Shown: positions 1 to 64,000 of the stretch, piece by piece
Position numbering within the stretch: the stretch's first letter is position 1
Layout of the letters: each line of letters starts with the position of its first letter
Source: Roseomonas sp. OT10
GTDB lineage: Bacteria > Pseudomonadota > Alphaproteobacteria > Acetobacterales > Acetobacteraceae
Direction of reading: 5' to 3'
Length of the DNA: 64,000 nt
NCBI RefSeq assembly: GCF_020991085.1
Contig: NZ_CP087719.1
Coordinates: 4,360,001-4,424,000, forward strand
The notes under the pieces: model-generated
Told to the model about the DNA's origin: nothing
The model's database searches: none
The model's input: the letters and a program-made list of their open reading frames with translations, nothing else
Translations under genes and position numbers: made by a program

Positions 1-93
1 TCCGCGAGGGACGCGGCGATGCGGCGCGAAAGACACCGCCGGACCGCCCCGCGGCCCCTCTCGGACGGGCCCCAAGCACCCGCTTCCGCCTGA
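1..93 (+). CDS. C-terminal end of an unidentified upstream gene (partial)
   Basis: Frame 1 is open from the window edge to a TGA at 91-93 and gives a 30-residue basic, proline-rich tail. The next gene starts 14 bases later with the ribosome-binding sequence CAGGAG between them, so this is probably the last part of the preceding gene in the same transcript. The tail has no recognisable motif. It could equally be read-through in GC-rich DNA with few stops. Confidence 0.35.
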   Translation, partial: SARDAAMRRERHRRTAPRPLSDGPQAPASA

Positions 94-107
94 GGCCCAG
101 GAGAGCC

Positions 108-863
108 ATGCCGCAGACGACGCCCCCTGCCCCGGCCGCGCCGCATCCGCCGCTGCCGGGATACTATGGCGCCCCGATCGCGCGGGTGGGCTTCCTGCGG
201 CAGCTCTTCGACGACACCGCCCCGCAATACGACCGGATCAACCGGATCTTCTCGCTGGGCACCGGCGGCTGGTACCGGCGCAAGGCGCTGGCCCGGGCCG
301 GGCTGCGGCCGGGGCAGCGCGTGCTGGACGTGGCGGTGGGGACCGGGCTGGTGGCGCGGGAGGCGGTGCGGCTGACCGGGGAGCCGGACGCCGTGCTCGG
401 GCTGGACCCGAGCGGCGGCATGCTGGCCGAGGCGCGGCGCCACCTGCCCATCCCCCTGATCCAGGGCCGCGCGGAGGCGCTGCCCCTGCCCGCGGAGAGC
501 ATCGACTTCCTCTCCATGGGCTACGCCCTGCGCCACGTCGCCGACCTGGACGTCGCCTTCGCCGAGTTCCACCGCGTGCTGCGCCCCGGCGGCACCGTCC
601 TGCTGCTGGAGATCGGCCGGCCGGACGGAGCCTTCGCCCATGCCGCGGCCCGCACCTACCTGGGCCGCGTGGTCCCCGCCCTCTCCCGCCTCACCGCCCC
701 GCGCGCCGGAACGCTGATGGGGTACTACTGGGACACGATCGAGGCCTGCGTCCCGGCCGCCACCATCCTCCGGCACCTGTCGCGGCAAGGCTTCGCCGAG
801 GTCCGCTGCGAGACCGCCCTGGGCCTCTTCCGCGCCTACACCGCCCGGCGCCCGGGGGCGTGA
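108..863 (+). CDS. UbiE/COQ5-type class I SAM methyltransferase
   Basis: A 251-residue SAM-dependent methyltransferase. The N-terminal FDDTAPQYDRINRIFSLG block (about 34-51) is typical of UbiE/MenG enzymes. Motif I is VLDVAVGTG (about 72-80) and the later block is FHRVLRPGG (about 147-155). UbiE proteins methylate quinone precursors. Here the gene begins a run with an acyl carrier protein, ligase, dehydratase and exporter, so it may instead methylate an aryl group of an aryl polyene; that is inference. The ATG at 108 follows AGGAG at good spacing. It is a complete methyltransferase of normal length. Confidence 0.8.
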   Translation: MPQTTPPAPAAPHPPLPGYYGAPIARVGFLRQLFDDTAPQYDRINRIFSLGTGGWYRRKALARAGLRPGQRVLDVAVGTGLVAREAVRLTGEPDAVLGLDPSGGMLAEARRHLPIPLIQGRAEALPLPAESIDFLSMGYALRHVADLDVAFAEFHRVLRPGGTVLLLEIGRPDGAFAHAAARTYLGRVVPALSRLTAPRAGTLMGYYWDTIEACVPAATILRHLSRQGFAEVRCETALGLFRAYTARRPGA

Positions 864-1062
864 GGGGTCGCACCCGCGCCCTGGGGCTCGCTCGCCCCCC
901 CGCGGGCCCGGCCTTCGCCGGCCAGCCGCGCCGCGGGGGAGCGCCACGCCGCCGCGCGGGCCGCCGCGGCGGCGTTGCCGCCCGGAATCGCCGCCCGCAT
1001 AGTTCCGTGCCTGACCGAACGGAATTCCGTCCCGCCGTGTGCCCTGCCCGAGCTGCCGCCCT

Positions 1063-1107
1063 GACAGCCCCCCACATGACAGCCCCCGACCGGACAGCCC
1101 CCACCCC
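1063..1107 (+). repeat. 15-bp tandem repeat over a start codon
   Basis: Three consecutive 15-bp units begin at 1063, 1078 and 1093, each starting GACAGCCCCC. They span the likely ATG (1076) of the next gene and, read in its frame, give the five-residue repeat TAPHM/TAPDR/TAPTP. Because the period is a multiple of three, copy-number change would shift or duplicate possible starts without changing frame. Confidence 0.7.
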
Positions 1108-1774
1108 TGTCCCCCTTGCCGACCCCGACGCGCTGGTCGCCGCCGTCGCCTCGCGCTACGGCAAGGCCTCGCGCTTCGCGCAGGGCTACGTGCGGTCCAA
1201 GCTGCGGCGCGACCCGGCGACGGCGGCGATCCTCGCGGCGGCGGAGGCGGCGGGGGGCTTCGGCCACCTGGCCGATCTCGGCTGCGGCCGGGGGCAGCTC
1301 GCCCTGGCCCTGCTCCTGGCGGGGCGGGCGGAGTCCGTCGCGGGCCTGGACCTGGACGCGGCGAAGATCGGCGAGGCGCGCGAGGCGGCACGGGGACTGC
1401 CGGCCTGCTTCACGGCCGCCGACCTGTCCCGCGCCCCGGTGCCGGCCAGCGACACGGTGATGCTGGTGGACGTGCTGTACCAGATGCCGGAGGCAGCACA
1501 GCACGCCCTGCTGGGACGGGTGGCCGCGGCGGCGCGGCGGCGCGTGGTGATCCGCGCCTTCGATCCGGATGCGGGCTGGCGGACCCGGGTGGGACGCGCC
1601 ATGGAAGTCGCGAACCGCGCCCTGCGCGGGGCGCGGGAGGCGTCGATCCGGCCCCTGTCGCTGCCCGCGCTCGCGGCGCCGCTGACGGCGGCGGGCTTCG
1701 CCGTGCGGGTGAGCCCCTGCTGGGCCGGGACGCCGCTGCCCAACGTGCTGCTGGTGGCGGAGCGCCCGGCATGA
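1076..1774 (+). CDS. Class I SAM-dependent methyltransferase
   Basis: About 232 residues with a clear SAM-binding motif I, LADLGCGRG (about 61-69), a following LDLDAAKIGEAR acidic-loop strand, and a hydrophobic post-motif strand VMLVDVLYQM. The substrate cannot be read from the sequence. Small methyltransferases of this type occur in aryl polyene loci, which fits the neighbours. The ATG at 1076 lies inside a 15-bp tandem repeat and has no good ribosome-binding site, so a GTG at 1007 is an alternative. The stop overlaps the ATG of the next gene (ATGA), indicating translational coupling. Confidence 0.65.
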   Translation: MTAPDRTAPTPVPLADPDALVAAVASRYGKASRFAQGYVRSKLRRDPATAAILAAAEAAGGFGHLADLGCGRGQLALALLLAGRAESVAGLDLDAAKIGEAREAARGLPACFTAADLSRAPVPASDTVMLVDVLYQMPEAAQHALLGRVAAAARRRVVIRAFDPDAGWRTRVGRAMEVANRALRGAREASIRPLSLPALAAPLTAAGFAVRVSPCWAGTPLPNVLLVAERPA

Positions 1775-2631
1775 GCCGCCCCTGCCGCACCGCCCCCGCC
1801 CTGGGCCTCCTGGCCCTGCTCGCCGCCGGCCCCGTGGCGGCGCAGGAGGTCCGCCTGCCGGTCTTCGAGGCGGGGATCGGCGGCGCGGCCGCCTGGGTGC
1901 CGGACTACCCGGCCGCCGGGCAGAACCACCTCCAGGCCATCCCCGTGCCCTACGTCATCTATCGCGGCCAGATCCTGCGCAGCGACGACCAGGGGGTCCG
2001 GGGGCGCGTCTACAGCTCCGACAGCATCGGGCTCGACCTCAGCTTCTCCGGCGCCTTCCCCTCCTCCTCCTCGGACAACAGGGCGCGCGAGGGGATGCCG
2101 GACCTGGACTGGCAGGGCGAGGTGGGGCCGGCGCTGCGCCTGACCCTGTGGCGCGATCCCGGCGCGGCGCGGCGGATCAACCTGGAGCTGCCGGTGCGCG
2201 CGGTCTTCTCGACCGACCTCTCCTCGATCCACTTCCGCGGCGTGGTCTTCTCGCCCGAGCTGGCCTTCGAGCAGCGCGGCCTGCGCTTCGCCGGCGACAG
2301 GCTGCGCGCCGGCATCGGGCCGATCGTCGCGACCGAGCGGCTGATGGACTACTTCTACGAGGTGGAGCCGCGCTACGTCCGGCCCGGCCGCCCGGCCTAT
2401 GACGCGGAGGGCGGCTATCTCGGCACCCGCCTGCAGTTCTCCTACCGGGTGCCGCTGAACCCGCGGGTCTCCGTCTATGGCGGCGGACGGGTGGAGTCCT
2501 TCCACGGCGCGGCCAACCGCGACAGCCCGCTGTTCCGCGACAACTGGAACGTCTCCGCCGCCATCGGCATCGCCTGGTCCTTCTACCAGTCGGAGGCGAC
2601 GGTCGCCTCCGCCGCCGACCCCTTCGACTGA
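1771..2631 (+). CDS. MipA/OmpV family outer-membrane protein
   Basis: A 286-residue protein with a signal peptide ending near LAAGPVAAQ (about 23), then a beta-rich region of repeated aromatic strands typical of MipA/OmpV, such as the AAWVPDYPAAGQN start and a final FRDNWNVSAAIGIAWSF strand. The family forms outer-membrane beta barrels; in Escherichia coli MipA interacts with peptidoglycan enzymes, while others act as porin-like channels. Start at 1771 overlaps the preceding stop by four bases. Its place in an exported-lipid locus suggests an envelope role, but the sequence shows no direct link to polyene export. Confidence 0.8.
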   Translation: MSRPCRTAPALGLLALLAAGPVAAQEVRLPVFEAGIGGAAAWVPDYPAAGQNHLQAIPVPYVIYRGQILRSDDQGVRGRVYSSDSIGLDLSFSGAFPSSSSDNRAREGMPDLDWQGEVGPALRLTLWRDPGAARRINLELPVRAVFSTDLSSIHFRGVVFSPELAFEQRGLRFAGDRLRAGIGPIVATERLMDYFYEVEPRYVRPGRPAYDAEGGYLGTRLQFSYRVPLNPRVSVYGGGRVESFHGAANRDSPLFRDNWNVSAAIGIAWSFYQSEATVASAADPFD

Positions 2632-2647
2632 CCGCCGCAGGCCCTGC

Positions 2648-3916
2648 ATGGCCAACCCCCGGCTCGCCCTGCTGCTGATCGCGCTCGTCCTCGTCCTGCT
2701 GCCCTGGCTGCTCTGGCGGCTGCGCGCCGTGCGCGCGGTCGCGCCGCTGGCCGTGGTGCAGATCCTGGCCGGGGTGCTGCTGGGCCCCTCCGGGCTGGGG
2801 CGGCTGGCGCCCGACTGGCACGCGGCGCTGTTCCCGCCCCCGGTGCTGGGCGCGCTCTCCGGCCTCGCGACGCTGGGGGTGGTGCTCTACGTGCTGGTCA
2901 GCGGGCTGCACCTCGACCTCGCCACGCTGCGCGACGGCGCGCGCCGGCTCGCCGCCCCGGCGCTGGGCAGCATGCTGCTGCCACTGGCCCTCGGGGCGGG
3001 GGCGGCGGCCTGGATCGCGGGCGCGGTGCCCGGCGCGCTGGGGCCGCGCGGGGACCTGCCGGGCTTCGTCGCGGCCATCGCCCTGTGCCTCGCGGTCACC
3101 GCCCTGCCGGTGCTGGCCGCCATCCTGCGGGAGATGGGGCTGATCGCCGGGCGGCTGGGGCAGACGGCCCTGGCCCTCGCCGCGCTGAACGATGCCGCGC
3201 TGTGGCTGCTGATCGCCGTGACCCTGGCCCTGTCCCATGGCAGCGGGGCGGAGGCGCTGCGGGTCACCGGGCTGGCGGCGCTCTGGGTGGCGGCGCTGGG
3301 CTGGGGCGCGCGGCCGCTGCTGGCGCGGCTGGCGGCGCGCCACCCCGAGCCCGGGACGATGCTGGTGGTCGCCCTGGCGGTCACCTTCGCGTCCGCCGCG
3401 GCGGCCGAGGCGATCGAGATGGGCTACATCATCGGCGCCTTCGCCGCCGGCACGGTGATCCCCGCCGCCTGGCGCGCCCCGCTGCTGGCGCGGCTGGAAC
3501 CGCTGGTGGCCGCGGCGCTGCTGCCCTTCTTCTTCGTCTTCACCGGGCTGCGCGCGCTGATCGAGCCGGATTCGGCGGCCTTCCTCGGCCTGCTGGCGGT
3601 GGTCACGGCGGCGACGGTGGTGGGCAAGGTCGCCGGCACCGCGCTGCCGGCCCGCTGGACGGGCGAGCCCTGGCCCTCGGCCCTGGCACTGGGTGCGCTG
3701 ATGCAGGCCAAGGGGCTGATGGAGGTGGTGGTGCTGGCGGTGCTGCTGGAGGCGGGGCTGATCGGCCAGCCGGTCTTCTCCGCCCTGGTCGCGATGGCGA
3801 TCCTCTGCACCGTGGCCGCCACCCCGCTGGCCCGGCTGGCCCTGGCCCGCGGCGCGGCACCGGCCCCGCCGGGGGCCACCCGTTCGGAGGGTGCCGCGGG
3901 GCCTGTCACAGTCTAG
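2648..3916 (+). CDS. Kef-type (CPA2) cation:proton antiporter
   Basis: A 422-residue polytopic membrane protein with about 12 hydrophobic segments and the family pattern VVQILAGVLLGPSGLG near residue 40. It ends soon after the last membrane segment, so the cytoplasmic TrkA-N/RCK nucleotide-binding domain of KefB/KefC is absent. The likely role is exchange of monovalent cations for protons at the inner membrane. It follows the porin-like gene by 16 bases. An antiporter is not a usual member of aryl polyene loci, so this may be a passenger gene or may serve proton balance for the MMPL exporter; that is inference. Confidence 0.75.
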   Translation: MANPRLALLLIALVLVLLPWLLWRLRAVRAVAPLAVVQILAGVLLGPSGLGRLAPDWHAALFPPPVLGALSGLATLGVVLYVLVSGLHLDLATLRDGARRLAAPALGSMLLPLALGAGAAAWIAGAVPGALGPRGDLPGFVAAIALCLAVTALPVLAAILREMGLIAGRLGQTALALAALNDAALWLLIAVTLALSHGSGAEALRVTGLAALWVAALGWGARPLLARLAARHPEPGTMLVVALAVTFASAAAAEAIEMGYIIGAFAAGTVIPAAWRAPLLARLEPLVAAALLPFFFVFTGLRALIEPDSAAFLGLLAVVTAATVVGKVAGTALPARWTGEPWPSALALGALMQAKGLMEVVVLAVLLEAGLIGQPVFSALVAMAILCTVAATPLARLALARGAAPAPPGATRSEGAAGPVTV

Positions 3917-3957
3917 ACACGCCAGACAACCATAAGAGCCGGGAGTACGCTCGCTGG

Positions 3958-3986
3958 TTGATCTTTCAAAGAGTTTCGCTGATGTT
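3958..3986 (+). promoter_or_regulatory. Candidate sigma-70 promoter before the acyl carrier protein
   Basis: The stretch 3917-4047 is clearly poorer in GC than its surroundings. It contains TTGATC (3958-3963), a 17-base spacer and GATGTT (3981-3986), resembling -35/-10 boxes. It would start a transcript just before the acyl carrier protein gene. The -10 match is weak and the site is untested. Confidence 0.3.
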
Positions 3987-4047
3987 CTGGTTCAATCTCG
4001 AATGTTCCGTCCCAGTTTCCGAGACGGTTCCGGCGGAGGCGCCTTCG

Positions 4048-4344
4048 GTGAGTTCGACGCTGACAACCCGGGACGACGCCCCTGCGGCCTCGCCGCTGGA
4101 GGCCGAGGTGGCGGCCCTGATCGTCGAGGCTCTGCACCTGGAGGTCGCGCCCGAGGCGATCGACCCGGTGGCGCCCCTCTTCGGCGAGGGGCTGGGGCTG
4201 GATTCCATCGACGCGCTCGAGATCGCCCTTGCCGTCTCCCGCCGCTACGGTTTCCAGCTGCGCTCGGACGACGAGCGCAACCATCGCATCTTCGCCTCGC
4301 TGCGTAGCCTGGCCTCGCATATCGAGACCAGCCGGGCGCGCTGA
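4048..4344 (+). CDS. Acyl carrier protein (aryl-polyene type)
   Basis: A 98-residue acyl carrier protein with the phosphopantetheine site GLGLDSIDALE; the serine of DSID is the attachment point. Such proteins hold the growing polyene chain for the ketosynthases. I chose the GTG at 4048 because GGAGG lies eight bases upstream. The in-frame ATG at 3982 would add 22 residues that do not look like a carrier-protein N-terminus. Aryl polyene loci normally encode two carrier proteins; only one is here, so a second may lie upstream of the window. It is followed three bases later by the membrane protein gene. Confidence 0.85.
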   Translation: MSSTLTTRDDAPAASPLEAEVAALIVEALHLEVAPEAIDPVAPLFGEGLGLDSIDALEIALAVSRRYGFQLRSDDERNHRIFASLRSLASHIETSRAR

Positions 4345-4347
4345 GGC

Positions 4348-4968
4348 ATGGACCCGGACCGCCTGCCGGCAGGGCTGGGGCCATGGCCGGCGACGGTGCC
4401 CGCTCCATGCCCTGCGCATGCAGACCCAAGTCAGGCGGGCCTCGCGGACGGGCAGGCCCGTCCGCTGCCGATGCTGCTTTCCCTGCTGGCCGGCCCGCCC
4501 CGCACCCGTCCCTGGCGCGCCGCGGCGGCGCTGGCGCTGGCGCTCCTGTTCCTGGCCGCGCCGGCCCTCGCGGCCTGGCTGTTCCATGCCGGGACCATGC
4601 TGGGGATGGCGCTGCTCGCCGCCCATTTCGGCCTGACGCTCCGCCGGGGACAGGAGCCGCTGATCGCCCGCTACAGCCGCTTCGACTTCGGCCACCTGCC
4701 GCCGGAATGCGCCGCCTATGCGCGCGGGCTGACGGCGTTCTGGGCGGTGCTGCTGGGCCTCGGCGCGCTGGTGCAGGTCCTGCCGCTGGCGGGCGTGGCG
4801 CCGGCCGTGCCGGCGCCGGTGCTGACGGGCGGGATGCTGCTGCTCTGCACGCTGCTCTTCCTGGGCGAGCACGTGGTCCGCAGCCTCCGCTTTCCGCAGT
4901 ACGGCCGCGCCACGCCCTGGCGCACCTGCCGCGCCATCCTTTCCGCCACCGCCGCCGGACGCGCGTGA
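4348..4968 (+). CDS. Small inner-membrane protein of aryl polyene loci (COG4648-like)
   Basis: A 206-residue protein. The first 45 residues are low-complexity; four or five hydrophobic segments follow, including ALALALLFLAAPALAAWLF and LLLCTLLFLGEHVVR. The YSRFDFGHLP block near residue 108 resembles the COG4648 membrane proteins found between the carrier proteins and the ligase in aryl polyene clusters. Its position, exactly between an acyl carrier protein and an AMP-forming ligase, supports this assignment. Its biochemical role is not known. The true start may be the internal ATG at the LLSLLAG segment. Confidence 0.6.
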   Translation: MDPDRLPAGLGPWPATVPAPCPAHADPSQAGLADGQARPLPMLLSLLAGPPRTRPWRAAAALALALLFLAAPALAAWLFHAGTMLGMALLAAHFGLTLRRGQEPLIARYSRFDFGHLPPECAAYARGLTAFWAVLLGLGALVQVLPLAGVAPAVPAPVLTGGMLLLCTLLFLGEHVVRSLRFPQYGRATPWRTCRAILSATAAGRA

Positions 4969-4975
4969 CCGCCCC

Positions 4976-6376
4976 ATGATCGAGACCGCGCCAACCGGCA
5001 CCGCGCCGCTGACCATCCGCGGGCCGGAGGAGATCCTCTTCCGCCGCGGCGCCGCCCCCGTGACCGTGGGCGCCTTCCTGGCCGACGTGGCGGCGCTGGC
5101 CGCGCGCCTGCCGGACCGGGCGGAGGTGCTGAATCTCTGCGGCGACCGCTACCTGGCGCTGGTCGGCTTCGCCGCCGCCCTGTCGCGCGGGCAGGTCACG
5201 CTGCTCTCTGCCGACCGCTCGGAGCGGCGCCAGCGCGAGCTGGCCGCGCGCTTCCCCGGCGCCTATGCCCTGACGGACGGGCTGCTGCCGGACGGCGCCT
5301 CCCCGGCCACCTCGCCGGAGGTGGGCGGGGGCGGGCCGCTGCCGATGGTCGTGGTCGCGGCGACGGATGCGCCGGGCGGCCCGGCCCCCAACCCGGCCAT
5401 CCCGCTCGACCGCATCGCCGTGATCGGCTTCACCTCCGGCAGCACGGGCGAGCCGGCGGCGCACCCCAAGAGCTGGCACGCCCTGGTCGCCGCGGCCGGG
5501 GCCGCCGCCGCGCGCTTCGGGCTGGAGCGCGGCCATCCGGGCGGCGAGGCGACGCTGGTCGCCACCGTCCCGCCGCAGCACATGTACGGCTTCGAGACCA
5601 CCCTGGTCCTGCCGCTGCACGCCGGCACCGCCAGCCATGCCGGGCCGCATTTCTACCCGGTCGAGGTGGCCGAGGCGCTGGCCGCCGCCCCCGGCCGCCG
5701 GGTGCTGGTGACCACGCCGCTGCAGATGCGCGCCCTGCTCGGCTCGGGCGCGGCGCTGCCGCCGGTCGAGGCGGTGATCTCCGCCACCGCCCCGCTGTCG
5801 CCCGCGCTCGCCGATTCCGCCGAGCAGGCGTGGGGCACGCGGGTGCTGGAGATCTACGGCGCCACGGAGGTCGGCTCCATCGCCAGCCGGCGCACGGTGG
5901 GGGGGGAGGAATGGCGCCCCTACCGCGGCGTCGTGCTGCACCCGGCCGGCGAGGACGCCGTCGAGGCCGAGGTGCCCGGCATGCCCGCCCGCGTCCCCCT
6001 GGCCGATGCGATGTCGCTGCGGCCCGATGGCTGCTTCCGCCTGCTCGGCCGGCGCTCGGACGTGGTGAAGCTGGGCGGCAAGCGCGCCTCCCTGGCCGGG
6101 CTGAACCGCCTGCTGGCCGAGGTCGAGGGCGTGCAGGACGGCGTCTTCGTCGCGCCCGAGGACCTGGACCGCAACCCCTCCGCCCGCCTCGCCGCCTATG
6201 TCGTGGCGCCCGGCCGCACCCCGGCCGATATCCTGGCCGCGCTCCGTCCGCAGTTGGAGCCGGTCTTCCTGCCGCGGCCGGTGGTGATGCTGGACGCCCT
6301 GCCGCGCGACCCGGTGGGCAAGCTGACCCGACGCGCCCTGGCCCTGCTGCGCCAGGGCACGGCGGACCCCGGCTGA
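4976..6376 (+). CDS. AMP-forming acyl/aryl ligase of the aryl polyene locus
   Basis: A 466-residue ANL-superfamily adenylating enzyme. It has the P-loop-like TSGSTGEPAAHPKS (about 153-166), the YGATEVGS adenylate motif (about 296-303), the hinge KLGGKRASL (about 363) and the C-terminal DPVGKLTRRA with the catalytic lysine (about 447). It is shorter than acyl-CoA synthetases, as aryl polyene ligases are. The likely reaction is ATP-dependent loading of an aryl acid, such as a 4-hydroxybenzoate or coumarate-type starter, onto the carrier protein; the substrate is inferred from context. The dehydratase gene starts three bases after its stop. Confidence 0.8.
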   Translation: MIETAPTGTAPLTIRGPEEILFRRGAAPVTVGAFLADVAALAARLPDRAEVLNLCGDRYLALVGFAAALSRGQVTLLSADRSERRQRELAARFPGAYALTDGLLPDGASPATSPEVGGGGPLPMVVVAATDAPGGPAPNPAIPLDRIAVIGFTSGSTGEPAAHPKSWHALVAAAGAAAARFGLERGHPGGEATLVATVPPQHMYGFETTLVLPLHAGTASHAGPHFYPVEVAEALAAAPGRRVLVTTPLQMRALLGSGAALPPVEAVISATAPLSPALADSAEQAWGTRVLEIYGATEVGSIASRRTVGGEEWRPYRGVVLHPAGEDAVEAEVPGMPARVPLADAMSLRPDGCFRLLGRRSDVVKLGGKRASLAGLNRLLAEVEGVQDGVFVAPEDLDRNPSARLAAYVVAPGRTPADILAALRPQLEPVFLPRPVVMLDALPRDPVGKLTRRALALLRQGTADPG

Positions 6377-6379
6377 CCC

Positions 6380-6685
6380 ATGCCCGACACCACTCCGGAG
6401 GTCCGCTCGGCCCGGCTGGTCGTGCCGGCCTCGCACCCCTGCCTGCCCGGGCATTTCCCGGGGAATCCCGTGGTGCCCGGCGTGGTGCTGCTCGACGCCG
6501 TGCTGGAGGCGACGCGCGCGGCCGGCTGGGGCCCGGCGACCCGCCTGCTCCGCGCCAAGTTCACCGCGCCGGTGCGGCCGGAGGAGGAGGTAGCCATCCG
6601 CCTGGAACGCCGCGCCCCGGGGCGCGTGACCTTCGCCTGCGAGCGCGAGGGCGCCACGGTGCTGGCGGGAGAGCTGGCGGCGTGA
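6380..6685 (+). CDS. Hotdog-fold 3-hydroxyacyl-ACP dehydratase
   Basis: A 101-residue single hotdog domain. The motif HPCLPGHFPGNPVVPGVV (about 18-35) matches the FabZ/FabA active-site loop with its catalytic histidine in HFPG. FabZ proteins carry a second catalytic acidic residue on the central helix, and here LLDAVLEATR fits. It would remove water from the 3-hydroxy intermediate in each polyene extension. Aryl polyene loci usually have such a short dehydratase directly after the ligase, as here. It is shorter than FabZ (about 150), consistent with the short family. Confidence 0.8.
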   Translation: MPDTTPEVRSARLVVPASHPCLPGHFPGNPVVPGVVLLDAVLEATRAAGWGPATRLLRAKFTAPVRPEEEVAIRLERRAPGRVTFACEREGATVLAGELAA

Positions 6686-6700
6686 GGCGTGGCGCTCTCC

Positions 6701-6943
6701 CCCGGGGAAAAGGCACTGCCTTTCCCCCGACACCCCCTATCCGCCAGGAGCAGAGCCCCTGGCCCCCCGTTCACGGTGACGTCGTGCGCCGGGGAGCCTG
6801 GCTCCCCGGCGAGTTCGGCCTCGGCACGCGCGGCCCTGTCTTGGCCTGCATGGCCGCCGGTGGCGGACTCCCGCCGGGGTCCGGAGCCCGGCTGTGGCCC
6901 CGGCGGAGGGGGGTAGCCGGGGGAGGCGCCGCCTCCCCCCGGG
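6701..6943 (+). repeat. Structured intergenic repeat, copy A (shortened)
   Basis: This gene-free stretch holds a shortened copy of the element also seen at 10901 and 18035. In order: hairpin 1 (6704-6726, arms GGGGAAAAGGC/GCCTTTCCCC); a CCAGG...CCTGG stem near 6752; hairpin 3 (6787-6811, perfect arms CGCCGGGGAGC/GCTCCCCGGCG); the GTGGCCCCGG block near 6894; and a terminal perfect hairpin (6919-6939, GGGGGAGGC/GCCTCCCCC). Stem changes relative to other copies are compensatory. It lies between two genes on the same strand, so it may attenuate transcription. Confidence 0.75.
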
Positions 6944-6962
6944 CCACGGGACACCACGTCGC

Positions 6963-8474
6963 ATGAGCTGGACGCGGCAGAGGGAGCGCGGCGGCACGGC
7001 GGCGTTGCGGCTGATGCTGTGGATCGTGCGGCGGCTGGGGTTCCGGGTGGCCTATGGGCTGCTCTGGCCGGTGACGCTGTACTTCCTGCTCTCGGCGCCC
7101 GCGGCGCAGCGGGAGGCGTCGCGGCGCTTCCTGGCGCGGGCGCTCGGGCGGGCGCCACGGTTCCGCGACCAGTACCGGCAGTACTTCGCCTTCGCGGCGA
7201 CGGTGCTGGACCGGGTGCTGTTGCTCGGCGGAGGGGAGGCGGGCTACCGGCTGGACCTGGCGGGGGTGGAGCCGCTGGAGGCGCGCATCCTGCGCGGTGA
7301 GGGATGCATCCTGTTCGGCGCGCATCTCGGCAGCTTCGAGGCGCTGCGGGCGGTGGGCGAGCGCGGCTGCCCGGTCGAGGTGGTGGCGCTGATGCACCAG
7401 GACAACGCCGCCGTCGTCAGCGCCTTCTTCGACGCGCTGGGGCCACGGCAGGCGGCCTCGGTGGTGCCGCTCGGGCGGCCGGATGCCATGCTGCGGGCGA
7501 AGGAGTGCCTGGAGCGGGGCGGGCTGGTGACCATCCTCGCGGACCGGGCCCCGCCCGGCACGGCGGAGGCCAAGCTGGCGCGGGTGCCCTTCCTGGGGCA
7601 GCCGGCCGCCTTTCCGCTGGGGCCGCACGTGCTGGCCGCGGTGCTGGATGCGCCTGTCTTCCTGGCCTTCGGACTCTGGCGCGGGCCACGGCGCTACGAG
7701 GCGCGGTTCGAGCCTTTCGCCGACCGGATCGTGCTGCGCCGCGCCACGCGGCAGGCGGACCTGGCCGATTCCGTGGCCCGCTACGCGGCGCGGGTGGAGG
7801 CGGTGGCGCGGGAGAACCCGGAGAACTGGTTCAACTTCTTCGACTTCTGGGAGGAGCTGCCGGCGGAGGCCGTTCCGGCGTCCCGGCCAGCCTGGCTGGC
7901 GCGCCGGGCCGCCGTGCGGGCCGGGTTGGCGGCGGTGCTGCTGGGGACGAGCCTCGCCTGGGCGGAGACGCCGCTGGAGGCGGTGATGCGCTCCCTCGCG
8001 GCGCGGACCTCCGGACAGGCCGAGTTCCTGGAGGAGAAGGCGCTGCCGGAGCTGGCCCTGCCGCTGCCCAGCACGGGCACCCTCTCCTGGCAGGCCCCCG
8101 ACCGGCTGGAGAAACGCACCGAGGACCCGATCCGCGAGCGGCTCACGGTGGAGGGCGACCGGCTCACCTTCGAGCGGCCGGACCAGGGCATCCGGCGTGA
8201 GCTGAGCCTGGACCAGTCGCCGGAGCTGCGGCCGCTGGTGGAAGCGGTGCGCTCGACCCTGGCGGGCGACCTCGCGACGCTGCGGCGCCACTACGAGATC
8301 GGCTTCGAGGGCGATCCGGCGGGGGAATGGCGAATGGTGCTGACCCCGCTCTCCGCCCGGGTGCGGGTCGCGGTGCAGCGGATCGAGGTGACGGGGCGGG
8401 CCGATGCCGTCCTGGGCGTGGTGACCCAGGGCAGCGACGGCACCACCCGGATGCGGATCACGCCCCGCCCGTGA
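6963..8474 (+). CDS. LpxL-type acyltransferase fused to a LolA-like domain
   Basis: A 503-residue protein with two domains that are normally separate genes. Residues 1-305 form an LpxL/HtrB-type lysophospholipid acyltransferase: the catalytic HX4E is H121-LGSF-E126, followed by LADRAPPGTAE (about 195). Residues about 312-503 resemble LolA, the periplasmic lipoprotein carrier, starting with a leftover signal-like stretch VRAGLAAVLLGTSLAWA (about 319-335). In aryl polyene loci both proteins handle attachment and transport of the polyene lipid. The internal hydrophobic segment could place the LolA domain in the periplasm while the acyltransferase stays on the cytoplasmic side. The frame is continuous, but internal initiation at a GTG near 7914 is possible. 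Confidence 0.75.
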   Translation: MSWTRQRERGGTAALRLMLWIVRRLGFRVAYGLLWPVTLYFLLSAPAAQREASRRFLARALGRAPRFRDQYRQYFAFAATVLDRVLLLGGGEAGYRLDLAGVEPLEARILRGEGCILFGAHLGSFEALRAVGERGCPVEVVALMHQDNAAVVSAFFDALGPRQAASVVPLGRPDAMLRAKECLERGGLVTILADRAPPGTAEAKLARVPFLGQPAAFPLGPHVLAAVLDAPVFLAFGLWRGPRRYEARFEPFADRIVLRRATRQADLADSVARYAARVEAVARENPENWFNFFDFWEELPAEAVPASRPAWLARRAAVRAGLAAVLLGTSLAWAETPLEAVMRSLAARTSGQAEFLEEKALPELALPLPSTGTLSWQAPDRLEKRTEDPIRERLTVEGDRLTFERPDQGIRRELSLDQSPELRPLVEAVRSTLAGDLATLRRHYEIGFEGDPAGEWRMVLTPLSARVRVAVQRIEVTGRADAVLGVVTQGSDGTTRMRITPRP

Positions 8475-10864
8475 GCGGCCCGGCCGGCCGCCTTCCGCCC
8501 TCCCTGCGCGGGACGGGCCGGCTGCTGGCCGCTCTGCTGGTGCTCGCCCTGCTGGGGGCGGGAGTGTTCCGCGCGCTGCCGCTGCGGACGGAGATGAGCG
8601 ACTTCCTCCCGCCCGCGGAGACGCCCGCCGCCGCCTTCCTGCTGGAGGAGCTGCGCAGCGGCGCCGCGACCACGCTGCTGCTGGTGGGGATCGAGGGCGC
8701 GCCGGAGGGCGAGCTGGCCCGCCTCTCCCGCGCGCTGGGAGATTCGCTGCGTGCCTCGGGGCGCTTCGCCTTCGTCGGCAACGGCGCGCTGGACCTGTCG
8801 GATGCCGAGCGTGAGCTGGTCTTCCGGCAACGCTACCTGCTCTCCGCCAGCGTCACCCCCGCGCTGTTCGAGGTGCCGGCGCTGCGGGCGAAGCTGACGG
8901 CGCTGCTGGACGGGCTGCGCTCCGCCGCCTCGCCGGTGCTGGCGCGCTTCGGCTTCGCCGATCCGGTGGGGGCCTTCCTGGACCTGCTGCGCGGCTGGCT
9001 GGGGCAGAGCCGGGTGGAACTGCGCCAGGGCGTCTGGTTCGCGGCCAAGGGGGAGAATGGCGAGGGGCCGCCGCGCGCCCTGCTGGTGGCGCGCAGCACG
9101 GCGTCGGGGCTGGACACGGAGGGGCAGCGGCTGGCGGCACAGGCGGTGCGCGACGGCTTCGCCCACGCCGGTCCCGGTTCGGCGCGGCTGCTGCTCAGCG
9201 GGCCGGGGGTCTTCGCGGCCGAGGCGGCGGCGGCGGTGAAGTCGGACGTGGAGATGATCTCCGTCCTGTCGGGCCTGTTGATCGCCGGCTTCCTGTTCTG
9301 GCGCACCCGGTCGCTGCGCATGCTGCTGGTGGTGGCGGTGCCGCTGGCCGCCGGGACGCTGGCGGCGGCGGCGGTCACGGCGGCGGCGTTCGGGCACCTG
9401 CACGGGGCGGCGCTGGGCTTCGGCATGACCATGCTGGGGGTCGCGGTGGACTACCCCATCCTGCTCGTCACCCAGCGCCGGCCGGAGGAGACCCTGCCCG
9501 AGGCGGCGCGGCGCATCTGGCCGACCCTGCGGCTGGCGGCGCTGGCGGCGGCGCTGGGGCTGGTGGCGATGCTGGCCTCCGGCTTCCCCGGCCTGGCGCA
9601 GCTCGGCCTGTTCGGGGCGGTGGGGCTGCTGGTGGGCGTGGCGGTGACGCGCTGGGGCCTGCCCCGGCTGATGCCGGAGGGCGCGCTGGAGACACGGCCG
9701 CTGCCCGGGCCGCTCGCACGCGCCCTGGCCGCGATGCAGGGCCGGCGCTGGGGGTACGGGCTGATCGGCCTCGCGGCGCTTGCTCTGGCCTTGTCCGGCG
9801 GCCCGCGATGGGAGGACGACCTCGCCAACCTCAGCCCCGTGCCACAGGCGCAGCGCGACCTGGACACGGAGCTGCGCGGCCAGCTCGGCGCGCCGGACGT
9901 GCGGGTGCTGGTCGCCCTGCGCGGCGACACGGCCGAGGCGGTGCTGCGGCGTTCGGAGCGCGTGGAGGCGGCGCTGGCGCCACTGGTGGCCGCCGGGACG
10001 CTCGCCGGGCTGGACCTGCCCAGCCGCTACCTGCCGAGTGCCGCGGCGCAATACGCGCGGCAGGCGGCGCTGCCCGACCCGGCAGTGCTGCGCGCCCGGC
10101 TGGCCGAGGCCGGGGCCGGCCTGCCCTTCCGGGCCAACGCCTTCGCGCCCTTCCTCGCCGCCGTCGCGGAGAGCCGGACGCTCGCCCCCCTGACCGCCGG
10201 GGCGCTGGCGGGGGCGCCGCTGCTTTCCGCCCGGCTCGGCCCGCTGCTCGCCCGACGCGGCGAAGGCTGGCAGGGGCTGGCGGTGCCCTCCGGCCTGCGC
10301 GACCCGGCGGCGCTGCGCGCGGCGGTGGAGGGGCTGCGCGACCCCGCCGTGCTGGTGGTGGACATCAAGGGCGAAACCCAGGGAATGATCGCCGCCACGA
10401 CGCAGCGCGCCCTGCTCTGGGTGGCGCTGGGCGGGGCGGGGGTGCTGGGGCTGCTCGCCCTCGGGCTGCGGCGGGCGGGCCGCGCCGGGCCGGTGGAGGC
10501 GCTGCGCGTGGCGGCGCCGATCGCGGGGGCGCTGGTGGTGACGCTGGCCGCGCTCTCCCTGCTGGGCGAGCGGCTGACGCCCTTCCACCTCGCCGCGCTG
10601 CTGCTGCTGGCGGGGGTGGGGATGGACTACGCCCTGTTCCTGAACCAGCCCGCGCCGGGCGAAGCCGCCGACCGCAACCGCGCCGCCGTGCTGACCTGCG
10701 CCGTCACCACCCTGCTGACCTTCGGCCTGCTGGCCTTCTGCGGCACGCCCGTGCTGCGTGGCATCGGGCTGACGGTCGCCATCGGGGTGACGGCCGCCTT
10801 CCTGCTGGCGCTCTACCTGGCGCCGGTGTGGCGCGGGACGCCCTCAGGCCCGGACAGGCCATAG
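8471..10864 (+). CDS. MMPL/RND-type exporter of the aryl polyene locus
   Basis: A 797-residue RND-superfamily (MMPL) transporter. The N-terminal membrane segment is LLAALLVLALLGAGVF. Two large periplasmic loops follow, each with a block of about five membrane segments (residues about 255-400 and 640-790). The conserved MMPL pattern GMTMLGVAVDYPILLVTQ appears near 316, with a matching GVGMDYALFLNQ near 717. MMPL proteins export lipids using the proton gradient, and one is standard in aryl polyene loci. The GTG start at 8471 overlaps the previous stop (GTGA), so the genes are coupled. It ends the + strand run and is followed by structured repeat B. Confidence 0.85.
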   Translation: MSGPAGRLPPSLRGTGRLLAALLVLALLGAGVFRALPLRTEMSDFLPPAETPAAAFLLEELRSGAATTLLLVGIEGAPEGELARLSRALGDSLRASGRFAFVGNGALDLSDAERELVFRQRYLLSASVTPALFEVPALRAKLTALLDGLRSAASPVLARFGFADPVGAFLDLLRGWLGQSRVELRQGVWFAAKGENGEGPPRALLVARSTASGLDTEGQRLAAQAVRDGFAHAGPGSARLLLSGPGVFAAEAAAAVKSDVEMISVLSGLLIAGFLFWRTRSLRMLLVVAVPLAAGTLAAAAVTAAAFGHLHGAALGFGMTMLGVAVDYPILLVTQRRPEETLPEAARRIWPTLRLAALAAALGLVAMLASGFPGLAQLGLFGAVGLLVGVAVTRWGLPRLMPEGALETRPLPGPLARALAAMQGRRWGYGLIGLAALALALSGGPRWEDDLANLSPVPQAQRDLDTELRGQLGAPDVRVLVALRGDTAEAVLRRSERVEAALAPLVAAGTLAGLDLPSRYLPSAAAQYARQAALPDPAVLRARLAEAGAGLPFRANAFAPFLAAVAESRTLAPLTAGALAGAPLLSARLGPLLARRGEGWQGLAVPSGLRDPAALRAAVEGLRDPAVLVVDIKGETQGMIAATTQRALLWVALGGAGVLGLLALGLRRAGRAGPVEALRVAAPIAGALVVTLAALSLLGERLTPFHLAALLLLAGVGMDYALFLNQPAPGEAADRNRAAVLTCAVTTLLTFGLLAFCGTPVLRGIGLTVAIGVTAAFLLALYLAPVWRGTPSGPDRP

Positions 10865-10900
10865 CGTGTTGCCGCCATCGGTGCCGCGTCAGTGACTGCC

Positions 10901-11252
10901 CCCGGGGGCAAGGCGCTGCCTCGCCCCCGATACCCCCACTCCGCCAGGACCCTGCGGGCCCTGGACCCGAAGGGCGCTGCCGCGGGACAGCCGGACACGG
11001 GGTCGAGGCGCCGAGGAGCCATGCTCCTCCGCGGGTACGGCCTCCACACTCGCTGACGCCTATGACGCTTTTCAGGGTCCCGCCTGTCCGCGCTCCGTCA
11101 GGGTTCAGCCCGCAGGCTGACGCCTACTGCGCAGCACCAGACTCCCAGCGGGGTCCGGGGCCCGCTTGTGGCCCCGGCAGGGGAGGGTCTGGGACGGGGA
11201 TCGACGCACGGCGTCGATGCCGCAGGCCGGCGTCCCCTCCCGGTCCGACGCC
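10901..11252 (+). repeat. Structured intergenic repeat, copy B
   Basis: A long hairpin-rich element filling most of the 505-base gap between two converging genes. Hairpin 1 is at 10904-10928 (GGGGGCAAGGC/GCCTCGCCCCC), then a CCAGG...CCCTGG stem, hairpin 3 at 11009-11033 (one mismatch), a CGTCAG/CTGACG stem near 11096-11123, and the CCGGGGCC/GGCCCCGG stem near 11156. The terminal part has gained an inner ATCGACG/CGTCGAT hairpin near 11199-11217. It closely resembles copy C. Its place between converging 3' ends fits bidirectional termination. I see no gene in 10865-11369. Confidence 0.85.
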
Positions 11253-11369
11253 GGGCCATCACAGCACGCCGGGCGGGGGCGTGCCGTCCGCATAATGGCA
11301 CCCTCACGCGTCCGGATGGCCCATCCGATCGCAGCCTGCTCCGGACGGATCGCCGGGAAGCCTTATGGA

Positions 11370-12491
11370 TCAGGCGGCGGGGAGCAGGCGGCGCGGGTCG
11401 AACGCCTCCGCCTCGCCGCGCATCCAGCGCAGTTCCGCCTCGCCGCCTTCCAGCGCCGCCGCCAGCCCCTCGCCCAGCAGCGCCGCAAACTTGAAGGCAT
11501 GGCCGGCGCAGCCGGTGATCGCCACCACCCGGCCGCGGCGCGCGGCGGTGAAGGTCTCGTCCGCCCGGCCGGCATAGACGCAGACCCGCGCGCCCGTCAG
11601 GGCATAGTCCTCGAACAGGGCCAGCCGGCTACGCCAGGCGTCCAGCACCATCTCCGCCTCGCCCGGCTCGGGGCTGCGGCGCTGGTCGGGCTCGCCGGGG
11701 CGGTTCAGGGCGCCGACGCCGAACTTCAGCCCGCGCCCCTGGCCGGGCGGGGCGCAGAACAGCCCGCGCGGCCCGCCCATGTCGAGCAGGATGGGCGTCG
11801 CCGCCCAGGCCTCCGCCAGTTCCGGCGGCGGGGCGGCATAGACCACCACCTGGCGCAGCGGGGTCTGGCCGTCGCCGGTCCAGGGCAGCAGGCGTGGCGT
11901 CCAGGCCCCGGCGGCGACCAGCACCGCATCGAAGCGGAATGCCGTACCGCCGGCGCGCAGGCTGCCGTCCTCGCCCACCGCCTCGGCGGGGGTGTCGGGC
12001 CGCAGCACGGCCCCCGCCTCGGCCGCGAGGCGGGCGAAGCCGGCGGTGATGGAATCGGCGAAGAGCACCCCGCCCGGCTGCGTCCAGAGGCCCCAGCGGG
12101 CGTCCTCCACGCGCAGGACGGGGAAGCGTTCCGCCACCTGCGCCGGCGTCAGCACGGCATGCGGCAGGCCGAGCCGGGCGAGCGAGGCGCGGGAGCGTTC
12201 CGTCCAGTCGCCGTCATTCGTGTGCAGGGCGAGGCAGCCGCGCTCATCGTAGAGGCGCTCGCCCAGCGCGTCCCACAGCCGCTCCCAGGACTCCATGGCG
12301 GGCGCCATCAGCCGGGCGTAGCCGTCCTGGCTGCCATAGGGCACGCGGCAGAGCCGGTGCTGGTCCATGCTGGCGGCGAGCGGGTTGGGGATCGGCCCGG
12401 CCTCGAACACCTCCACCGCATGGCCGCGGCGGGCGGCGTTCCAGGCGGCGGCGAGGCCGACCGCGCCCGCCCCGACGATGCCGACCCTCAT
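11370..12491 (-). CDS. FAD-dependent oxidoreductase (DAO/sarcosine-oxidase type)
   Basis: About 373 residues beginning with the dinucleotide-binding motif VGIVGAGAVGLAAAWNAARRGH and ending with ITGCAGHAFKFAALLGEG, a pattern of monomeric sarcosine oxidase and N-methyl amino-acid oxidases, where the cysteine can hold FAD covalently. It would oxidise a secondary or N-methylated amine and pass electrons to oxygen or another acceptor; the substrate is not determinable. A TTG at 12506 overlaps the upstream stop, but the ATG at 12491 has a better purine-rich leader. It is translated after the peptide-type binding protein gene, so the two probably handle the same amine-containing compound. Confidence 0.8.
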   Translation of the reverse strand: MRVGIVGAGAVGLAAAWNAARRGHAVEVFEAGPIPNPLAASMDQHRLCRVPYGSQDGYARLMAPAMESWERLWDALGERLYDERGCLALHTNDGDWTERSRASLARLGLPHAVLTPAQVAERFPVLRVEDARWGLWTQPGGVLFADSITAGFARLAAEAGAVLRPDTPAEAVGEDGSLRAGGTAFRFDAVLVAAGAWTPRLLPWTGDGQTPLRQVVVYAAPPPELAEAWAATPILLDMGGPRGLFCAPPGQGRGLKFGVGALNRPGEPDQRRSPEPGEAEMVLDAWRSRLALFEDYALTGARVCVYAGRADETFTAARRGRVVAITGCAGHAFKFAALLGEGLAAALEGGEAELRWMRGEAEAFDPRRLLPAA

Positions 12492-12502
12492 CGGCCCCAC
12501 CC

Positions 12503-14092
12503 TCAACGGACGGTGACGAAGCGCAGGTCGAGCACGTCGTCCGGCCGCGGCTCCAGCGAGACGGATTGCCGCACGCCCCAGGACAGGTACTGCTGGTGCA
12601 GCGGGATGTAGCCGTAGAGCTCGACCATGCGGCGCCAGGCGGTGGAGAAGTCGGCGCGGCGCTTCGCCGGGTCCAGTTCCACCCGGGCGGCCATGATGGC
12701 GCGGTCCGCCTCCTCGTCGCAGAAGCCGCCGGCATTGGTGGAGCCGCCGCCGCGCAGCCCGGGGCGGCCGTTGAGCTGGTCCTCGCGGCAGAGGAGCTGG
12801 GCGAACATGGTCGAGAAGCTGTCATAGGTCGGCGGCGTGGTGCCGAGCAGGTAGGCGGAGACTTCGCGCCGGCTGACCTTGCTGAAGAAGGTGCCGAAGG
12901 GCTCCGCCGTCACCGTCACCCGCACGCCGACCTGCGCCAGCATCGCGGCGACGGCGGCGCAGATCGACTCGTCGTTGACGTAGCGGTTGTTGGGGCAGTT
13001 GAGCCCGAGGCCGAAGCCGTCGGGATAGCCCGCCTCGGCCAGGAGCTGCTTCGCGCGGGCGCGGTCGTGGCGCGGGCGGGCGTCGTTCAGCGCGGCGTCG
13101 AAGCCCTCGATCCCCGGGCCGTTCAGCAGGGCGGTGGGGGCGGCGCGGCCGCGCATGACGCGGGCCTTGATCGCCTCGATGTCGATGGCGCGGTACAGCG
13201 CCTCCCGCACCCGCACGTCGGCGAGCGGGTTCTTCCCCTTCACGTCGCTGTTCCGCAACTCCGGGCTGGCCTGGTCCAGGCCGAGGAAGATGGTGCGCAG
13301 CTCGCGCTGCTCGATCATCCGCAGACCCTCGCTGCGCTCGATGCGCGGCACGTCCTGCACCGGGATCGGCCAGGCGAGGTCCACCTGCCCCGACAGCAGC
13401 GCCGCGACGCGGGTGGCGTCCGACCCGATCGGGGTGAAGACCACCTCCCGCACATTGCCGGGCATGGTGTCCCACCACGCCTCCTGCCGGCGCAGCACGG
13501 TGCGCTGGCCGGGCTCGTGGCTGACGACGCGGAAGGGGCCCGTGCCGTTGGCGTTGCGGTTGGCGAAGTTGTCGCGGCGGGTGCGGATGTCCACCGGCTC
13601 CTCCGCCCCGTGCTCCGTGGCCCAGCCGCGCGGCATGATGAGCACGTTGGTCAGGTCGGCCAGCAGGGTGGGGGCGGGGCCGTCCGTCTCGATCTCCAGC
13701 GTGTGCGGATCGGGGGCACGGGCCGCCTTCACCGAGACGACGCGGGCGACGAGGTTGGAGCCGGGGCGGGCGATGCGCCGGAGACTGAACACCGCGTCGT
13801 CGGCGGTGAAGGGCTCGCCGCCGTGGAAGCGCACGTTCGGGCGCAGCCGAAAGCGCCAGAGCGTGTCGCTCACCCGCTCCCAGGATTCCGCGAGGCCCGG
13901 CTCCAGCGACAGGTCGGGCTTGCGGCGCACCAGCGGCTCGTAGACGGAGGAGAGGAAGGCCGTGGTGAAGGTCTCGTTCACCGCATAGGGGTCGAGGGAC
14001 TGCACCTCTCCCTGGAAGGCGAAGCGGAGGGTCTGGGCCTGCGGCGCCATCGGCGTGAGCGCAAGGCAGGCGGCGAGGAGAAGGCGTCGCAT
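12503..14092 (-). CDS. Family 5 (peptide/nickel class) ABC substrate-binding protein
   Basis: About 529 residues with a signal peptide RRLLLAACLALTPMAPQAQ, then LDPYAVNETFTTAFLSSVYEPLVR and an internal NGTGPFRVVSHEPGQ, the signature blocks of DppA/OppA-type binding proteins. It would capture a peptide, opine or similar compound in the periplasm. No cognate permease or ATPase genes are adjacent, so it must work with components elsewhere. I chose the ATG at 14092 because the signal peptide starts there; upstream ATGs add a non-signal extension. It overlaps or nearly touches the FAD oxidoreductase gene downstream, suggesting an operon. Confidence 0.85.
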   Translation of the reverse strand: MRRLLLAACLALTPMAPQAQTLRFAFQGEVQSLDPYAVNETFTTAFLSSVYEPLVRRKPDLSLEPGLAESWERVSDTLWRFRLRPNVRFHGGEPFTADDAVFSLRRIARPGSNLVARVVSVKAARAPDPHTLEIETDGPAPTLLADLTNVLIMPRGWATEHGAEEPVDIRTRRDNFANRNANGTGPFRVVSHEPGQRTVLRRQEAWWDTMPGNVREVVFTPIGSDATRVAALLSGQVDLAWPIPVQDVPRIERSEGLRMIEQRELRTIFLGLDQASPELRNSDVKGKNPLADVRVREALYRAIDIEAIKARVMRGRAAPTALLNGPGIEGFDAALNDARPRHDRARAKQLLAEAGYPDGFGLGLNCPNNRYVNDESICAAVAAMLAQVGVRVTVTAEPFGTFFSKVSRREVSAYLLGTTPPTYDSFSTMFAQLLCREDQLNGRPGLRGGGSTNAGGFCDEEADRAIMAARVELDPAKRRADFSTAWRRMVELYGYIPLHQQYLSWGVRQSVSLEPRPDDVLDLRFVTVR

Positions 14093-14176
14093 CCGGATTC
14101 TGACCGTCCGTACCATGGGGAGGACCACAGCAAACCCCAGGGGGACGGGATTGTCACGGCCGCGCGGCGGCGCCTG

Positions 14177-14995
14177 TCAGGAAGGGTCGCGCGGCGGCGG
14201 GAGGGCGGGCGCATCGGTCGCCGTCTCCAGCGTCGCGGGATCGGCATCGTCCTTCAGCCCTGTGCCGGTCAGCTTGCGGGCCAGCGCCTCCCGCATCAGC
14301 CAGGTCAGCTTGGCCGCCGCGGCCTGCGGGCTGAGTCCCCCGGCGGCGTGGATGTTGGAGAGGCAGTTGCGCTCCGAATCCCGCCGGCCGGGCCGGGGGT
14401 CGTAGGTCAGGTAGATGCCCAGGCTGTCCGGCACGCTCAGCCCCGGGCGCTCGCCGATCAGCACGGCGACCAGCCGGGCGTCCAGCGCCGCGCCGACCGC
14501 ATCGCCCAGCGCCACCCGCGCCTGGGTGGCGATCACCGGCGGCGCCACCGACCAGCCGCGCAACCGCGCGAGGCAGGCGTGGAACACCGCCGGGGCGTGC
14601 CGCTGCACCGCCGTGGCCGAGAGGCCGTCCGCCAGCACGAAGGCCACGTCGTGGGGGCCGCGCGGCAGAAGCGCCGCGGCGCCCGGCGCCAGGGCGCGGC
14701 CGAGATCGGGGCGGCGCAGGTAGGTCGCCCGGTCCGGCGCGGCGCTGCCCAGCCGGATCGGGCGGTGCGGCGCCAGGGCCTCCGCCAGCGCCGCCTCGTC
14801 GAGCTTGGCATGGACGGCGTCGCGCGCCAGGGCATGGGCGAGCTGGAACTCCAGCACCTCGCGCAGCGGCATGGCATCGCCGGCCAGGCCACGGCCGATC
14901 CGCGCCCGGGTCGCGGCGCGCAGGCGGTCCCAGGGATCGCCCGCCGGGCCCGTGGCCGGGGGTTCAGGCAGCACCGGCGCCCTCCCCGGATTCAT
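14177..14995 (-). CDS. eutC: Ethanolamine ammonia-lyase small subunit
   Basis: A 272-residue EutC. Recognisable blocks are FQLAHALARDAVHAKLD near 50, VFVLADGLSATAVQRHA-like FVLADGLSATAVQRHA near 118, and the C-terminal SERNCLSNIHAAGGLSP. EutBC splits ethanolamine into acetaldehyde and ammonia using adenosylcobalamin. The start overlaps the last 32 bases of eutB, so both subunits are translationally coupled. No carboxysome-like eut shell genes or EutR are present, as in short alphaproteobacterial eut loci. The C-terminal 20 residues are low-complexity. Confidence 0.95.
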   Translation of the reverse strand: MNPGRAPVLPEPPATGPAGDPWDRLRAATRARIGRGLAGDAMPLREVLEFQLAHALARDAVHAKLDEAALAEALAPHRPIRLGSAAPDRATYLRRPDLGRALAPGAAALLPRGPHDVAFVLADGLSATAVQRHAPAVFHACLARLRGWSVAPPVIATQARVALGDAVGAALDARLVAVLIGERPGLSVPDSLGIYLTYDPRPGRRDSERNCLSNIHAAGGLSPQAAAAKLTWLMREALARKLTGTGLKDDADPATLETATDAPALPPPRDPS

Positions 14996-16391
14996 GCATC
15001 AGGGCGGCGAGCCGCGGCAGCGCCGGCCCGGCGAGGCGCACATGCCCCTGGCGGTCCGTGATCTCCATCCGCGCCAGCCAGTCCTCGAACTCCGGGGCGG
15101 GGCGCAGCCCCAGCATGCGGCGCAGGGCCAGGGCATCCTGGAAGCTGAGGCTCTGGTAGTTCAGCATGATGTCGTCGGCGCCGGGGACGGTGATGAGGAA
15201 GTTCACGCCCGCGATGGCAAGCAGCGCCATCAGCCCGTCCATGTCGTCGCCGTCGGCCTCGGCATGGTTGGTGTAGCAGACGTCCACCCCCATCGGCACG
15301 CCGAGCAGCTTGCCGCAGAAATGGTCCTCCAGCCCCGCGCGGATGATCTGCTTGCCGTCGTAGAGGTATTCCGGCCCGATGAAGCCGACGACCGTGTTGA
15401 CGATGAAGGGCCGGAACTCGCGGCAGACGGCATAGGCGCGCGCCTCCAGCGTCTGCTGGTCCACGCCGTGATGCGCCTCGGCGGAGAGAGCGCTGCCCTG
15501 GCCGGTCTCGAAGTACATGACCTCCTCGGCGTGCATCGCCTCGCCGGCCGCGCCGATGCGCCTCTGCGCCAGCGCCGCCTCCCGCGCCTCGCGCAGCAGG
15601 GCAAGGTTCACGCCGAAGCCCGCATTGGCGCCCTCGGTCCCCGCCACCGACTGGAAGACGAGGTCGACGGGGGCCCCGCGGCGCAGGATCTCGATCGCGT
15701 TGGTGACATGGGTCAGGACGCAGGTTTGGGTGGGGATGGCGTAGCGCGCCCGCACCGCGTCCAGCATGTGCAGCAGGGCGATGGCGTTGGGCACGCTGTC
15801 GGTGGCCGGATTCACGCCGATCACCGCATCTCCTGCGCCGCAGAGCAGCCCGTCCAGCATCGAGGCGGCGATGCCGCGCGGGTCGTCGGTCGGATGGTTC
15901 GGCTGCAGCCGGGTCGCAAGCCGGCCCTCCAACCCCAGGGTGGAGCGGAAGCGGGTGACGACGCGGCGCTTGCGCGAGACCGCCATCAGATCCTGGTTGC
16001 GCATCAGCTTGGAGACGGCGGCCACCATCTCCGGCGTCAGGCCGGGGGAGAGCGCCTCCAGCGCTGCGCCATCGGCCTCGTGGGAGAGCAGCCAGTCGCG
16101 GAACTGCCCCACCGTCATGTGCGCCACGGGAGCGAAGGCGGCGGCGTCGTGCCGGTCGGAGATCAGCCGGGTGACCTCGTCCGTCTCGTACGGGATGACC
16201 GCCTCGGCCAGGAAGTGGCGCAGCGGCAGGTCGGCCAGCGCCAGCCGTGCCGCCACCCTCCGGGCGTCGCTCTCCGCCGCCAGGCCGGCCAGCTCATCGC
16301 CCGAACGGCGCGGCGACGCGGCGGCAAGCAGTTGCGGCAGCCCGTCGAACCGGTGCCGCTCCATGCCTGCGATGGCCGTCCAGGTCCCCAT
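14964..16391 (-). CDS. eutB: Ethanolamine ammonia-lyase large subunit
   Basis: About 475 residues matching EutB across its length: QPNHPTDDPRGIAASMLDGL, VIGVNPATDSVPNAI, FQSVAGTEGANAGFGVN, and MYFETGQGSALSA, which carry the substrate and cobalamin contacts of the TIM-barrel subunit. It forms the catalytic core with EutC. The start is set at the ATG at 16391, with AAGG a few bases upstream; a GTG at 16397 is possible. The importer at 18831-21669 sits behind a cobalamin riboswitch close by, which would supply the cofactor. The 152 bases upstream contain no riboswitch that I can see. Confidence 0.95.
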   Translation of the reverse strand: MGTWTAIAGMERHRFDGLPQLLAAASPRRSGDELAGLAAESDARRVAARLALADLPLRHFLAEAVIPYETDEVTRLISDRHDAAAFAPVAHMTVGQFRDWLLSHEADGAALEALSPGLTPEMVAAVSKLMRNQDLMAVSRKRRVVTRFRSTLGLEGRLATRLQPNHPTDDPRGIAASMLDGLLCGAGDAVIGVNPATDSVPNAIALLHMLDAVRARYAIPTQTCVLTHVTNAIEILRRGAPVDLVFQSVAGTEGANAGFGVNLALLREAREAALAQRRIGAAGEAMHAEEVMYFETGQGSALSAEAHHGVDQQTLEARAYAVCREFRPFIVNTVVGFIGPEYLYDGKQIIRAGLEDHFCGKLLGVPMGVDVCYTNHAEADGDDMDGLMALLAIAGVNFLITVPGADDIMLNYQSLSFQDALALRRMLGLRPAPEFEDWLARMEITDRQGHVRLAGPALPRLAALMHESGEGAGAA

Positions 16392-16543
16392 GCCCACCCT
16401 TTCCCCGCTGCCCCCGCTGGAGGAGCCGTCCCCGGCGCGGGAAGCAGCATCGCCTGGGGCGGGAGGGGGTGCGCAAGGGGTGGGCCGCGCCGCGCATGGC
16501 GAGGCGCCGCGGCACGGAGGGGCTGGCCGACCCTCGCCGAGGC

Positions 16544-16960
16544 TCAGTCGCGGTAGTCGATGCCTTGCAGGGAACGGACCTGGTCGCGGGTCATGTTGAT
16601 GGTGATCCGCCGCTCGCCCGGGGTGAAGCGAAGCTGGTTCAGCGGCACGGACACGTACTTGTCGGTCAGGCCGAGGCGGTTTTCCACCTCGATCACCACG
16701 GTGACGATGCGGCCCTGGGCAGGGTCGATGATCAGGTCCTCGATCTCGCCGATCTCGACGTTGTCGGTGCTGTAGACGTCGCGGTCGATCAGCCGCTTGG
16801 CCGGCATGTGGCTGGCGTCGATCTGCATCCCGCGCCCCTGGGTCGCGGTCGGCGCCGGGGTGGCCGGTGCCTGGGCGGTCTGGGCCTGTGTGGCAGGGCC
16901 GAAGGTGGCCATCGGCGCGATGACGGCCGCGGCGAGCAGAAGCCGGTGCATGGTGTCCAT
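16544..16960 (-). CDS. Exported PRC-barrel domain protein
   Basis: A 138-residue protein with a signal peptide HRLLLAAAVIAPMATFGPATQA, a proline/alanine/threonine linker, then a PRC-barrel domain (about 50-138): IDRDVYSTDNVEIGEIEDLI followed by TVVIEVENRLGLTDKYVSVPL. PRC barrels are small adaptor domains; secreted alphaproteobacterial versions are common in periplasmic stress-linked proteins, but a precise function is not known. The start may be the ATG at 16960 or the one at 16951. It is divergent from the small membrane protein at 17084, with a shared 123-base promoter region. Confidence 0.75.
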   Translation of the reverse strand: MDTMHRLLLAAAVIAPMATFGPATQAQTAQAPATPAPTATQGRGMQIDASHMPAKRLIDRDVYSTDNVEIGEIEDLIIDPAQGRIVTVVIEVENRLGLTDKYVSVPLNQLRFTPGERRITINMTRDQVRSLQGIDYRD

Positions 16961-17083
16961 CCCGTGTTGTGTGATGCCGGCCGGAACGCCGCCACGACAG
17001 GAGGGGTTGCCCCGTCCCGTCCGGCGATGGCGAGATGTTTCGACACAGGAACCGGACTTGAACCCTCCGGCCGATGGGGCGAC

Positions 17084-17422
17084 ATGCGCAGCATGAGCGA
17101 CCACCGAGCCTCTCATCGCAACGCGGACCCCTTCGCGGCCGACCGTCAGCCCGTCCTCGACATGACCCCGGATGGGGAGTTCCGCACGCCGGCGCCGCCC
17201 GGACTGCTGGATCGGGTGCTGGCCCGGATCGGCGGGGTGGCGGCGCTGGTGGTGCTGGTCGTCGGCGGGCTGGTGGTGGCGGCGCTGGGCATGCTGATGC
17301 TCGGCCTGCTGTTGCCCGTGCTGCTGGTGGCCGGGCTGGTCGCCTCCGGGGTGTTCTGGTGGCGGCTGCGGCAGGCGCGGCGGTCGGGCCGTCCCATGGC
17401 CTTCATGGTGATGCGGCGCTGA
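17084..17422 (+). CDS. Small two-helix membrane protein, function unknown
   Basis: A 112-residue protein (or 109 if the ATG at 17093 is used) with a polar N-terminus of about 45 residues and one long hydrophobic stretch, VAALVVLVVGGLVVAALGMLMLGLLLPVLLVAGLVASGVFWW, that can form two membrane passes, then a basic tail QARRSGRP. The topology suggests a cytoplasmic-facing N- and C-terminus. I do not recognise a family. Its stop (TGA 17420-17422) overlaps the following reading frame, so the two may be co-translated. Confidence 0.55.
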   Translation: MRSMSDHRASHRNADPFAADRQPVLDMTPDGEFRTPAPPGLLDRVLARIGGVAALVVLVVGGLVVAALGMLMLGLLLPVLLVAGLVASGVFWWRLRQARRSGRPMAFMVMRR

Positions 17423-17751
17423 AGGCGCCGCCACCCTTCCAACCGGACCCCACGCGGCTCTACGAGGTTGGCCGCGGTGGCGTGGCCTATACCGATCCTG
17501 GGCGAGACCCGGTCGGGGTGGAGGCGCGTCGGCGGCGCGCCCTGCGTTGGTGGTGGGTGGCTCTGCTGCTGAACCTGGCGGCGGCCGGGATCGCGGGGCT
17601 GGGCTTCGTGCTGTTGCCGCGGACAGCCTCCGCCTGGCTGGGGCTGCTGCCGCTGGCCACCGCGCCACTGGTGGTGCTGGCACCGCTGCTGGGCCATGGC
17701 CGGCGGCGCCGGACACGGCACCGGAGCCGGCCCCGGGGGTTTTCCCGGTAG
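17419..17751 (+). CDS. Putative small membrane protein with unclear start
   Basis: An open frame directly after the previous gene. The product, from about FQPDPTRLYEVGRGGVAY onward, has a basic stretch ARRRRALR followed by two hydrophobic segments (WWWVALLLNLAAAGIAGLGFVLL and LLPLATAPLVVLAPLLG) and a basic tail, a plausible membrane protein. No ATG is available. A CTG at 17419 would overlap the upstream stop in the same style as the ATGA junctions nearby, and a GTG at 17482 is the first common start. It has no recognised homologue and could be non-coding. Confidence 0.4.
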   Translation: MKAPPPFQPDPTRLYEVGRGGVAYTDPGRDPVGVEARRRRALRWWWVALLLNLAAAGIAGLGFVLLPRTASAWLGLLPLATAPLVVLAPLLGHGRRRRTRHRSRPRGFSR

Positions 17752-18034
17752 GACCTCCGCCAGGGCCTGGAAGTCCTGCGCGGCCGCCTTCCGGGCCCGG
17801 TTCCGGGTGCTGCAGCAGGGCGGGCGCGTGGTGATCGCGGAGGGCAACCACGCGCGCCCCTCCGGCTTGCCTGCTCGAACGGGCTGAACCGGCTCCAGGG
17901 CACCCCCGGCCCGGCGATCGACTGGGCGGCGCATGAGGCGATCCAGCGTCAGGTGTACGTCCGCTGCGGTCCGCCCCGCTCCGCATGATACGGGCCGCTC
18001 GATGCCCTGATCCGTGCTGGCGTGGCGCCCGTGG
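17752..18034 (+). other. Intergenic stretch before repeat C; nothing convincing
   Basis: This part of the gap between 17751 and 18384 contains no supported gene. A short frame ending at the TGA near 17988 reads PGPAIDWAAHEAIQRQVY, which looks protein-like. It has no start and no family I recognise, so it may be a decayed gene end. Confidence 0.3.
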
Positions 18035-18357
18035 CCCGGGGGCAAGGCTCTGCCTCGCCCCCGTACCCCCACTCCGCCAGGACCCTGCGGGCCCTGGACC
18101 CGAAGGGCGCTGCCGCGCGGATGATTGCGACGGGGTCGAGGCGCCGAGGAGCCATGCTCCTCGGCGGGTACGGCTACCGCACTCGCGGACGCCTACAACT
18201 CTTTTCTGGAGTCCCGCCTGTCCACGCTCCGTCAGGGTTTAGCCCGGAGGCTGACGCCCACCGGAAGCGCCAGACTCCCAGCGGGGACCGGGGCCCGCTT
18301 GTGGCCCCGGCAGGGGAGGGTCTGGGAGGGGACAGCGTCCCCTCCCGGTCCGCCGCC
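18035..18357 (+). repeat. Structured intergenic repeat, copy C (most regular)
   Basis: This copy has the cleanest stems. Hairpin 1 is at 18038-18062 (GGGGGCAAGGC/GCCTCGCCCCC), then a CCAGG...CCCTGG stem. Hairpin 3 is at 18142-18166, a perfect 11-bp stem CGCCGAGGAGC/GCTCCTCGGCG around CAT. A CGTCAG/CTGACG stem follows near 18230-18256, then CCGGGGCC/GGCCCCGG at 18288-18310 and a terminal perfect 10-bp hairpin at 18324-18346 (GGGAGGGGAC/GTCCCCTCCC). It sits between converging genes ending at 17751 and 18385. Confidence 0.88.
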
Positions 18358-18384
18358 CCTTCGGCGCCCTGACGGTCCCGACCG

Positions 18385-18819
18385 TCAGCGGCCGTCGGCG
18401 CGGGCGGCGATCTCGCGGAACCGCCGGCGCACCACCTCGGGCAGGCCCTCCGGGATGGCTGCCGCCGAGGCCAGGGCATCGCCCACCTGGATCAGCATCA
18501 CCATTCCCATGGCATAGTGCGGGATGCACCTGATGCCGTAGAAGCCCGGCTCGGTGAAGGCGACCTCGATCTCCTCGTTGATCTGGCCCTTGAAGGGCCG
18601 TGCCCCGGCCGGCAGCATCTCGGGCATCGAGGCGGCGTTGTGCGTCACGTGGGTGGCGCGGAACCGCACCCGGTCGCCGGGCGCAAGGCGCAGGTAGTCC
18701 GGCTCGTACACCATCCCGCCGGTTTCATTGCGGTTCAGCATCCGCACCTCGTACAGCTCGGCCAGGGCGGGCCCGGCGGTGGCGGCAAGCAGCAGGACGG
18801 CCGGCAGAAGCGGGCGCAT
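18385..18819 (-). CDS. Pseudoazurin (blue copper protein)
   Basis: A 144-residue cupredoxin with a signal peptide ending ATAGPALA-E (residue 20). The copper ligands are H60, C98, H101 and M106; subtracting the 20-residue signal gives 40, 78, 81 and 86, exactly the positions known for mature pseudoazurin. The core LRLAPGDRVRFRATHVTHNA and YGIRCIPHYAMGM are typical. It carries electrons in the periplasm, classically to nitrite reductase or cytochrome c peroxidase. It begins 11 bases after the B12-type importer ATPase on the same strand, so it probably shares the riboswitch-controlled transcript, an unexpected partner. Confidence 0.88.
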   Translation of the reverse strand: MRPLLPAVLLLAATAGPALAELYEVRMLNRNETGGMVYEPDYLRLAPGDRVRFRATHVTHNAASMPEMLPAGARPFKGQINEEIEVAFTEPGFYGIRCIPHYAMGMVMLIQVGDALASAAAIPEGLPEVVRRRFREIAARADGR

Positions 18820-18830
18820 GGACGGCTCCT

Positions 18831-19591
<761 letters not shown>

Positions 19592-19595
<4 letters not shown>

Positions 19596-20659
19596 CGCGC
19601 CGGCCGCCCGCGCAGCAGGATCACGGCGAAGACGGGGGCGCCCACCAACGCGGTGATCACCCCGATCGGCAGCACCTGGCCGCGCACCAGGGTCCGCGAC
19701 ACCACGTCCGCCGCGATCAGGAACATCGCCCCGATCAGCGCCGAGGCCGGCACCAGCCGCGCGTGCCGCGCGCCCACCAGGAAACGGGCGGCATGCGGGA
19801 TGACCAGTCCGACGAAGCCGATGGCGCCGACGATGCTGACCATCACGGCGGTGGCGAGCGAGGCGCCGCCCACCAGCAGCACCTGCACCCGCCGCACCGG
19901 CACGCCGAGCGAGGCGGCGGAATCGGCGCCGAAGGTGAAGGCGTCCAGCGCGCGGGCGTGCCAGAGGCAGAGCAGCGTCACCGCCAGCGCCACCGGCACG
20001 GCCGTGCCGACATTGTCCCAGCGCGCGCCGCTGAGGTTGCCCATCAGCCAGAACATGATGCCGCGCGCCTGCTCGGCGCTGGCGGAGCGGGTGATGATGA
20101 AGGCGGTGAGGGCATTGAAGAGCTGCGAGCCCGCGATGCCCGCCAGCACGATCTGCCCGGCGGCGCGCAGCCCCGCCCCGCCGCCCGCGGCGCGCGCGAG
20201 GCCGGCGACCAGGGCGAAGGCGAGCAGCGACCCGGCGAAGGCCCCCAGGGAGAGCGACACCGCCCCCGCGCCCACCCCCGCCACCGTCACCAGCACCGCC
20301 CCGGTGGAGGCGCCGGCCGAGATGCCCAGCAGGTAGGGGTCGGCCAGCGTGTTGCGCAGCAGCGCCTGCAGGATCACGCCCGAGACGGCGAGGCCCGCGC
20401 CGCAACAGCCGGCGACGATGGCGCGCGTCAGGCGGTAGTTCCAGACGATGCCCTGGTCGATGCGGTCGAGCGCGTAGCCGGCCCCGAGCAGGCGGTTGGC
20501 CAGGGTCTGCCACACCGTCGCGACGGGGATCGGCGTCTCGCCGATGCAGACCCCCGCCAGGACCGCCGCCGCCAGCAGGGCGGCGATCCAGCCGCCGTGC
20601 AGCAGTGCCCGGCCGGCCAGCCGGGCGACGGCCCCTGCCTCGATGGCGCTGCCGCTCAA
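19592..20659 (-). CDS. ABC importer permease, FecCD/BtuC type
   Basis: About 355 residues with roughly nine or ten membrane segments and the FecCD family blocks WNYRLTRAIVAGCCGAGLAVSG, NTLADPYLLGISAGASTGAV, and GAIGFVGLVIPHAARFLVG. It forms the inner-membrane channel with the ATPase. I place the start at a TTG (20659) overlapping the binding-protein stop as TTGA; no upstream ATG in this frame precedes real homology. The gene order is binding protein, permease, ATPase, each overlapping, which implies one operon. Confidence 0.82.
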
Positions 20660-21669
20660 CGCGGGATCCGGGCCATCGCCTCGGTCAGGGCCTCCAGCCC
20701 GCCGACCAGCCGGAGGGTCGCCTGCATGGCATGGGCATCGAGGATGACGATGCGGTTCTGCTTCACCGCCTCCATCTCCCGCGTCACCGGGTCGGAGCGC
20801 AGGAAGGCGAGCTTCTTCTCGATGTCGTCGGCGGGGAAGCGGCGGCGGTCCATCCGCGCGGCGACGATCACCGAGGGGTTGGCGCGGGCGATGGTTTCCC
20901 ACCCCACGGTGGGCCACTCCTCGTCCGACTGCACGACGTTGCGGATGCCCAGCGTGCGCATCATGTAGCCAGGGATGCCCTTCTGCCCGGCGACATAGGG
21001 GTCGAGATCCAGGTCGGCGGAGGAGAACCAGAACACCGCCGAGGCATCGGGCAGGTTCAGCGCGCGGATGCGGGCGACCGCCGCCGCCTCCCGCGCGCGC
21101 AGCCCGGCCACCAGCGCCGTGCCCTGATCCTGCCGGTCCACGATCTGCGCGAGCTGGGCGATGCCCTTGTACAGCGCCTCCGTGCCGAAGGGGGCGGTGC
21201 GGGTGCCGTCGGCGCCGACCAGGTTGTTCTTACCCTCGCAATCGGGGGGCATGACGTAGGTGGGGGCGCCCAGCTCGTGGAACTGCTCGCGCGTGCCCAC
21301 GACGCCCTGCTTGCCGATCATCCACTCGAACTGCGTCCCGACCAGGCCGGGCCGCCTGTTGATGACGGCCTCGAAGCTGGGCGCGTTGTCGGCGATGCGC
21401 GGCACGCGGGCGTTCTGCTCGGCGAATTCCGGCAGCACGGCGCTGAACCACAGCGAGGTGCCGGCCATGCGGTCGCCCGCGCCGAGGGCGTAGAGGATCT
21501 CGGTCACCGACTGGCCGATGGTGACGATGTTCCGCGGCGCCGCGTCGAAGCGCAGCGTATAGCCGCAATTCTCGACCTGCAGCGGATAGCGCGTCGGCTC
21601 AGCGGCTGCGGGCAGCGTCCAGGAGGCAAGGCAGGCAGCCGCGAGCGCGGCGATGCGTGGAAAGGCCAT
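20656..21669 (-). CDS. Periplasmic binding protein of the corrinoid-type ABC importer
   Basis: A 337-residue BtuF/FepB-type helical-backbone binding protein. A signal peptide AALAAACLASWTLPAAA precedes the binding fold. The first lobe has NIVTIGQSVTEILYALGAGDR, where the family usually has a conserved T/S-E-I, and the second lobe ends with VVQSDEEWPTVGWETI. Two cysteines (ENCGY and PPDCEGK) could form a disulfide. The ATG at 21669 is used because the signal peptide begins there. It is the first gene downstream of the cobalamin riboswitch, so corrinoid is the probable ligand. Confidence 0.8.
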   Translation of the reverse strand: MAFPRIAALAAACLASWTLPAAAEPTRYPLQVENCGYTLRFDAAPRNIVTIGQSVTEILYALGAGDRMAGTSLWFSAVLPEFAEQNARVPRIADNAPSFEAVINRRPGLVGTQFEWMIGKQGVVGTREQFHELGAPTYVMPPDCEGKNNLVGADGTRTAPFGTEALYKGIAQLAQIVDRQDQGTALVAGLRAREAAAVARIRALNLPDASAVFWFSSADLDLDPYVAGQKGIPGYMMRTLGIRNVVQSDEEWPTVGWETIARANPSVIVAARMDRRRFPADDIEKKLAFLRSDPVTREMEAVKQNRIVILDAHAMQATLRLVGGLEALTEAMARIPR

Positions 21670-21823
21670 GGGGTCTGTCTCCGGAGGGGCTGCCGGAGGA
21701 TCGGATAGGGGACGAAGGCGCGGCCCACCCCGCCACACGGGCGGGACGCCGCAGCTGCGCGCGTCGCGAACGGACCATCAGCACCCCTCCCCCGGACACC
21801 CCGCCGGCTGGTTCACGCAAGCA

Positions 21824-22012
21824 TGCCGGCAGGTCTCCTGACTGGCGGGTCAGCGCCCGATCCGACCTTCCCAGGGGACGGGCCCCCAGTGGTGTGCGCG
21901 GATCAGGCTCGCCGCCTACAGTTGCGGGGGCAGTCCCGGTTCACGTCCCGCGCGTCCTGCGACGCCCGGATCGTGGCGGGTTCCCTATTAATCCCTTTCG
22001 GAAACCGACGGG
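21824..22012 (-). promoter_or_regulatory. Cobalamin riboswitch
   Basis: Read on the minus strand, the leader holds the cobalamin-riboswitch core blocks in order: AATAGGGAA, GGGACTGCCCCCGCAACTGT, GGCGGCGAG, CCACTGG, CTGGGAAGG, and CCAGTCAGGAGACCTGCC near the 3' end (21824-21845). This places adenosylcobalamin-responsive control about 155 bases before the importer binding-protein gene. A GC-rich hairpin at 21729-21745 (CCCGCC/GGCGGG) may belong to the expression platform. By family knowledge, high cobalamin would turn expression off. The block order makes the call strong even though the exact 5' boundary is approximate. Confidence 0.93.
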
Positions 22013-22233
22013 ATCGCGCTTAGCGGATGGGGCGCGCGGCGGCAAGCTGGCCCGGCATCGCCCCGTGGGGCCACGCCACCGCCTCCATGCGGGAATCGAC
22101 GCATCCGCGGCCTTTCCCATTGCCCTGCGGCCGCCGCTTCGCTGGACTTCCCCCGGCGGGTGCGGCACGGCCGCCCCGGAACACAGACCGACCGGAGCGG
22201 TGCGCCGCGGCCGGCGCAGGAGGAAGAGCGTCC

Positions 22234-23226
22234 ATGCCCGGCACCCGTTTGACCCGCCGCCTCGCCGCGCGCCTGCTCGGCACCGCCGCGCTGGGGGCGG
22301 CCGCCCTGCGGCCCGCGGCGGCCCAGGCCCCCTGGCCCAGCCGGCCGATCCGGCTGGTCGTCCCCTTCGGCGCCGGCACCAGCACGGACATCATGAGCCG
22401 GCTGGTCACGCCGCACATGGCGCAGACGCTGGGGCAGCCGATCGTGGTGGAGAACCGCCCCGGCGCCGGCGGCGTGGTGGGCTCCGAGGTGGTCGCGAAG
22501 TCGCCGCCCGACGGCCATACGCTGGTGATGGGCTCCATCGCCTCGCATTCGGTGAACGCGTCGCTGATGCCGAACCTGCCCTATGACATCCTGCGCGACT
22601 TCACGCCGATCTCGCTGGTCACCACCGCGCCGAACCTGCTGGTGGTGGGGCCGCAGGTGCCGGCGAGGACGCTGCCGGAGTTCATCGCCTGGGCGAAGAC
22701 GCAGACCAGCGTCACCTTCGCCTCCGCGGGGAACGGCACCTCCTCGCACCTGGCGGGGGAGCTGCTGAAGCTGCGCACGGGCGCCCCGCTGGAGCACGTT
22801 CCCTACCGCGCCGCCGCCCAGGCGCTGACGGACGTGGTGGCCGGGCACGTGCCCATGACGATCTACCAGGTGACGGCGCTGCTGCCCTTCGTGCGGGAGG
22901 GCAGGCTGCGCGCGCTCGCCGCGACCTCGGCGCAGCGCCTGCCCTGGACGCCGGACGTACCCACCGCCATGGAGCAGGGGATCGCCGATTTCGACGTCTC
23001 CGCCTGGCACGGGCTGTTCGGCCCGGCGAGGCTGCCGGACGCCATCCGCGACCGGGCCCATGCCGCGCTGAAGGGCGCGCTGGAGGCGCCGGAGCTGCGG
23101 CCGCAGCTGCTGGAGCAGGGGCTGGAGCCGGTGGGCATGCCGCCCGACGCCTTCCGCGACTTCCTGAAGGGGGACATCGCCAAATGGGCCGAGGTGGTCC
23201 GCATCTCCGGTGCCCGGGCGGATTGA
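22234..23226 (+). CDS. TctC/Bug-type solute receptor
   Basis: A 330-residue tripartite tricarboxylate transporter receptor. The signal peptide is followed by WPSRPIRLVVPFGAGTSTDIMSRL and VVENRPGAGGVVGSEVVAKSPPDGHTLV, the hallmark Bug blocks (residues about 35-95). The ATG at 22234 follows GGAGGAAGAG. Bug proteins bind carboxylates or aromatic acids in the periplasm for TctAB; no tctA or tctB lies in the window, so it works with other components or only senses. It is followed by the AtuA pair, a recurrent neighbour arrangement. Confidence 0.88.
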   Translation: MPGTRLTRRLAARLLGTAALGAAALRPAAAQAPWPSRPIRLVVPFGAGTSTDIMSRLVTPHMAQTLGQPIVVENRPGAGGVVGSEVVAKSPPDGHTLVMGSIASHSVNASLMPNLPYDILRDFTPISLVTTAPNLLVVGPQVPARTLPEFIAWAKTQTSVTFASAGNGTSSHLAGELLKLRTGAPLEHVPYRAAAQALTDVVAGHVPMTIYQVTALLPFVREGRLRALAATSAQRLPWTPDVPTAMEQGIADFDVSAWHGLFGPARLPDAIRDRAHAALKGALEAPELRPQLLEQGLEPVGMPPDAFRDFLKGDIAKWAEVVRISGARAD

Positions 23227-23236
23227 GGCCGGCGCC

Positions 23237-24616
23237 ATGACCGACCTGTTGCGCATCGGCTGCGGCTCCGGCTTCTCGGGCGACCGGGTGGACGCGCCCG
23301 GCCCCGTGGTCGCCGCCCTGGCGGAATCCGGCGGCCCGGCCGCGCTGATGCTGGAGGTGCTGGGCGAGCGCACCCTGGCCCTGGCGCAGCGCGAGCGGCG
23401 TGCCAACCCCGAGGCCGGCTACGAGCCGGCGCTGGAGGTGCTGTTCCGCCCCATCCTGGCGCGCTGCGTCGCGTCCGGCATCCCCATCGTCACCAATGGT
23501 GGCGCGGCGAACCCGCGCGGCGCGGCGCGGGCCGTGCAGCGGCTGGCAGCGGAGCTCGGCCTCGCCGCCCTGCGCATCGGCGTGGTCGAGGGCGACGACG
23601 TGCGCGGCACCGACGCGCTGGACGACCTGGAACCCTGGGAGGGCGAGGCCGGCGCCGTGCTGGACCCGGCCCAGGTGATCGCGGCCAATGTCTACCTCGG
23701 TGCCGCGCCGATCGCCGAGGCGCTGCGGGCCGGCGCGCAGGTGGTGATCACCGGCCGCGCCGCGGACCCGGCGCTCGCCCTCGGGCCGATGCTCGCGCAT
23801 TTCGGCTGGGACTGGCAGGACTGGGACAGGCTCGCCGCGGGGACCGCCTGCGGCCACCTGCTGGAATGCGGCAGCCAGGTCACCGGCGGCTACTTCGCCG
23901 ATCCCGGGCGCAAGGACGTGCCCGACCTGCACGCGGTCGGCTTCCCCATCGCCGAGATCGACGCCGATGGCGGCTTCGTCGTCACCAAGCCGCCGGGCAC
24001 GGGCGGGCTGGTGGACCTGCGCACGGTGAAGGAGCAGCTGCTCTACGAGCTGCACGACCCCGCCGCCTACCTTACCCCCGACGTGGTGCTGGACGTCACG
24101 GGCGTCTCGCTGGAGCAGGAGGGGCGCGACCGCGTGCGGGTGCGCGGCTGCCGCGGCCGGCCAAGGCCGGAGCGGCTGAAGGCCACGGTCAGCCTGCCTG
24201 GCGGCTGGCTGGGCGAGGGCGAGATCTCCTATGCCGGCCCGAATGCCCGCGCCCGCGCCGCCCTGGCGGGCAGGGTGCTGACGGAGCGGCTGCGGCAGCT
24301 GGGCATCGCGGGACGCTCGCGGATCGACCTGATCGGCGTGGTCAGCGTCTTCGACGGCGATGACGGGGCGCTGGGGCGCCAGGATTTCCGGACCGACCCG
24401 CCCGACGTGCGCCTGCGCCTCGCCGTCGCGACGGAGACGCGCGAGGCGGCGGAGCGCGCGGCGCGGGAGGTGCTGTCGCTGCTCTGCTGCGGCCCGGCCG
24501 GGGGCGGCGGGGCCAGGACCCGGGTGGTGGACCGGATCCGCACCCTGTCCTTCATGGTCCCGCGCGAGCGGGTGCGGCCGGGCGTGACGCTGCTGGAGAT
24601 GGGAGAGCCCGCATGA
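23237..24616 (+). CDS. AtuA family protein (acyclic terpene utilisation)
   Basis: A 459-residue AtuA (DUF1446) protein. Typical blocks are LRIGCGSGFSGDR at the start, IPIVTNGGAANPRG (about 78), VITGRAADPALALGPMLAHFGW (about 168) and GHLLECGSQVTGGYFADPG (about 205). AtuA is required for citronellol/geraniol utilisation in Pseudomonas, but most family members have no measured reaction. The ATG at 23237 begins ten bases after the receptor stop. The C-terminal domain found fused in some AtuA proteins is encoded separately by the next gene here. Confidence 0.85.
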   Translation: MTDLLRIGCGSGFSGDRVDAPGPVVAALAESGGPAALMLEVLGERTLALAQRERRANPEAGYEPALEVLFRPILARCVASGIPIVTNGGAANPRGAARAVQRLAAELGLAALRIGVVEGDDVRGTDALDDLEPWEGEAGAVLDPAQVIAANVYLGAAPIAEALRAGAQVVITGRAADPALALGPMLAHFGWDWQDWDRLAAGTACGHLLECGSQVTGGYFADPGRKDVPDLHAVGFPIAEIDADGGFVVTKPPGTGGLVDLRTVKEQLLYELHDPAAYLTPDVVLDVTGVSLEQEGRDRVRVRGCRGRPRPERLKATVSLPGGWLGEGEISYAGPNARARAALAGRVLTERLRQLGIAGRSRIDLIGVVSVFDGDDGALGRQDFRTDPPDVRLRLAVATETREAAERAAREVLSLLCCGPAGGGGARTRVVDRIRTLSFMVPRERVRPGVTLLEMGEPA

Positions 24617-24957
24617 CCGCCGTCCCGCTGCACCGGATCGCCCATGCGCGGGCGGGGGACAAGGGCAACCGGCTGAACATCGCGCTCTTCGCCGACCGGC
24701 CGGAGCTCGTGCCGCTGCTGGCGGAGCAGGTCACCGAGGCCCGCGTCCTGGCCCGCTTCGCCCATCGCGGCACCACCCGGGTCCGCCGCTATGACCTGCC
24801 GGGGCTGGGCGGGTTCAACTTCGTCCTCGACGACGTGCTGCAAGGCGGCGTCAACGGCGCGCTGAACCTCGATGGGCACGGCAAGACCCTGTCCTTCCAC
24901 CTGCTCGGGCTGGAGGTGGAGGTGCCGGAGGCGCTGCTGCGCGGCGCGCCGGGATAG
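24613..24957 (+). CDS. AtuA C-terminal-like domain protein
   Basis: A 114-residue protein beginning HRIAHARAGDKGNRLNIALFA, the signature of the small domain that is fused to the C-terminus of AtuA in other bacteria, followed by LGGFNFVLDDVLQGGVNGALNLD. It overlaps atuA by four bases (ATGA), so the two chains are probably made together and form one complex. Its activity is not known. The downstream neighbour converges, with a short GC-rich gap. Confidence 0.85.
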   Translation: MTAVPLHRIAHARAGDKGNRLNIALFADRPELVPLLAEQVTEARVLARFAHRGTTRVRRYDLPGLGGFNFVLDDVLQGGVNGALNLDGHGKTLSFHLLGLEVEVPEALLRGAPG

Positions 24958-24970
24958 GGCACCCGCCGCG

Positions 24971-24984
24971 GGCGGGGCCCCGCC
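24971..24984. terminator. GC palindrome between converging genes
   Basis: GGCGGGGCCCCGCC is a perfect 14-base palindrome between the AtuA-like gene stop (24957) and the LysR gene stop (25029). It may act as a two-way termination stem in this GC-rich genome. There is no run of T residues. Confidence 0.3.
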
Positions 24985-25028
24985 GGCCGGCGCGCCCGGC
25001 ATGCGGGGGCCGACGGGGCGGCGCCGCG

Positions 25029-25967
25029 TCAGATGAGGGTGTGGTACTGCGCCTTGCGCGACAGCAGCTCCTGCAGGTGGCCCCGCAGGATGCCGTGCAG
25101 CCGTTCCGCCAGGAGCATGTCGAAGCCGCCGCGGCGTTCCAGGACGATCTGCCGCGTGATCGGCGGCTCGATGATCCGCCGCACGTCGACGAGGCCGGCG
25201 GCATACTCGTCCGCGATGTTGAACGGCGCGATCACCGAGCTGCCGAGCCCCTCCATGACGGCGCGGACGATCGGGCTCAGCCCGTCGATCTCCAGCACGA
25301 CGTTCAGCGCGATGTCGAGGTCGCTCGCGACATGGTCGACCAGGTCGCGGACGGGCCGCCCGATGGAGGGCAGCACCAGCGGCTCCCGCGCCAGCTCGGC
25401 GAAGCGGATGACGGGATTGGCGTCCGGGCGTCGCCCGAGCGGCGCCACGAAGACCATGTCCTCCCAGGCCAGCGGGGCGCTCGCGACCTGCCGGTCGGTG
25501 CTGAGGTTGACGGCGAGGTCGACGGCCCCGCTCAGGACCATGGCATGGCTCTCGCGCGTCCCCGCCTCGATGATGTGCAGGGAGACATCGGGCAGGCTGT
25601 CCCGGACCGCCATGACCAGCGGCAGCGTCAGGCTGCTTGCCAGCGAGGGGATGAAGGCGATGCGGATCGTCCGGTTAGCGCGCCGTGTCCCGTCGGGGTG
25701 GAAGCTCCGCATCTCCAGCTCGGCCTGGCTCGCCTGATCGAGCATCAGGCCCGCATGGCGCAGCAGGGCGGCTCCCGCCTCGGTCACCCGCACGCCGCGC
25801 CGGGAGCGCAGGAGGAGGCGGACGTCGAGCAGCCGCTCCAGCTCCGCCATGTGATGGCTCAGCGCGGGCTGCGCGACCCGGATCGCCCGGGCGGCGGCCG
25901 ACACAGAGCCGTGCTCCGCCACGGCACGGAAGTAGAGCAGGCGGCGGAGGTCGACGGCCCCGATCAT
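25029..25967 (-). CDS. LysR-family transcriptional regulator
   Basis: A 312-residue LysR regulator. The winged helix-turn-helix is at the N-terminus: LRRLLYFRAVAEHGSVSAAARAIRVAQPALSHHMAELE (about 6-43). The effector domain follows from about residue 90 (IRIAFIPSLASSLTLPLV). It starts at the ATG at 25967 and is transcribed away from the RraA-led catabolic genes, the classic arrangement for a LysR activator. A perfect inverted repeat lies ten bases upstream. The ligand cannot be predicted, but the target genes suggest a ring-cleavage product or related oxo-acid. Confidence 0.9.
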   Translation of the reverse strand: MIGAVDLRRLLYFRAVAEHGSVSAAARAIRVAQPALSHHMAELERLLDVRLLLRSRRGVRVTEAGAALLRHAGLMLDQASQAELEMRSFHPDGTRRANRTIRIAFIPSLASSLTLPLVMAVRDSLPDVSLHIIEAGTRESHAMVLSGAVDLAVNLSTDRQVASAPLAWEDMVFVAPLGRRPDANPVIRFAELAREPLVLPSIGRPVRDLVDHVASDLDIALNVVLEIDGLSPIVRAVMEGLGSSVIAPFNIADEYAAGLVDVRRIIEPPITRQIVLERRGGFDMLLAERLHGILRGHLQELLSRKAQYHTLI

Positions 25968-25976
25968 GTCCGCCCT

Positions 25977-25991
25977 ATAGCGATCCGCTAT
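25977..25991. promoter_or_regulatory. Candidate LysR operator
   Basis: ATAGCG-ATC-CGCTAT is a perfect 6-bp inverted repeat that includes a T-N11-A core (T at 25978, A at 25990), the general LysR-box form. It sits ten bases upstream of the LysR start, in the 344-base gap shared with the divergent catabolic genes, where it could serve autoregulation. The rest of the gap, to 26311, contains no gene that I can support. Confidence 0.5.
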
Positions 25992-26311
25992 GGAATGATC
26001 AAAACTCTCTAGTGGTGCCCACTCCCGCCCCGCCATAGGGTTCGCGAAAGAGCACCGCGGCCACAGCGGCGCCTGGGGAAACAGAGCCATGCCGACCGCC
26101 AAGGTCCTCGCCCGCTCCGACATGCATCGCCGCGGGCCGCCGATTCCGGCCCCGACCTAGCCACCACCGGTCCCATCCAGGAGCGCCCCCCGCCCGACCC
26201 TTTCCAGCGAGGGCGGCGGGCCAGCGCCCCGGGGGACGCCGCCAGCATCGGAGGCGCACGGGCATGGCCCGTGTCGCCAATCCCCTTCCCATGCCCGCGA
26301 AAGGCGTTGCG

Positions 26312-27007
26312 ATGACCAGCGTATTGACCCTCCCGACCGCGCTGCTGGAGCGCTATGCGACGGCGCCGACCAGCTGGGTGACGGATGCCCTGGGGCGCCT
26401 GGGGCTGGGCTCCTGGATGGACGACGTGGTGCCGCTCTCGCCCGGCTGGCGGCTGCACGGGCGCATCCGCACCCTGAAGTTCGTGCCGCGCACCGGAATC
26501 CGCCGCCCCGACCTGTCCATCTACACGATCATCCGCTCCTTCGATCCCGGCGACGTGCTGGTGATCGGCACGGGCGGCGCCCGCTCCTGGCTGTTCGGCG
26601 AGAACATCGCGCACCTCGCGCTCTACCAGGGGCTGAAGGGCATGGTGACCGACGGCCGCGTGCGCGACGCGGGCGAGCTGAAGGAGATGGAGCTGCCCAT
26701 CTTCTCGCGCGGCGTCTCCGCCCGGCCGCCGTCGGATCTGGAACTGGCCGCGGTGGACGTGCCGATCGAATGCGGCGGCGCGCAGGTGCGGCCGGGCGAC
26801 CTGCTGGTCGGCGACGTGGACGGCGTCGTGGTGGTGCCGCACCAGGCGGCGGAGGCGGTGATGACCGAGGTCGACGACCTCGCCGTGCTGGAGAAGCGCC
26901 AGGAGGAGGCGATCGTAGCCCGTGCCCCGCTGGCCGAGATCCAGGCCGTGCTGGCCGCCAAGAAAAAGCTCAAGGGCGCGCCCGTCGAGATCGTCGAGCG
27001 GGGCTGA
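26312..27007 (+). CDS. RraA-like aldolase/demethylmenaquinone-type protein
   Basis: A 231-residue RraA-fold protein with the family blocks SWVTDALGRLGL (about 18), GDVLVIGTGGARSWLFGENIAHLA (about 83) and VTDGRVRDAGELKEMELPIFSRG (about 113); the G-x-R-D of GRVRDAG carries the aldolase active site in HMG aldolases. The known reactions are cleavage of 4-hydroxy-4-methyl-2-oxoglutarate and oxaloacetate decarboxylation; RNase E inhibition is a second role of E. coli RraA. In this catabolic run an aldolase role is more likely. The ATG at 26312 has a GAAAGG site upstream. Confidence 0.82.
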   Translation: MTSVLTLPTALLERYATAPTSWVTDALGRLGLGSWMDDVVPLSPGWRLHGRIRTLKFVPRTGIRRPDLSIYTIIRSFDPGDVLVIGTGGARSWLFGENIAHLALYQGLKGMVTDGRVRDAGELKEMELPIFSRGVSARPPSDLELAAVDVPIECGGAQVRPGDLLVGDVDGVVVVPHQAAEAVMTEVDDLAVLEKRQEEAIVARAPLAEIQAVLAAKKKLKGAPVEIVERG

Positions 27008-27022
27008 CGGGAGATGGACGCG

Positions 27023-27772
27023 ATGCCGAACGATGCCGAGCGGGCCGCCGCACTGCTGCTGGAGGCCCGTCGTGGCGGGGCGCCGCTGGAGGATCTGCCG
27101 GTGGCGCTGCGCCCGACCGGCATCGGCCAGGCCTACGCCATCCAGGATGCGGTGATCCGCCAGACCGGCCGCATCGGCGGCTGGAAGGTCGGCCCGCGCC
27201 GCGGCGATGCCGACCCGAGCTGCGCGCCGATCGGCGCCGAGCTCATCCATGCCTCGCCCGCGCGCTTCGCGGCGATGCCGGGCGCCGAGATCGAGGTGGA
27301 GATCGCCGTGACGCTCGGCCGCGACCTGCCGCCGCGCGAAACGCCCTATGCCGCAGACGACCTGCGCGAGGCCATCGCCACGCTGCACCCGGCGATCGAG
27401 CTGCTCGGCTCCCGCTTCCGCGACCGCAAGGCGGCCTCCGCGCTGAGCGTCGTCGCCGACAGCCAGAGCAACGCCGCCGTCGTGCTGGACCCGGGCCGCG
27501 CCGACTGGCAGGGGCTGGCGCTGGAGAGCGTCGGCATGCGGCTGCGGCTGGACGGGGCGGAGGTGGCAACCGTCGCGGGCGGCGCCGACACGGCCAATGT
27601 CCTCTCCGCCCTCGCCTGGCTCGCGGATCATGCCGCCGCCCGGACCGGCGGGCTGCGGCGGGGCGACGTCGTCATCACCGGGGCGAGGCTCGGCCCCTGG
27701 CCGCGTGGCGCCGCGACCGATGTGGAGGCGGAGGTCGCGGGCCTCGGCACCGTCGGCATCGCCTTCGACTGA
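27023..27772 (+). CDS. 2-oxopent-4-enoate hydratase-like protein
   Basis: About 249 residues of the 2-keto-4-pentenoate hydratase/fumarylacetoacetase fold. The N-terminal AYAIQDAVIRQTGRIGGWKVG (about 36) and central EIEVEIAVTLGRDLP (about 90, an E-x-E metal motif) match MhpD-type enzymes, and VLSALAWLADHAAARTGGLRRGDVVITG is typical. These hydrate 2-oxopent-4-enoates in meta-cleavage pathways, and the next step is normally an aldolase. The ATG at 27023 has CGGGAG nine bases upstream; an earlier ATG at 27014 is too close to it. The substrate is inferred only at family level. Confidence 0.78.
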   Translation: MPNDAERAAALLLEARRGGAPLEDLPVALRPTGIGQAYAIQDAVIRQTGRIGGWKVGPRRGDADPSCAPIGAELIHASPARFAAMPGAEIEVEIAVTLGRDLPPRETPYAADDLREAIATLHPAIELLGSRFRDRKAASALSVVADSQSNAAVVLDPGRADWQGLALESVGMRLRLDGAEVATVAGGADTANVLSALAWLADHAAARTGGLRRGDVVITGARLGPWPRGAATDVEAEVAGLGTVGIAFD

Positions 27773-27806
27773 TCGAGACAGACCAAGCAGGAAGGGGGAG
27801 ACGACG

Positions 27807-28637
27807 ATGAAGCTCGCAGGATGGCTCGGCCTGGCCGCCATGCTCGCCGGCGCGGTGGCCGCCGGCCCCGCGGCCCGCGCGGACGTGCTGGCGGAGATCA
27901 GGGCGCGCAACGCCTTCATCTGCGGCATGAGCTCGAACTCGCCGCCCTGGGGCTATCTCGACGTGCGCACGCAGCAGGTGGTCGGCTACGAGATCGACCT
28001 GTGCAACATGGTCGGCAAGGCGCTGGGCGTGCCGGTGCAGCTCAAGGAGGTCTCCAGCACCGCGCGCGTGCCAGAGATCACGCAGGGCCGCATCGACCTG
28101 CTCGCGGGGCTGCTGAGCTACAGCCGGGAGCGGGCGCAGCAGGTCGATTTCAGCGGCGCCTACATCAACGAATCCTTCAGCTTCATGGTCCCCGAGGCGT
28201 CCTCGATCCAGAGCGTGGACGAACTCGCCGGGAAGCGGATCGGCGTCGTCGCCGGCTCCTTCCTGGAGCCGCTGATCCCGCAGCGCCTGCCCACCGCCCG
28301 GGTCGTGGCCTTCGAGAGCCAGCCCGCGAACTTCGTCGCGCTGCAACAGGGCAAGGTCGTCGCCTCCGCCATGCGCTACAGCCAGGCCCGCGCGCTGGAG
28401 GCCAATGCCGGCCCCTCCGTCCGGCCGTTGCGCGCCCTGCCCGGCGCGCTGACCTACGCCGCCTCCGGCTTCGGCATCCGCAAGGGCGAGGAGGAGTGGA
28501 AGGCCTTCCTGAACCGGTTCCTCGCCGATCTGGAGACGAGCGGCGAAGGCCAGGCGCTGTTCGACAAGTGGCTGGGGCGCAACAGCGTCTACCGCATGGA
28601 GCGCGAGTTCCGCTTCGGCCAGCCGCTGACGGAATAG
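27807..28637 (+). CDS. Amino-acid-class ABC substrate-binding protein
   Basis: A 276-residue family 3 (polar amino acid) binding protein. A signal peptide ends near AAGPAARA. Blocks are FICGMSSNSPPWGYLD, VVGYEIDLCNMVGKALG and, in the second lobe, GKRIGVVAGSFLEPLI. It sits directly ahead of two permease genes and an ATPase gene, giving a complete importer. The ligand may be an amino acid, or a hydroxylated acid that feeds the RraA/hydratase pair; context cannot decide. The ATG at 27807 follows GAAGGGGGAG. Confidence 0.85.
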   Translation: MKLAGWLGLAAMLAGAVAAGPAARADVLAEIRARNAFICGMSSNSPPWGYLDVRTQQVVGYEIDLCNMVGKALGVPVQLKEVSSTARVPEITQGRIDLLAGLLSYSRERAQQVDFSGAYINESFSFMVPEASSIQSVDELAGKRIGVVAGSFLEPLIPQRLPTARVVAFESQPANFVALQQGKVVASAMRYSQARALEANAGPSVRPLRALPGALTYAASGFGIRKGEEEWKAFLNRFLADLETSGEGQALFDKWLGRNSVYRMEREFRFGQPLTE

Positions 28638-28668
28638 GCGGCGCGCGCGAGGCAGCGGAGGACGAGGC

Positions 28669-29355
28669 TTGGACCTGGCCGTCATCACCAATCCCGAGTA
28701 CCGCGGGCTGCTGCTGTCCGGGCTGCAGGTGACCCTGCTGCTCTTCGCCTGTTCCTGGCTGATGGGCATGGCGCTGGGCATCCTGCTCACGCTGCTGCGC
28801 GCGCTCGGGCTGCCGCCGGTGACCTGGCTGGTGGTGGCCTATGTCGAGTACCACCGCAACGTTCCGGCGCTGATCCAGCTCTTCCTCTGGTACTTCGGCG
28901 TCGCCGCGCTGCTGCCGCCCGATCTCAACGACGCGATCAACGACCGGGGCGCGGAGGTGGTCTTCGCCATCATCGCGCTCGGCTGCAACAAGGCCGCCTT
29001 CCTCTCGGAGGAGTTCCGCACCGGACTGCGCGCCATCCCGGCGACGCAGATGGAGGCCGCGCGCTCCATGGGGCTGGGCTATATCGGCGCGATGCGCTGG
29101 ATCATCCTGCCGCAGGCCTGGCGGCTGGCCCTGCCGGGCCTGATGAGCCAGACGCTGTTCCTGTTCAAGCTGACCAGCATCGCCGCGGCCATCGGCGCCG
29201 CCGAGCTGACCTACGAGGCGCGGCACATCGAGATGCTGACCTTCCGCATCTTCGAGACCTTCTCGATCGTCACGGCGATCTATGTCGCGGGCTCGCTCTC
29301 CCTGATGTGGCTGGGGGCCGCGGTCGCGCACCGCTTCCGCCTGCGGCTGAAGTAG
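28669..29355 (+). CDS. Amino-acid ABC permease 1
   Basis: A 228-residue HisM/GlnP-type permease with five membrane segments. The family EAA-type loop is around QMEAARSMGLGYIGAMRWIILPQAWRLALPG (about 124-154). It starts at TTG (28669), supported by GGAG about nine bases upstream and by the membrane start ITNPEYRGLLLSGLQVTLLL. It pairs with the second permease as a heterodimer in the same operon. Confidence 0.85.
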   Translation: MDLAVITNPEYRGLLLSGLQVTLLLFACSWLMGMALGILLTLLRALGLPPVTWLVVAYVEYHRNVPALIQLFLWYFGVAALLPPDLNDAINDRGAEVVFAIIALGCNKAAFLSEEFRTGLRAIPATQMEAARSMGLGYIGAMRWIILPQAWRLALPGLMSQTLFLFKLTSIAAAIGAAELTYEARHIEMLTFRIFETFSIVTAIYVAGSLSLMWLGAAVAHRFRLRLK

Positions 29356-29360
29356 CGGCC

Positions 29361-30055
29361 ATGTGGCAGATCCTCTCCGACAACTGGCAGGTCTTCCTCG
29401 TCGGGCAGTATCCCAACGGGCCGCTGGGCGGGCTGGTGCTGACCGTCCTGATCGCCGTCGTCTGCCTGGTGCTGACCTTCCCCAGCGCCGTGCTCGTCGC
29501 GCTGGCCCGCACCAGCGGCATCCGGTGGCTCGCCTGGCCGGCCACGGCCTTCGTGGTCGGCGTGCGCAGCATCCCGCTGCTGATGGTGATCTTCTGGGCC
29601 TATTTCCTGGCCCCCGTCGTCGCGGGCTTCCCGGTCGATCCGCTGCCGACGCTGATCGTCGCGATCTGCGTCTACCAGACCGCCTACCTGTCGGAATCCA
29701 TCCGCGGCGGCATCGAGGGCCTGCCCAGGGGGCAGGTGGAGGCGGCGCGGGCGCTGGGCCTGCGCTGGACACCGATCACGCTGCGCATCGTGCTGCCGCA
29801 GGCGCTCTACAACGTCATGCCCGGGATGCTCAACCAGTTCACCATGATCATCAAGGAATCCTCGCTCGGCTCGATCATCTCCGTGGGCGAGGTGACCTTC
29901 ATGGCGATGCGGGTGAACAACATCCTCATCGTCCACCCCTTCGAGGTCTTCGGCATCCTGGCGATGGCCTACTTCCTCCTGTGCTTCAGCCTGAGCAAGG
30001 CGTCCGACGGGCTGGAGCGGCGCATCCGCCGCCGCCGCCACGGGGCGCTGGCGGC

Positions 30056-30059
<4 letters not shown>
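29361..30059 (+). CDS. Amino-acid ABC permease 2
   Basis: A 232-residue second permease of the same importer. The cytoplasmic loop QVEAARALGLRWTPITLRIVLPQALYNVMPG (about 124-154) matches the EAA motif that docks to the ATPase. It begins five bases after the first permease stop (ATG 29361) and ends overlapping the ATPase start (ATGA). Membrane helices near NGPLGGLVLTVLIAVVCLVL are typical of the family. Confidence 0.85.
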
Positions 30060-30796
<737 letters not shown>

Positions 30797-30821
30797 CGGC
30801 AAGGAAGGGGAGGAAGACCGC

Positions 30822-31616
30822 ATGCTGATGCGCAAGCCCAACAAGGTCCGGCAGAAGCTGGCGGCCGGCCGCGTCGTCACCGGCACGGCGATCTATTCCG
30901 GCGCGCCCAGCATGGTGGAGGCGGCCGGCTATTCCGGCATCGACTTCGTCCGCATCGACACGGAACATGCCTGGCGGCGTGACGAATCGCTGGAGAACAT
31001 GCTGCGCGCCGCCGCCATCGCCGAGGTGGTGCCGATCGTGCGCATCGACCGGGACGATCCCTACCTGGCGCGCAAGGCGCTGGAAGTCGGGGCCGGCGGC
31101 GTGCTGGTGCCGCACGTCACCTCCGCCGCCGATGCGAGGGAGGTGGTGGCCGCGGCGAAGTTCCCGCCGCTCGGCCGGCGCGGCATCGGCTCGCTCTGCA
31201 TCTCCGGCGAGTGGGGCCGGCGGACGCGCGAGGAGTGGGTCGCCTGGAGCAATGCCGAGCCGCTGGTCGGCGTGATGATCGAGAGCGCCGGCGCCATCCC
31301 GGTGGTGCGGGAGATCCTGGCGGTGGAGGGCATCGACTTCGCCCTGTTCGGCCCCAGCGACTTCGGCATGTCGCTCGGCAGCGACGACGAGGCGATGGTG
31401 CAGGCCCGGACGGAGGAGGCGCTGACCCGCACCTGCGAGGCCGCCCGCGCCACCGGCAAGCACGTCATGTTCGGCGTCGGGATGCAGGACGAGGCGATCG
31501 AGGCCCGGATCGCCCAGGGCGTGACGATGCTGGAGCTGTCGCACGACGTCGTCATCCTCCGCAACACCCTTGCCCGCAAGGTCGCCGATTTCGGCGACCG
31601 GCCGAGCGGCCGCTGA
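30822..31616 (+). CDS. HpcH/HpaI-type class II aldolase
   Basis: A 264-residue HpcH/HpaI aldolase. The catalytic-base region is DTEHAWRRDE (about 47), the metal-binding glutamate lies in VMIESAGAIPVVREIL (about 151) and the metal-binding aspartate in FALFGPSDFGMSLG (about 171). Family members split 4-hydroxy-2-oxo acids into pyruvate plus an aldehyde. Behind a hydratase and beside an importer, it fits the last step of a ring-cleavage or oxo-acid pathway. The GGGGAGGAAG leader supports the ATG at 30822. Confidence 0.85.
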   Translation: MLMRKPNKVRQKLAAGRVVTGTAIYSGAPSMVEAAGYSGIDFVRIDTEHAWRRDESLENMLRAAAIAEVVPIVRIDRDDPYLARKALEVGAGGVLVPHVTSAADAREVVAAAKFPPLGRRGIGSLCISGEWGRRTREEWVAWSNAEPLVGVMIESAGAIPVVREILAVEGIDFALFGPSDFGMSLGSDDEAMVQARTEEALTRTCEAARATGKHVMFGVGMQDEAIEARIAQGVTMLELSHDVVILRNTLARKVADFGDRPSGR

Positions 31617-31631
31617 GAAGGAATCCCCCCG

Positions 31632-32669
31632 ATGCGCAACCTGACGCGACGCACGAGCCTGATCGCCGGTGCCGCCCTCGCCATGCCCTGGATCGGCTCC
31701 GGCCGCGTCCGGGCGGCCGAACCGACGGCGGCGGAGATCGAGGCGGCGGCGAAGAAGGAGGGCCGGCTCGTCATCTACACCTCCTCGGTGGATGCCGAGA
31801 TGCAGAAGCAGGTCGCCGCCTTTGAGAAGGCCTATCCGGGCATCCGGGTGGAGTGGATCCGCCAGCCCTCGACGACCGTGTTCAACCGCTTCGTCGGCGA
31901 GGTCGAGGCGGGCGTGGTGCAGGCCGACATGCTCTACACCGCCTCCACCGCACTCTACCAGGAACGGCCGGAGCTGTTCCGCCCCCTCACCGCCGCCATG
32001 CTGCCGAATGCGGGCGACAACGCGCCGGTGAAGGCGAAGAACGCGAACTACGTGATCGACGCGGTCAGCCCGCATGCGATCACCTACAGCACGCGCACCG
32101 TCTCGCAGGACGACATCCGGCAGCACCTGCGGAGCTGGAAGGACCTGACCAACCCGCGCTGGAAGGGCAAGATCGCGCTGGTCGACCCGAAGATCTCCAC
32201 CAACATCACCTCCTGGCTGCTGGTGATGCGGGATGCCTACGGCGCCGACTGGGTCCGGGCGCTGGGCCAGCACGGCATCCAGATGGTCGGCACCGGCACC
32301 GCGGGCGCGCAGCAGGCGGTGGCCGGGGCGTACCAGATCGTGGTGCCGACCACCCTGTCGCACAGCGCGCAGCTTCGGGCGCAGCGCGCGCCCGTCGCCG
32401 TCTTCCAGCCGGAGGGACCGGCGCACGGGCTGGAGAACGGCGCCGCCGTGCCGGTGAAGTCCAACCACCCGAACGCCGCCCTGCTCTGGATCAACTGGAA
32501 GTTCGGCCAGACCGCCCAGAAGATCGTCTGCGAGCTCGGCCAGGTGCCGGTGATGCCGGTGGACGACCCGGCCTGCCCGAAGCTGTCGCCCAACCACATC
32601 GGCTCGAACGACACGATCTCGCCCGCCTTGCAGCGGGAGCTGATCGAGCTGGTCGGCCTCCGTCCCTGA
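31632..32669 (+). CDS. Iron/thiamine/spermidine-class ABC binding protein
   Basis: A 345-residue binding protein with a twin-arginine-like leader NLTRRTSLIAGAALAMPW, then RLVIYTSSVDAEMQKQVAAFEKAYPGIRVEWIRQ and FVGEVEAGVVQADMLYTAS, the blocks of AfuA/FutA and related class proteins. Ligands in this class include ferric ion, phosphonates, polyamines and organic acids. The set that follows (ATPase, fused permease) completes the importer. Next to aldolase genes an organic acid is possible, but the sequence does not show it. Confidence 0.82.
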   Translation: MRNLTRRTSLIAGAALAMPWIGSGRVRAAEPTAAEIEAAAKKEGRLVIYTSSVDAEMQKQVAAFEKAYPGIRVEWIRQPSTTVFNRFVGEVEAGVVQADMLYTASTALYQERPELFRPLTAAMLPNAGDNAPVKAKNANYVIDAVSPHAITYSTRTVSQDDIRQHLRSWKDLTNPRWKGKIALVDPKISTNITSWLLVMRDAYGADWVRALGQHGIQMVGTGTAGAQQAVAGAYQIVVPTTLSHSAQLRAQRAPVAVFQPEGPAHGLENGAAVPVKSNHPNAALLWINWKFGQTAQKIVCELGQVPVMPVDDPACPKLSPNHIGSNDTISPALQRELIELVGLRP

Positions 32670-32691
32670 CGCCGCCAGCCGGGAGCCCGCC

Positions 32692-33824
<1,133 letters not shown>

Positions 33825-33828
<4 letters not shown>

Positions 33829-35534
33829 GCGCGACCGCCCTGCCGCATCCGCCGCCGCGGCGGTCCAGGCTCGTCCTGCCGCCGCCCTACCTCCTGTTCA
33901 GCTGGCTGGCCATCGCGGGCCTCGCCTTCCTGATCGTCTACCCGCTGGGGCGGATGCTGCTCCGCACCTTCCTGGCCGAAGGGGCGCTGACGGCGGCGCT
34001 GGGCCTCTTCGCCGAGCCCTGGCTGCCGGGGGTGCTGGCGAACACGGCGATCGTCGTGCTGGCCAGCACGGTGCTGGCGGTGCTGGCGGGCGGGGTGCTC
34101 GCCTGGATCAACGAGCGGACGGACGCGAACCTGGGCGGGCTGGGCTTCATCCTGCCGGTGATCCCGCTGCTGATCCCCAACGTGGCGCTGGCCATCGGCT
34201 GGGTCTTCGTGGCGGCGCCGCAGGTGGGCTTCCTGAACGGGCTGCTGGCGGCGCTGCCGGCGCCCTTCGACAGCCTCCAGACGGATATCTACGGCTGGAC
34301 GGGGCTGATCTTCGTCTACAGCCTGAACGGCATCCCCTTCGTCTACCTGATGCTCTCCGCCGCCTTCCAGAACCTGGACCCGGCGCTGGAGGAAGCATCG
34401 CGGGTCAGCGGCGCGGGCCTGGCGCGGACGCTGTGGCGCGTCTCCCTGCCGGCCATCGCGCCCTCCATCCTCGCCTCAGCGATCCTCGTCGTCATCAACG
34501 GCATGGGCGTCTACTCGATCCCCGCGATCATCGCGACGCATGCACGGATCGACCTGCTGACCACGCGCATCGTCGCCATGCTGACGAAGGACTACCCGCC
34601 CAACCTGGTCGAGGCGCAGATGCTGGGCTTCCTGATGCTCGCCCTGGTCGGGCTGCTGTGGTGGGTGCAGGTGCGCGCCTCGCGGGCGGGGCAGTTCGTC
34701 ACCCTCGGCGGCAAGGCCTCCGGCTCCTCCCGCGTGCCGCTGGGGCCCTGGCGCTGGCCGGCGCGCAGCCTGCTGCTGGCCTTCATCGCCGCCTCCTGCT
34801 TCATCCCCGCCGCGGCGCTGCTGCTGGTCTCGCTCCAGCCCTTCTGGACCCCGAGCCTCAGCCTCTCCGAGCTGACGCTGTACAATTTCAACGAGGTGCT
34901 GTTCGTCAACCGCATGACGGGCAACGCCTTCCGCAACAGCCTGATGCTCTCCGCCATCGGCGCGGCGGTGGGCATGCTGGTCGCGGTGCTGGCGGCGGTG
35001 CAGGTCACCTTCCGCCCGGGGCGGGCCAGCCGGGTCGTGGACTTCCTGACGCGGGCGCCGGCCGCCTTCCCGAACCTGGTCATCGCCATCGGCATCCTCG
35101 TCTCCTTCAGCGGCGCGCCCTTCTACCTCTCCGGGACCGCGCTGATCCTGCTCTTCGCCTTCGTCGTGATGTACCTGCCGCCCGGCAGCATCGCGGCCAA
35201 CGCCGCCGTCGCGCAGATCGGCCGCGATCTGCGCGAGGCCTCCGCCATCAGCGGCGCGGGCGAGGGGCGCACCCTCGCGCGGATCGTCCTGCCGCTGGCG
35301 CTGCCCGGCATCGTCGCCGGCTGGACGATCGTCTTCGTCCACATGATGGGCGACCTCTCGGCGGCCGCGCTGCTCGCCGGGCTGCGCAACCCGGTCATCG
35401 GCTTCGCCATCCTGGAGATCTGGGAGACGGGCAGCTTCGGCCTGCTCGCGGCCTTCTCGCTGATCATGTGCCTGGTGAACCTGGTCGTGGTCGGGTCCAT
35501 GATGCTGCTGGTGCGCCGAAGCCGGCGGCGCTGA
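33825..35534 (+). CDS. Fused two-domain ABC permease of the iron-type importer
   Basis: A 569-residue FbpB-type permease with two similar halves, each with about six membrane segments. EAA-like loops are EEASRVSGAGLARTLWRVSLPAIAPS (about 191) and REASAISGAGEGRTLARIVLPLALPG (about 473). It makes the whole membrane channel in one chain. It overlaps the ATPase gene by four bases and ends in the basic tail VRRSRRR. Confidence 0.85.
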
Positions 35535-35544
35535 GGCCCGCATG

Positions 35545-35592
35545 CCACGGGACGCCCAGGCCACGGGATGCCCAGGCCACAAGATGCCAAGT
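35545..35592 (+). repeat. Three 16-bp tandem repeats
   Basis: Three adjoining units start at 35545, 35561 and 35577: CCACGGGACGCCCAGG, CCACGGGATGCCCAGG and the more diverged CCACAAGATGCCAAGT. They lie in the 147-base gap between the fused permease gene and the next TctC gene. A protein-binding cluster or simple slippage repeat are both possible. Confidence 0.8.
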
Positions 35593-35681
35593 GCCCCGCG
35601 ATCCGGCAGCATGGCCACGACGGTCGCGGGGTCCCGTGCCGGTGATACCCCCCGGTGCGCACCCCTTCAGGGAGGAACATG

Positions 35682-36650
35682 ATGAGACGCAGGCAGCTTC
35701 TTGCCGGCACGGCGGGGGCATCCCTCGCCCACCCCTGGCTGGCCCGGGCCGCGGGTCCCTGGCCCTCGGACCGGCCGATCCAGGTCTTCGTCCCCGGTCC
35801 GGCCGGCGGCGGCATGGACATCCTCGCCCGCACCTTCCTGCCCGCGGTGCAACGCCACCTGCCCGGCGCCACCTTCGTCGTGCAGAACCGCGCCGCCGCC
35901 GGCGGCCAGCAGGCCTTCGAGGGCGTGGCCAATGCCGCGCCGGACGGCTTCACCCTCGGCGCGGCGCAGGCGCCCAACTCCATCACCCTGCCGATCGAGC
36001 GGCAGGTCCGCTACCGCGTCCAGGACTTCGTCTTCCTGGGCAACGTCATCGACGATCCCTGCGGCTTCTGGGTGCGCGCCGACAGCCCCTGGCGCAGCAT
36101 GGCGGACCTCGTCGCGGCAGCGAAGCAGCAGCCCGGCCGCCTGACCGTCGGCACGGCGGGCGTCGGCACGGACGACCACTTCCTGCTGCTCTCGCTGCAG
36201 GATGCGACGGGGACCGAGTTCGCCCACATCCCCTTCAACGGCACCCCCCCCATCGCCAACGGCCTGCTCTCCCGCACCATCGACGTCGGCTCCTTCAACA
36301 TGGGCGAAGGGCTGGCGCTGCTGCGCGACGGCACGCTGCGCGGCCTCGCCCAGGGCGGCCCGGAGCGCTGGACCGCGACGGGCAGCGTGCCCACGCTGCG
36401 CGAGCAGGGCATCGCCATCACCGCCGGCTCCACCCGCGGCCTGGTCGCGCCGCCGGGCATCCCGGCGGAGATCCGCGACCGGCTGCGCCAAGCCGTCGCC
36501 GCCGCCAATGCCGATCCCGGCTGGATCGCCGATGCCGACCGTATCAACCTGCCGCGCCGACCGATGACGGCCGAGGCGCAGGAGGCGCTGTTCCTCGAGG
36601 AGGACAAGCGCCTGCGTGCCCGCTGGGCCCGTAGCCCATGGCGCGAATGA
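35682..36650 (+). CDS. TctC/Bug-type solute receptor
   Basis: A 322-residue receptor with a twin-arginine-like signal MRRRQLLAGTAGASLAHPW, then WPSDRPIQVFVPGPAGGGMDILAR and FVVQNRAAAGGQQAFEGVANAAPDGFTLG, the Bug-family core. GGAGG at 35671-35675 supports the ATG at 35682 (or the adjacent one at 35679). No TctA/TctB genes are present. The next gene encodes a lyase-family enzyme, hinting that both act on the same carboxylate. Confidence 0.85.
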   Translation: MRRRQLLAGTAGASLAHPWLARAAGPWPSDRPIQVFVPGPAGGGMDILARTFLPAVQRHLPGATFVVQNRAAAGGQQAFEGVANAAPDGFTLGAAQAPNSITLPIERQVRYRVQDFVFLGNVIDDPCGFWVRADSPWRSMADLVAAAKQQPGRLTVGTAGVGTDDHFLLLSLQDATGTEFAHIPFNGTPPIANGLLSRTIDVGSFNMGEGLALLRDGTLRGLAQGGPERWTATGSVPTLREQGIAITAGSTRGLVAPPGIPAEIRDRLRQAVAAANADPGWIADADRINLPRRPMTAEAQEALFLEEDKRLRARWARSPWRE

Positions 36651-36690
36651 CCCGCCACCCTCCTCGCCCGCCACAGGAAAGGACCATCCC

Positions 36691-37548
36691 ATGACACCGC
36701 CCGAAAGAATGCGCGCCCTGCTGGCCGAGCCCGGCCTGATCCCCATGCCGGCCGTCTGGGACGGGTTGAGCGCCAAGCTCACCGCCGCCGCCGGCTTCCG
36801 CACGGTCTTCCTCTCCGGCTCCTGCGTCGCCGCCGCACGGCTCGGCGCCCCGGATCTCGACCTCGTCTCCTTCGCGGAGATGTTCGATTCCTTCAACATG
36901 GTGCGCGGCGCGGCACCCGACCTGCTGGTGCTGGCCGATGCCGACCACGGCTACGGCAACGCCATGAACGTGCAGCGCACCGTCCGCGCCTATGGGCGCG
37001 CCGGGGCGGCGGCGATCCTGATCGAGGACAAGATCACGCCGCGCGCCCTCACCTCCGCCGGCAAGCCCTGCCTGCCGCGCGACGAGGCGCGCATGAAGAT
37101 CCGCGCGGCCGTCGAGGCAGCGAAGGATTCCGGCATCCTGGTGATGGCACGCACCGACTGCCGCCCGACCCAGGGCGCGGAGGAGGCGCTGGCCCGAATC
37201 GAGGCCTTCGTCGAGGAGGGCGCCGACATCCTGTTCTACGACTCGCCGGCGGACGAGGACGAGGTGCGCCGCTCGGTGGCCGCCGCGGCCGGGCGGCCGA
37301 CCTTCGCCGTGCTCTCGCCCGGCGCCCCGCGCGAGACGCCGACACAGGAGAAGGCGGCGTCGCTGGGCATCAAGATCGGCACCTTCCCGACCGGGCTGCT
37401 CTCCCCCGTGGCGGGGGCGATCAAGACGGGGCTCGCGGCGCTGGCCGCCGGCAAGTCCGCGGCCGAGACCGCCCTGCCGCCGCCCGAGCTCTCGGCGATC
37501 CTGGGCTACGCCGCCTATGACGAGCAGGCGAAGCGCTTCCGGACCTGA
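36691..37548 (+). CDS. Isocitrate lyase/PEP mutase superfamily protein
   Basis: A 285-residue TIM-barrel protein. The metal-binding region LVLADADHGYGN (about 75-86) and LIEDKITPR (about 110) are in place. The lyase motif K-K-C-G-H of isocitrate and methylisocitrate lyases is missing: after IEDK the sequence runs ITPRALTSAGKPCLP. This resembles the oxaloacetate decarboxylase and phosphonopyruvate hydrolase branch, so the likely substrate is a 2-oxo or 3-carboxy acid, not isocitrate. It starts with ATG at 36691 after CAGGAAAGG. Confidence 0.75.
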   Translation: MTPPERMRALLAEPGLIPMPAVWDGLSAKLTAAAGFRTVFLSGSCVAAARLGAPDLDLVSFAEMFDSFNMVRGAAPDLLVLADADHGYGNAMNVQRTVRAYGRAGAAAILIEDKITPRALTSAGKPCLPRDEARMKIRAAVEAAKDSGILVMARTDCRPTQGAEEALARIEAFVEEGADILFYDSPADEDEVRRSVAAAAGRPTFAVLSPGAPRETPTQEKAASLGIKIGTFPTGLLSPVAGAIKTGLAALAAGKSAAETALPPPELSAILGYAAYDEQAKRFRT

Positions 37549-37562
37549 CCGCCGGCAGCCAG

Positions 37563-37588
37563 GAAGCGGGCCGGCAGCGGCCCGCTTC
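37563..37588 (+). terminator. Rho-independent-like hairpin after the lyase gene
   Basis: A perfect 10-bp stem, GAAGCGGGCC / GGCCCGCTTC, with a six-base loop begins 14 bases after the stop at 37548. There is no T tract, which is common in GC-rich genomes. It probably ends the catabolic transcript. The remaining gap to 37897 holds a second small stem (CGGGG/CCCCG near 37717) but no gene I can support. Confidence 0.55.
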
Positions 37589-37897
37589 GCGCGGCGGACC
37601 GGGGCGGGGCGTGGCCCGGCATCGCCGGCGACGCCGCCGTCATCCGGTCGGGGGCCCCGATCCCCGGCGCCGTGAGGTGCCCCAACGGACTGGCCGGGCT
37701 CCGGTGGCGGTTTTTCGGGGGATTTCCCCGTGGCGGATGGCCACCGGCTCAACCGGGCGGGCCGTCGGCGTGGCGCGGCCGCCATGGGCGGGGCCCGAAT
37801 TCCGGTCGCCGGGCTGATTGAACCGCCCGATCCTGGTACGCCATGACGGGAGACCCATGACGCGGCCGCGCGACGGCCGGCCACAGGAGACCAGACC

Positions 37898-38839
37898 GTG
37901 CCCCGTATCCTCCGCCTCGCGGCCGCCCAGATGGGCCCCAACCAGCGCGCCGACAGCCGCGAGGCCATCCTGGCCCGCATGATCGCCCTGCTGGAGCAAG
38001 CGGCGGCGCAGGGCGCGAAGCTGGTGGTCTTCCCCGAGCTGGCCTTCACAACCTTCTTCCCGCGCTGGCTGCTCGAAGGCGCGGAGCTGGACCGGTACTA
38101 CGAGACGGCCATGCCGAACCCGCGGGTGCAGCCGCTGTTCGACCGCGCGCGGGAACTGGGCGTGGGCTTCTACGTCGGCTATGCCGAGCTGGCCGGGGAT
38201 GGCCGGCGCTACAACAGCGCCGTCACCACCGGGCCGGACGGCGCCATCCTGGCGAAGTACCGCAAGGTCCACCTCCCCGGCAGCGTGGAACCGCGCGCAG
38301 GCGACCGCTTCCACCAGTTGGAGAAGCGGTACTTCGAGTACGGCGACCAGGGCTTCCAGGCATTCCGCGGGCCGGCCGAATGGGGCTCACCCATCCTGGG
38401 CATGCTGATCTGCAACGACCGCCGCTGGCCGGAGGCCTGGCGCGTCTATGCGCTGCAGGGGATGGAGCTGATGCTGGTCGGCTACAATTCCGCCGCCTAC
38501 GACCCCAATGGCGGCACCACGGAGAACGAGGCGATCCGCACCTTCCACTCCACCCTGGCGGCGCAGGCCAATGCCTACATGAACGCGACCTGGGCGGTGA
38601 GCGTGGCCAAGGCGGGCAACGAGGACGGCTCCGGCCTGATCGGCGGCTCGGTCATCGTCGACCCGAACGGCGTGATCGTGGCACAGGCGAAGACCCTGGG
38701 CGACGAGGTGCTGGTGGCGGATTGCGACCTCGACCTCTGCCGCCAGGGCAAGGAAAAGATGTTCAACTTCGCCGCCCACCGCCAGCCGCACCATTATCGC
38801 CGCATCGTCGACCAGGTCGGCGCCGAGCCGATCAGCTGA
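37898..38839 (+). CDS. N-carbamoyl-D-amino acid hydrolase-like amidase
   Basis: A 313-residue nitrilase-superfamily protein close to Agrobacterium D-carbamoylase: FPELAFTTFFPRW, YRKVHLPG, ICNDRRWPEAWRVYAL and FNFAAHRQPHHY are shared. The catalytic triad is E47, K123 and C172. It would remove the carbamoyl group from N-carbamoyl-D-amino acids, the last step of hydantoin breakdown. No hydantoinase is adjacent. It starts at GTG (37898) with AGGAG nine bases upstream. A strong stem lies at its 3' end. Confidence 0.85.
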   Translation: MPRILRLAAAQMGPNQRADSREAILARMIALLEQAAAQGAKLVVFPELAFTTFFPRWLLEGAELDRYYETAMPNPRVQPLFDRARELGVGFYVGYAELAGDGRRYNSAVTTGPDGAILAKYRKVHLPGSVEPRAGDRFHQLEKRYFEYGDQGFQAFRGPAEWGSPILGMLICNDRRWPEAWRVYALQGMELMLVGYNSAAYDPNGGTTENEAIRTFHSTLAAQANAYMNATWAVSVAKAGNEDGSGLIGGSVIVDPNGVIVAQAKTLGDEVLVADCDLDLCRQGKEKMFNFAAHRQPHHYRRIVDQVGAEPIS

Positions 38840-38842
38840 TTC

Positions 38843-38936
38843 GCGTGGCGTGACAGGCTGACCCTTCCCGGCTGGCGGCGCCTTGCTCCCGGGCCACGGG
38901 CGCCAGTCTGACACCGGTCAGCCCATCACGCCGCGC
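38843..38936. terminator. Long nested two-way hairpin between converging genes
   Basis: Between the converging stops at 38839 and 38940 nearly the whole gap folds: outer stem GGCGTGA/TCACGCC, a CA/CA interior loop, GGCTGACC/GGTCAGCC, and inner CTGGCG/CGCCAG arms around the centre. The fold is nearly symmetric, so it would end transcription from both sides. Confidence 0.6.
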
Positions 38937-38939
38937 GCC

Positions 38940-39848
38940 CTAATCCAGCCGGATGTCCTGGATCTGCTTCGCCCGCGACGATGCGGCACCGAGAAGAAAG
39001 GTCAGGTCCGTGCCGCTGGACACGAAGCGCGCCCCCATCTTCAGGTAGCGGGCGATCAGGTCGGGGCGGCCCGCCAGGCCGCCGATGCCGACCTGCCTGC
39101 CGTGCTTCCGGCACGCCTCGATGGTGCGGGCGAAGGCCTCCTGCACCCGCGGATGGTCCGGCTGGCCCACCAGCCCCATGCTGTTCGTCAGGTCGCTGGT
39201 GCCGATGAAGAGCATGTCGAGCCCCTCCACCGCCGCGATCTCCTCCACCTGGTCGAGGGCGGTGGTGTTCTCCAGCATCGCCACCACCATCGTCGCGTCG
39301 TTCATCGCCGCATAGGCTTCCGCCGTGGGGAAGCTGCGGTAGCGCAAGGGGAAGACCTGGGCCCCGGGGGCGGAGCGGTTGCCCCAGGGCGGGAAGCGCG
39401 CCGCGGCGACGAGCTGGCGCACCTCCGCCGCCGTCTCCAGCTCCGGCGCGATGATGCCGAGCGCCCCGCCATCCAGGACGCGCCCGACATGCTCGGGGCG
39501 GATGCTGGGCACCCGGACCAGGGCGGTGATGCCGGCCAGGATCGCGGCCTGGCAGATCTGGCTGATCTGCTCCTCGGTGAAGGTGCTGTGCTGCATCTCG
39601 ACGTAGAGGGAGTCGAAGCCCGCCGCGGCGGCGATCTGGGCGATCTCCATCGAACGCACGAGGCGCACGCTCATCGAGACCACCACCTCGCCGCGCTTCA
39701 GCTTCTCCTTGGCGGGGTTGCGCAGGAGGTCGGCGGCCCGGGGAGGGCCGGATGCGGCCTGGGCCCTGGCCTGCCCCACGATCCCATCGGAAGACCCAAC
39801 CGCAGCAGCGGCGAGCACCCCCGCGGCCAACGCGTCGCGTCGCATCAT
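38940..39848 (-). CDS. HpcH/HpaI-family aldolase with a Tat-like signal
   Basis: A 302-residue HpcH/HpaI-fold protein. The putative base is in EMQHSTFTEEQ (about 84), metal ligands in VAMLENTTALDQVEEIAAVEGL (E) and LFIGTSDLTNSMG (D), so the active site looks complete. Unlike cytoplasmic relatives it begins with MMRRDALAAGVLAAAAV and continues to AQA-AS, a typical twin-arginine signal with cleavage site. It would therefore be exported in folded form. Why a pyruvate-type aldolase should be periplasmic is unknown. It converges with the carbamoylase gene. Confidence 0.78.
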   Translation of the reverse strand: MMRRDALAAGVLAAAAVGSSDGIVGQARAQAASGPPRAADLLRNPAKEKLKRGEVVVSMSVRLVRSMEIAQIAAAAGFDSLYVEMQHSTFTEEQISQICQAAILAGITALVRVPSIRPEHVGRVLDGGALGIIAPELETAAEVRQLVAAARFPPWGNRSAPGAQVFPLRYRSFPTAEAYAAMNDATMVVAMLENTTALDQVEEIAAVEGLDMLFIGTSDLTNSMGLVGQPDHPRVQEAFARTIEACRKHGRQVGIGGLAGRPDLIARYLKMGARFVSSGTDLTFLLGAASSRAKQIQDIRLD

Positions 39849-40101
39849 CCTGCGTTTCCCTCCCCCAGGTCCACGCGGCGCCTGTCACCGCCGGATGGTC
39901 GCCGACCGTGCCGCCGTTCCGCGCCGCGATGGCCGCTGTCAGGCTAGGCTTGGGCGGCGGCGACATGGAAGGGGATGCGCTCCCCGGCCGCCAGGCCCGG
40001 CACAGGCGGCCAAGCAGGGGGGCCGTGGTCGACCGCGCGAAAGCCCCGCAGCCCGGTGGACGGGTGCCAGCTCCACCCGTGGTCCCGACAGCCTGTGCTG
40101 C

Positions 40102-40300
40102 CTACTCAGCGGTCAGCCCGGCTGCCTGCGCCACCGTCTGCCGCTTCGCCACCTCCGCCTTGACGAAGCTGGAGCACTCCTCCGGCGAGAGGCGCACAGG
40201 TATGCCTGCTTCGACAGCGTGGCCGGCAAACCGCAACCCGGTCCTCGCGTCGCTGTGCGGCCTGCTGCACCGGCGCCGCCAGCTCGGCCGTGAGGGCGTC
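40102..40300 (-). pseudogene. Decayed C-terminal end of a TctC/Bug receptor
   Basis: On the minus strand a frame ending in a TAG at 40102-40104 reads GIPVRLSPEECSSFVKAEVA, followed by KRQTVAQAAG, the usual last residues of TctC proteins. The preceding part (LTAELAAPVQQAAQ) lies in another frame, so a frameshift near 40240 separates them. The rest of the gene is gone; the uronate dehydrogenase-like gene ends immediately upstream at 40303. The gap 39849-40101 holds nothing else I can support. Confidence 0.65.
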
Positions 40301-40302
40301 CG

Positions 40303-41130
40303 TCACCACTCCCGCAACCGGGCCGGGTCGCCGACGAACCCCGCCTCGGCGAAGGTCCCTCCCTGCGCGACCTCCCCCGCCGGCAGGGGGACGGCGGGCG
40401 GCGGGTCGCGGGCGAGGATCGCCGCAGCATGGTCCTCCGCGCGGTCGAGGGGGCGGTAGCCCAGGGCCTCCGCCACGCCGTTGTCGTAGAAGCTGCGCGC
40501 ATTGTCGGAGACGCCGTAGACCGCGGCGAAGCGCAGGCCCGGATGGGTGACGCCGATGCGCACGAGTTGCGCCAGGTCGCGCGGGCTGATCCAGATGGAC
40601 AGGCGGCGGCGGTCCAACGGCGCCGGCTCGGCCGAGCCGATGCGGATGGCCAGGACGCGCATCCCGTACTTGTCGGCGAAGAAGGCGCCCAGCAGCTCGC
40701 CGAAGGCCTTGCCCACGCCGTAGCGGCTGTCGGGCCGCAGCGTGACGTCGCTGCCGACCCGCCGGTCGCGCGGGTAGAAGCCGACGGCGTGGTTGCTGCT
40801 GGCATAGACCACCCGCTCCACCCCGGCGGCGCGGGCAGCCTCGAACAGGTTGGCGCAACCCGCCACGCTGTCGGCGATCTGCTCCGGCCAGGGCGCGTCG
40901 GTGGTGCAGCCGGCGAGGTGCAGCACAGCGCCGCAGCCGGCCATGGCCGCGCGCAGCGCCTCCGGGTCGGAGAGGTCGGCCGACACGGCCTCCTCATCCG
41001 CCTCCAGGTCCTCGACGGGTTGCCGGTCGAGCAGCCGCAGCCGCATCCCCGCGGTGCGCAGGTGCGGCCGGATCAGGGTCGCGACCCGTCCGGCCCCGCC
41101 GGTGATCAGCAGGCGCGCCGCTTCCGGCAT
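40303..41130 (-). CDS. NAD-dependent epimerase/dehydratase family, uronate dehydrogenase-like
   Basis: A 275-residue short-chain-type enzyme. The dinucleotide-binding motif is LLITGGAGRVATLIR, and the YGVGK catalytic motif is near residue 137. The blocks VVYASSNHAVGFYPRD, LRPDSRYGVGKAFGE and IRIGSAEPAPLDRRRLS are close to uronate dehydrogenase (EC 1.1.1.203), which oxidises galacturonate or glucuronate to the aldaro-lactone. The ATG at 41130 has GGAGG seven or eight bases before it. Its divergent neighbour encodes an aldose epimerase, which fits sugar-acid use. The assignment is by family resemblance. Confidence 0.75.
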   Translation of the reverse strand: MPEAARLLITGGAGRVATLIRPHLRTAGMRLRLLDRQPVEDLEADEEAVSADLSDPEALRAAMAGCGAVLHLAGCTTDAPWPEQIADSVAGCANLFEAARAAGVERVVYASSNHAVGFYPRDRRVGSDVTLRPDSRYGVGKAFGELLGAFFADKYGMRVLAIRIGSAEPAPLDRRRLSIWISPRDLAQLVRIGVTHPGLRFAAVYGVSDNARSFYDNGVAEALGYRPLDRAEDHAAAILARDPPPAVPLPAGEVAQGGTFAEAGFVGDPARLREW

Positions 41131-41317
41131 CGCACGTTCCTCCATGGCTTCGCCCTACCCTTCGCGCAGGCGCGCGGTCGTTCCAAGGGCGCCGCCGCCC
41201 GGGTGTCGCGGGCCGGCCCGCAGTGTGGGACGGCGGGGGCCGTCCACCCCTCCCCAGCCGGGCCCGATGCTGCCATGGCTTCGCCCCGGCATCGGCGGTG
41301 CTGGGGAGAGGAACGGG

Positions 41318-42232
41318 ATGGTGGCGCGGATCGTGGAGCTGGCGGCGGGACCTGCGCGGCTGCGCCTGGCGCCGGAGCTGGGCGGGCGCATCACCGCCCT
41401 GGCGCTGGCCGCCGGGGGCGAGGGTCCGGCGCTGGCCATCCTCCACCCCTTCCCGGAGGGGACGACGCCCGGGGCGCTGCTGCACTGGCCCAAGGGCGGG
41501 ATCTATCCGCTGATCCCCTACGGCAACCGCATCCGGGACGCCCGGCTGCGGCTGCCGGACGGAGAACGTCGCCTGCGGTCGCATCCGGACGCGGCGCCGC
41601 ACACGCTGCACGGCCACGCCCATCGCGTGCCCTGGTCGCTGGAGCGGTGCGATCCCACCACGGCGGTGCTGGCGCTGTCGCATCCGGGGGACGAGGAATG
41701 GCCGTGGCGCTTCGTCGCCCGCCAGTCGGTCACGCTGCGCCCGGATGGCGTGACCATCGCCCTGGCCGTGACCCATGCGGACGGGATGGCGATGCCGGCG
41801 GGGATCGGGCTGCACCCCTATCTCCGCCACGCGGCGGAGGATCGGCTGGCCTTCCGTGCCGCGACCGACTGGCCGACCACGCCGGAGGTCCTGGCCGGGC
41901 ACCCCGTCCCGTCGGACGGGGCCTTCGCGGCCCCGCGCCCCTTGCCGGCGGGCGGCCTGACCCTCTACCGCGGCGGCTGGGACGGACGCTGCACCGTCAC
42001 GGGGGCGGCGGGGGTGCTGGAGCTGCGGGCGGATTCCGTCTTCGGCCACCTCGTCGTGCACCGGCCGGCCGATCCCGCCTATCTGTGCCTGGAGCCGTGC
42101 AGCCACGCGCCGGACGGCTTCAACCTGGCGCAGGACGGCGTGCCGGGGGCGGGGCGGGTGCTGCTCGCCCCCGGGGAGACGCTGGCGGGCGAGGTCTCCC
42201 TCACCCTGCGGCCGAGGACCAGCGCGCCGTGA
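41318..42232 (+). CDS. Aldose 1-epimerase family protein
   Basis: A 304-residue galactose mutarotase-fold protein. The family blocks are LIPYGNRIRDARLRL (about 68), HTLHGHAHRVPWSLE (about 96, containing the catalytic His) and LEPCSHAPDGFNLA (about 265), where the usual catalytic Glu of LEPW lies. It would interconvert alpha and beta anomers of a sugar or uronate. It is divergent from the uronate dehydrogenase-like gene and its end overlaps the enolase-superfamily gene from the other strand by 32 bases. Confidence 0.8.
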   Translation: MVARIVELAAGPARLRLAPELGGRITALALAAGGEGPALAILHPFPEGTTPGALLHWPKGGIYPLIPYGNRIRDARLRLPDGERRLRSHPDAAPHTLHGHAHRVPWSLERCDPTTAVLALSHPGDEEWPWRFVARQSVTLRPDGVTIALAVTHADGMAMPAGIGLHPYLRHAAEDRLAFRAATDWPTTPEVLAGHPVPSDGAFAAPRPLPAGGLTLYRGGWDGRCTVTGAAGVLELRADSVFGHLVVHRPADPAYLCLEPCSHAPDGFNLAQDGVPGAGRVLLAPGETLAGEVSLTLRPRTSAP

Positions 42233-43328
42233 CGTGGCGCTCGAACACGGCGGGGTCGGGGGCGAAGCCGATCCCCGGGCCGGTGGGGATGGCCACCATG
42301 CCGTCGCGCGGCAGCGGGGTGCCGAGGCCGGGGTAGCCCTCCGGCTCGACGTAGAGCACCTCCAGCAGCGGCTCCCCGGGCGCCACCGCGAGGAGTTGCA
42401 GCGTCGCGAAGTAGCCGGGCCCGAAATAGGGCGAATGCGGCATGCAGGTGAGGCCCGCCCGCTCCGCCGCCTCCAGCACCGCCAGGAACTCGGTGACGCC
42501 GCCGAGCTTGGTCACGGAGGGCTGCGGGAAGGTCACGGCCCCGGCCGCGATCATCTGCGCGAACTGCCAGCGGGTGCAGGCATTCTCCCCCGCCGCGACG
42601 GCGACCGGGCCGGCGGCGCGCAGGGCGGCGAGGCCCGTGGCATCCTCCGGCGGGAAGACCGGCTCCTCCAGCCAGGTGATCCCCTGCGCCGCCAGGAAGG
42701 GCAGGCGGGCGCGCGCCTCCGCCACCGTCCAGGCGCAGTTCACGTCCACGGTCAGGTGGGTGCCCGGCCCGGCGCCGCTCCGGCCGGCGGCGATCGTGGC
42801 TTCCGTCACCTCGTGCAGCTTGACCGAGCGGTAGCCCTCCGCCACGGCGCACGCCGCGAAGCGCTCCACCAGCGCCGGGTCGCCGTAGCGCACGAGGCTG
42901 GCATAGGCTGCCACCGCCTCCCGCCGCCGCGGGCCGAGGAGGGCGGCCAGCGGCACGCCCGCCACCCGCGCCTTCAGATCCCACAGCGCGATGTCCGCGC
43001 CGGAGAGGGCGAACAGCGTGATGCCGTAGCGGCCGAAGAGGTGCAGCTTGCGTTGCAGCATCTCCGTCACCGCCGGCGGGTCGGCCGCGTCCTGGCCGAG
43101 CAGCAGCGGCGCCACCATCTCGCGCACCGCCGCCGAGACGGCGCCGCGGCAGGCATAGGAGAAGGCCTCGCCCCAGCCCTGCCGCCCCGCCTCGTCGGTG
43201 AGGCGCAGCAGCACCGTCTCGAAGCGGTCCCAGCGGTCGGGCGTCAACCCCAGCCCCGCGCCGCCATCGGCGAAGGGGATGGTCAACTCGAAGAGCTCGA
43301 CCGTCGCGATGCGGCTTCCCTGCGCCAT
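42201..43328 (-). CDS. Enolase-superfamily (mandelate racemase/muconate type) dehydratase-like
   Basis: A 375-residue enolase-superfamily member. The N-terminal capping domain is residues 1-125. The metal ligands appear as D in LTVDVNCAW (about 197), E in WLEEPVFPP (about 225) and E in VAAGENACTRW (about 248); the C-terminal histidine region is MPHSPYFGPG (about 300). Where mandelate racemase has a K-x-K, this protein shows VKLHE, so K-x-H. Such proteins include sugar-acid dehydratases. Next to a uronate dehydrogenase a galactarate- or aldarate-type dehydratase is plausible. It ends the RraA/NTF2-like operon. Confidence 0.75.
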   Translation of the reverse strand: MAQGSRIATVELFELTIPFADGGAGLGLTPDRWDRFETVLLRLTDEAGRQGWGEAFSYACRGAVSAAVREMVAPLLLGQDAADPPAVTEMLQRKLHLFGRYGITLFALSGADIALWDLKARVAGVPLAALLGPRRREAVAAYASLVRYGDPALVERFAACAVAEGYRSVKLHEVTEATIAAGRSGAGPGTHLTVDVNCAWTVAEARARLPFLAAQGITWLEEPVFPPEDATGLAALRAAGPVAVAAGENACTRWQFAQMIAAGAVTFPQPSVTKLGGVTEFLAVLEAAERAGLTCMPHSPYFGPGYFATLQLLAVAPGEPLLEVLYVEPEGYPGLGTPLPRDGMVAIPTGPGIGFAPDPAVFERHVTARWSSAAG

Positions 43329-43333
43329 CGCCG

Positions 43334-43801
43334 TCAGCCCGGCGAGAGGTGGTAGCCGCGGCCGCGGTAGTCGAAGCCGTGCAGCTCGTCGATCGCCACG
43401 CCCTTCTGCGCGGGGGCGGCGTAGTAGGCGCGGATCTCGCTGATCAGGCCGCTTTCCGGGTCGAAGCGGTACCACTCGTCGCCGCGCAGGGCGGTGCCCT
43501 GACTGGTCTTCCAGTGCGTCCACTCGATCACCGCCTCGGGCACGCCGGAGGGGGAGCCGTCGGCGTTGACCGCTTCGCCGACCAGCACGCGCTCGATGGT
43601 CCAGCGGCTGCCCAGGGTCTCCACGCACCAGACCCAGCCCTTGGCGATGGCCTCCGCCCCGCGCCAGGGCGTACCGGGCAGGCCGGGCGGGAAGTAGTGC
43701 ACGGCCTCCGGCGTGAAGCAGGCCACCAGCGCGTCGTAATCGCCCGCGTTGCAGGCGTCGAAGTAGCGGCGGATCATCGCCTCGTAGCGGGTCATCCCCA
43801 T
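43334..43801 (-). CDS. SnoaL/NTF2-like protein
   Basis: A 155-residue cone-fold protein of the SnoaL/NTF2 group: TRYEAMIRRYFDACNAGDYDALVACFTPEAVHYFPPG opens the fold and RGDEWYRFDPESGLISEIRAYYAAP closes it. Members catalyse small isomerisations or bind hydrophobic ligands; the reaction here is unknown. The start (ATG 43801) overlaps the RraA-like stop, and the next gene starts five bases after it, so all three form an operon. Confidence 0.75.
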   Translation of the reverse strand: MGMTRYEAMIRRYFDACNAGDYDALVACFTPEAVHYFPPGLPGTPWRGAEAIAKGWVWCVETLGSRWTIERVLVGEAVNADGSPSGVPEAVIEWTHWKTSQGTALRGDEWYRFDPESGLISEIRAYYAAPAQKGVAIDELHGFDYRGRGYHLSPG

Positions 43802-44586
43802 CACTCCGCCACCAGGGCGGGGGCGCGGATGACCGGCGCGTCCTCGGGGCGGGAGCCGGCCGCCTGCCAGGCCGCGAAGTCGGCGCGGGTCTGCGGCGTC
43901 GGCGGATAGACGCCCCACAGCGCATCCCCCGCCTGGATGCGCAGCGCCAGGTACTTCTCCAGCGGGTCGCGCCGCTCGCAGGCCTCCAGCACCTGCAGGG
44001 CGACGTGGCGCGGGATGACGGTGATGCCGTCCCTCTCGCCATGGATGATGTCGCCCGGATAGACGGCGACGCCGGCGCAGGCGATCGGCACGTCCAGGTC
44101 GGCGACGTGGTGGTACGACAGCCGGGTGGAGGCGACGACCTCGCGAGAGTAGGCGGGCAGGTCCATCGCCGCGATCTCCGCGCCGTCGCGGAAGGAACCG
44201 TCCGTCACCACCCCGGCCACGCCGCGCTTCTGCATGCGGGTCAGCAGCATGTTGCCCATCGAGGCGGCGCGCGGGTCGTTGCGGCTGTCGATCACCAGCA
44301 CCTGGTGCGGCCGCGTCGCCTCGACGCCAACCCATTGCAGGTTGTCGTCGTTCGGCGTGGGCGTCAGCGTGGCGTAGGTCTCCACATCCTCGCGCGCCGG
44401 GATCATGCGCATGGTGGCGGCCTCGCCCGCGAAGGGCCTCACCGCCGGGTTCAGCGGCTTCAGCCCGACCAGGAAGCATTGCCGGAACCCCAGCCGGAAC
44501 AGCTCCGTCGTGATCGAGCCGCTGCTGCACCGCGCGAGGCGGGCCAGGTGGTCAGGCGTGACGACGACGTCGCTCTTGGCGGACAT
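43801..44586 (-). CDS. RraA-like protein
   Basis: A 261-residue RraA-fold protein with GSITTELFRLGF, GNMLLTRMQKRGVAGVVTDGSFRDGAEIAAMDLPAYSR (about 121) and YPGDIIHGERDGITVIPRHVALQVLE (about 188). The D-G-S-F-R-D block is the aldolase motif of RraA relatives. It is longer than RraA itself (about 160) and belongs to the ribonuclease-inhibitor/HMG-aldolase-like group of sugar-acid loci. The ATG follows GAGGAGGT. It is divergent from the IclR regulator. Confidence 0.8.
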   Translation of the reverse strand: MSAKSDVVVTPDHLARLARCSSGSITTELFRLGFRQCFLVGLKPLNPAVRPFAGEAATMRMIPAREDVETYATLTPTPNDDNLQWVGVEATRPHQVLVIDSRNDPRAASMGNMLLTRMQKRGVAGVVTDGSFRDGAEIAAMDLPAYSREVVASTRLSYHHVADLDVPIACAGVAVYPGDIIHGERDGITVIPRHVALQVLEACERRDPLEKYLALRIQAGDALWGVYPPTPQTRADFAAWQAAGSRPEDAPVIRAPALVAE

Positions 44587-44733
44587 GGCGTGACCTCCTC
44601 GGGTGGGATGCGGCGGCGCAGGCCGGCCGCGCCGTCCGGGCATCAGGAACCTGGTATCGGGATCGGATGGAAGCCGGACACCGGTCAACGGCGCGCCTTG
44701 TTCCCCGCCCGCCGGCCACGCTAGCTGTCCCAC

Positions 44734-46398
44734 ATGGTGGACCAACGGGCCGGACCGGATCGACCGGGCGCGGCGCGCCCCGACGGGGCAGCCCTGCTCG
44801 GCAAGGCCTGCGACGTGCTGGAGGCGGTGGCGGCCGCCCCCGGCGGCATCGCTCAGAGGGAGCTGGCGGCACGGCTCGGCCTGTCCCGGACCACGCTCTA
44901 CCGCATCCTCGGCGTGCTGGTGGCGCGGGGCCTGCTGCGCCAGGACCCGTCGCGACGGGTCTACGGCATCGGCTTCCGGCTGATGGAGATGGCCCAGGGG
45001 ATGGGACAGGGCCTGTGGTCCGCCCCCGACCTGCCCGCCCTGGCGGCGCCGGAGCTGCGCCAGCTCCGCGACGCCACGGGCGAGACGGCCTATATTGCGG
45101 TGCTGGAAGGGCGGGAGGTGGTGGGCCTCGGCAAGTTCGAGGGGCCGCACGAGGTCCGCTCCGCGGCGCGGCTGGGCCAGCGTAAGCCGCTGCACTGCAC
45201 CAGCCAGGGCAAGGCCATCCTCGCCTTCCTGCCGGAGGCGGAGCGCGACGCGCTGTTGCGCCGCCAGCCCCTGGCCTCCCTCACCCCGCATACCATCACG
45301 GATCGCCGCCGCCTGGCGGCCGCGCTCCGTATCATCCGCGCCCGCGGCTTCGCCACGGACGACGAGGAGATCGTCGAAGGCGTGCGCTGCGTCGGCGCAC
45401 CCGTGCTGGACCCGGAGGGGCGGGTGGCCGGGGCGGTGAGCATCGCCGGCCCCGCCTGGCGCATGACGCGGGAGCGGCTGGACCTGCTGGGGCCGGAGGT
45501 CGCCGCCGCCGGTCGCCGGATCGGCGCCCAGCTTCGCGCCGCCGCCCCCGCCCTGGCGGCGGGCGCCTTGGCACGGCCGGTCTCGGCCGGTCCGGCCTTC
45601 CGGGGCCTCGCGCCGCGCTGGTCGGCGGAGGCAGGGGTGCTCTGGTGGTGCGACGCGCTGGCGCCCGAGCTGCGTTGCCTGCTTCCAGGCGGCACCGACC
45701 GTCACGTGACCCGGGCCGAGGTCCCGATCCGCGCCCTGGCACTGGCGACGGGCGGCGATGCCCTGGTGGTGGATGTCCGGGGCCTGGTGACGCGAGCGAG
45801 CCCGGACGGGACGACGCAGGCCCTGGCACCGTTGCCCGCCGCGCCCTTCGCCCTGCGCGCCGGCCCCGGCGGCGAGGCCTGGGCCGCCATGGCCGGCCCG
45901 GACGGGGGCAGCGTCATCGGCCCGCTCTCCTTGACCGGCCTGGCCCGGGTGGCGTGGCGCCTGCCGGGCGAGGTGACGGCCCTCGCCTGGGCGCAAGACG
46001 GCGCGGCCCTGTTCGCGGCCACCCCGGCGCTGGGCACCGTCCACCGGCTGGAGCCGGGGCGGTCCGCCCCGCTGCTGCTGGCACGCCTGCCGCCCGGGAG
46101 CGGCCGCCCCGCCGGCCTCGCGGTGGATGCCGAGGGCGGCGTGTGGACCGCGCTCAGCGACGGCTGGGGCGTCGCACGCCTCGGTCCGGAGGGCGAGGTC
46201 GACCGGCTGCTGCCCCTGCCGGTGCCGCGCCCCACCGATCTCTGCTTCGGCGGGCCGGGGCTGGAAACGCTCTTCGTCGCCACTGCCCGGGACGGCGTGC
46301 CGATCGACACGCTGGCCATCGCGCCGCTGTCCGGCCGGCTGCTGGCGCTGGATGCCGGGGTGCGCGGCCTGGGCGACGCGGCGATGGGCTGGCCATGA
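44734..46398 (+). CDS. IclR regulator fused to a degenerate SMP-30 propeller
   Basis: A 554-residue fusion. Residues 20-85 form an IclR helix-turn-helix (QRELAARLGLSRTTLYRIL) and about 90-260 an IclR effector domain (HCTSQGKAILAFLPEAE, SIAGPAWRMTRERL). From about 290 a beta-propeller of the SMP-30/gluconolactonase family follows (PTDLCFGGPGLETLFVATA). Its three metal ligands are lost: the GESPVW glutamate is L in GLAPRW, the NG asparagine is T in TALAW, and the PDG aspartate is A in PAGLAVDAEG. The propeller is therefore probably a binding domain and not an enzyme. It is divergent from the RraA operon, its likely target. Confidence 0.85.
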   Translation: MVDQRAGPDRPGAARPDGAALLGKACDVLEAVAAAPGGIAQRELAARLGLSRTTLYRILGVLVARGLLRQDPSRRVYGIGFRLMEMAQGMGQGLWSAPDLPALAAPELRQLRDATGETAYIAVLEGREVVGLGKFEGPHEVRSAARLGQRKPLHCTSQGKAILAFLPEAERDALLRRQPLASLTPHTITDRRRLAAALRIIRARGFATDDEEIVEGVRCVGAPVLDPEGRVAGAVSIAGPAWRMTRERLDLLGPEVAAAGRRIGAQLRAAAPALAAGALARPVSAGPAFRGLAPRWSAEAGVLWWCDALAPELRCLLPGGTDRHVTRAEVPIRALALATGGDALVVDVRGLVTRASPDGTTQALAPLPAAPFALRAGPGGEAWAAMAGPDGGSVIGPLSLTGLARVAWRLPGEVTALAWAQDGAALFAATPALGTVHRLEPGRSAPLLLARLPPGSGRPAGLAVDAEGGVWTALSDGWGVARLGPEGEVDRLLPLPVPRPTDLCFGGPGLETLFVATARDGVPIDTLAIAPLSGRLLALDAGVRGLGDAAMGWP

Positions 46399-46402
46399 CA
46401 GG

Positions 46403-46420
46403 GCCGCTCGCCGGAGCGGC
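46403..46420 (+). terminator. Hairpin after the IclR fusion gene
   Basis: GCCGCTC and GAGCGGC form a 7-bp stem with a short loop just after the stop at 46398, followed by ATGACTTTTC, a short T run. This is the most conventional termination signal in the window. Confidence 0.6.
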
Positions 46421-46579
46421 ATGACTTTTCCCGGAGACAGCGGAGAACGCCCGGGCCGCGCCCCGCAAGCGTCGCCGCCGCTTCCTGCGCCCCGCGGCGC
46501 CCGAGCGGGTCACGCCGCGAAACGTGCGGCGATGTTCTCCGGCGCCCCCTGCCACGCGCGGCGCGGCGTGGGGCTGGCC

Positions 46580-46771
46580 CTGGCCGCGTGTGCGCATGAT
46601 GGTGCGGCGCCCGTCCCTGCGCCTGGCGGACATGCTCGCGACGCTGTGGCGCTGGCGGTGAAGAGCGTGGCCGTGAGGGGCGGGGCTGTTCCGGCTCTGC
46701 GTTGAAGGAACGCAGGCCGCGATGCCTTTGGCCTCGAGGGCAGCGTGGAAGCGGGAGAGCGCGGTGCTCAC
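46580..46771 (-). mobile_element. IS5-family transposase remnant
   Basis: A minus-strand frame beginning at about 46771 reads RFHAALEAKGIAACVPS and HALHRQRHSVASMSARRRD, matching the C-terminal region of IS5-type transposases (L..RGI..CIPS and the LYRQRH.IE.MF.RLKDWRR block, which carries the catalytic glutamate region). The similarity continues in another frame as SCAHAA (IS5: RCAHTF), so a frameshift is present. No start, inverted repeats or rest of the element remain. It abuts the last codons of flhF. The gap 46421-46579 contains nothing else I can support. Confidence 0.7.
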
Positions 46772-47691
46772 GCGGCGGCATCGTGCCGGGTATCGGCGGA
46801 CGTGCCGGGACAGAGCCGCTCCGCCAGCCAGTCCGGGGTCAGGGGCGTCAGCCCCTCGGTCACGCCGGGCCCGGTCCCGGCCTCGGCCAGCAGCAGCGCG
46901 CCGGCCTCCGCCGCGGCCAGGACGGAGCCGAGGCGGCGGGCGACGTCCAGCCGGGTCGGCACCATGCGGCGGGCGCCCAGCGCGGCGAAGGCGCGTGCAA
47001 GCTCCGCCGCCTCCTGCACGTCGAGCCCCGCCGGCAGCACCAGCACGGGCTCGGCCCCCGTCTCCTGCAGCAGGGCCAGGAGCCCCGCGGCCTGGGCCGT
47101 GTCGAACGGATCGCAGCCGGCGGTGTCCAGCAGGGCGAGCTGCCCCGGCCGGCGCCCGGCCAGGCTGCGGGCCGCCTGCCCGGGCGAGGCCACGGCCTCC
47201 AGCGTCACCCCCAGCAACCGGGTGAAGGCCGCCAGCTGCTCCACCGCCCCGGCACGGGTGGAATCGGCGGTCACCACCAGGGGGACGCCGCCGGACAGCA
47301 CGTCGCGGGTGGCGAGCTTGGCGCAGGTCAGCGTCTTGCCCGCGCCGGGCGGGCCCATCAGGGCCAGGACCGGCCCGCCCCCATCAGGCAGCGGGGCGAA
47401 GGTGAAGCAGGCGGCCAGGGCCGGAGCCAACGGCCCTTGCAGCCGGGCCGCCAGGGCGGGGGGCAGGTTGTGCCGGGCCAGGGACAATCGCGGCCGCAGG
47501 AGCTGCGGCGCCCCCGGGTCCGGCGCGCCGGGCGCGGCGGGAGGCAGTTCCTCCGCCTCCAGCGCAGCGGTGACCTCCACGCCCCCCGCCACCCGGCGGT
47601 TGTCCAGGATCACCACATCGGCGCCCAGCTCGGCGCGGAGCTGGGCCATGGCCTGGGCCATGCTGGGGGCGTGGAAGACGCGCAGGCGCAT
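46768..47691 (-). CDS. flhF: Flagellar SRP-type GTPase FlhF
   Basis: A 307-residue GTPase. The N-terminal MRLRVFHAPSMAQAMAQLRAELGADVVILDNRRV is the FlhF-specific start, and the G domain has ALMGPPGAGKTLTCAKLA (P-loop, about 109) and LALLDTAGCDPFD (G3, about 185). FlhF guides placement and number of flagella with FlhG. It is the last gene of the fliF-to-flhF run; flhA lies 29 bases upstream. Its final residues (CPGTSADTRHDAAA) abut an IS5-type remnant, so the very end may be altered. No flhG follows. Confidence 0.85.
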   Translation of the reverse strand: MRLRVFHAPSMAQAMAQLRAELGADVVILDNRRVAGGVEVTAALEAEELPPAAPGAPDPGAPQLLRPRLSLARHNLPPALAARLQGPLAPALAACFTFAPLPDGGGPVLALMGPPGAGKTLTCAKLATRDVLSGGVPLVVTADSTRAGAVEQLAAFTRLLGVTLEAVASPGQAARSLAGRRPGQLALLDTAGCDPFDTAQAAGLLALLQETGAEPVLVLPAGLDVQEAAELARAFAALGARRMVPTRLDVARRLGSVLAAAEAGALLLAEAGTGPGVTEGLTPLTPDWLAERLCPGTSADTRHDAAA

Positions 47692-47720
47692 GGGGCGACC
47701 CTACCCTCCGCTGCTGACGG

Positions 47721-49790
47721 TCACAGCACGCCCACGGTGCGGATGCGCGCGCGGGGATGGATCTCCGACTGCGCCAGCACCGCGGTCGAGGGGCGGAAAC
47801 GCTCCACGATGGCGCGGACATGCGCCCGCACATGGCCGCTGCAGACCAGCACCGGCGCCTCTCCGGCGGCCGCGGCCCGGTCGAAGGCATCGCGCACGCG
47901 CTGCATGAACTCCTGCAGGCGGGACGGCGCCATGGCGAGCTGCCGCTCCTCACCTTGCCCCATCAGCGCCTCCGCGAAGGATTGCTCCCACTCGGCGGAG
48001 AGGGTGATCATCGGGACATAGCCCTGCGGCCCGCGCGCGGCATCGCTGATCTGGCGCGCGAGCCGCGCGCGGACCACGCCGACCATGCCGGGGATGGAGC
48101 GCAGCCCGGCGGACAGCGCCTCCTGCATCCCTTCCAGGATGGTGGGCAGGTCGCGGATCGAGACGCGCTCGGCCAGCAGCGCCTGCAGCACCCGCTGCAC
48201 CGTGCCGAGGCTGGCCTGGGCCGGGATCAGGTCGGACACCAGCTTCTGGTGCTCGCGCGGCAGGTCGTCGATCAGCTTCTGCGTCTCGGCGTGGGAGAGC
48301 AGCTCCGCCACGTTCTCCCGCACCAGCTCCGTCAGGTGCGTCGCCAGCACCCCCGCCGCATCCACCACGGTGCAGCCCATGGCCAGCGCCTGCTCGCGCA
48401 GCGACTCCTCGATCCACATCGCCGGCAGGCCGAAGGTCGGCTCCTGGCAGCTCTCCCCTGGCAGCGGCGGCAACTGGCCGGAAGGGTCGATCGCCAGGTG
48501 CATCGGCGGGCGCAGCTGGCCGCGCCCGGCCTCGATCTCCTTCACGCGGATCACGTACTGGTCCGCCGGCAGGGCGAGGTTGTCCTGCAGCCGGACGCTG
48601 GGCAGGACGAAGCCCATCTCCTGCGCCACGGTGCGGCGCAGGTTGCGGATCTGCTCGGTCAGCTGCGGCGCCTCGCCGGAGGCGAGCGGCAGCAGCCCGT
48701 AGCCCAGCTCCAGCCGCAGCTGGTCGATCCTGAGGGATTCCGATACGGGTGGCTCGGCCGGCGGCGGGGGTGGCACCGCGGCCGCCTCGGCCTCGCGCTC
48801 CAGCTGGCCCTTGCGCAGCCAGGCGAGCCCGCCCGCCGCGCCGCCGAGCGCGAGAAAGGGCAGCATGGGCATCCCTGGCAACAGCGCCAGCCCGGCCGTG
48901 GCCCCGGCCACCAGCGCCAGCGGCTTCACCCCGCCGCCGAGCTGGCCGACCAGCGCCTGGTCCGCCGTACCCTCCGTGTTGCCCTTGGTCACCACGATGC
49001 CGGCGGCGACCGAGACCAGCAGCGCCGGAATCTGCGACACCAGCCCGTCGCCCACCGTCAGCACGGAGAAGGTGGCGACCGCCTCGCCGAAAGGCAGCCC
49101 GTGCCGCCCGACCCCGATAGCGATGCCGCCCAGCAGGTTGATCGCCGTGGTGATCAGCCCCGCGATCGCGTCGCCGCGCACGAACTTCGCCGCGCCGTCC
49201 ATGGCGCCGTAGAAGCCGCTCTCCGCCTCCAGCTCCTTGCGCCGCCGCTTCGCCTCCGCCTCGTCGATGATGCCGGCGGACAGGTCGGCATCGATCGCCA
49301 TCTGCTTGCCGGGCATGGCATCCAGGCTGAAGCGCGCCGCCACCTCCGCGATGCGTCCCGAACCCTTGGTGACGACCATGAAGTTCACGACCAGCAGGAT
49401 GGCGAAGACGATCAGCCCCACCAGCACGTCGCCGCCCATCAGGAAGCTGCCGAAGGCGGAGACCACGGCGCCCGCGGCCTGCGGCCCCTCGTGCCCGTGC
49501 GTCAGGATGCCGCGCGTGGTCGCGACGTTGAGCGCGAGGCGCAGCAGCGTGGTCAGCAGCAGCAGCGTCGGGAAGGAGGTGAAGTCCAGCGGGCGGTTGA
49601 GGAACAGCGCCGTCATCAGCACCAGCACGCTGAGCGTGATGGAGACGGCGAGCCCGGCATCCAGCAGCGCCGGCGGCAGCGGCACCACCATCACCGCGAT
49701 CAGCAGCACCACGCCCAGGGCCAGGCCGACGTCGCTGCCCGGATTCAGCGCCGCAAGGTTCCGCGGCAGGCGGAGTGTGAGGGCGTTCAT
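47721..49790 (-). CDS. flhA: Flagellar export gate protein FlhA
   Basis: A 689-residue FlhA of full length. The N-terminal half has about eight membrane segments with conserved GSGRIAEVAARFSLDAMPGKQMAIDADL (about 142-170) and ends near residue 330; the C-terminal cytoplasmic domain follows (RIDQLRLELGYGLLPLA, then GRGQLRPPMHLAI). FlhA is the export-gate ring of the type III flagellar secretion apparatus. It is two bases downstream of flbD. The cytoplasmic domain would bind chaperone-substrate complexes. Confidence 0.95.
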   Translation of the reverse strand: MNALTLRLPRNLAALNPGSDVGLALGVVLLIAVMVVPLPPALLDAGLAVSITLSVLVLMTALFLNRPLDFTSFPTLLLLTTLLRLALNVATTRGILTHGHEGPQAAGAVVSAFGSFLMGGDVLVGLIVFAILLVVNFMVVTKGSGRIAEVAARFSLDAMPGKQMAIDADLSAGIIDEAEAKRRRKELEAESGFYGAMDGAAKFVRGDAIAGLITTAINLLGGIAIGVGRHGLPFGEAVATFSVLTVGDGLVSQIPALLVSVAAGIVVTKGNTEGTADQALVGQLGGGVKPLALVAGATAGLALLPGMPMLPFLALGGAAGGLAWLRKGQLEREAEAAAVPPPPPAEPPVSESLRIDQLRLELGYGLLPLASGEAPQLTEQIRNLRRTVAQEMGFVLPSVRLQDNLALPADQYVIRVKEIEAGRGQLRPPMHLAIDPSGQLPPLPGESCQEPTFGLPAMWIEESLREQALAMGCTVVDAAGVLATHLTELVRENVAELLSHAETQKLIDDLPREHQKLVSDLIPAQASLGTVQRVLQALLAERVSIRDLPTILEGMQEALSAGLRSIPGMVGVVRARLARQISDAARGPQGYVPMITLSAEWEQSFAEALMGQGEERQLAMAPSRLQEFMQRVRDAFDRAAAAGEAPVLVCSGHVRAHVRAIVERFRPSTAVLAQSEIHPRARIRTVGVL

Positions 49791-49792
49791 GC

Positions 49793-51172
49793 TCAGAAGG
49801 CCGGCAAGGCGGGAATCGGCTGCTGCCCGGGCGCCATGGGGACCTCGAGGCCGCAGGCACGGTACTCATGCAGCTTGTTGCGCAGGGTGCGGATGGAGAT
49901 GCCCAGGATCTCCGCCGCCCGCGTCCGGTTGCCCAGGCAGTGGCCCAGCGTCTCCAGGATCAGGTCGCGCTCGACATCCTCCATCCGCCGGCCAACCAGC
50001 GCCGTGACGCCGGAGCCCGCGCGCGGCGCGGGCAGGGCGGTGCCGGCCTCCGGCTGGGCGAGGGGCGGCGGCTCGGCCGCGTCCAGCTCGATCGCCTCGC
50101 CGTCGATCTCCGGACCCGTCGCCAGCAGCACGGCGCGGTGCACCGCGTTCTCCAGCTCCCGCACGTTGCCGGGCCAGGGGTGGGACAGCAGCAGCGCCCG
50201 CGCCCGGGGCGAGAAGCCGCGGCGCGGCAGGCCGTTCGCCTCCGCGTAGCGGCGGGCATAATGCTCGGCGATCGGCAGGATGTCGTCCGGCCGCTCGCGC
50301 AGCGCCGGCAGCCGCAGCGACACGACGCGCAGGCGGAACAGCAGGTCCTCGCGGAAGCGCCCGGCCCGGACCTCGGCGGCCAGGTCGCGGTTGGTCGCGG
50401 CCAGGATGCGCACGTCCACCTTCACCGGCGCCGTGCCGCCGAGGCGATCCACCTCCCGCTCCTGCAGCACGCGCAGGATCTTGGCCTGGAGGCGGATGTC
50501 CATCTCGCCGATCTCATCGAGCAGCAGCGTGCCGCCCTCCGCCTGCTCGAACTTGCCGCGGCGCCGGTCCAGCGCGCCGGAGAAGGCACCCTTCTCGTGT
50601 CCGAACAGCTCGCTCTCCAGCAGCGTTTCCGGCAGGGCGGCGCAGTTGAGCGCGACGAAGGGGCCGGCGGCGCGGCGCGAGTGACGGTGGATGTGGCGCG
50701 CCAGCACCTCCTTGCCCGTGCCGCTCTCGCCCGTGATCAGGATGCTGGCCTCGGCGCGGGAGACCATCTCGGCGCGCGCCAGCACCGTGGCCATGGCAGG
50801 GTCGCGGTGTACGGGGGCGCCGTCGTCCCCCGCCGCGGCCTGCAGCATCGCCACGATCAGGTCGGGCTCCGCCGGCAGCGGCAGGAACTCCTTCGCCCCG
50901 GCACGGATCGCCCGCACCGCCGCCGCCGCATCCGCCTGCCGGCCGCAGGCCACCACGGGGCAGGCGATGCGCTCCGCCTCCAGCGACTGCACCAGCCAGC
51001 CGACGTCGTGCAGCACGTCGCAGAGGATCAGGTCGCAGCCCTCGGCCCGGGCGCGGTTCATGGCGGAGGAGACGCCATCCGCCTGGGCCAGCGTGGCCCC
51101 GCGCGCGGTCGCGACGCGCCCCGCCTGTCCCAGCTCGCCATCCAGGCTGCCGACGATCAGGAGCCGGGGCAT
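49793..51172 (-). CDS. flbD: Sigma-54-dependent flagellar activator FlbD
   Basis: A 459-residue NtrC-type activator. The N-terminal receiver (1-115) lacks the usual double-acid pocket and reads [14 protein letters not shown] with [30 protein letters not shown], like Caulobacter FlbD. The AAA+ domain has GESGTGKE (about 148), a GAFSGA sigma-54 contact (GAFTGA in most relatives, about 196), [10 protein letters not shown] and the R-finger region. The C-terminus has the Fis-type helix [29 protein letters not shown]. It would activate class III/IV flagellar promoters such as the two between fliK and flgE. It lies inside its own structural operon. Confidence 0.9.
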
Positions 51173-51173
51173 C

Positions 51174-51497
51174 TCAGGCGCGGTCCGCCTTGACGATCTC
51201 GGTCATGGTCACGCCCAGGCGGTTGTCGTCGACCATCACCACCTCGCCGCGCGCGACGAGGCGGTTGTTGACGTAGATGTCCACCGCCTCCCCCAGCTTG
51301 CGGTCCAGCTCCACCACGGCACCGCGGCCGAGCTTCAGCAGCTGGCTCACCTGCATCGTCGCGCGCCCCAGCACGGCGCTGACCTGCACGGGGATGTCGT
51401 AGACAGCCTCCAGCCCCGCCGCGCTGCTGGGCAGCGACTGCGCGGCCAGGCGGTCCGCCGCCTCGTCCTGCGGGGCCATCTCGAAGCTGCCGCTCAT
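51174..51497 (-). CDS. fliN: Flagellar motor switch protein FliN
   Basis: A 107-residue FliN with the SpoA (surface presentation) domain: EAVYDIPVQVSAVLGRATMQVSQLLKLGRGAVVELDRKLGEAVDIYVNNRLVARGEVV (about 30-87). FliN builds the lower C ring with FliM and FliG. The start overlaps the fliH stop (ATGA). fliM is not in this run. Confidence 0.9.
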   Translation of the reverse strand: MSGSFEMAPQDEAADRLAAQSLPSSAAGLEAVYDIPVQVSAVLGRATMQVSQLLKLGRGAVVELDRKLGEAVDIYVNNRLVARGEVVMVDDNRLGVTMTEIVKADRA

Positions 51498-52162
51498 CGG
51501 GGATCCTCCTCCGTCAGTCCCAGCGAGGCCAGCACCTCGCCGATGGCGGCTCGCCTTGCCGCCAGGTCCATTGCCAGCCCGCCGCCACGCCAGGCGATCC
51601 GGGCATCGCCCGGGGCCAGGGCGGGATCGGCGGCGACCGCCAGGCCGGTGCCGTCCAGCCGCCGCCGCGCGGCCTCGAGAACCTCCGGCGGCACCAGCAC
51701 GGTGGCGCCCTCCGGCACCTCCAGCACGGGGCCGAGATGCTCCATCAGGCGATCCAGCAGGTCCGGTGCGGCGCGGGCGGCCGCGCCGGGCAGGGCGGCG
51801 TCGACCAGCCGCAGCAACAGCACCGCCAGCTCCCGCGTCCGCGCCTCCGAGGCGGCCCGCTCCTCCCGCAGCATGGCCTCCAGCTGCGGCAGCAACGCGG
51901 CCAGCGCCCCGTCCAGACGCGCGGCCTGGGAGGCCAGCGCCGCCTCCCACCCCGCCTGCTCGCCGGCCGCATAGCCGTCCGCCCGCGCGGCATCCCGCGC
52001 CGCGTCGAGCATCGCCGCGATCTCCTCCGGCCCCGGCCCCTCGGCGGGCGGCGGGGGCGGCGGCGCGTCCAGGTCCGGCAGGGCGAGGGCGCGCAGCATG
52101 GGCAGGGCGCGGGGCAGGTTGGCCCCGCCGATGGCCAGGCGGTGGCTGCGGAAGGACGACAT
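51494..52162 (-). CDS. fliH: FliH-type flagellar assembly protein
   Basis: A 222-residue protein in the fliG-fliN position. It has a proline-rich N-terminal third (DLDAPPPPPPAEGPG), a long helical middle (ALLPQLEAMLREERAASEARTRELAVLLLRLVDAALPG) and a C-terminal EVPEGATVLVPPEVLEAARRRL...RIAWRGGGLAMDL. This is the pattern of FliH/FlbE, the regulator of the FliI ATPase. Sequence identity in this family is low, so position supports the call as much as the motifs do. fliI is not in the run. Confidence 0.75.
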   Translation of the reverse strand: MSSFRSHRLAIGGANLPRALPMLRALALPDLDAPPPPPPAEGPGPEEIAAMLDAARDAARADGYAAGEQAGWEAALASQAARLDGALAALLPQLEAMLREERAASEARTRELAVLLLRLVDAALPGAAARAAPDLLDRLMEHLGPVLEVPEGATVLVPPEVLEAARRRLDGTGLAVAADPALAPGDARIAWRGGGLAMDLAARRAAIGEVLASLGLTEEDPR

Positions 52163-52163
52163 G

Positions 52164-53159
52164 TCAGGCCACCATCTCGTCGTGCGAATCGCCCATCTGG
52201 ATCTGGCCCTGCGCCGCCAGGTCCTTCGCCGTGCTGACGATGATCGCCTGCGCCTCGTCCACGTCGCGCAGGCGCACCGGGCCCAGCACCGCGATGTCGT
52301 CCTTCAGCATCTTCGCCGCGCGCTCCGAGAGGTTGCGGAAGAACAGGTCCTTCACCGCGTCGCTCGCCCCCTTCAGCGACAAGGCCAGCTTGTCCTTCTC
52401 GACGGAGCGCAGCAGCACCTGCACCGCTTGGCCGTCGAGGCGCTGCAGGTCCTCGAAGGTGAACATCAGGGCCCGGATCCGCTCTGCGCTCTCGCGGTTG
52501 CGCTCCTCCAGCGCGGACATGATCCGGCCTTCGGCGTTGCGGTCGAGGTTGTTGAAGATCTCCGCCATCATCTCGTGCGCGTCGCGCCGGTTGGCGCGGG
52601 CGAGATTGTGCATGAACTCGGCGCGCAGGGTGCGCTCCACCCCATCCAGCGCCTCCTTCTGAACGGTTTCCATGCGCAGCATCCGCATGACGACCTCCAT
52701 CGCGAAGCCTTCGGGCAGCAGCGCCAGCACCCGCGCCGCATGGTCCGGCCGCACCTTGGACAGCACCACCGCGACCGTCTGCGGGTATTCGTTCTTCAGG
52801 AAGTTCGCGAGCACCGCCTCGGAGACATTGCCCAGCTTATCCCACATGGTGCGGCCGGCGGGGCCGCGGATCTCGTCCATGATCTGCGCCACCCGGTCCT
52901 TGGGCAGCGTCTTGAGCAGCATGCGCTCCGTCGTCTCGAAGGTGCCGACCAGGTTGCCGGCCACCCCCATCCTGTCCACGAACTCCTGGCAGATCTCGTC
53001 GATCCGGTTCGCCGGCACGGTGCCGAGCTGCGCCATGGCGAGGGAGATGTCGCGGATTTCGTCCTCGTGCATGCGCGCGAAGAGCCGCGAGGCCGTGTCC
53101 TCGCCCAGCGCCATGATGAAGGCGGCCGCCTTCTGGGGGCCGGTCAGGTTCGTGATCAT
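52164..53159 (-). CDS. fliG: Flagellar motor switch protein FliG
   Basis: A 331-residue FliG. The N-terminal domain [35 protein letters not shown] joins Fli[41 protein letters not shown] is the central domain with the conserved MELGIRKMDM-type segment; the C-terminal torque domain has [36 protein letters not shown] with the charged residues that meet MotA. The ATG at 53159 overlaps the fliF stop (ATGA), so I prefer it to an upstream in-frame start. Confidence 0.95.
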
Positions 53160-54763
53160 CGCGCCTCCTCCGGCGACAGCCACCGCCGCACCACGCCCAC
53201 CGCCTCGTCCGGGTGCTTCTCGACCAGCTCGGCGATGCGCGTGAGGGTGGAGGCGCGCATCTGCTCCTCCGCCTGCGCCAGCGCCTGGTTCTGCTCGGCC
53301 TCCGGCGTGCCGGGCAGGGCGGCCATGCCGGCGCCGGCCAGGGCCCCGGCCGCCTTCCCGGCCAGGGCGACGGTCGGCCTCAGCGTGGCGGAGAGCTGCC
53401 GCGTCAGCGGCCGGGCCACCAGCAGCACGGCCAGCAGCGCCACCAGGGCGAAGACGGCGCTCTCGGCCAGCCGCGCCAGGGTCGCCGGGCCGAAGGGCAG
53501 GCCGAGCCAGGACGGCTCCGCGGCGCCATCCGCCGCTGCCGCCGCAAAGCGCATCGAGACCACCTCGACCCGGTCGCCGCGGCGCTCATCCGCGCCCACG
53601 GCGCTGCGCACCAGCGCCGCGAGCCGCGCCAGCTCCTCCGCCGAGCGCTCGCGGAAGCGCGGTGCGCCGCCCTCCTGCGGCTCCCAGATCCCGTCGACCA
53701 GCACGGCGACGGACAGCCGCCGCAGCACCGGCTGCTCGCGCAGCGTCGAGCGGACGGTCTTGCCGATCTCGTAGTTGGTGGTCTCCTCCTGGCGGCTCTC
53801 CTGATTGCGCTCGCCGCCGCCATTCGCCTCCGCGCCGGGAAGCTGGTTGCCGACGGAGACGGGACCGCCCTCGGCGCTGCGCGACTGTTCCTGGCTGCTC
53901 TGCACGCTGCGGGCGACCTGGTTCTCCGGGTCGAAGCGCTCCTCCGTGGTCTGGACCCGATCGGCGTCCATCTCCACCGTCGCCTCGGCGCGCACCCGCC
54001 CGACGCCCAGGCTGCGCTCCAGCAGCTCCTCCACGCCGCGCGCCAACCGCATCTCCTGCGCGCGCTTCACCTCGTCCAGCGTCGCCGCGGCCGCGGGGCC
54101 GGAGAGCGGCTGTCCGCCGCGCGCCAGCAGCTCGCCCCGGCTGTCCACGATCGACACCGCCTGCGGCTTCAGCCCCGGGACGGCGGTGGCGACGAGGTGC
54201 AGCACGGCCTGCACCCCCTCCCGGTCCAGCCGCTGTGCGCCCTGCATGGTCAGCACCACGCTGGCCTGCGCCTCCGCCGTGCGGCGGGAGAAGGCTTCCC
54301 GCTGCGGCAGGACGAGGTGGACCCGGGCGTTGCGCACGCCGGAGAGGCCCCGGATGGTGCGCGCCAGCTCCCCTTCCAGGGCCCGCAGGCGGTTCACGTC
54401 CTGCTGGAAGGGGGTGGTCGTCAGGCTCTCGCCGCGGTCGAAGATTTCCCAGCCCACGGCGCCGCCCGCCGGCAGCCCCTCCCGCGCCAGGCCCAGGCGC
54501 AGGCGCGGCACCTGCTCCTCCGGCACCTGGATGGCGCTGCCGCCGGCGGAGAGGCGGTAGGGCACGCGCTGCCGCTCCAGCGACTGCACCACGGCGCCCG
54601 CGTCGCGCGGATCGAGATCGGCGTAGAGCAGGGCCATGGGCGGGCTGCCGGCCCGCAGCGCCAGGAAGCCGATGCCTCCCAGCAGCAGCAGCGCCACCAA
54701 ACCCAATGCCCCGAGCCGCAGTGGCCCAAGCGCGCGGAGCTGGGCGATCAACGGCCCTGGCAT
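53156..54763 (-). CDS. fliF: Flagellar MS-ring protein FliF
   Basis: A 535-residue FliF. An N-terminal membrane segment [22 protein letters not shown] precedes the ring-building domain ([32 protein letters not shown], then [32 protein letters not shown]). A second membrane segment, [22 protein letters not shown], is near residue 435, and a C-terminal tail binds FliG. It opens the operon; its upstream region contains a 15-base palindrome (54855-54869). Confidence 0.95.
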
Positions 54764-54854
54764 GTCGTCCCCTGGCGTCGATCCAGCCCGCCCCGCGACG
54801 CACGAACCCCAGCAGGCAGCATTCGCACCTCTCCGCCCCGGCCTCCTGCCGGCC

Positions 54855-54869
54855 CGGCAAGTCTTGCCG
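54855..54869. promoter_or_regulatory. 15-base palindrome upstream of fliF
   Basis: CGGCAAG-T-CTTGCCG is perfectly symmetric and lies about 92 bases upstream of the fliF ATG on its promoter side. Caulobacter FlbD represses fliF from an operator in its promoter, so this is a candidate FlbD site, by analogy only. A TTAA-N7-TTTC pattern at 54878-54892 weakly resembles a CtrA site. No other gene-like sequence occurs in 54764-54998. Confidence 0.4.
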
Positions 54870-54998
54870 AGTCCGGGTTAACGGCGCGTTTCGCGGACGC
54901 TGCGTCGCATCATGTGGTGGGGGCGGCACGTCAGGCCGGCTCGCCGCGATCGCCATGCCGGTGGCATGGGCGAGCCCTGCTTCCCGCCCGGACTCCGC

Positions 54999-55130
54999 TC
55001 GCCGGGAGGTCCACGACCTCCGGCGGACACCGGCGCCCCGCTCCCGGACGGGCGCTTCTCGCTCCCAAGCCCCGCCCGTCCGCGTGTCGCTCGGGCTCAG
55101 CCCGAAGCCGATGCCCTGCCACGCGGAAGC
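54999..55130 (+). repeat. Structured intergenic repeat, diverged copy D
   Basis: Part of the 484-base gap between fliF and flgD aligns with the middle of copies B and C. It holds a hairpin at 55000-55025 (CGCCGGGAGGTC/GACCTCCGGCG, one bulge) corresponding to hairpin 3, then CCGCCCGTCCGCG and GGCTCAGCCCG, matching CCGCCTGTCCGCG and GGTTCAGCCCG in copy B. The end modules of B and C are missing. In gene orientation it lies beyond the flgD stop. Confidence 0.55.
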
Positions 55131-55247
55131 AGCCCGTGACGAAGGGGGCATCGGGCATCGACGCGCCTTCCTCCGGAGGTCCGCGCCGCGCCGGGAATGC
55201 GACGGCCGGCCAGCCGGCGAGAGGCGCCGATGCGCGCCGAGCCGGCG

Positions 55248-55913
55248 TCAGTTGCTGCCCGAGACGGAGCGCACCTTGTCGAAGTCATAGGCGGCACTGC
55301 CCAGCATCAGCTTCAGCGTGCCGTTCTGGCGTTCCATCGCCGTGGCGGTGCCGATCACCGTCCAGGACAGCGGCGCGGCCTCGCCGGTGCGTGCCGTGCC
55401 GTTGACGGCGACGGTGTAGGCGCCATCGGCCAAGGTGTTGCCGTTCGCGTCCTTGCCGTCCCAGCTCCAGGTGGAGGCGGCGGCGCCGAGAGGCACGTCC
55501 ACCTCGCGCAGGACCCGGCTGCCGCTGCGGATGGTCACGTGCGCCTGCGCCGCCTCGCCGGCGGCCGGCAGGCCGATGCGGCCGACCCCATCCTGCAGCG
55601 CGATGCGATCGCCCTCCACCTGCACCGTCCGGCCCATCAGGGGCGCGGCGGCGGTGAGCTGCGCCGCCTGGTCCAGGGCGATCATCTTCTCCAGGTTGCC
55701 GTTCATCGCGATCTGCTGCTCGACCGAGGCGAACTGCACGAGCTGCGCGGTCATCTGGTTGGTGTCGAGCGGATCGGTCGGCGACTGGTTCTTCAGCTGC
55801 GTCGTCAGCAGCGTCAGGAAGGTGTCGAAGTTCGCCGAGAGCACCGGCTTGCCGGCCGTCGCGGCCGCGGCGCTGGTCGTGCTGGCGGCGGCAGTCGCCG
55901 CGGTCGTGGCCAT
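55248..55913 (-). CDS. flgD: Flagellar hook capping protein FlgD
   Basis: A 221-residue FlgD. An Ala/Thr-rich start precedes the FlgD core FDTFLTLLTTQLKNQSPTDPLDTNQMTAQLVQFASVEQQIAMN (about 30-72), then the FlgD Ig/tudor domains with WSWDGKDANGNTLADGAYTVAV (about 148), a motif found in nearly all FlgD proteins. It caps the growing hook. It follows fliK by 15 bases and shares its sigma-54 promoter. Confidence 0.93.
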   Translation of the reverse strand: MATTAATAAASTTSAAAATAGKPVLSANFDTFLTLLTTQLKNQSPTDPLDTNQMTAQLVQFASVEQQIAMNGNLEKMIALDQAAQLTAAAPLMGRTVQVEGDRIALQDGVGRIGLPAAGEAAQAHVTIRSGSRVLREVDVPLGAAASTWSWDGKDANGNTLADGAYTVAVNGTARTGEAAPLSWTVIGTATAMERQNGTLKLMLGSAAYDFDKVRSVSGSN

Positions 55914-55928
55914 GGGAAGCCTCCTTCG

Positions 55929-57200
55929 TCAGATGGCGATGTCGAGCAGGCCGCGCAGGGCGCGCGGCGGCAAGGCGGCCGCGGGGATGCCGGCCCCGGG
56001 GGCGCCGGGGCCGCGGGCGGCGCGCCCCTGGCCCCGCCCCCGATCGCCAGCCCCTGTCTCCGCACCGGACCCGAAGAGGGAGAAGCTCAGGCTCAGCCCC
56101 CCCTGCGGCGCCAGCCCGGCCTGGGAGAGGGCGCGATCCAGTTCGCGCTGGTCGCGCTGCAGCAGGGCCAGGGTTTCGGGGCGCTCGGCCGCGATCTGCA
56201 CCGCCGCCTGTTCCTTCGTACGGTCGATGCTGATCTCCACCCGCCCCAGCTCCGCCGGCTCCAGTACCATCTCGATCCGCGCCTCCGTGCCGGCGCCGAT
56301 GGAGAGGCCGACGACCACCGGCGCCACCTGGGCGGCCGGCGGCGGCGCGCTCCGCGACAGGGCAGCGGCCGGCACGGGGGCGGCGGGGGCGCCCGGCGGC
56401 GGGGCAGGTACCGTCGCGGGGGCAGGAGGAAGCACGTCCACCGGCGTCCCGGGCTCCGCGGCGGAGGGCGCGGCGCCGGGAGGCTCGAGGACGGCCGGAC
56501 GGTTCGCCGACCCGCCCTGCGTGTGGGATGCCGCGGCCTTCGGCTCCGCGGCGGGCACGGGCTCGCCGGCGATGCCGGCCGGTCCCGCGTCCCGCGGCGG
56601 GGCGGGGGCGGCCTCCGCGGCGGCTGCCGGCGGGGCGTTCCCAGGGGCCCGGGCGGCGGCGGCTGCACCGCGCGATGCGCCCACCCGGGGTGCCGGCTCG
56701 GGCGCCTCCGGCGGCGCCTGGCCGATCGCGGGCATGAGCTGCGCGTCCGGGGGGGCGGCGCCCGCCACAGGCAGGGCGGGCGCCGGTGCCGGGCCTGCCG
56801 GCGGCGCGGCCCAGTCCCAACGGGGCGGGACGGCCTCCGGCCCGGCGTCGCGTCCCGGCGATGGGGCAGGCCTGTCCTCCTCCGCCGCCGCTGCCGCGGG
56901 CGGGGCCGCAGCGGCGTCCTCCACCGAACCGGCCATCCCGGCGGCGGCGGCAAGCGTGGCCTCGCCATCGCCGGGCTCCAGGGGAAGACCCCCCTCCCCG
57001 GTCCCGGTGGGTGGCGCCGCGGCGCGCTCGGCCGCCGCCTCCCCCGGCGCCGCCGGGGTCCGGCCCGGCCCTGGCGGGGCGCCCTGCGCAGCCTGCAGCA
57101 GGTCGATGAAGCCCCGGGCGGCCCCCCCGGGGGGCATGGGCCGCCCCGCGGCCGGCGGCGGCACGGCGCCGCGGCCCGGGGTGGCACGCACATCCTGCAT
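55929..57200 (-). CDS. fliK: Hook-length control protein FliK
   Basis: A 423-residue FliK. Residues 1-310 are long Ala/Pro-rich low-complexity sequence, as in other FliK proteins that act as a molecular ruler. The C-terminal Flg_hook domain (about 315-400) reads GTEARIEMVLEPAELGRVEISIDRTKEQAAVQIAAERPETLALLQRDQRELDRAL. FliK measures hook length and switches export specificity through FlhB. The ATG at 57200 has AAGGAG just upstream, and a sigma-54 promoter lies 34-48 bases before it. Confidence 0.85.
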   Translation of the reverse strand: MQDVRATPGRGAVPPPAAGRPMPPGGAARGFIDLLQAAQGAPPGPGRTPAAPGEAAAERAAAPPTGTGEGGLPLEPGDGEATLAAAAGMAGSVEDAAAAPPAAAAAEEDRPAPSPGRDAGPEAVPPRWDWAAPPAGPAPAPALPVAGAAPPDAQLMPAIGQAPPEAPEPAPRVGASRGAAAAARAPGNAPPAAAAEAAPAPPRDAGPAGIAGEPVPAAEPKAAASHTQGGSANRPAVLEPPGAAPSAAEPGTPVDVLPPAPATVPAPPPGAPAAPVPAAALSRSAPPPAAQVAPVVVGLSIGAGTEARIEMVLEPAELGRVEISIDRTKEQAAVQIAAERPETLALLQRDQRELDRALSQAGLAPQGGLSLSFSLFGSGAETGAGDRGRGQGRAARGPGAPGAGIPAAALPPRALRGLLDIAI

Positions 57201-57233
57201 CGGCGCTCCTTCCGACCAACCGCGCCGCCTCGG

Positions 57234-57248
57234 GCAAGCGCCCTGCCA
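57234..57248 (-). promoter_or_regulatory. Sigma-54 promoter of fliK-flgD
   Basis: On the minus strand the sequence is TGGCAGGGCGCTTGC. The GG (-24) and GC (-12) are exactly 12 bases apart, and TTGC is intact. The transcript would start near 57222, about 22 bases before the fliK ATG. This fits control by FlbD. Confidence 0.8.
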
Positions 57249-57308
57249 GCCTGCCGCGGGGGGCGAGCGGCACGGCCTGCCGGGCGCGGCGCCGTCAGGC
57301 GGCATTTC

Positions 57309-57325
57309 CTGCCGGCAACGGGCAG
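57309..57325. promoter_or_regulatory. Inverted repeat between the two sigma-54 promoters
   Basis: CTGCC and GGCAG are separated by seven bases (GGCAACG) and sit roughly midway between the divergent fliK and flgE promoters. The CCGGCAA block is shared with the palindrome upstream of fliF. It is a possible common activator site. Confidence 0.3.
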
Positions 57326-57354
57326 GGCCGTCCGGCCGAAGCCACCCGATCCGC

Positions 57355-57369
57355 TGGCACGGCGGTTGC
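57355..57369 (+). promoter_or_regulatory. Sigma-54 promoter of flgE
   Basis: TGGCACGGCGGTTGC has the -24 GG (57356-57357) and -12 GC (57368-57369) exactly 12 bases apart and matches the TGGCAC-N5-TTGC consensus completely. Transcription would begin near 57380, 34 bases before the flgE ATG. Confidence 0.85.
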
Positions 57370-57413
57370 GCCTGGGGCGGCGTCCCTCACGACCCCGGCA
57401 AGGAGCCGCCCCG

Positions 57414-58727
57414 ATGTCGCTCTACGGATCGCTGTCCACGGCCATCAGCGGCCTCAACGCCCAGTCCCGCGCCCTCGGCAACGTCGCCGACAACGTCGCG
57501 AACAGCCAGACCGTCGGCTACAAGCGCGTGGACACCAGCTTCACCAGCTACATCACCAGCTCCAGCCGCAGCAGCCACCTGCCCGGCTCCGTGGTGGCGC
57601 GTCCGGACTATGCCAACTCGGCGCAGGGCACGGTCCAGACCTCCGACAACCCCCTCTCCATGGCCATCGCCGGACAGGGCTTCTTTCCTGTCTCGCAATC
57701 CACCGGCACGACGGCGGACGGCCTGCCCAGCTTCGACGAGCGCGCCTTCTTCACCCGCGCCGGCGACTTCTCCATGGATCGCGACGGCTTCCTCGTGAAC
57801 AGCCAGGGCTACTTCCTCGAGGGCTGGACCATGAACGCGGCCGGGGTGCCCGACCGCACACGCGTGGCGCCGCTGCGCATCGACCAGAGCGTCTTCAACC
57901 CCGTGCCGACCAGCAGCATCGACCTGGCCGCGAACCTGCCCGCGGATGCGGCGGTGGGCAACAGCGTCACCTCGCAGATCCAGGTCTATGACGGGCTGGG
58001 CAAGGTCCACACGGTGCAGATGAGCTACACGCGCACCGCCGAGAACGTCTGGCGCCTGGACATGTCCGCGCCGGACAACCAGCCCGCCGCCGCCCTCGGC
58101 AGCGTGGAGCTGCGCTTCGGCGTCGCCGCCACGCCCGCCGCCGCGAACGGCACGCTGGGGCAGATCGTCGACCTCGACCCGACGGACGGGCTGACCGGCG
58201 CGGCGGCCGTGGCCGGCGACCCGGCGGAGCTGAGCTTCGGCGCCAATTTCGGCCAGGGGGGGCAGCCCATCACCCTCAACCTCGGCACCTTCGGGCGGGC
58301 AGCCGGGCTGACGCAGTTCTCCGGCGACCAGTACGAGGTGCGCAGCCTCGGCCAGAACGGCGTGCCGCTCGGCTCCTTCTCCTCCGTCTCGGTCCAGGAC
58401 AACGGCGACGTCTCGGTGAACTACGACAACGGCCAGTCCCGCATCGTCGCGCGCGTGCCGGTCGCCACCTTCTCTGACCCCGACAAGCTGCAGCGCGTGG
58501 ACGGGCAGGCCTTCCTGCGCACCGTGGAAAGCGGCGAGGCCCGCATCTCCGACGTCAACAGCAGCGGCGCCGGCAAGCTGGTGAGCAGCGCGGTCGAGAG
58601 CTCCAATGTCGACGTCGCCTCGGAGTTCTCGAAGCTGATCCTGGCGCAGCGCGCCTACACCGCGAACACGCGCATCGTCACCACCACCGACGAGATGCTG
58701 CAGGACGTGCTGAACATGCGGCGTTGA
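57414..58727 (+). CDS. flgE: Flagellar hook protein FlgE
   Basis: A 437-residue FlgE. It opens with SLYGSLSTAISGLNAQSRALGNVADNVANSQTVGYKRVDTSFTSYI, the conserved hook N-terminus, and closes with the matching helix SAVESSNVDVASEFSKLILAQRAYTANTRIVTTTDEMLQDVLNM. The D1/D2 region lies between. The ATG at 57414 follows AAGGAG. It is driven by a sigma-54 promoter and is followed by flgK 38 bases later. Confidence 0.95.
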   Translation: MSLYGSLSTAISGLNAQSRALGNVADNVANSQTVGYKRVDTSFTSYITSSSRSSHLPGSVVARPDYANSAQGTVQTSDNPLSMAIAGQGFFPVSQSTGTTADGLPSFDERAFFTRAGDFSMDRDGFLVNSQGYFLEGWTMNAAGVPDRTRVAPLRIDQSVFNPVPTSSIDLAANLPADAAVGNSVTSQIQVYDGLGKVHTVQMSYTRTAENVWRLDMSAPDNQPAAALGSVELRFGVAATPAAANGTLGQIVDLDPTDGLTGAAAVAGDPAELSFGANFGQGGQPITLNLGTFGRAAGLTQFSGDQYEVRSLGQNGVPLGSFSSVSVQDNGDVSVNYDNGQSRIVARVPVATFSDPDKLQRVDGQAFLRTVESGEARISDVNSSGAGKLVSSAVESSNVDVASEFSKLILAQRAYTANTRIVTTTDEMLQDVLNMRR

Positions 58728-58765
58728 CGTCGCGTTAACACCAGGACGCACAGGATGATCCCGCC

Positions 58766-60301
58766 ATGAGCCTCGACGCCGCCCTCTCGACCGCGGTGGG
58801 CGGGCTGGCCCATGTCCAGCGCCAGCTCGCCCAGACCGCCGACAACGTCTCCAATGCGGGCACCGCCGGCTTCACCCGGAAGTCCGTGGCCGGGGAGGCG
58901 CTCAATGCGGCCGACATCCCCTTCGGCGTCCGCAGCCTGGAGGCCCGGCGGGACGTCGATGCCGCCATGGTGGCACAGATGGGCTCCGCCCGCTCCGCCC
59001 TGGCCGCGGCCGCGGCGCGGGAGGCCATCCTGCGCCCGGTGGAGCAGGCGCAGGGCGATCCGGAGCGGGCGGAATCGGTCGCCGACCTGACGGCGACGCT
59101 GCGCAACGCCTTCGTCTCCCTGGCGGCCGCCCCCTCCGACCAGCCGTTGCAGCAGGCGGTGGTGGCCGCGGCGCAGGATCTGGCCGGGCGCTACAACGAC
59201 GTGGCCGATGCGATCGGCGGCGCCCGGCAGGCGGCGCATGACGGCATGGTCGCGGACGTGGCCACGCTCAACGCCGCGCTGCGCGAGGTCGCCTCGCTGA
59301 ACCGCCGGATCGCGCCGCTCTCGGCCGAGGGGAGGAGCATCGCGGCACTGGCGGACCAGCGCGACGCGGCCGTCGCCCGCATCGCCGCGGTGCTGGAGGT
59401 GCGCGTCATCCCGCAGCCCAACGACGGCGTGACGCTGGTGGCCAGCGGCGGCATCGCCCTGCCGCTGGACGAGGCGCGGGACGCCGTCTCGCTCGGCGCC
59501 GCCACCATCGGGGCGGATGCCTATCACGGGCCGGGCGGGACGATCCCCGGGGTGATGCTGGGCGGGCTGGACATCACCGCGCAGCTCTCCGGCGGCCGCC
59601 TCGCGGAATATGCCAGGCTGCGCGACGAGGTGCTGCCGCTGCAGCAGGCGGAGCTGGACGTCTCCGCCGCCGCCCTGGCCTCGCGGCTGGAGGCGCAGGG
59701 CCTGCGCCTCTTCACCGATGGCGCCGGCGACGTGCCCGACCTGGCGCAGCCCTATGCCGATCCGGGCAGCGGGCTGCTGGGCTTCGCGGGCAGCCTGCGG
59801 GTGAATGCCGCGCTGCAGGCCGACCCCGCCAAGGTGCGCGACGGCACGCATGCGGTGACGGCCGGCGCGGGCGGCGCCACGGCCTTCACGCCGAACCCGG
59901 CAGGCGGCCCGGCCTCCTTCGCCACGCTGCTGGAGCGGGTGACGGACTTCTCCTTCGGCACCCAGGTCGCGGCCGGCGTCGCCCAGGCGGGCCTGCCCAC
60001 CGCGGGGCTGGGCCCCAGCGGCCTGCTGGCCTCCGGGCTGGGCGGGGCCGGAACGGTGGAGGACTACGCCGCACGGCTGGTGGCGGGCCACACCGCCGAC
60101 CGCGCCGCCGCCACCGGCGCGAAGGAATCCGCCGCGGCGATGCTGTCCGGGCTGGAGCAGCGCTTCCATGAGCGGTCCGGCGTGGACGTGGATTCGGAGA
60201 TGGCCTCGATGATCACGCTGCAGAATGCCTATGCCGCGAATGCGCGGGTGATGAGCACGGTGCAGGCGATGTACGACGCCCTGTTCGCGGCGGTGCGCTG
60301 A
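58766..60301 (+). CDS. flgK: Hook-filament junction protein FlgK
   Basis: A 511-residue FlgK (HAP1). The N-terminal heptad block QLAQTADNVSNAGTAGFTRK and a C-terminal MLSGLEQRFHERSGVDVDSEMASMITLQNAYAANARVMSTVQAMYDALF are typical. FlgK joins hook and filament. Its TGA overlaps the flgL ATG by one base, so they are coupled. Confidence 0.93.
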   Translation: MSLDAALSTAVGGLAHVQRQLAQTADNVSNAGTAGFTRKSVAGEALNAADIPFGVRSLEARRDVDAAMVAQMGSARSALAAAAAREAILRPVEQAQGDPERAESVADLTATLRNAFVSLAAAPSDQPLQQAVVAAAQDLAGRYNDVADAIGGARQAAHDGMVADVATLNAALREVASLNRRIAPLSAEGRSIAALADQRDAAVARIAAVLEVRVIPQPNDGVTLVASGGIALPLDEARDAVSLGAATIGADAYHGPGGTIPGVMLGGLDITAQLSGGRLAEYARLRDEVLPLQQAELDVSAAALASRLEAQGLRLFTDGAGDVPDLAQPYADPGSGLLGFAGSLRVNAALQADPAKVRDGTHAVTAGAGGATAFTPNPAGGPASFATLLERVTDFSFGTQVAAGVAQAGLPTAGLGPSGLLASGLGGAGTVEDYAARLVAGHTADRAAATGAKESAAAMLSGLEQRFHERSGVDVDSEMASMITLQNAYAANARVMSTVQAMYDALFAAVR

Positions 60302-61389
60302 TGGCTGCCATCATCGCCGGCGGGATGGGCAGCTTCGCCCGCATCGCCACCCAGTCGGCCGCACTGAAGACCCAGGTGGAACTGCTGTCGCGCCAGGTCT
60401 CGGACGGGCGCAGGGCCACCGTCTATGGCGACGAGGCGCCGCAGGCACGGCAGGCCATCGGGCTGCGCGGGGAGATCGCGCGGCGTGGTGCCTATGCCTC
60501 GGCCCTGGACCAGGCGCTGGGCCGCGCCGACACGGCGCAGCAGGTGCTGACGCGGCTGGGCAGCATCGCCGGCGGGATGAAGGCGGAGGCGCTGCGCCTC
60601 GCCACCCTCGCCCCGGCCGGGGAGGCGGAGGTGCTCTCGGTCGCCGGGGCGGCCCGCGCCGCGCTGGAGGAGGTCGCCGGGCTGCTGAACACGCAGCACA
60701 TGGGCGAATACCTGTTCGGCGGCTCCGACAGCGCCAGCCCTCCGGTCCCGGATGCGGCCGGCATCGCCACGGGCCCCATGGCCAGCGCGATCGCCGCCGC
60801 CGTCGCCGGGCTGACGCCCACCAACGCCGCGGCCGTGGCGACCCAGACGGCGGCCGCGGCGACGGACACCACCCCGGGTGCCTCTCCCTTCTCCGCCTGG
60901 CTGGAGGACCCCGCGGGCGGCGGCGCGGAGGCCCCGCGCAGCCTGCTGGCGGAGGATGGGGGGCGGGTCGGCTACGGCCTGCTGGCCAACCGCAACGCGC
61001 AGGCGGTGTCCACCGGGGAGACGGTGGGGTCCTGGGCGCGCGACCTGCTGCGCGGGCTCGCCACCCTGGCCGCGTTGACTACGGACCAGGCGGCACAGGG
61101 CGAAGGCTTCCAGGCGTTGATGAGCACGGTGCAGGCCGGGCTGGACAGCGCCTCCACCGCGCTGAGCCTGGAGGGCGCGGGGCTCGGCCAGTCGGAGCAG
61201 CGGCTGGCGACGCTGAAGGAACGCCATGCCGATGCCAGCATCGCGCTGAAGCAGCAGCTGGCGGGGATCGAGGAAGTGGACGACGAGACCACGATCCTCG
61301 CCCTGCAGGAGACGCGCCAGCGGCTGGAGGCGTCGTGGAAGGCGCTGACCATGCTGTCGGAGCTGACGCTGACCCGCTTCCTGTCCTGA
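60301..61389 (+). CDS. flgL: Hook-filament junction protein FlgL
   Basis: A 362-residue FlgL (HAP3), homologous to flagellin at its ends: an N-terminal helix (LKTQVELLSRQVSDGRRATVYGDEAPQAR) and a C-terminal helix (ILALQETRQRLEASWKALTMLSELTLTRFL). Between these the middle carries QHMGEYLFGGSDSASPPVPDA, the FLFGG-type block of the family. It connects FlgK to the filament. flbT follows after a 169-base gap with no other gene. Confidence 0.88.
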   Translation: MAAIIAGGMGSFARIATQSAALKTQVELLSRQVSDGRRATVYGDEAPQARQAIGLRGEIARRGAYASALDQALGRADTAQQVLTRLGSIAGGMKAEALRLATLAPAGEAEVLSVAGAARAALEEVAGLLNTQHMGEYLFGGSDSASPPVPDAAGIATGPMASAIAAAVAGLTPTNAAAVATQTAAAATDTTPGASPFSAWLEDPAGGGAEAPRSLLAEDGGRVGYGLLANRNAQAVSTGETVGSWARDLLRGLATLAALTTDQAAQGEGFQALMSTVQAGLDSASTALSLEGAGLGQSEQRLATLKERHADASIALKQQLAGIEEVDDETTILALQETRQRLEASWKALTMLSELTLTRFLS

Positions 61390-61558
61390 GCGCCCCCCTT
61401 CAACGGGCGTTAAGGGCAGACGGTGTCTGATGGTCCATCCGCCGGCGCACGCGGCGGGTCGCACGGGAGCGATCGGGGGAACAAGGCGATGACAGCAAGA
61501 TGCCGCCGGGCCGGCGGGCACCCGCGGGTTCCCGGGCCGCCCTGGCGGGGAGGTGACC

Positions 61559-62014
61559 ATGTCCACGCTGGTGCTTGAGCTGCGGCAGGGCGACCTGATG
61601 GTGGTCAACGGCGCCTCCATCCGCTTCCGCAACCGCGCGCGGGTGGAGCTTCCCGTCCGGGCGCGCTTCCTGTTCGGCAAGCAGGTGATGCCGCCGGAGG
61701 CGGCGAACACCCCGGCGCGCCGCATCTACTTCGCCCTCCAGGCCGCCTATGTCGGCCCGGAGGAGGAGCGGGAGCCGTCCATGACCCGCGCCCACGAGCT
61801 GGCGGCGGAGCTGCAGGCGGCCACCACCTCCGGGATGGTGCGGATGCTGCTGGACCGCGCGATGGTGCTGGCGGCGAGCGAGGACTGGTACGCCTCGCTG
61901 AAGCTGGTGCGCCGGGTGATGGCGCATGAGGCGAGCGTGCTCGGGCTGGATCTGGCGACGGGCCTGCCGCCCGTCGCGGCCGGCGCCGGGGAAGGGGCGG
62001 GAATCGCCGTCTGA
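61559..62014 (+). CDS. flbT: Flagellin regulator FlbT
   Basis: A 151-residue FlbT. The start VLELRQGDLMVVNGASIRFRNRARVELP and the block TPARRIYFALQAAYVGPEE (about 50) match Caulobacter FlbT, where TPARHIYF is the signature. FlbT binds the flagellin leader mRNA and limits translation until hooks are complete. It sits directly before the flagellin gene. GGGGAGG precedes the ATG at 61559. It has an unusual Gly/Ala-rich tail after residue 138. Confidence 0.85.
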   Translation: MSTLVLELRQGDLMVVNGASIRFRNRARVELPVRARFLFGKQVMPPEAANTPARRIYFALQAAYVGPEEEREPSMTRAHELAAELQAATTSGMVRMLLDRAMVLAASEDWYASLKLVRRVMAHEASVLGLDLATGLPPVAAGAGEGAGIAV

Positions 62015-62099
62015 TTCACGAATCCTTCAGCAGGGCGCGGTAGCCTTGCTGACACGGGCCGCCTGCGAGGCAGCCGGCCCCCGGACCCCAAGGGCGCGT

Positions 62100-62176
62100 C
62101 GTCGTCCGCGGGATCTTCGACGGACGAGGACAAGAGGTCCCCGCGTCCGCCGAAACGGATGGATGAGGAGAGGCAA
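62100..62176 (+). promoter_or_regulatory. Structured leader of the flagellin gene
   Basis: The leader can fold as CGTCCG/CGGACG (near 62114-62137) and as GGACGAGGAC/GTCCCCGCGTCC (near 62132-62158), which are alternative and partly exclusive. GAGGAGAGGC is the ribosome-binding site just before the ATG. FlbT in Caulobacter acts on such a leader. The fold is predicted by eye only. Confidence 0.4.
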
Positions 62177-63331
62177 ATGGCCTCGATCAACACCAATGCC
62201 GCGGCGATGGCCGCCGTTCGCTCGCTCTCGACGATCTCGCGCGACATGCTGACCACGCAGTCCCGCGTGGAGAGCGGCCTGCGCGTCAACAAGGCCAATG
62301 ACGACCCGGCGGTGTTCGCCATCGCGCAGAACATGCGCGCCGACCTGAATGCCATGTCGGCGGTGAAGGACAGCCTGGCCTTCGGCAAGCAGGCGCTGAC
62401 CGTCGCCCGCGACGCCGCCACCTCCATCAGCGACGAGCTGGGCAAGCTGAAGCAGACGGTGACCCAGGGCCAGCAGCAGGGCCTGGACGTGGCGCAGATC
62501 AACGCGCAGATCACCAATGCGCTGCAGAACATCGACGCCTTCGCCCGCACCGCCACCTTCAACGGCGTGAACCTGCTGACCCAGGGCGTGGCCGGCGTGC
62601 CGGGCGTCACCGGCAACAACCTCGACATCGTGCGCGACATCAACGGCACCCGGACCTCGGTCGCCGGCACCAACAGCACCACCGCCGGCCTTTCGCTCAC
62701 CGGCCTGCAGGCGGCGAGCGGCGCGCGCATGGTCAGCTTCGGTGCAGCCTTCGCGCCGGCGGCGGGCGATACGCTGTCCGTCACGGTCGGCGGCACCACC
62801 CACACCTTCGAGATCAGCGACGGCACCACCGCCCTCGCCACCACGCCGACGGCGACCAACAAGGTCTATGACGTCCAGACCACGGCGGCCGACTCGCCGC
62901 TGACCGTGGTGTCCAAGCTGATCACCCGCATGCAGGGTGAGGGCCTGGACGCGCAGCTCGACACCAACGGCGCGCTGGTCATTCGTGGCAACGCCACGGC
63001 GGTGACGGCCACCTTCGCCTCCGGCGGCGCGACGGTCTCGACGGTGCCGACCGGCACGGCCGCGATCACCGCGATCGAGGGCGCGATCGACCTGATGGGC
63101 ACCCGCCTCGCCTCCATCGGCGCCAGCCTGCGCCAGGTCGAGGGGCTGTCCGAGTTTACGGTGAAGCTGAACGACTCCATCAAGGAGGGCCTCGGCGCCC
63201 TGGTGGATGCCGACCTGGCGGAGGAGAGCGCACGGCTGACCAGCCTGCAGACCAAGCAGCAGTTGGCCACGCAGAGCCTCTCCATCGCCAACCAGCAGAG
63301 CCAGACGCTGCTCAGCCTGTTCCGCGGCTGA
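62177..63331 (+). CDS. Flagellin
   Basis: A 384-residue flagellin. The conserved N-terminal D0/D1 helix ASINTNAAAMAAVRSLSTISRDMLTTQSRVESGLRVNKANDDPAVFAIAQNMR and the C-terminal QVEGLSEFTVKLNDSIKEGLGALVDADLAEESARLTSLQTKQQLATQSLSIANQQSQTLLSLFRG are complete. The variable centre (about 160-290) is Thr/Gly-rich. It forms the filament. The true start is the ATG at 62177; an earlier ATG would add six residues not typical of flagellins. Confidence 0.95.
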   Translation: MASINTNAAAMAAVRSLSTISRDMLTTQSRVESGLRVNKANDDPAVFAIAQNMRADLNAMSAVKDSLAFGKQALTVARDAATSISDELGKLKQTVTQGQQQGLDVAQINAQITNALQNIDAFARTATFNGVNLLTQGVAGVPGVTGNNLDIVRDINGTRTSVAGTNSTTAGLSLTGLQAASGARMVSFGAAFAPAAGDTLSVTVGGTTHTFEISDGTTALATTPTATNKVYDVQTTAADSPLTVVSKLITRMQGEGLDAQLDTNGALVIRGNATAVTATFASGGATVSTVPTGTAAITAIEGAIDLMGTRLASIGASLRQVEGLSEFTVKLNDSIKEGLGALVDADLAEESARLTSLQTKQQLATQSLSIANQQSQTLLSLFRG

Positions 63332-63338
63332 GTGCGGC

Positions 63339-63363
63339 GGGGACGGGGCGGCGCCCCGTCCCC
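63339..63363 (+). terminator. Perfect hairpin after flagellin
   Basis: GGGGACGGGGC and GCCCCGTCCCC form an 11-bp perfect stem with a three-base loop, eight bases after the flagellin stop. It would separate the abundant flagellin transcript from flaF. No T tract follows. Confidence 0.7.
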
Positions 63364-63459
63364 GGCCCGCGGCCTTGGCAGGGTTCGCCGCGCAGGCCCG
63401 GGTTGGCGTCCGGACAAGCGGATGGCCGCTTCCGGGCGGAGCAGAAGCAGGAGAGCCGC

Positions 63460-63855
63460 ATGAGCGTTTCGCGATACGCCCGCAACCAGGATGCCAGCGC
63501 CTCGCCGCGCGACATCGAGCTGCGCGCCTTCCGCTACGTCAACGGCCTGCTCGCCGCGGCCCCCGAGCGGGGCGCCGCGCGGGCCGTGGCCCTGAACAAG
63601 GCCTATCGCCTCTGGTCCATCCTGCTGGCCGACCTGCTGGGCCCCGGCAACGGGCTGGAGCCGGGGCTCAAGGGGAAGCTGGTCTCGCTCGGCCTCTGGG
63701 CGCAGCGGGAATGCCTGGCCCGGACGGAGGATGCGGCGGGGCTGGAGCCGCTGGTCGCCCTGCACCGCGACATGATCGAGGCGCTGGAGAGCCAGCCCCA
63801 CCACGCCGCGCCTGCCGCCAGGCCGGCCGCCGCCTTCGTGCCGGCCGTGGCCTGA
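63460..63855 (+). CDS. flaF: Flagellar regulator FlaF
   Basis: A 131-residue FlaF. The start YARNQDASASPRDIELRAFRYVNGLL, followed by ALNKAYRLWSILLADLLGPGNGLEPGLKGKLVSLGLWAQRECL, is the FlaF fold seen in Caulobacter and Rhodobacterales. FlaF works with FlbT to control flagellin synthesis and secretion. The ATG at 63460 follows CAGGAGAG. The alanine-rich tail after residue 112 is unusual. Confidence 0.85.
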   Translation: MSVSRYARNQDASASPRDIELRAFRYVNGLLAAAPERGAARAVALNKAYRLWSILLADLLGPGNGLEPGLKGKLVSLGLWAQRECLARTEDAAGLEPLVALHRDMIEALESQPHHAAPAARPAAAFVPAVA

Positions 63856-63856
63856 C

Positions 63857-64000
63857 ATGCTGGACGGGATCGGCAGCGCCCTGGCCTGGACGATCTTCCA
63901 GCGCCAGGGGGAGGCGCTGCAGGACCGCTTCGAGGCGCAGAAGGACAACACCCGCGACGTCGCGCGCTTCCGGGAGATGGCGGCCAAGATCACCTCCGTC
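63857..64000 (+). CDS. DUF1217-like flagellar-locus protein (partial)
   Basis: An open frame starts at ATG 63857, one base after the flaF stop, and runs off the window after 48 codons. The visible part reads DRFEAQKDNTRDVARFREMAAKITSV, which resembles the repeat start of DUF1217 proteins found in alphaproteobacterial flagellar loci. Only the N-terminus is available, so the family call is tentative. Confidence 0.5.
   Translation, partial: MLDGIGSALAWTIFQRQGEALQDRFEAQKDNTRDVARFREMAAKITSV

Follow-up and report, generated by a model that had tools for sequence, protein, structure and literature searches.

Within the 64,000-nucleotide stretch of Roseomonas sp. OT10 DNA analysed here (hereafter the window), two long elements, copies B and C (Table 1), share 90% identity over 302 bp, and our gene caller finds no gene inside either, bearing out their preliminary description as closely similar and gene-free. 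That description also placed both between converging genes. This holds for copy B, whose neighbours (8471-10864 on the + strand and 11370-12491 on the − strand) converge; for copy C it clearly holds only on the right, where a converging gene for a plastocyanin/azurin-type copper protein (18385-18819, − strand) follows, while the left flank (17423-17988) contains no accepted gene. By eye, this left flank resembles a broken + strand gene ending near the element's TGA. Gene calls throughout come from our own, unvalidated codon-usage caller. The perfect 11-bp and 10-bp stems (H4 and H8) that had been read in copy C are present, and the DNA is indeed unusually ordered, as on both strands (z −4.0 and −4.2) none of 100 dinucleotide shuffles reaches the folding energy of positions 18020-18380. 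Elsewhere in the window, a cobalamin riboswitch lies at 21811-22024 on the − strand (96.5 bits).

Table 1. Positions of the elements and of their parts in the window.
Feature	Position	Strand	Basis or remark
Left target triplet of copy C, TGA	17986..17988		sequence; 3-bp duplication register, 63 copies
Left terminal inverted repeat of copy C, TACGGGCCGCTCGATG (consensus TACGGACGGCGGGATG)	17989..18004	+	sequence, alignment of copies
Hairpin H1, copy C	18037..18063	+	sequence and alignments
Conserved linker TACCCCCACTCCGCC	18064..18078	+	ACCCCCACTCCGCC, mean conservation 0.979 in 41 copies
Hairpin H2 (CCAGGACCCTGCGGGCCCTGG), module common to other Acetobacteraceae	18077..18097	+	pattern searches, covariation
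Hairpin H4, CAT loop on a perfect 11-bp stem (hairpin 3 of the preliminary description)	18142..18166	+	sequence, covariation, loop counts
Hairpin H5 (CGTCAG...CTGACG)	18230..18256	+	read by eye
Hairpin H6 (CCGGGGCC...GGCCCCGG)	18288..18310	+	pattern search, alignment, covariation
Hairpin H8, perfect 10-bp stem (terminal stem of the preliminary description)	18324..18346	+	sequence, folding
Copy C core, limits of the preliminary description	18035..18357	+	right terminal repeat beyond the core not recognisable
Copy B core, subfamily with extra palindrome ATCGACGC...GCGTCGAT inside H8	10901..11252	+	sequence, alignments
Diverged partial relative between two + strand genes	6701..6914		two 49-bp stretches, 82% identity to two core parts

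The two copies belong to a family of gene-free elements of about 415 bp, each a string of at least six hairpins, which occupies more than 200 chromosomal sites in this 5.69-Mb genome of three contigs. A pattern for hairpin H6 matched the genome 226 times (112 on the + strand and 114 on the − strand) and its reversed control not once, so the large intergenic family suspected from two copies is borne out. Forty of 347 first-look candidates were scored, giving at least 40 near-full copies at 89-100% identity. Twenty evenly spaced 20-kb chromosome stretches (400 kb) contained 18 clusters, of which 15 span 200 bp or more and three are short (46-116 bp), and from these a chromosomal total of 200-240 copies is extrapolated. 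We collected 130 unique copies, drawn mostly from lists in which perfect H6 matches came first, and 122 of these have a full core. The core lengths of 76 copies are spread evenly over the three classes modulo 3 (27, 28 and 21), showing that no reading frame is kept. The element's G+C content (74%) is that of the window. The two plasmid contigs (358 kb) carry no copy of this type, where about 15 would be expected from the 226 chromosomal matches; one of them, C2, holds two relatives at 78% identity. The other, C3, matches Roseomonas plasmids at 98-99% over 84-85% of 12 kb, which points to that genus, although a plasmid may move between hosts. Searches of plasmid and phage collections returned nothing resembling copy B at E 1e-5. 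Among 100 listed perfect H6 sites, those at 0.2-1.0 and 3.5-4.25 Mb of the chromosome are dense, and those at 1.5-2.5 Mb and above 4.5 Mb sparse. A literature search, with most subscription journals outside its coverage, found this family described in none of the titles and abstract openings listed.

Alignment of 30 copies with their flanks revealed that the core limits first proposed were too short: conservation continues past them to an imperfect 16-bp terminal inverted repeat, TACGGACGGCGGGATG ... CATCCCGCCGTCSGTA, flanked by TGA or TCA, so that copy C starts at 17989, immediately after the TGA at 17986-17988. Both ends lie within 4 mismatches of the 16-bp repeats in 63 of the 122 full-core copies, and 55 of these 63 measure 402-424 bp. 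The bordering triplets are identical in 40 of the 63 (10,000 shuffles gave a mean of 21.5 and a maximum of 34), the match appears only at length 3 and in this register, and all 40 matching triplets are TGA or TCA. Because a left TGA pairs with a right TGA rather than with TCA, the triplet is a duplication that lies outside the inverted repeat. Oriented on TGA, the empty-site consensus reads C-TGA-G, with C at 85% and G at 62% of the 40 sites. In the other 59 full-core copies at least one end exceeds 4 mismatches, and the triplets are unequal in 23 of the 63. In the relatives G003, G004 and G012 no target duplication was found (at best 4 of 38 elements at any of 256 offset pairs), and mobility is therefore supported for the OT10 genome only. 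An empty orthologous site was not found with the one neighbouring protein tried, whose counterparts in relatives are 66-70% identical and too distant.

The target duplication gives direct evidence for the mobile repeat that had been among the first guesses. Because terminal inverted repeats and a 3-bp duplication occur together, we assign the element to the MITE-type non-autonomous DNA transposons, probably moved in trans by an IS5-family DDE transposase with the IS1031 target rule. Prokaryotic MITEs, as described in PMC10969869, are likewise short, gene-free, intergenic, high-copy elements with terminal inverted repeats, target duplications and strong folding; they are there characterised as AT-rich, in contrast to the G+C-rich element described here, which also differs in being a string of hairpins, in having a core conserved above its terminal repeats and in that no IS with matching ends was found. 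In the account of PMC12016507, the IS1031 group, a subgroup of the IS5 family, prefers TNA and yields a 3-bp repeat, and the element shares this TNA duplication, which in this genome falls mostly within C-TNA-G.

An IS with a similar target rule is resident in the genome. Transposase domain searches covered PF01609 and PF01797, and DDE_Tnp_1 (PF01609) occurs at 34 places, with ends examined for five groups comprising 24 places. The largest group is an IS1031-like IS with 12 copies, in all of which TNA is duplicated; the triplet is preceded by C in 10 and followed by G in 9. The element's target rule resembles that of this IS; its terminal repeats do not. The IS ends begin GAGCCTGATCC and those of the element TACGGACGG, and the IS, unlike the element, carries a transposase. 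Viewed as an IS1031-group derivative, the element thus shows the TNA duplication (TSA, at C-TSA-G) and lacks IS-like terminal repeats, the resident IS being the sole comparison. Nine IS copies lie on the 286-kb contig C2 and three on the chromosome, a distribution opposite to that of the element. No autonomous partner with the element's ends was found among the five IS groups (24 of the 34 PF01609 places), and the best 30 of 214 terminal-repeat matches all flank a core, with no transposase beside them.

Other known repeat families were compared with the element. REP/BIME palindromes spread by a RAYT transposase share with it an extragenic location near gene ends (PMC3733652), the 21-bp palindrome H2 occurs at high copy, and in relatives an inverted related block stands opposite. 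A REP unit is described as a 20-40 bp palindrome with a GTAG or CGTC head (PMC3733652), a size that H2 alone would fit, and the whole element of about 415 bp is a much larger unit. The element also has a target duplication, Y1 transposase domains (PF01797) have no match in the genome (5 of 14 control genomes were positive), and by the account in PMC3733652 CGTC repeats are missing in Acetobacteraceae. We regard a RAYT-driven origin as very improbable, and the mismatch to REP noted at the outset stands in the sense that the family is not RAYT-type as far as tested; the accompanying mismatch to ERIC was compared by size alone, which differs from the 127-bp enterobacterial consensus. The Caulobacter CIR is also an alphaproteobacterial intergenic repeat, with two hairpin arms, a linker and GANTC (PMC2229807). 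Membership was rejected, since CIR is given there as about 110 bp with a conserved GANTC, and here the size differs and GANTC is nearly absent from the relatives' elements. Within OT10, GANTC is present in 112 of 122 copies (in copy C at window positions 18209 and 18273), at a density of 4.4 per kb; the window has 0.92 per kb, and 44 elements from the relatives have 0.15.

The placement of the copies is uneven. Among the 122 full-core copies, 96 lie in convergent gaps, 26 in same-direction gaps and none in a divergent gap or within a called gene. As the window was not chosen blindly, the headline counts were taken from the 20 evenly spaced stretches alone, in which 11 of 42 convergent gaps are occupied compared with 4 of 177 same-direction (Fisher p 3e-6) and 0 of 45 divergent gaps (p 2e-4); with the window added, these become 13 of 47, 5 of 210 and 0 of 51. 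The duplicated triplet coincides exactly with a neighbour's stop codon in 47 of 63 copies. This abutment largely follows from the target rule: 34 of 38 clean copies sit at a stop, compared with an expectation of 26.2 when all TSA sites of the gap have the same chance (z 3.5) and of 30.9 when sites are also weighted for the flanking C and G (z 1.8), the latter being a lenient expectation as its weights derive from the same 40 sites. With 34 observed and 30.9 expected, a special mechanism of stop-codon targeting was judged unneeded.

The excess in convergent gaps fits either tolerance or use of the element, and if it is used, a two-way transcription barrier between converging genes would be our best guess. 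Taken further, the copies could be a family of two-way terminators or insulators that selection keeps at converging gene ends, with mobility incidental. The gap counts given above agree with such a role, as do the conservation of the hairpins above terminal repeats and spacers, the unbiased orientation (112 versus 114), the quasi-symmetry of the element in relatives and the additional hairpins that, by eye, mostly accompany H2 at loci of other Acetobacteraceae genera. However, avoidance of promoters and operons alone would give equal placement, 31 of the 42 sampled convergent gaps are empty, and no hairpin followed by a T tract was found in the copy B or copy C region (0 each). The two-way termination first suggested for these copies is thus conjectural. 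We consider this family-wide role a real possibility, if a somewhat doubtful one.

The family extends beyond OT10. Matches were found in 13 of 40 genomes searched, namely its own, 11 of 14 others of the genus and one of another genus, and G003, G004 and G012 carry full-length elements of about 70% identity with compensated stems; in G012, 40 of 199 first-look candidates were scored and all 40 matched. In the relatives the H1-linker-H2 block returns in inverted form at the opposite end, making the element quasi-symmetric, and in 36 of their elements a long-range stem, TTCGTTGGC/GCCAACGAA, is 84% paired, whereas slid registers reach no more than 60%. Of 397 Acetobacteraceae genomes, 29 carry the H2 module with compensated stems, and they represent 7 of 102 genera (control zero). 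Inspection by eye of 15 loci from other Acetobacteraceae genera found additional hairpins next to H2 in most, though not in L209. Single hairpins are at places swapped or extended as whole palindromes with their linkers kept, as in H1 of L322, H6 of L316 and the G012 copies with CATCATGGTCATGG.

Covariation is commonly regarded as strong evidence of functional RNA. We examined it in an alignment of 56 elements, comprising 20 of the 122 OT10 copies (taken from a diverse set of 35) and, of the copies extracted from relatives, 21 of 30 from G012, 8 of 8 from G004 and 7 of 7 from G003; left out were L173 and the G012 copies L179, L183, L185, L192, L194, L195, L196 and L198, several of which eight carry insertions or are cut short. 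Across the four genomes, 36 pairs in four hairpins are 97.9% paired, and two-sided changes occur at 9 pairs in 82 cells, compared with 29 in shuffles and 1-3 when slid. These are cells and not events, for 40 of the 82 represent one difference at two adjacent H4 pairs between OT10 and its relatives, and a further 17 fall at one H1 pair, which is unpaired in 17 other cells. One-sided changes amount to 29 cells, 19 of them at a single loop-closing pair. The absence of further copies or of covariation, which the preliminary description had named as speaking against a new family, is thus not what we found: copies are many and their stems covary.

A structured non-coding RNA read from one strand, another of the initial guesses, would account for the strong folding, the covariation across four genomes and the long-range stem in the relatives. 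The OT10 copies point the other way. Over the four hairpins in all 122 copies (4,636 cells) there are 6 two-sided, 6 G-U, 10 A-C and 5 other changes, so that G-U and A-C are similarly rare and no strand preference is seen, and the copies lie in both orientations (112 + and 114 −). An excess of G-U over the whole structure (468 versus 42) was discarded, as it consists mostly of near-invariant G-U pairs chosen by the folding program on that strand. The element had no Rfam match in the window at gathering score (the cobalamin riboswitch was the sole match), four loci compared with Rfam at E up to 1 gave one chance-level match, and a scan limited to sigma-70 type promoters found no promoter-like site in either region. 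Together these results make an RNA role quite unlikely.

If not RNA function, then processes acting on the DNA may explain why the hairpins stay paired. As the collected copies favour perfect H6 matches, conservation was measured in 41 copies chosen by other features (30 loci picked by terminal repeat plus 17 picked by core similarity from the stretches and the window, minus duplicates). In these, hairpins and linker are 94-98% conserved versus 76-85% for the terminal repeats and 85% for the spacers. This pattern may reflect constraint or conversion among copies, plus template switching. Between copies, cores are 87.6% and ends 72% alike, the 12 closest core pairs (93-96%) have ends merely 63-84% alike, and copy C differs at its ends from its 98% partner. 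Near-identical cores with dissimilar ends fit core conversion better than recent transposition.

The H4 loop bears on template switching. Loops were counted in 161 of 167 entries (six, L173 among them, gave none): the loop is CAT in 82 copies and ATG in 26, where 4.8 ATG would be expected under independent columns, a crude model whose expectation the loop TTG also exceeds. Both orientations are represented in 8 of the 13 loop classes; TTG (19 copies) has no CAA counterpart. The occurrence of one loop in both orientations suggests template switching, which in PMC8794818 is treated as a means of hairpin maintenance in RNA genes and is here proposed for a mobile DNA element; compensated stems are common to both cases, and loop inversion would, on the present reading, be a further shared feature. 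The compensated stems could instead have arisen through recombination among copies and swaps of whole hairpins, with no template switching at all. Whole-palindrome stem replacements such as those in L322 (H1) and L316 (H6) agree with this, as do cores that are more alike than ends, and within OT10 two-sided changes are not in excess, which tells against repair as the main force here. By itself, however, recombination leaves the both-orientation loop in several genomes unexplained, and we hold this account to be plausible without favouring it.

A second family in the same chromosome was noticed along the way. Its members are about 270 bp long and nearly palindromic (L413, L415, L416, L418 and L419, read by eye; contig C1 of G000, the OT10 genome, at 108988, 412559, 481838, 1008497 and 3845982), each with a module CCCGCCAGGAGCAGAGCCCCTGGACCCC and its more or less exact inverse opposite. 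The long central hairpin, judged by eye, varies between copies and stays palindromic in most, and several copies stand just upstream of an ATG that resembles the next gene's start. Such variable yet palindromic hairpins match what template switching would produce. A stricter pattern matched the OT10 genome alone among 289 of the class, at 8 sites which, so far as they were read, are members of the second family; as this pattern cannot match the main family's TCCGCC, it is uninformative on the main family outside Acetobacteraceae.

Returning to the main family, we hold it more likely than not that the element is a gene-free MITE of about 415 bp that inserts in C-TSA-G with duplication of the 3-bp TSA. 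It would have been mobilised in trans by an IS5-family DDE transposase with the IS1031 target rule (TNA), and its autonomous partner may be lost or unfound. Surviving insertions would be those in gaps without read-through, so that convergent gaps would fill while operon and promoter gaps would stay clean. Where the triplet doubles as a stop codon, duplication would recreate the stop and so leave the gene undamaged. Once an element is in place, its inner hairpins would stay nearly intact as the outer repeats decay, presumably through conversion among copies and template switching between hairpin arms. Selection may also contribute, if converging genes benefit from a barrier that blocks transcription or supercoiling from both sides. 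The most far-reaching form of this proposal is a self-correcting palindrome array, in which template switching during replication keeps the hairpins perfect and flips their loops and which serves, in about a quarter of the sampled convergent gaps, as a two-way barrier; we put it forward as a speculation that is unlikely to hold in full.

The family would illustrate a route by which an element can reach more than 200 copies with probably little harm, through a target triplet that often doubles as a stop codon and insertion in convergent gaps. Its hundreds of copies, together with those of the relatives, constitute a natural experiment: compensated stems, whole-hairpin swaps and loop inversions can be followed from one copy to the next, and such tracing would make the shares of template switching, conversion and selection measurable. 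If the self-correcting array is true, palindrome arrays subject to template switching yield covariation without RNA function.
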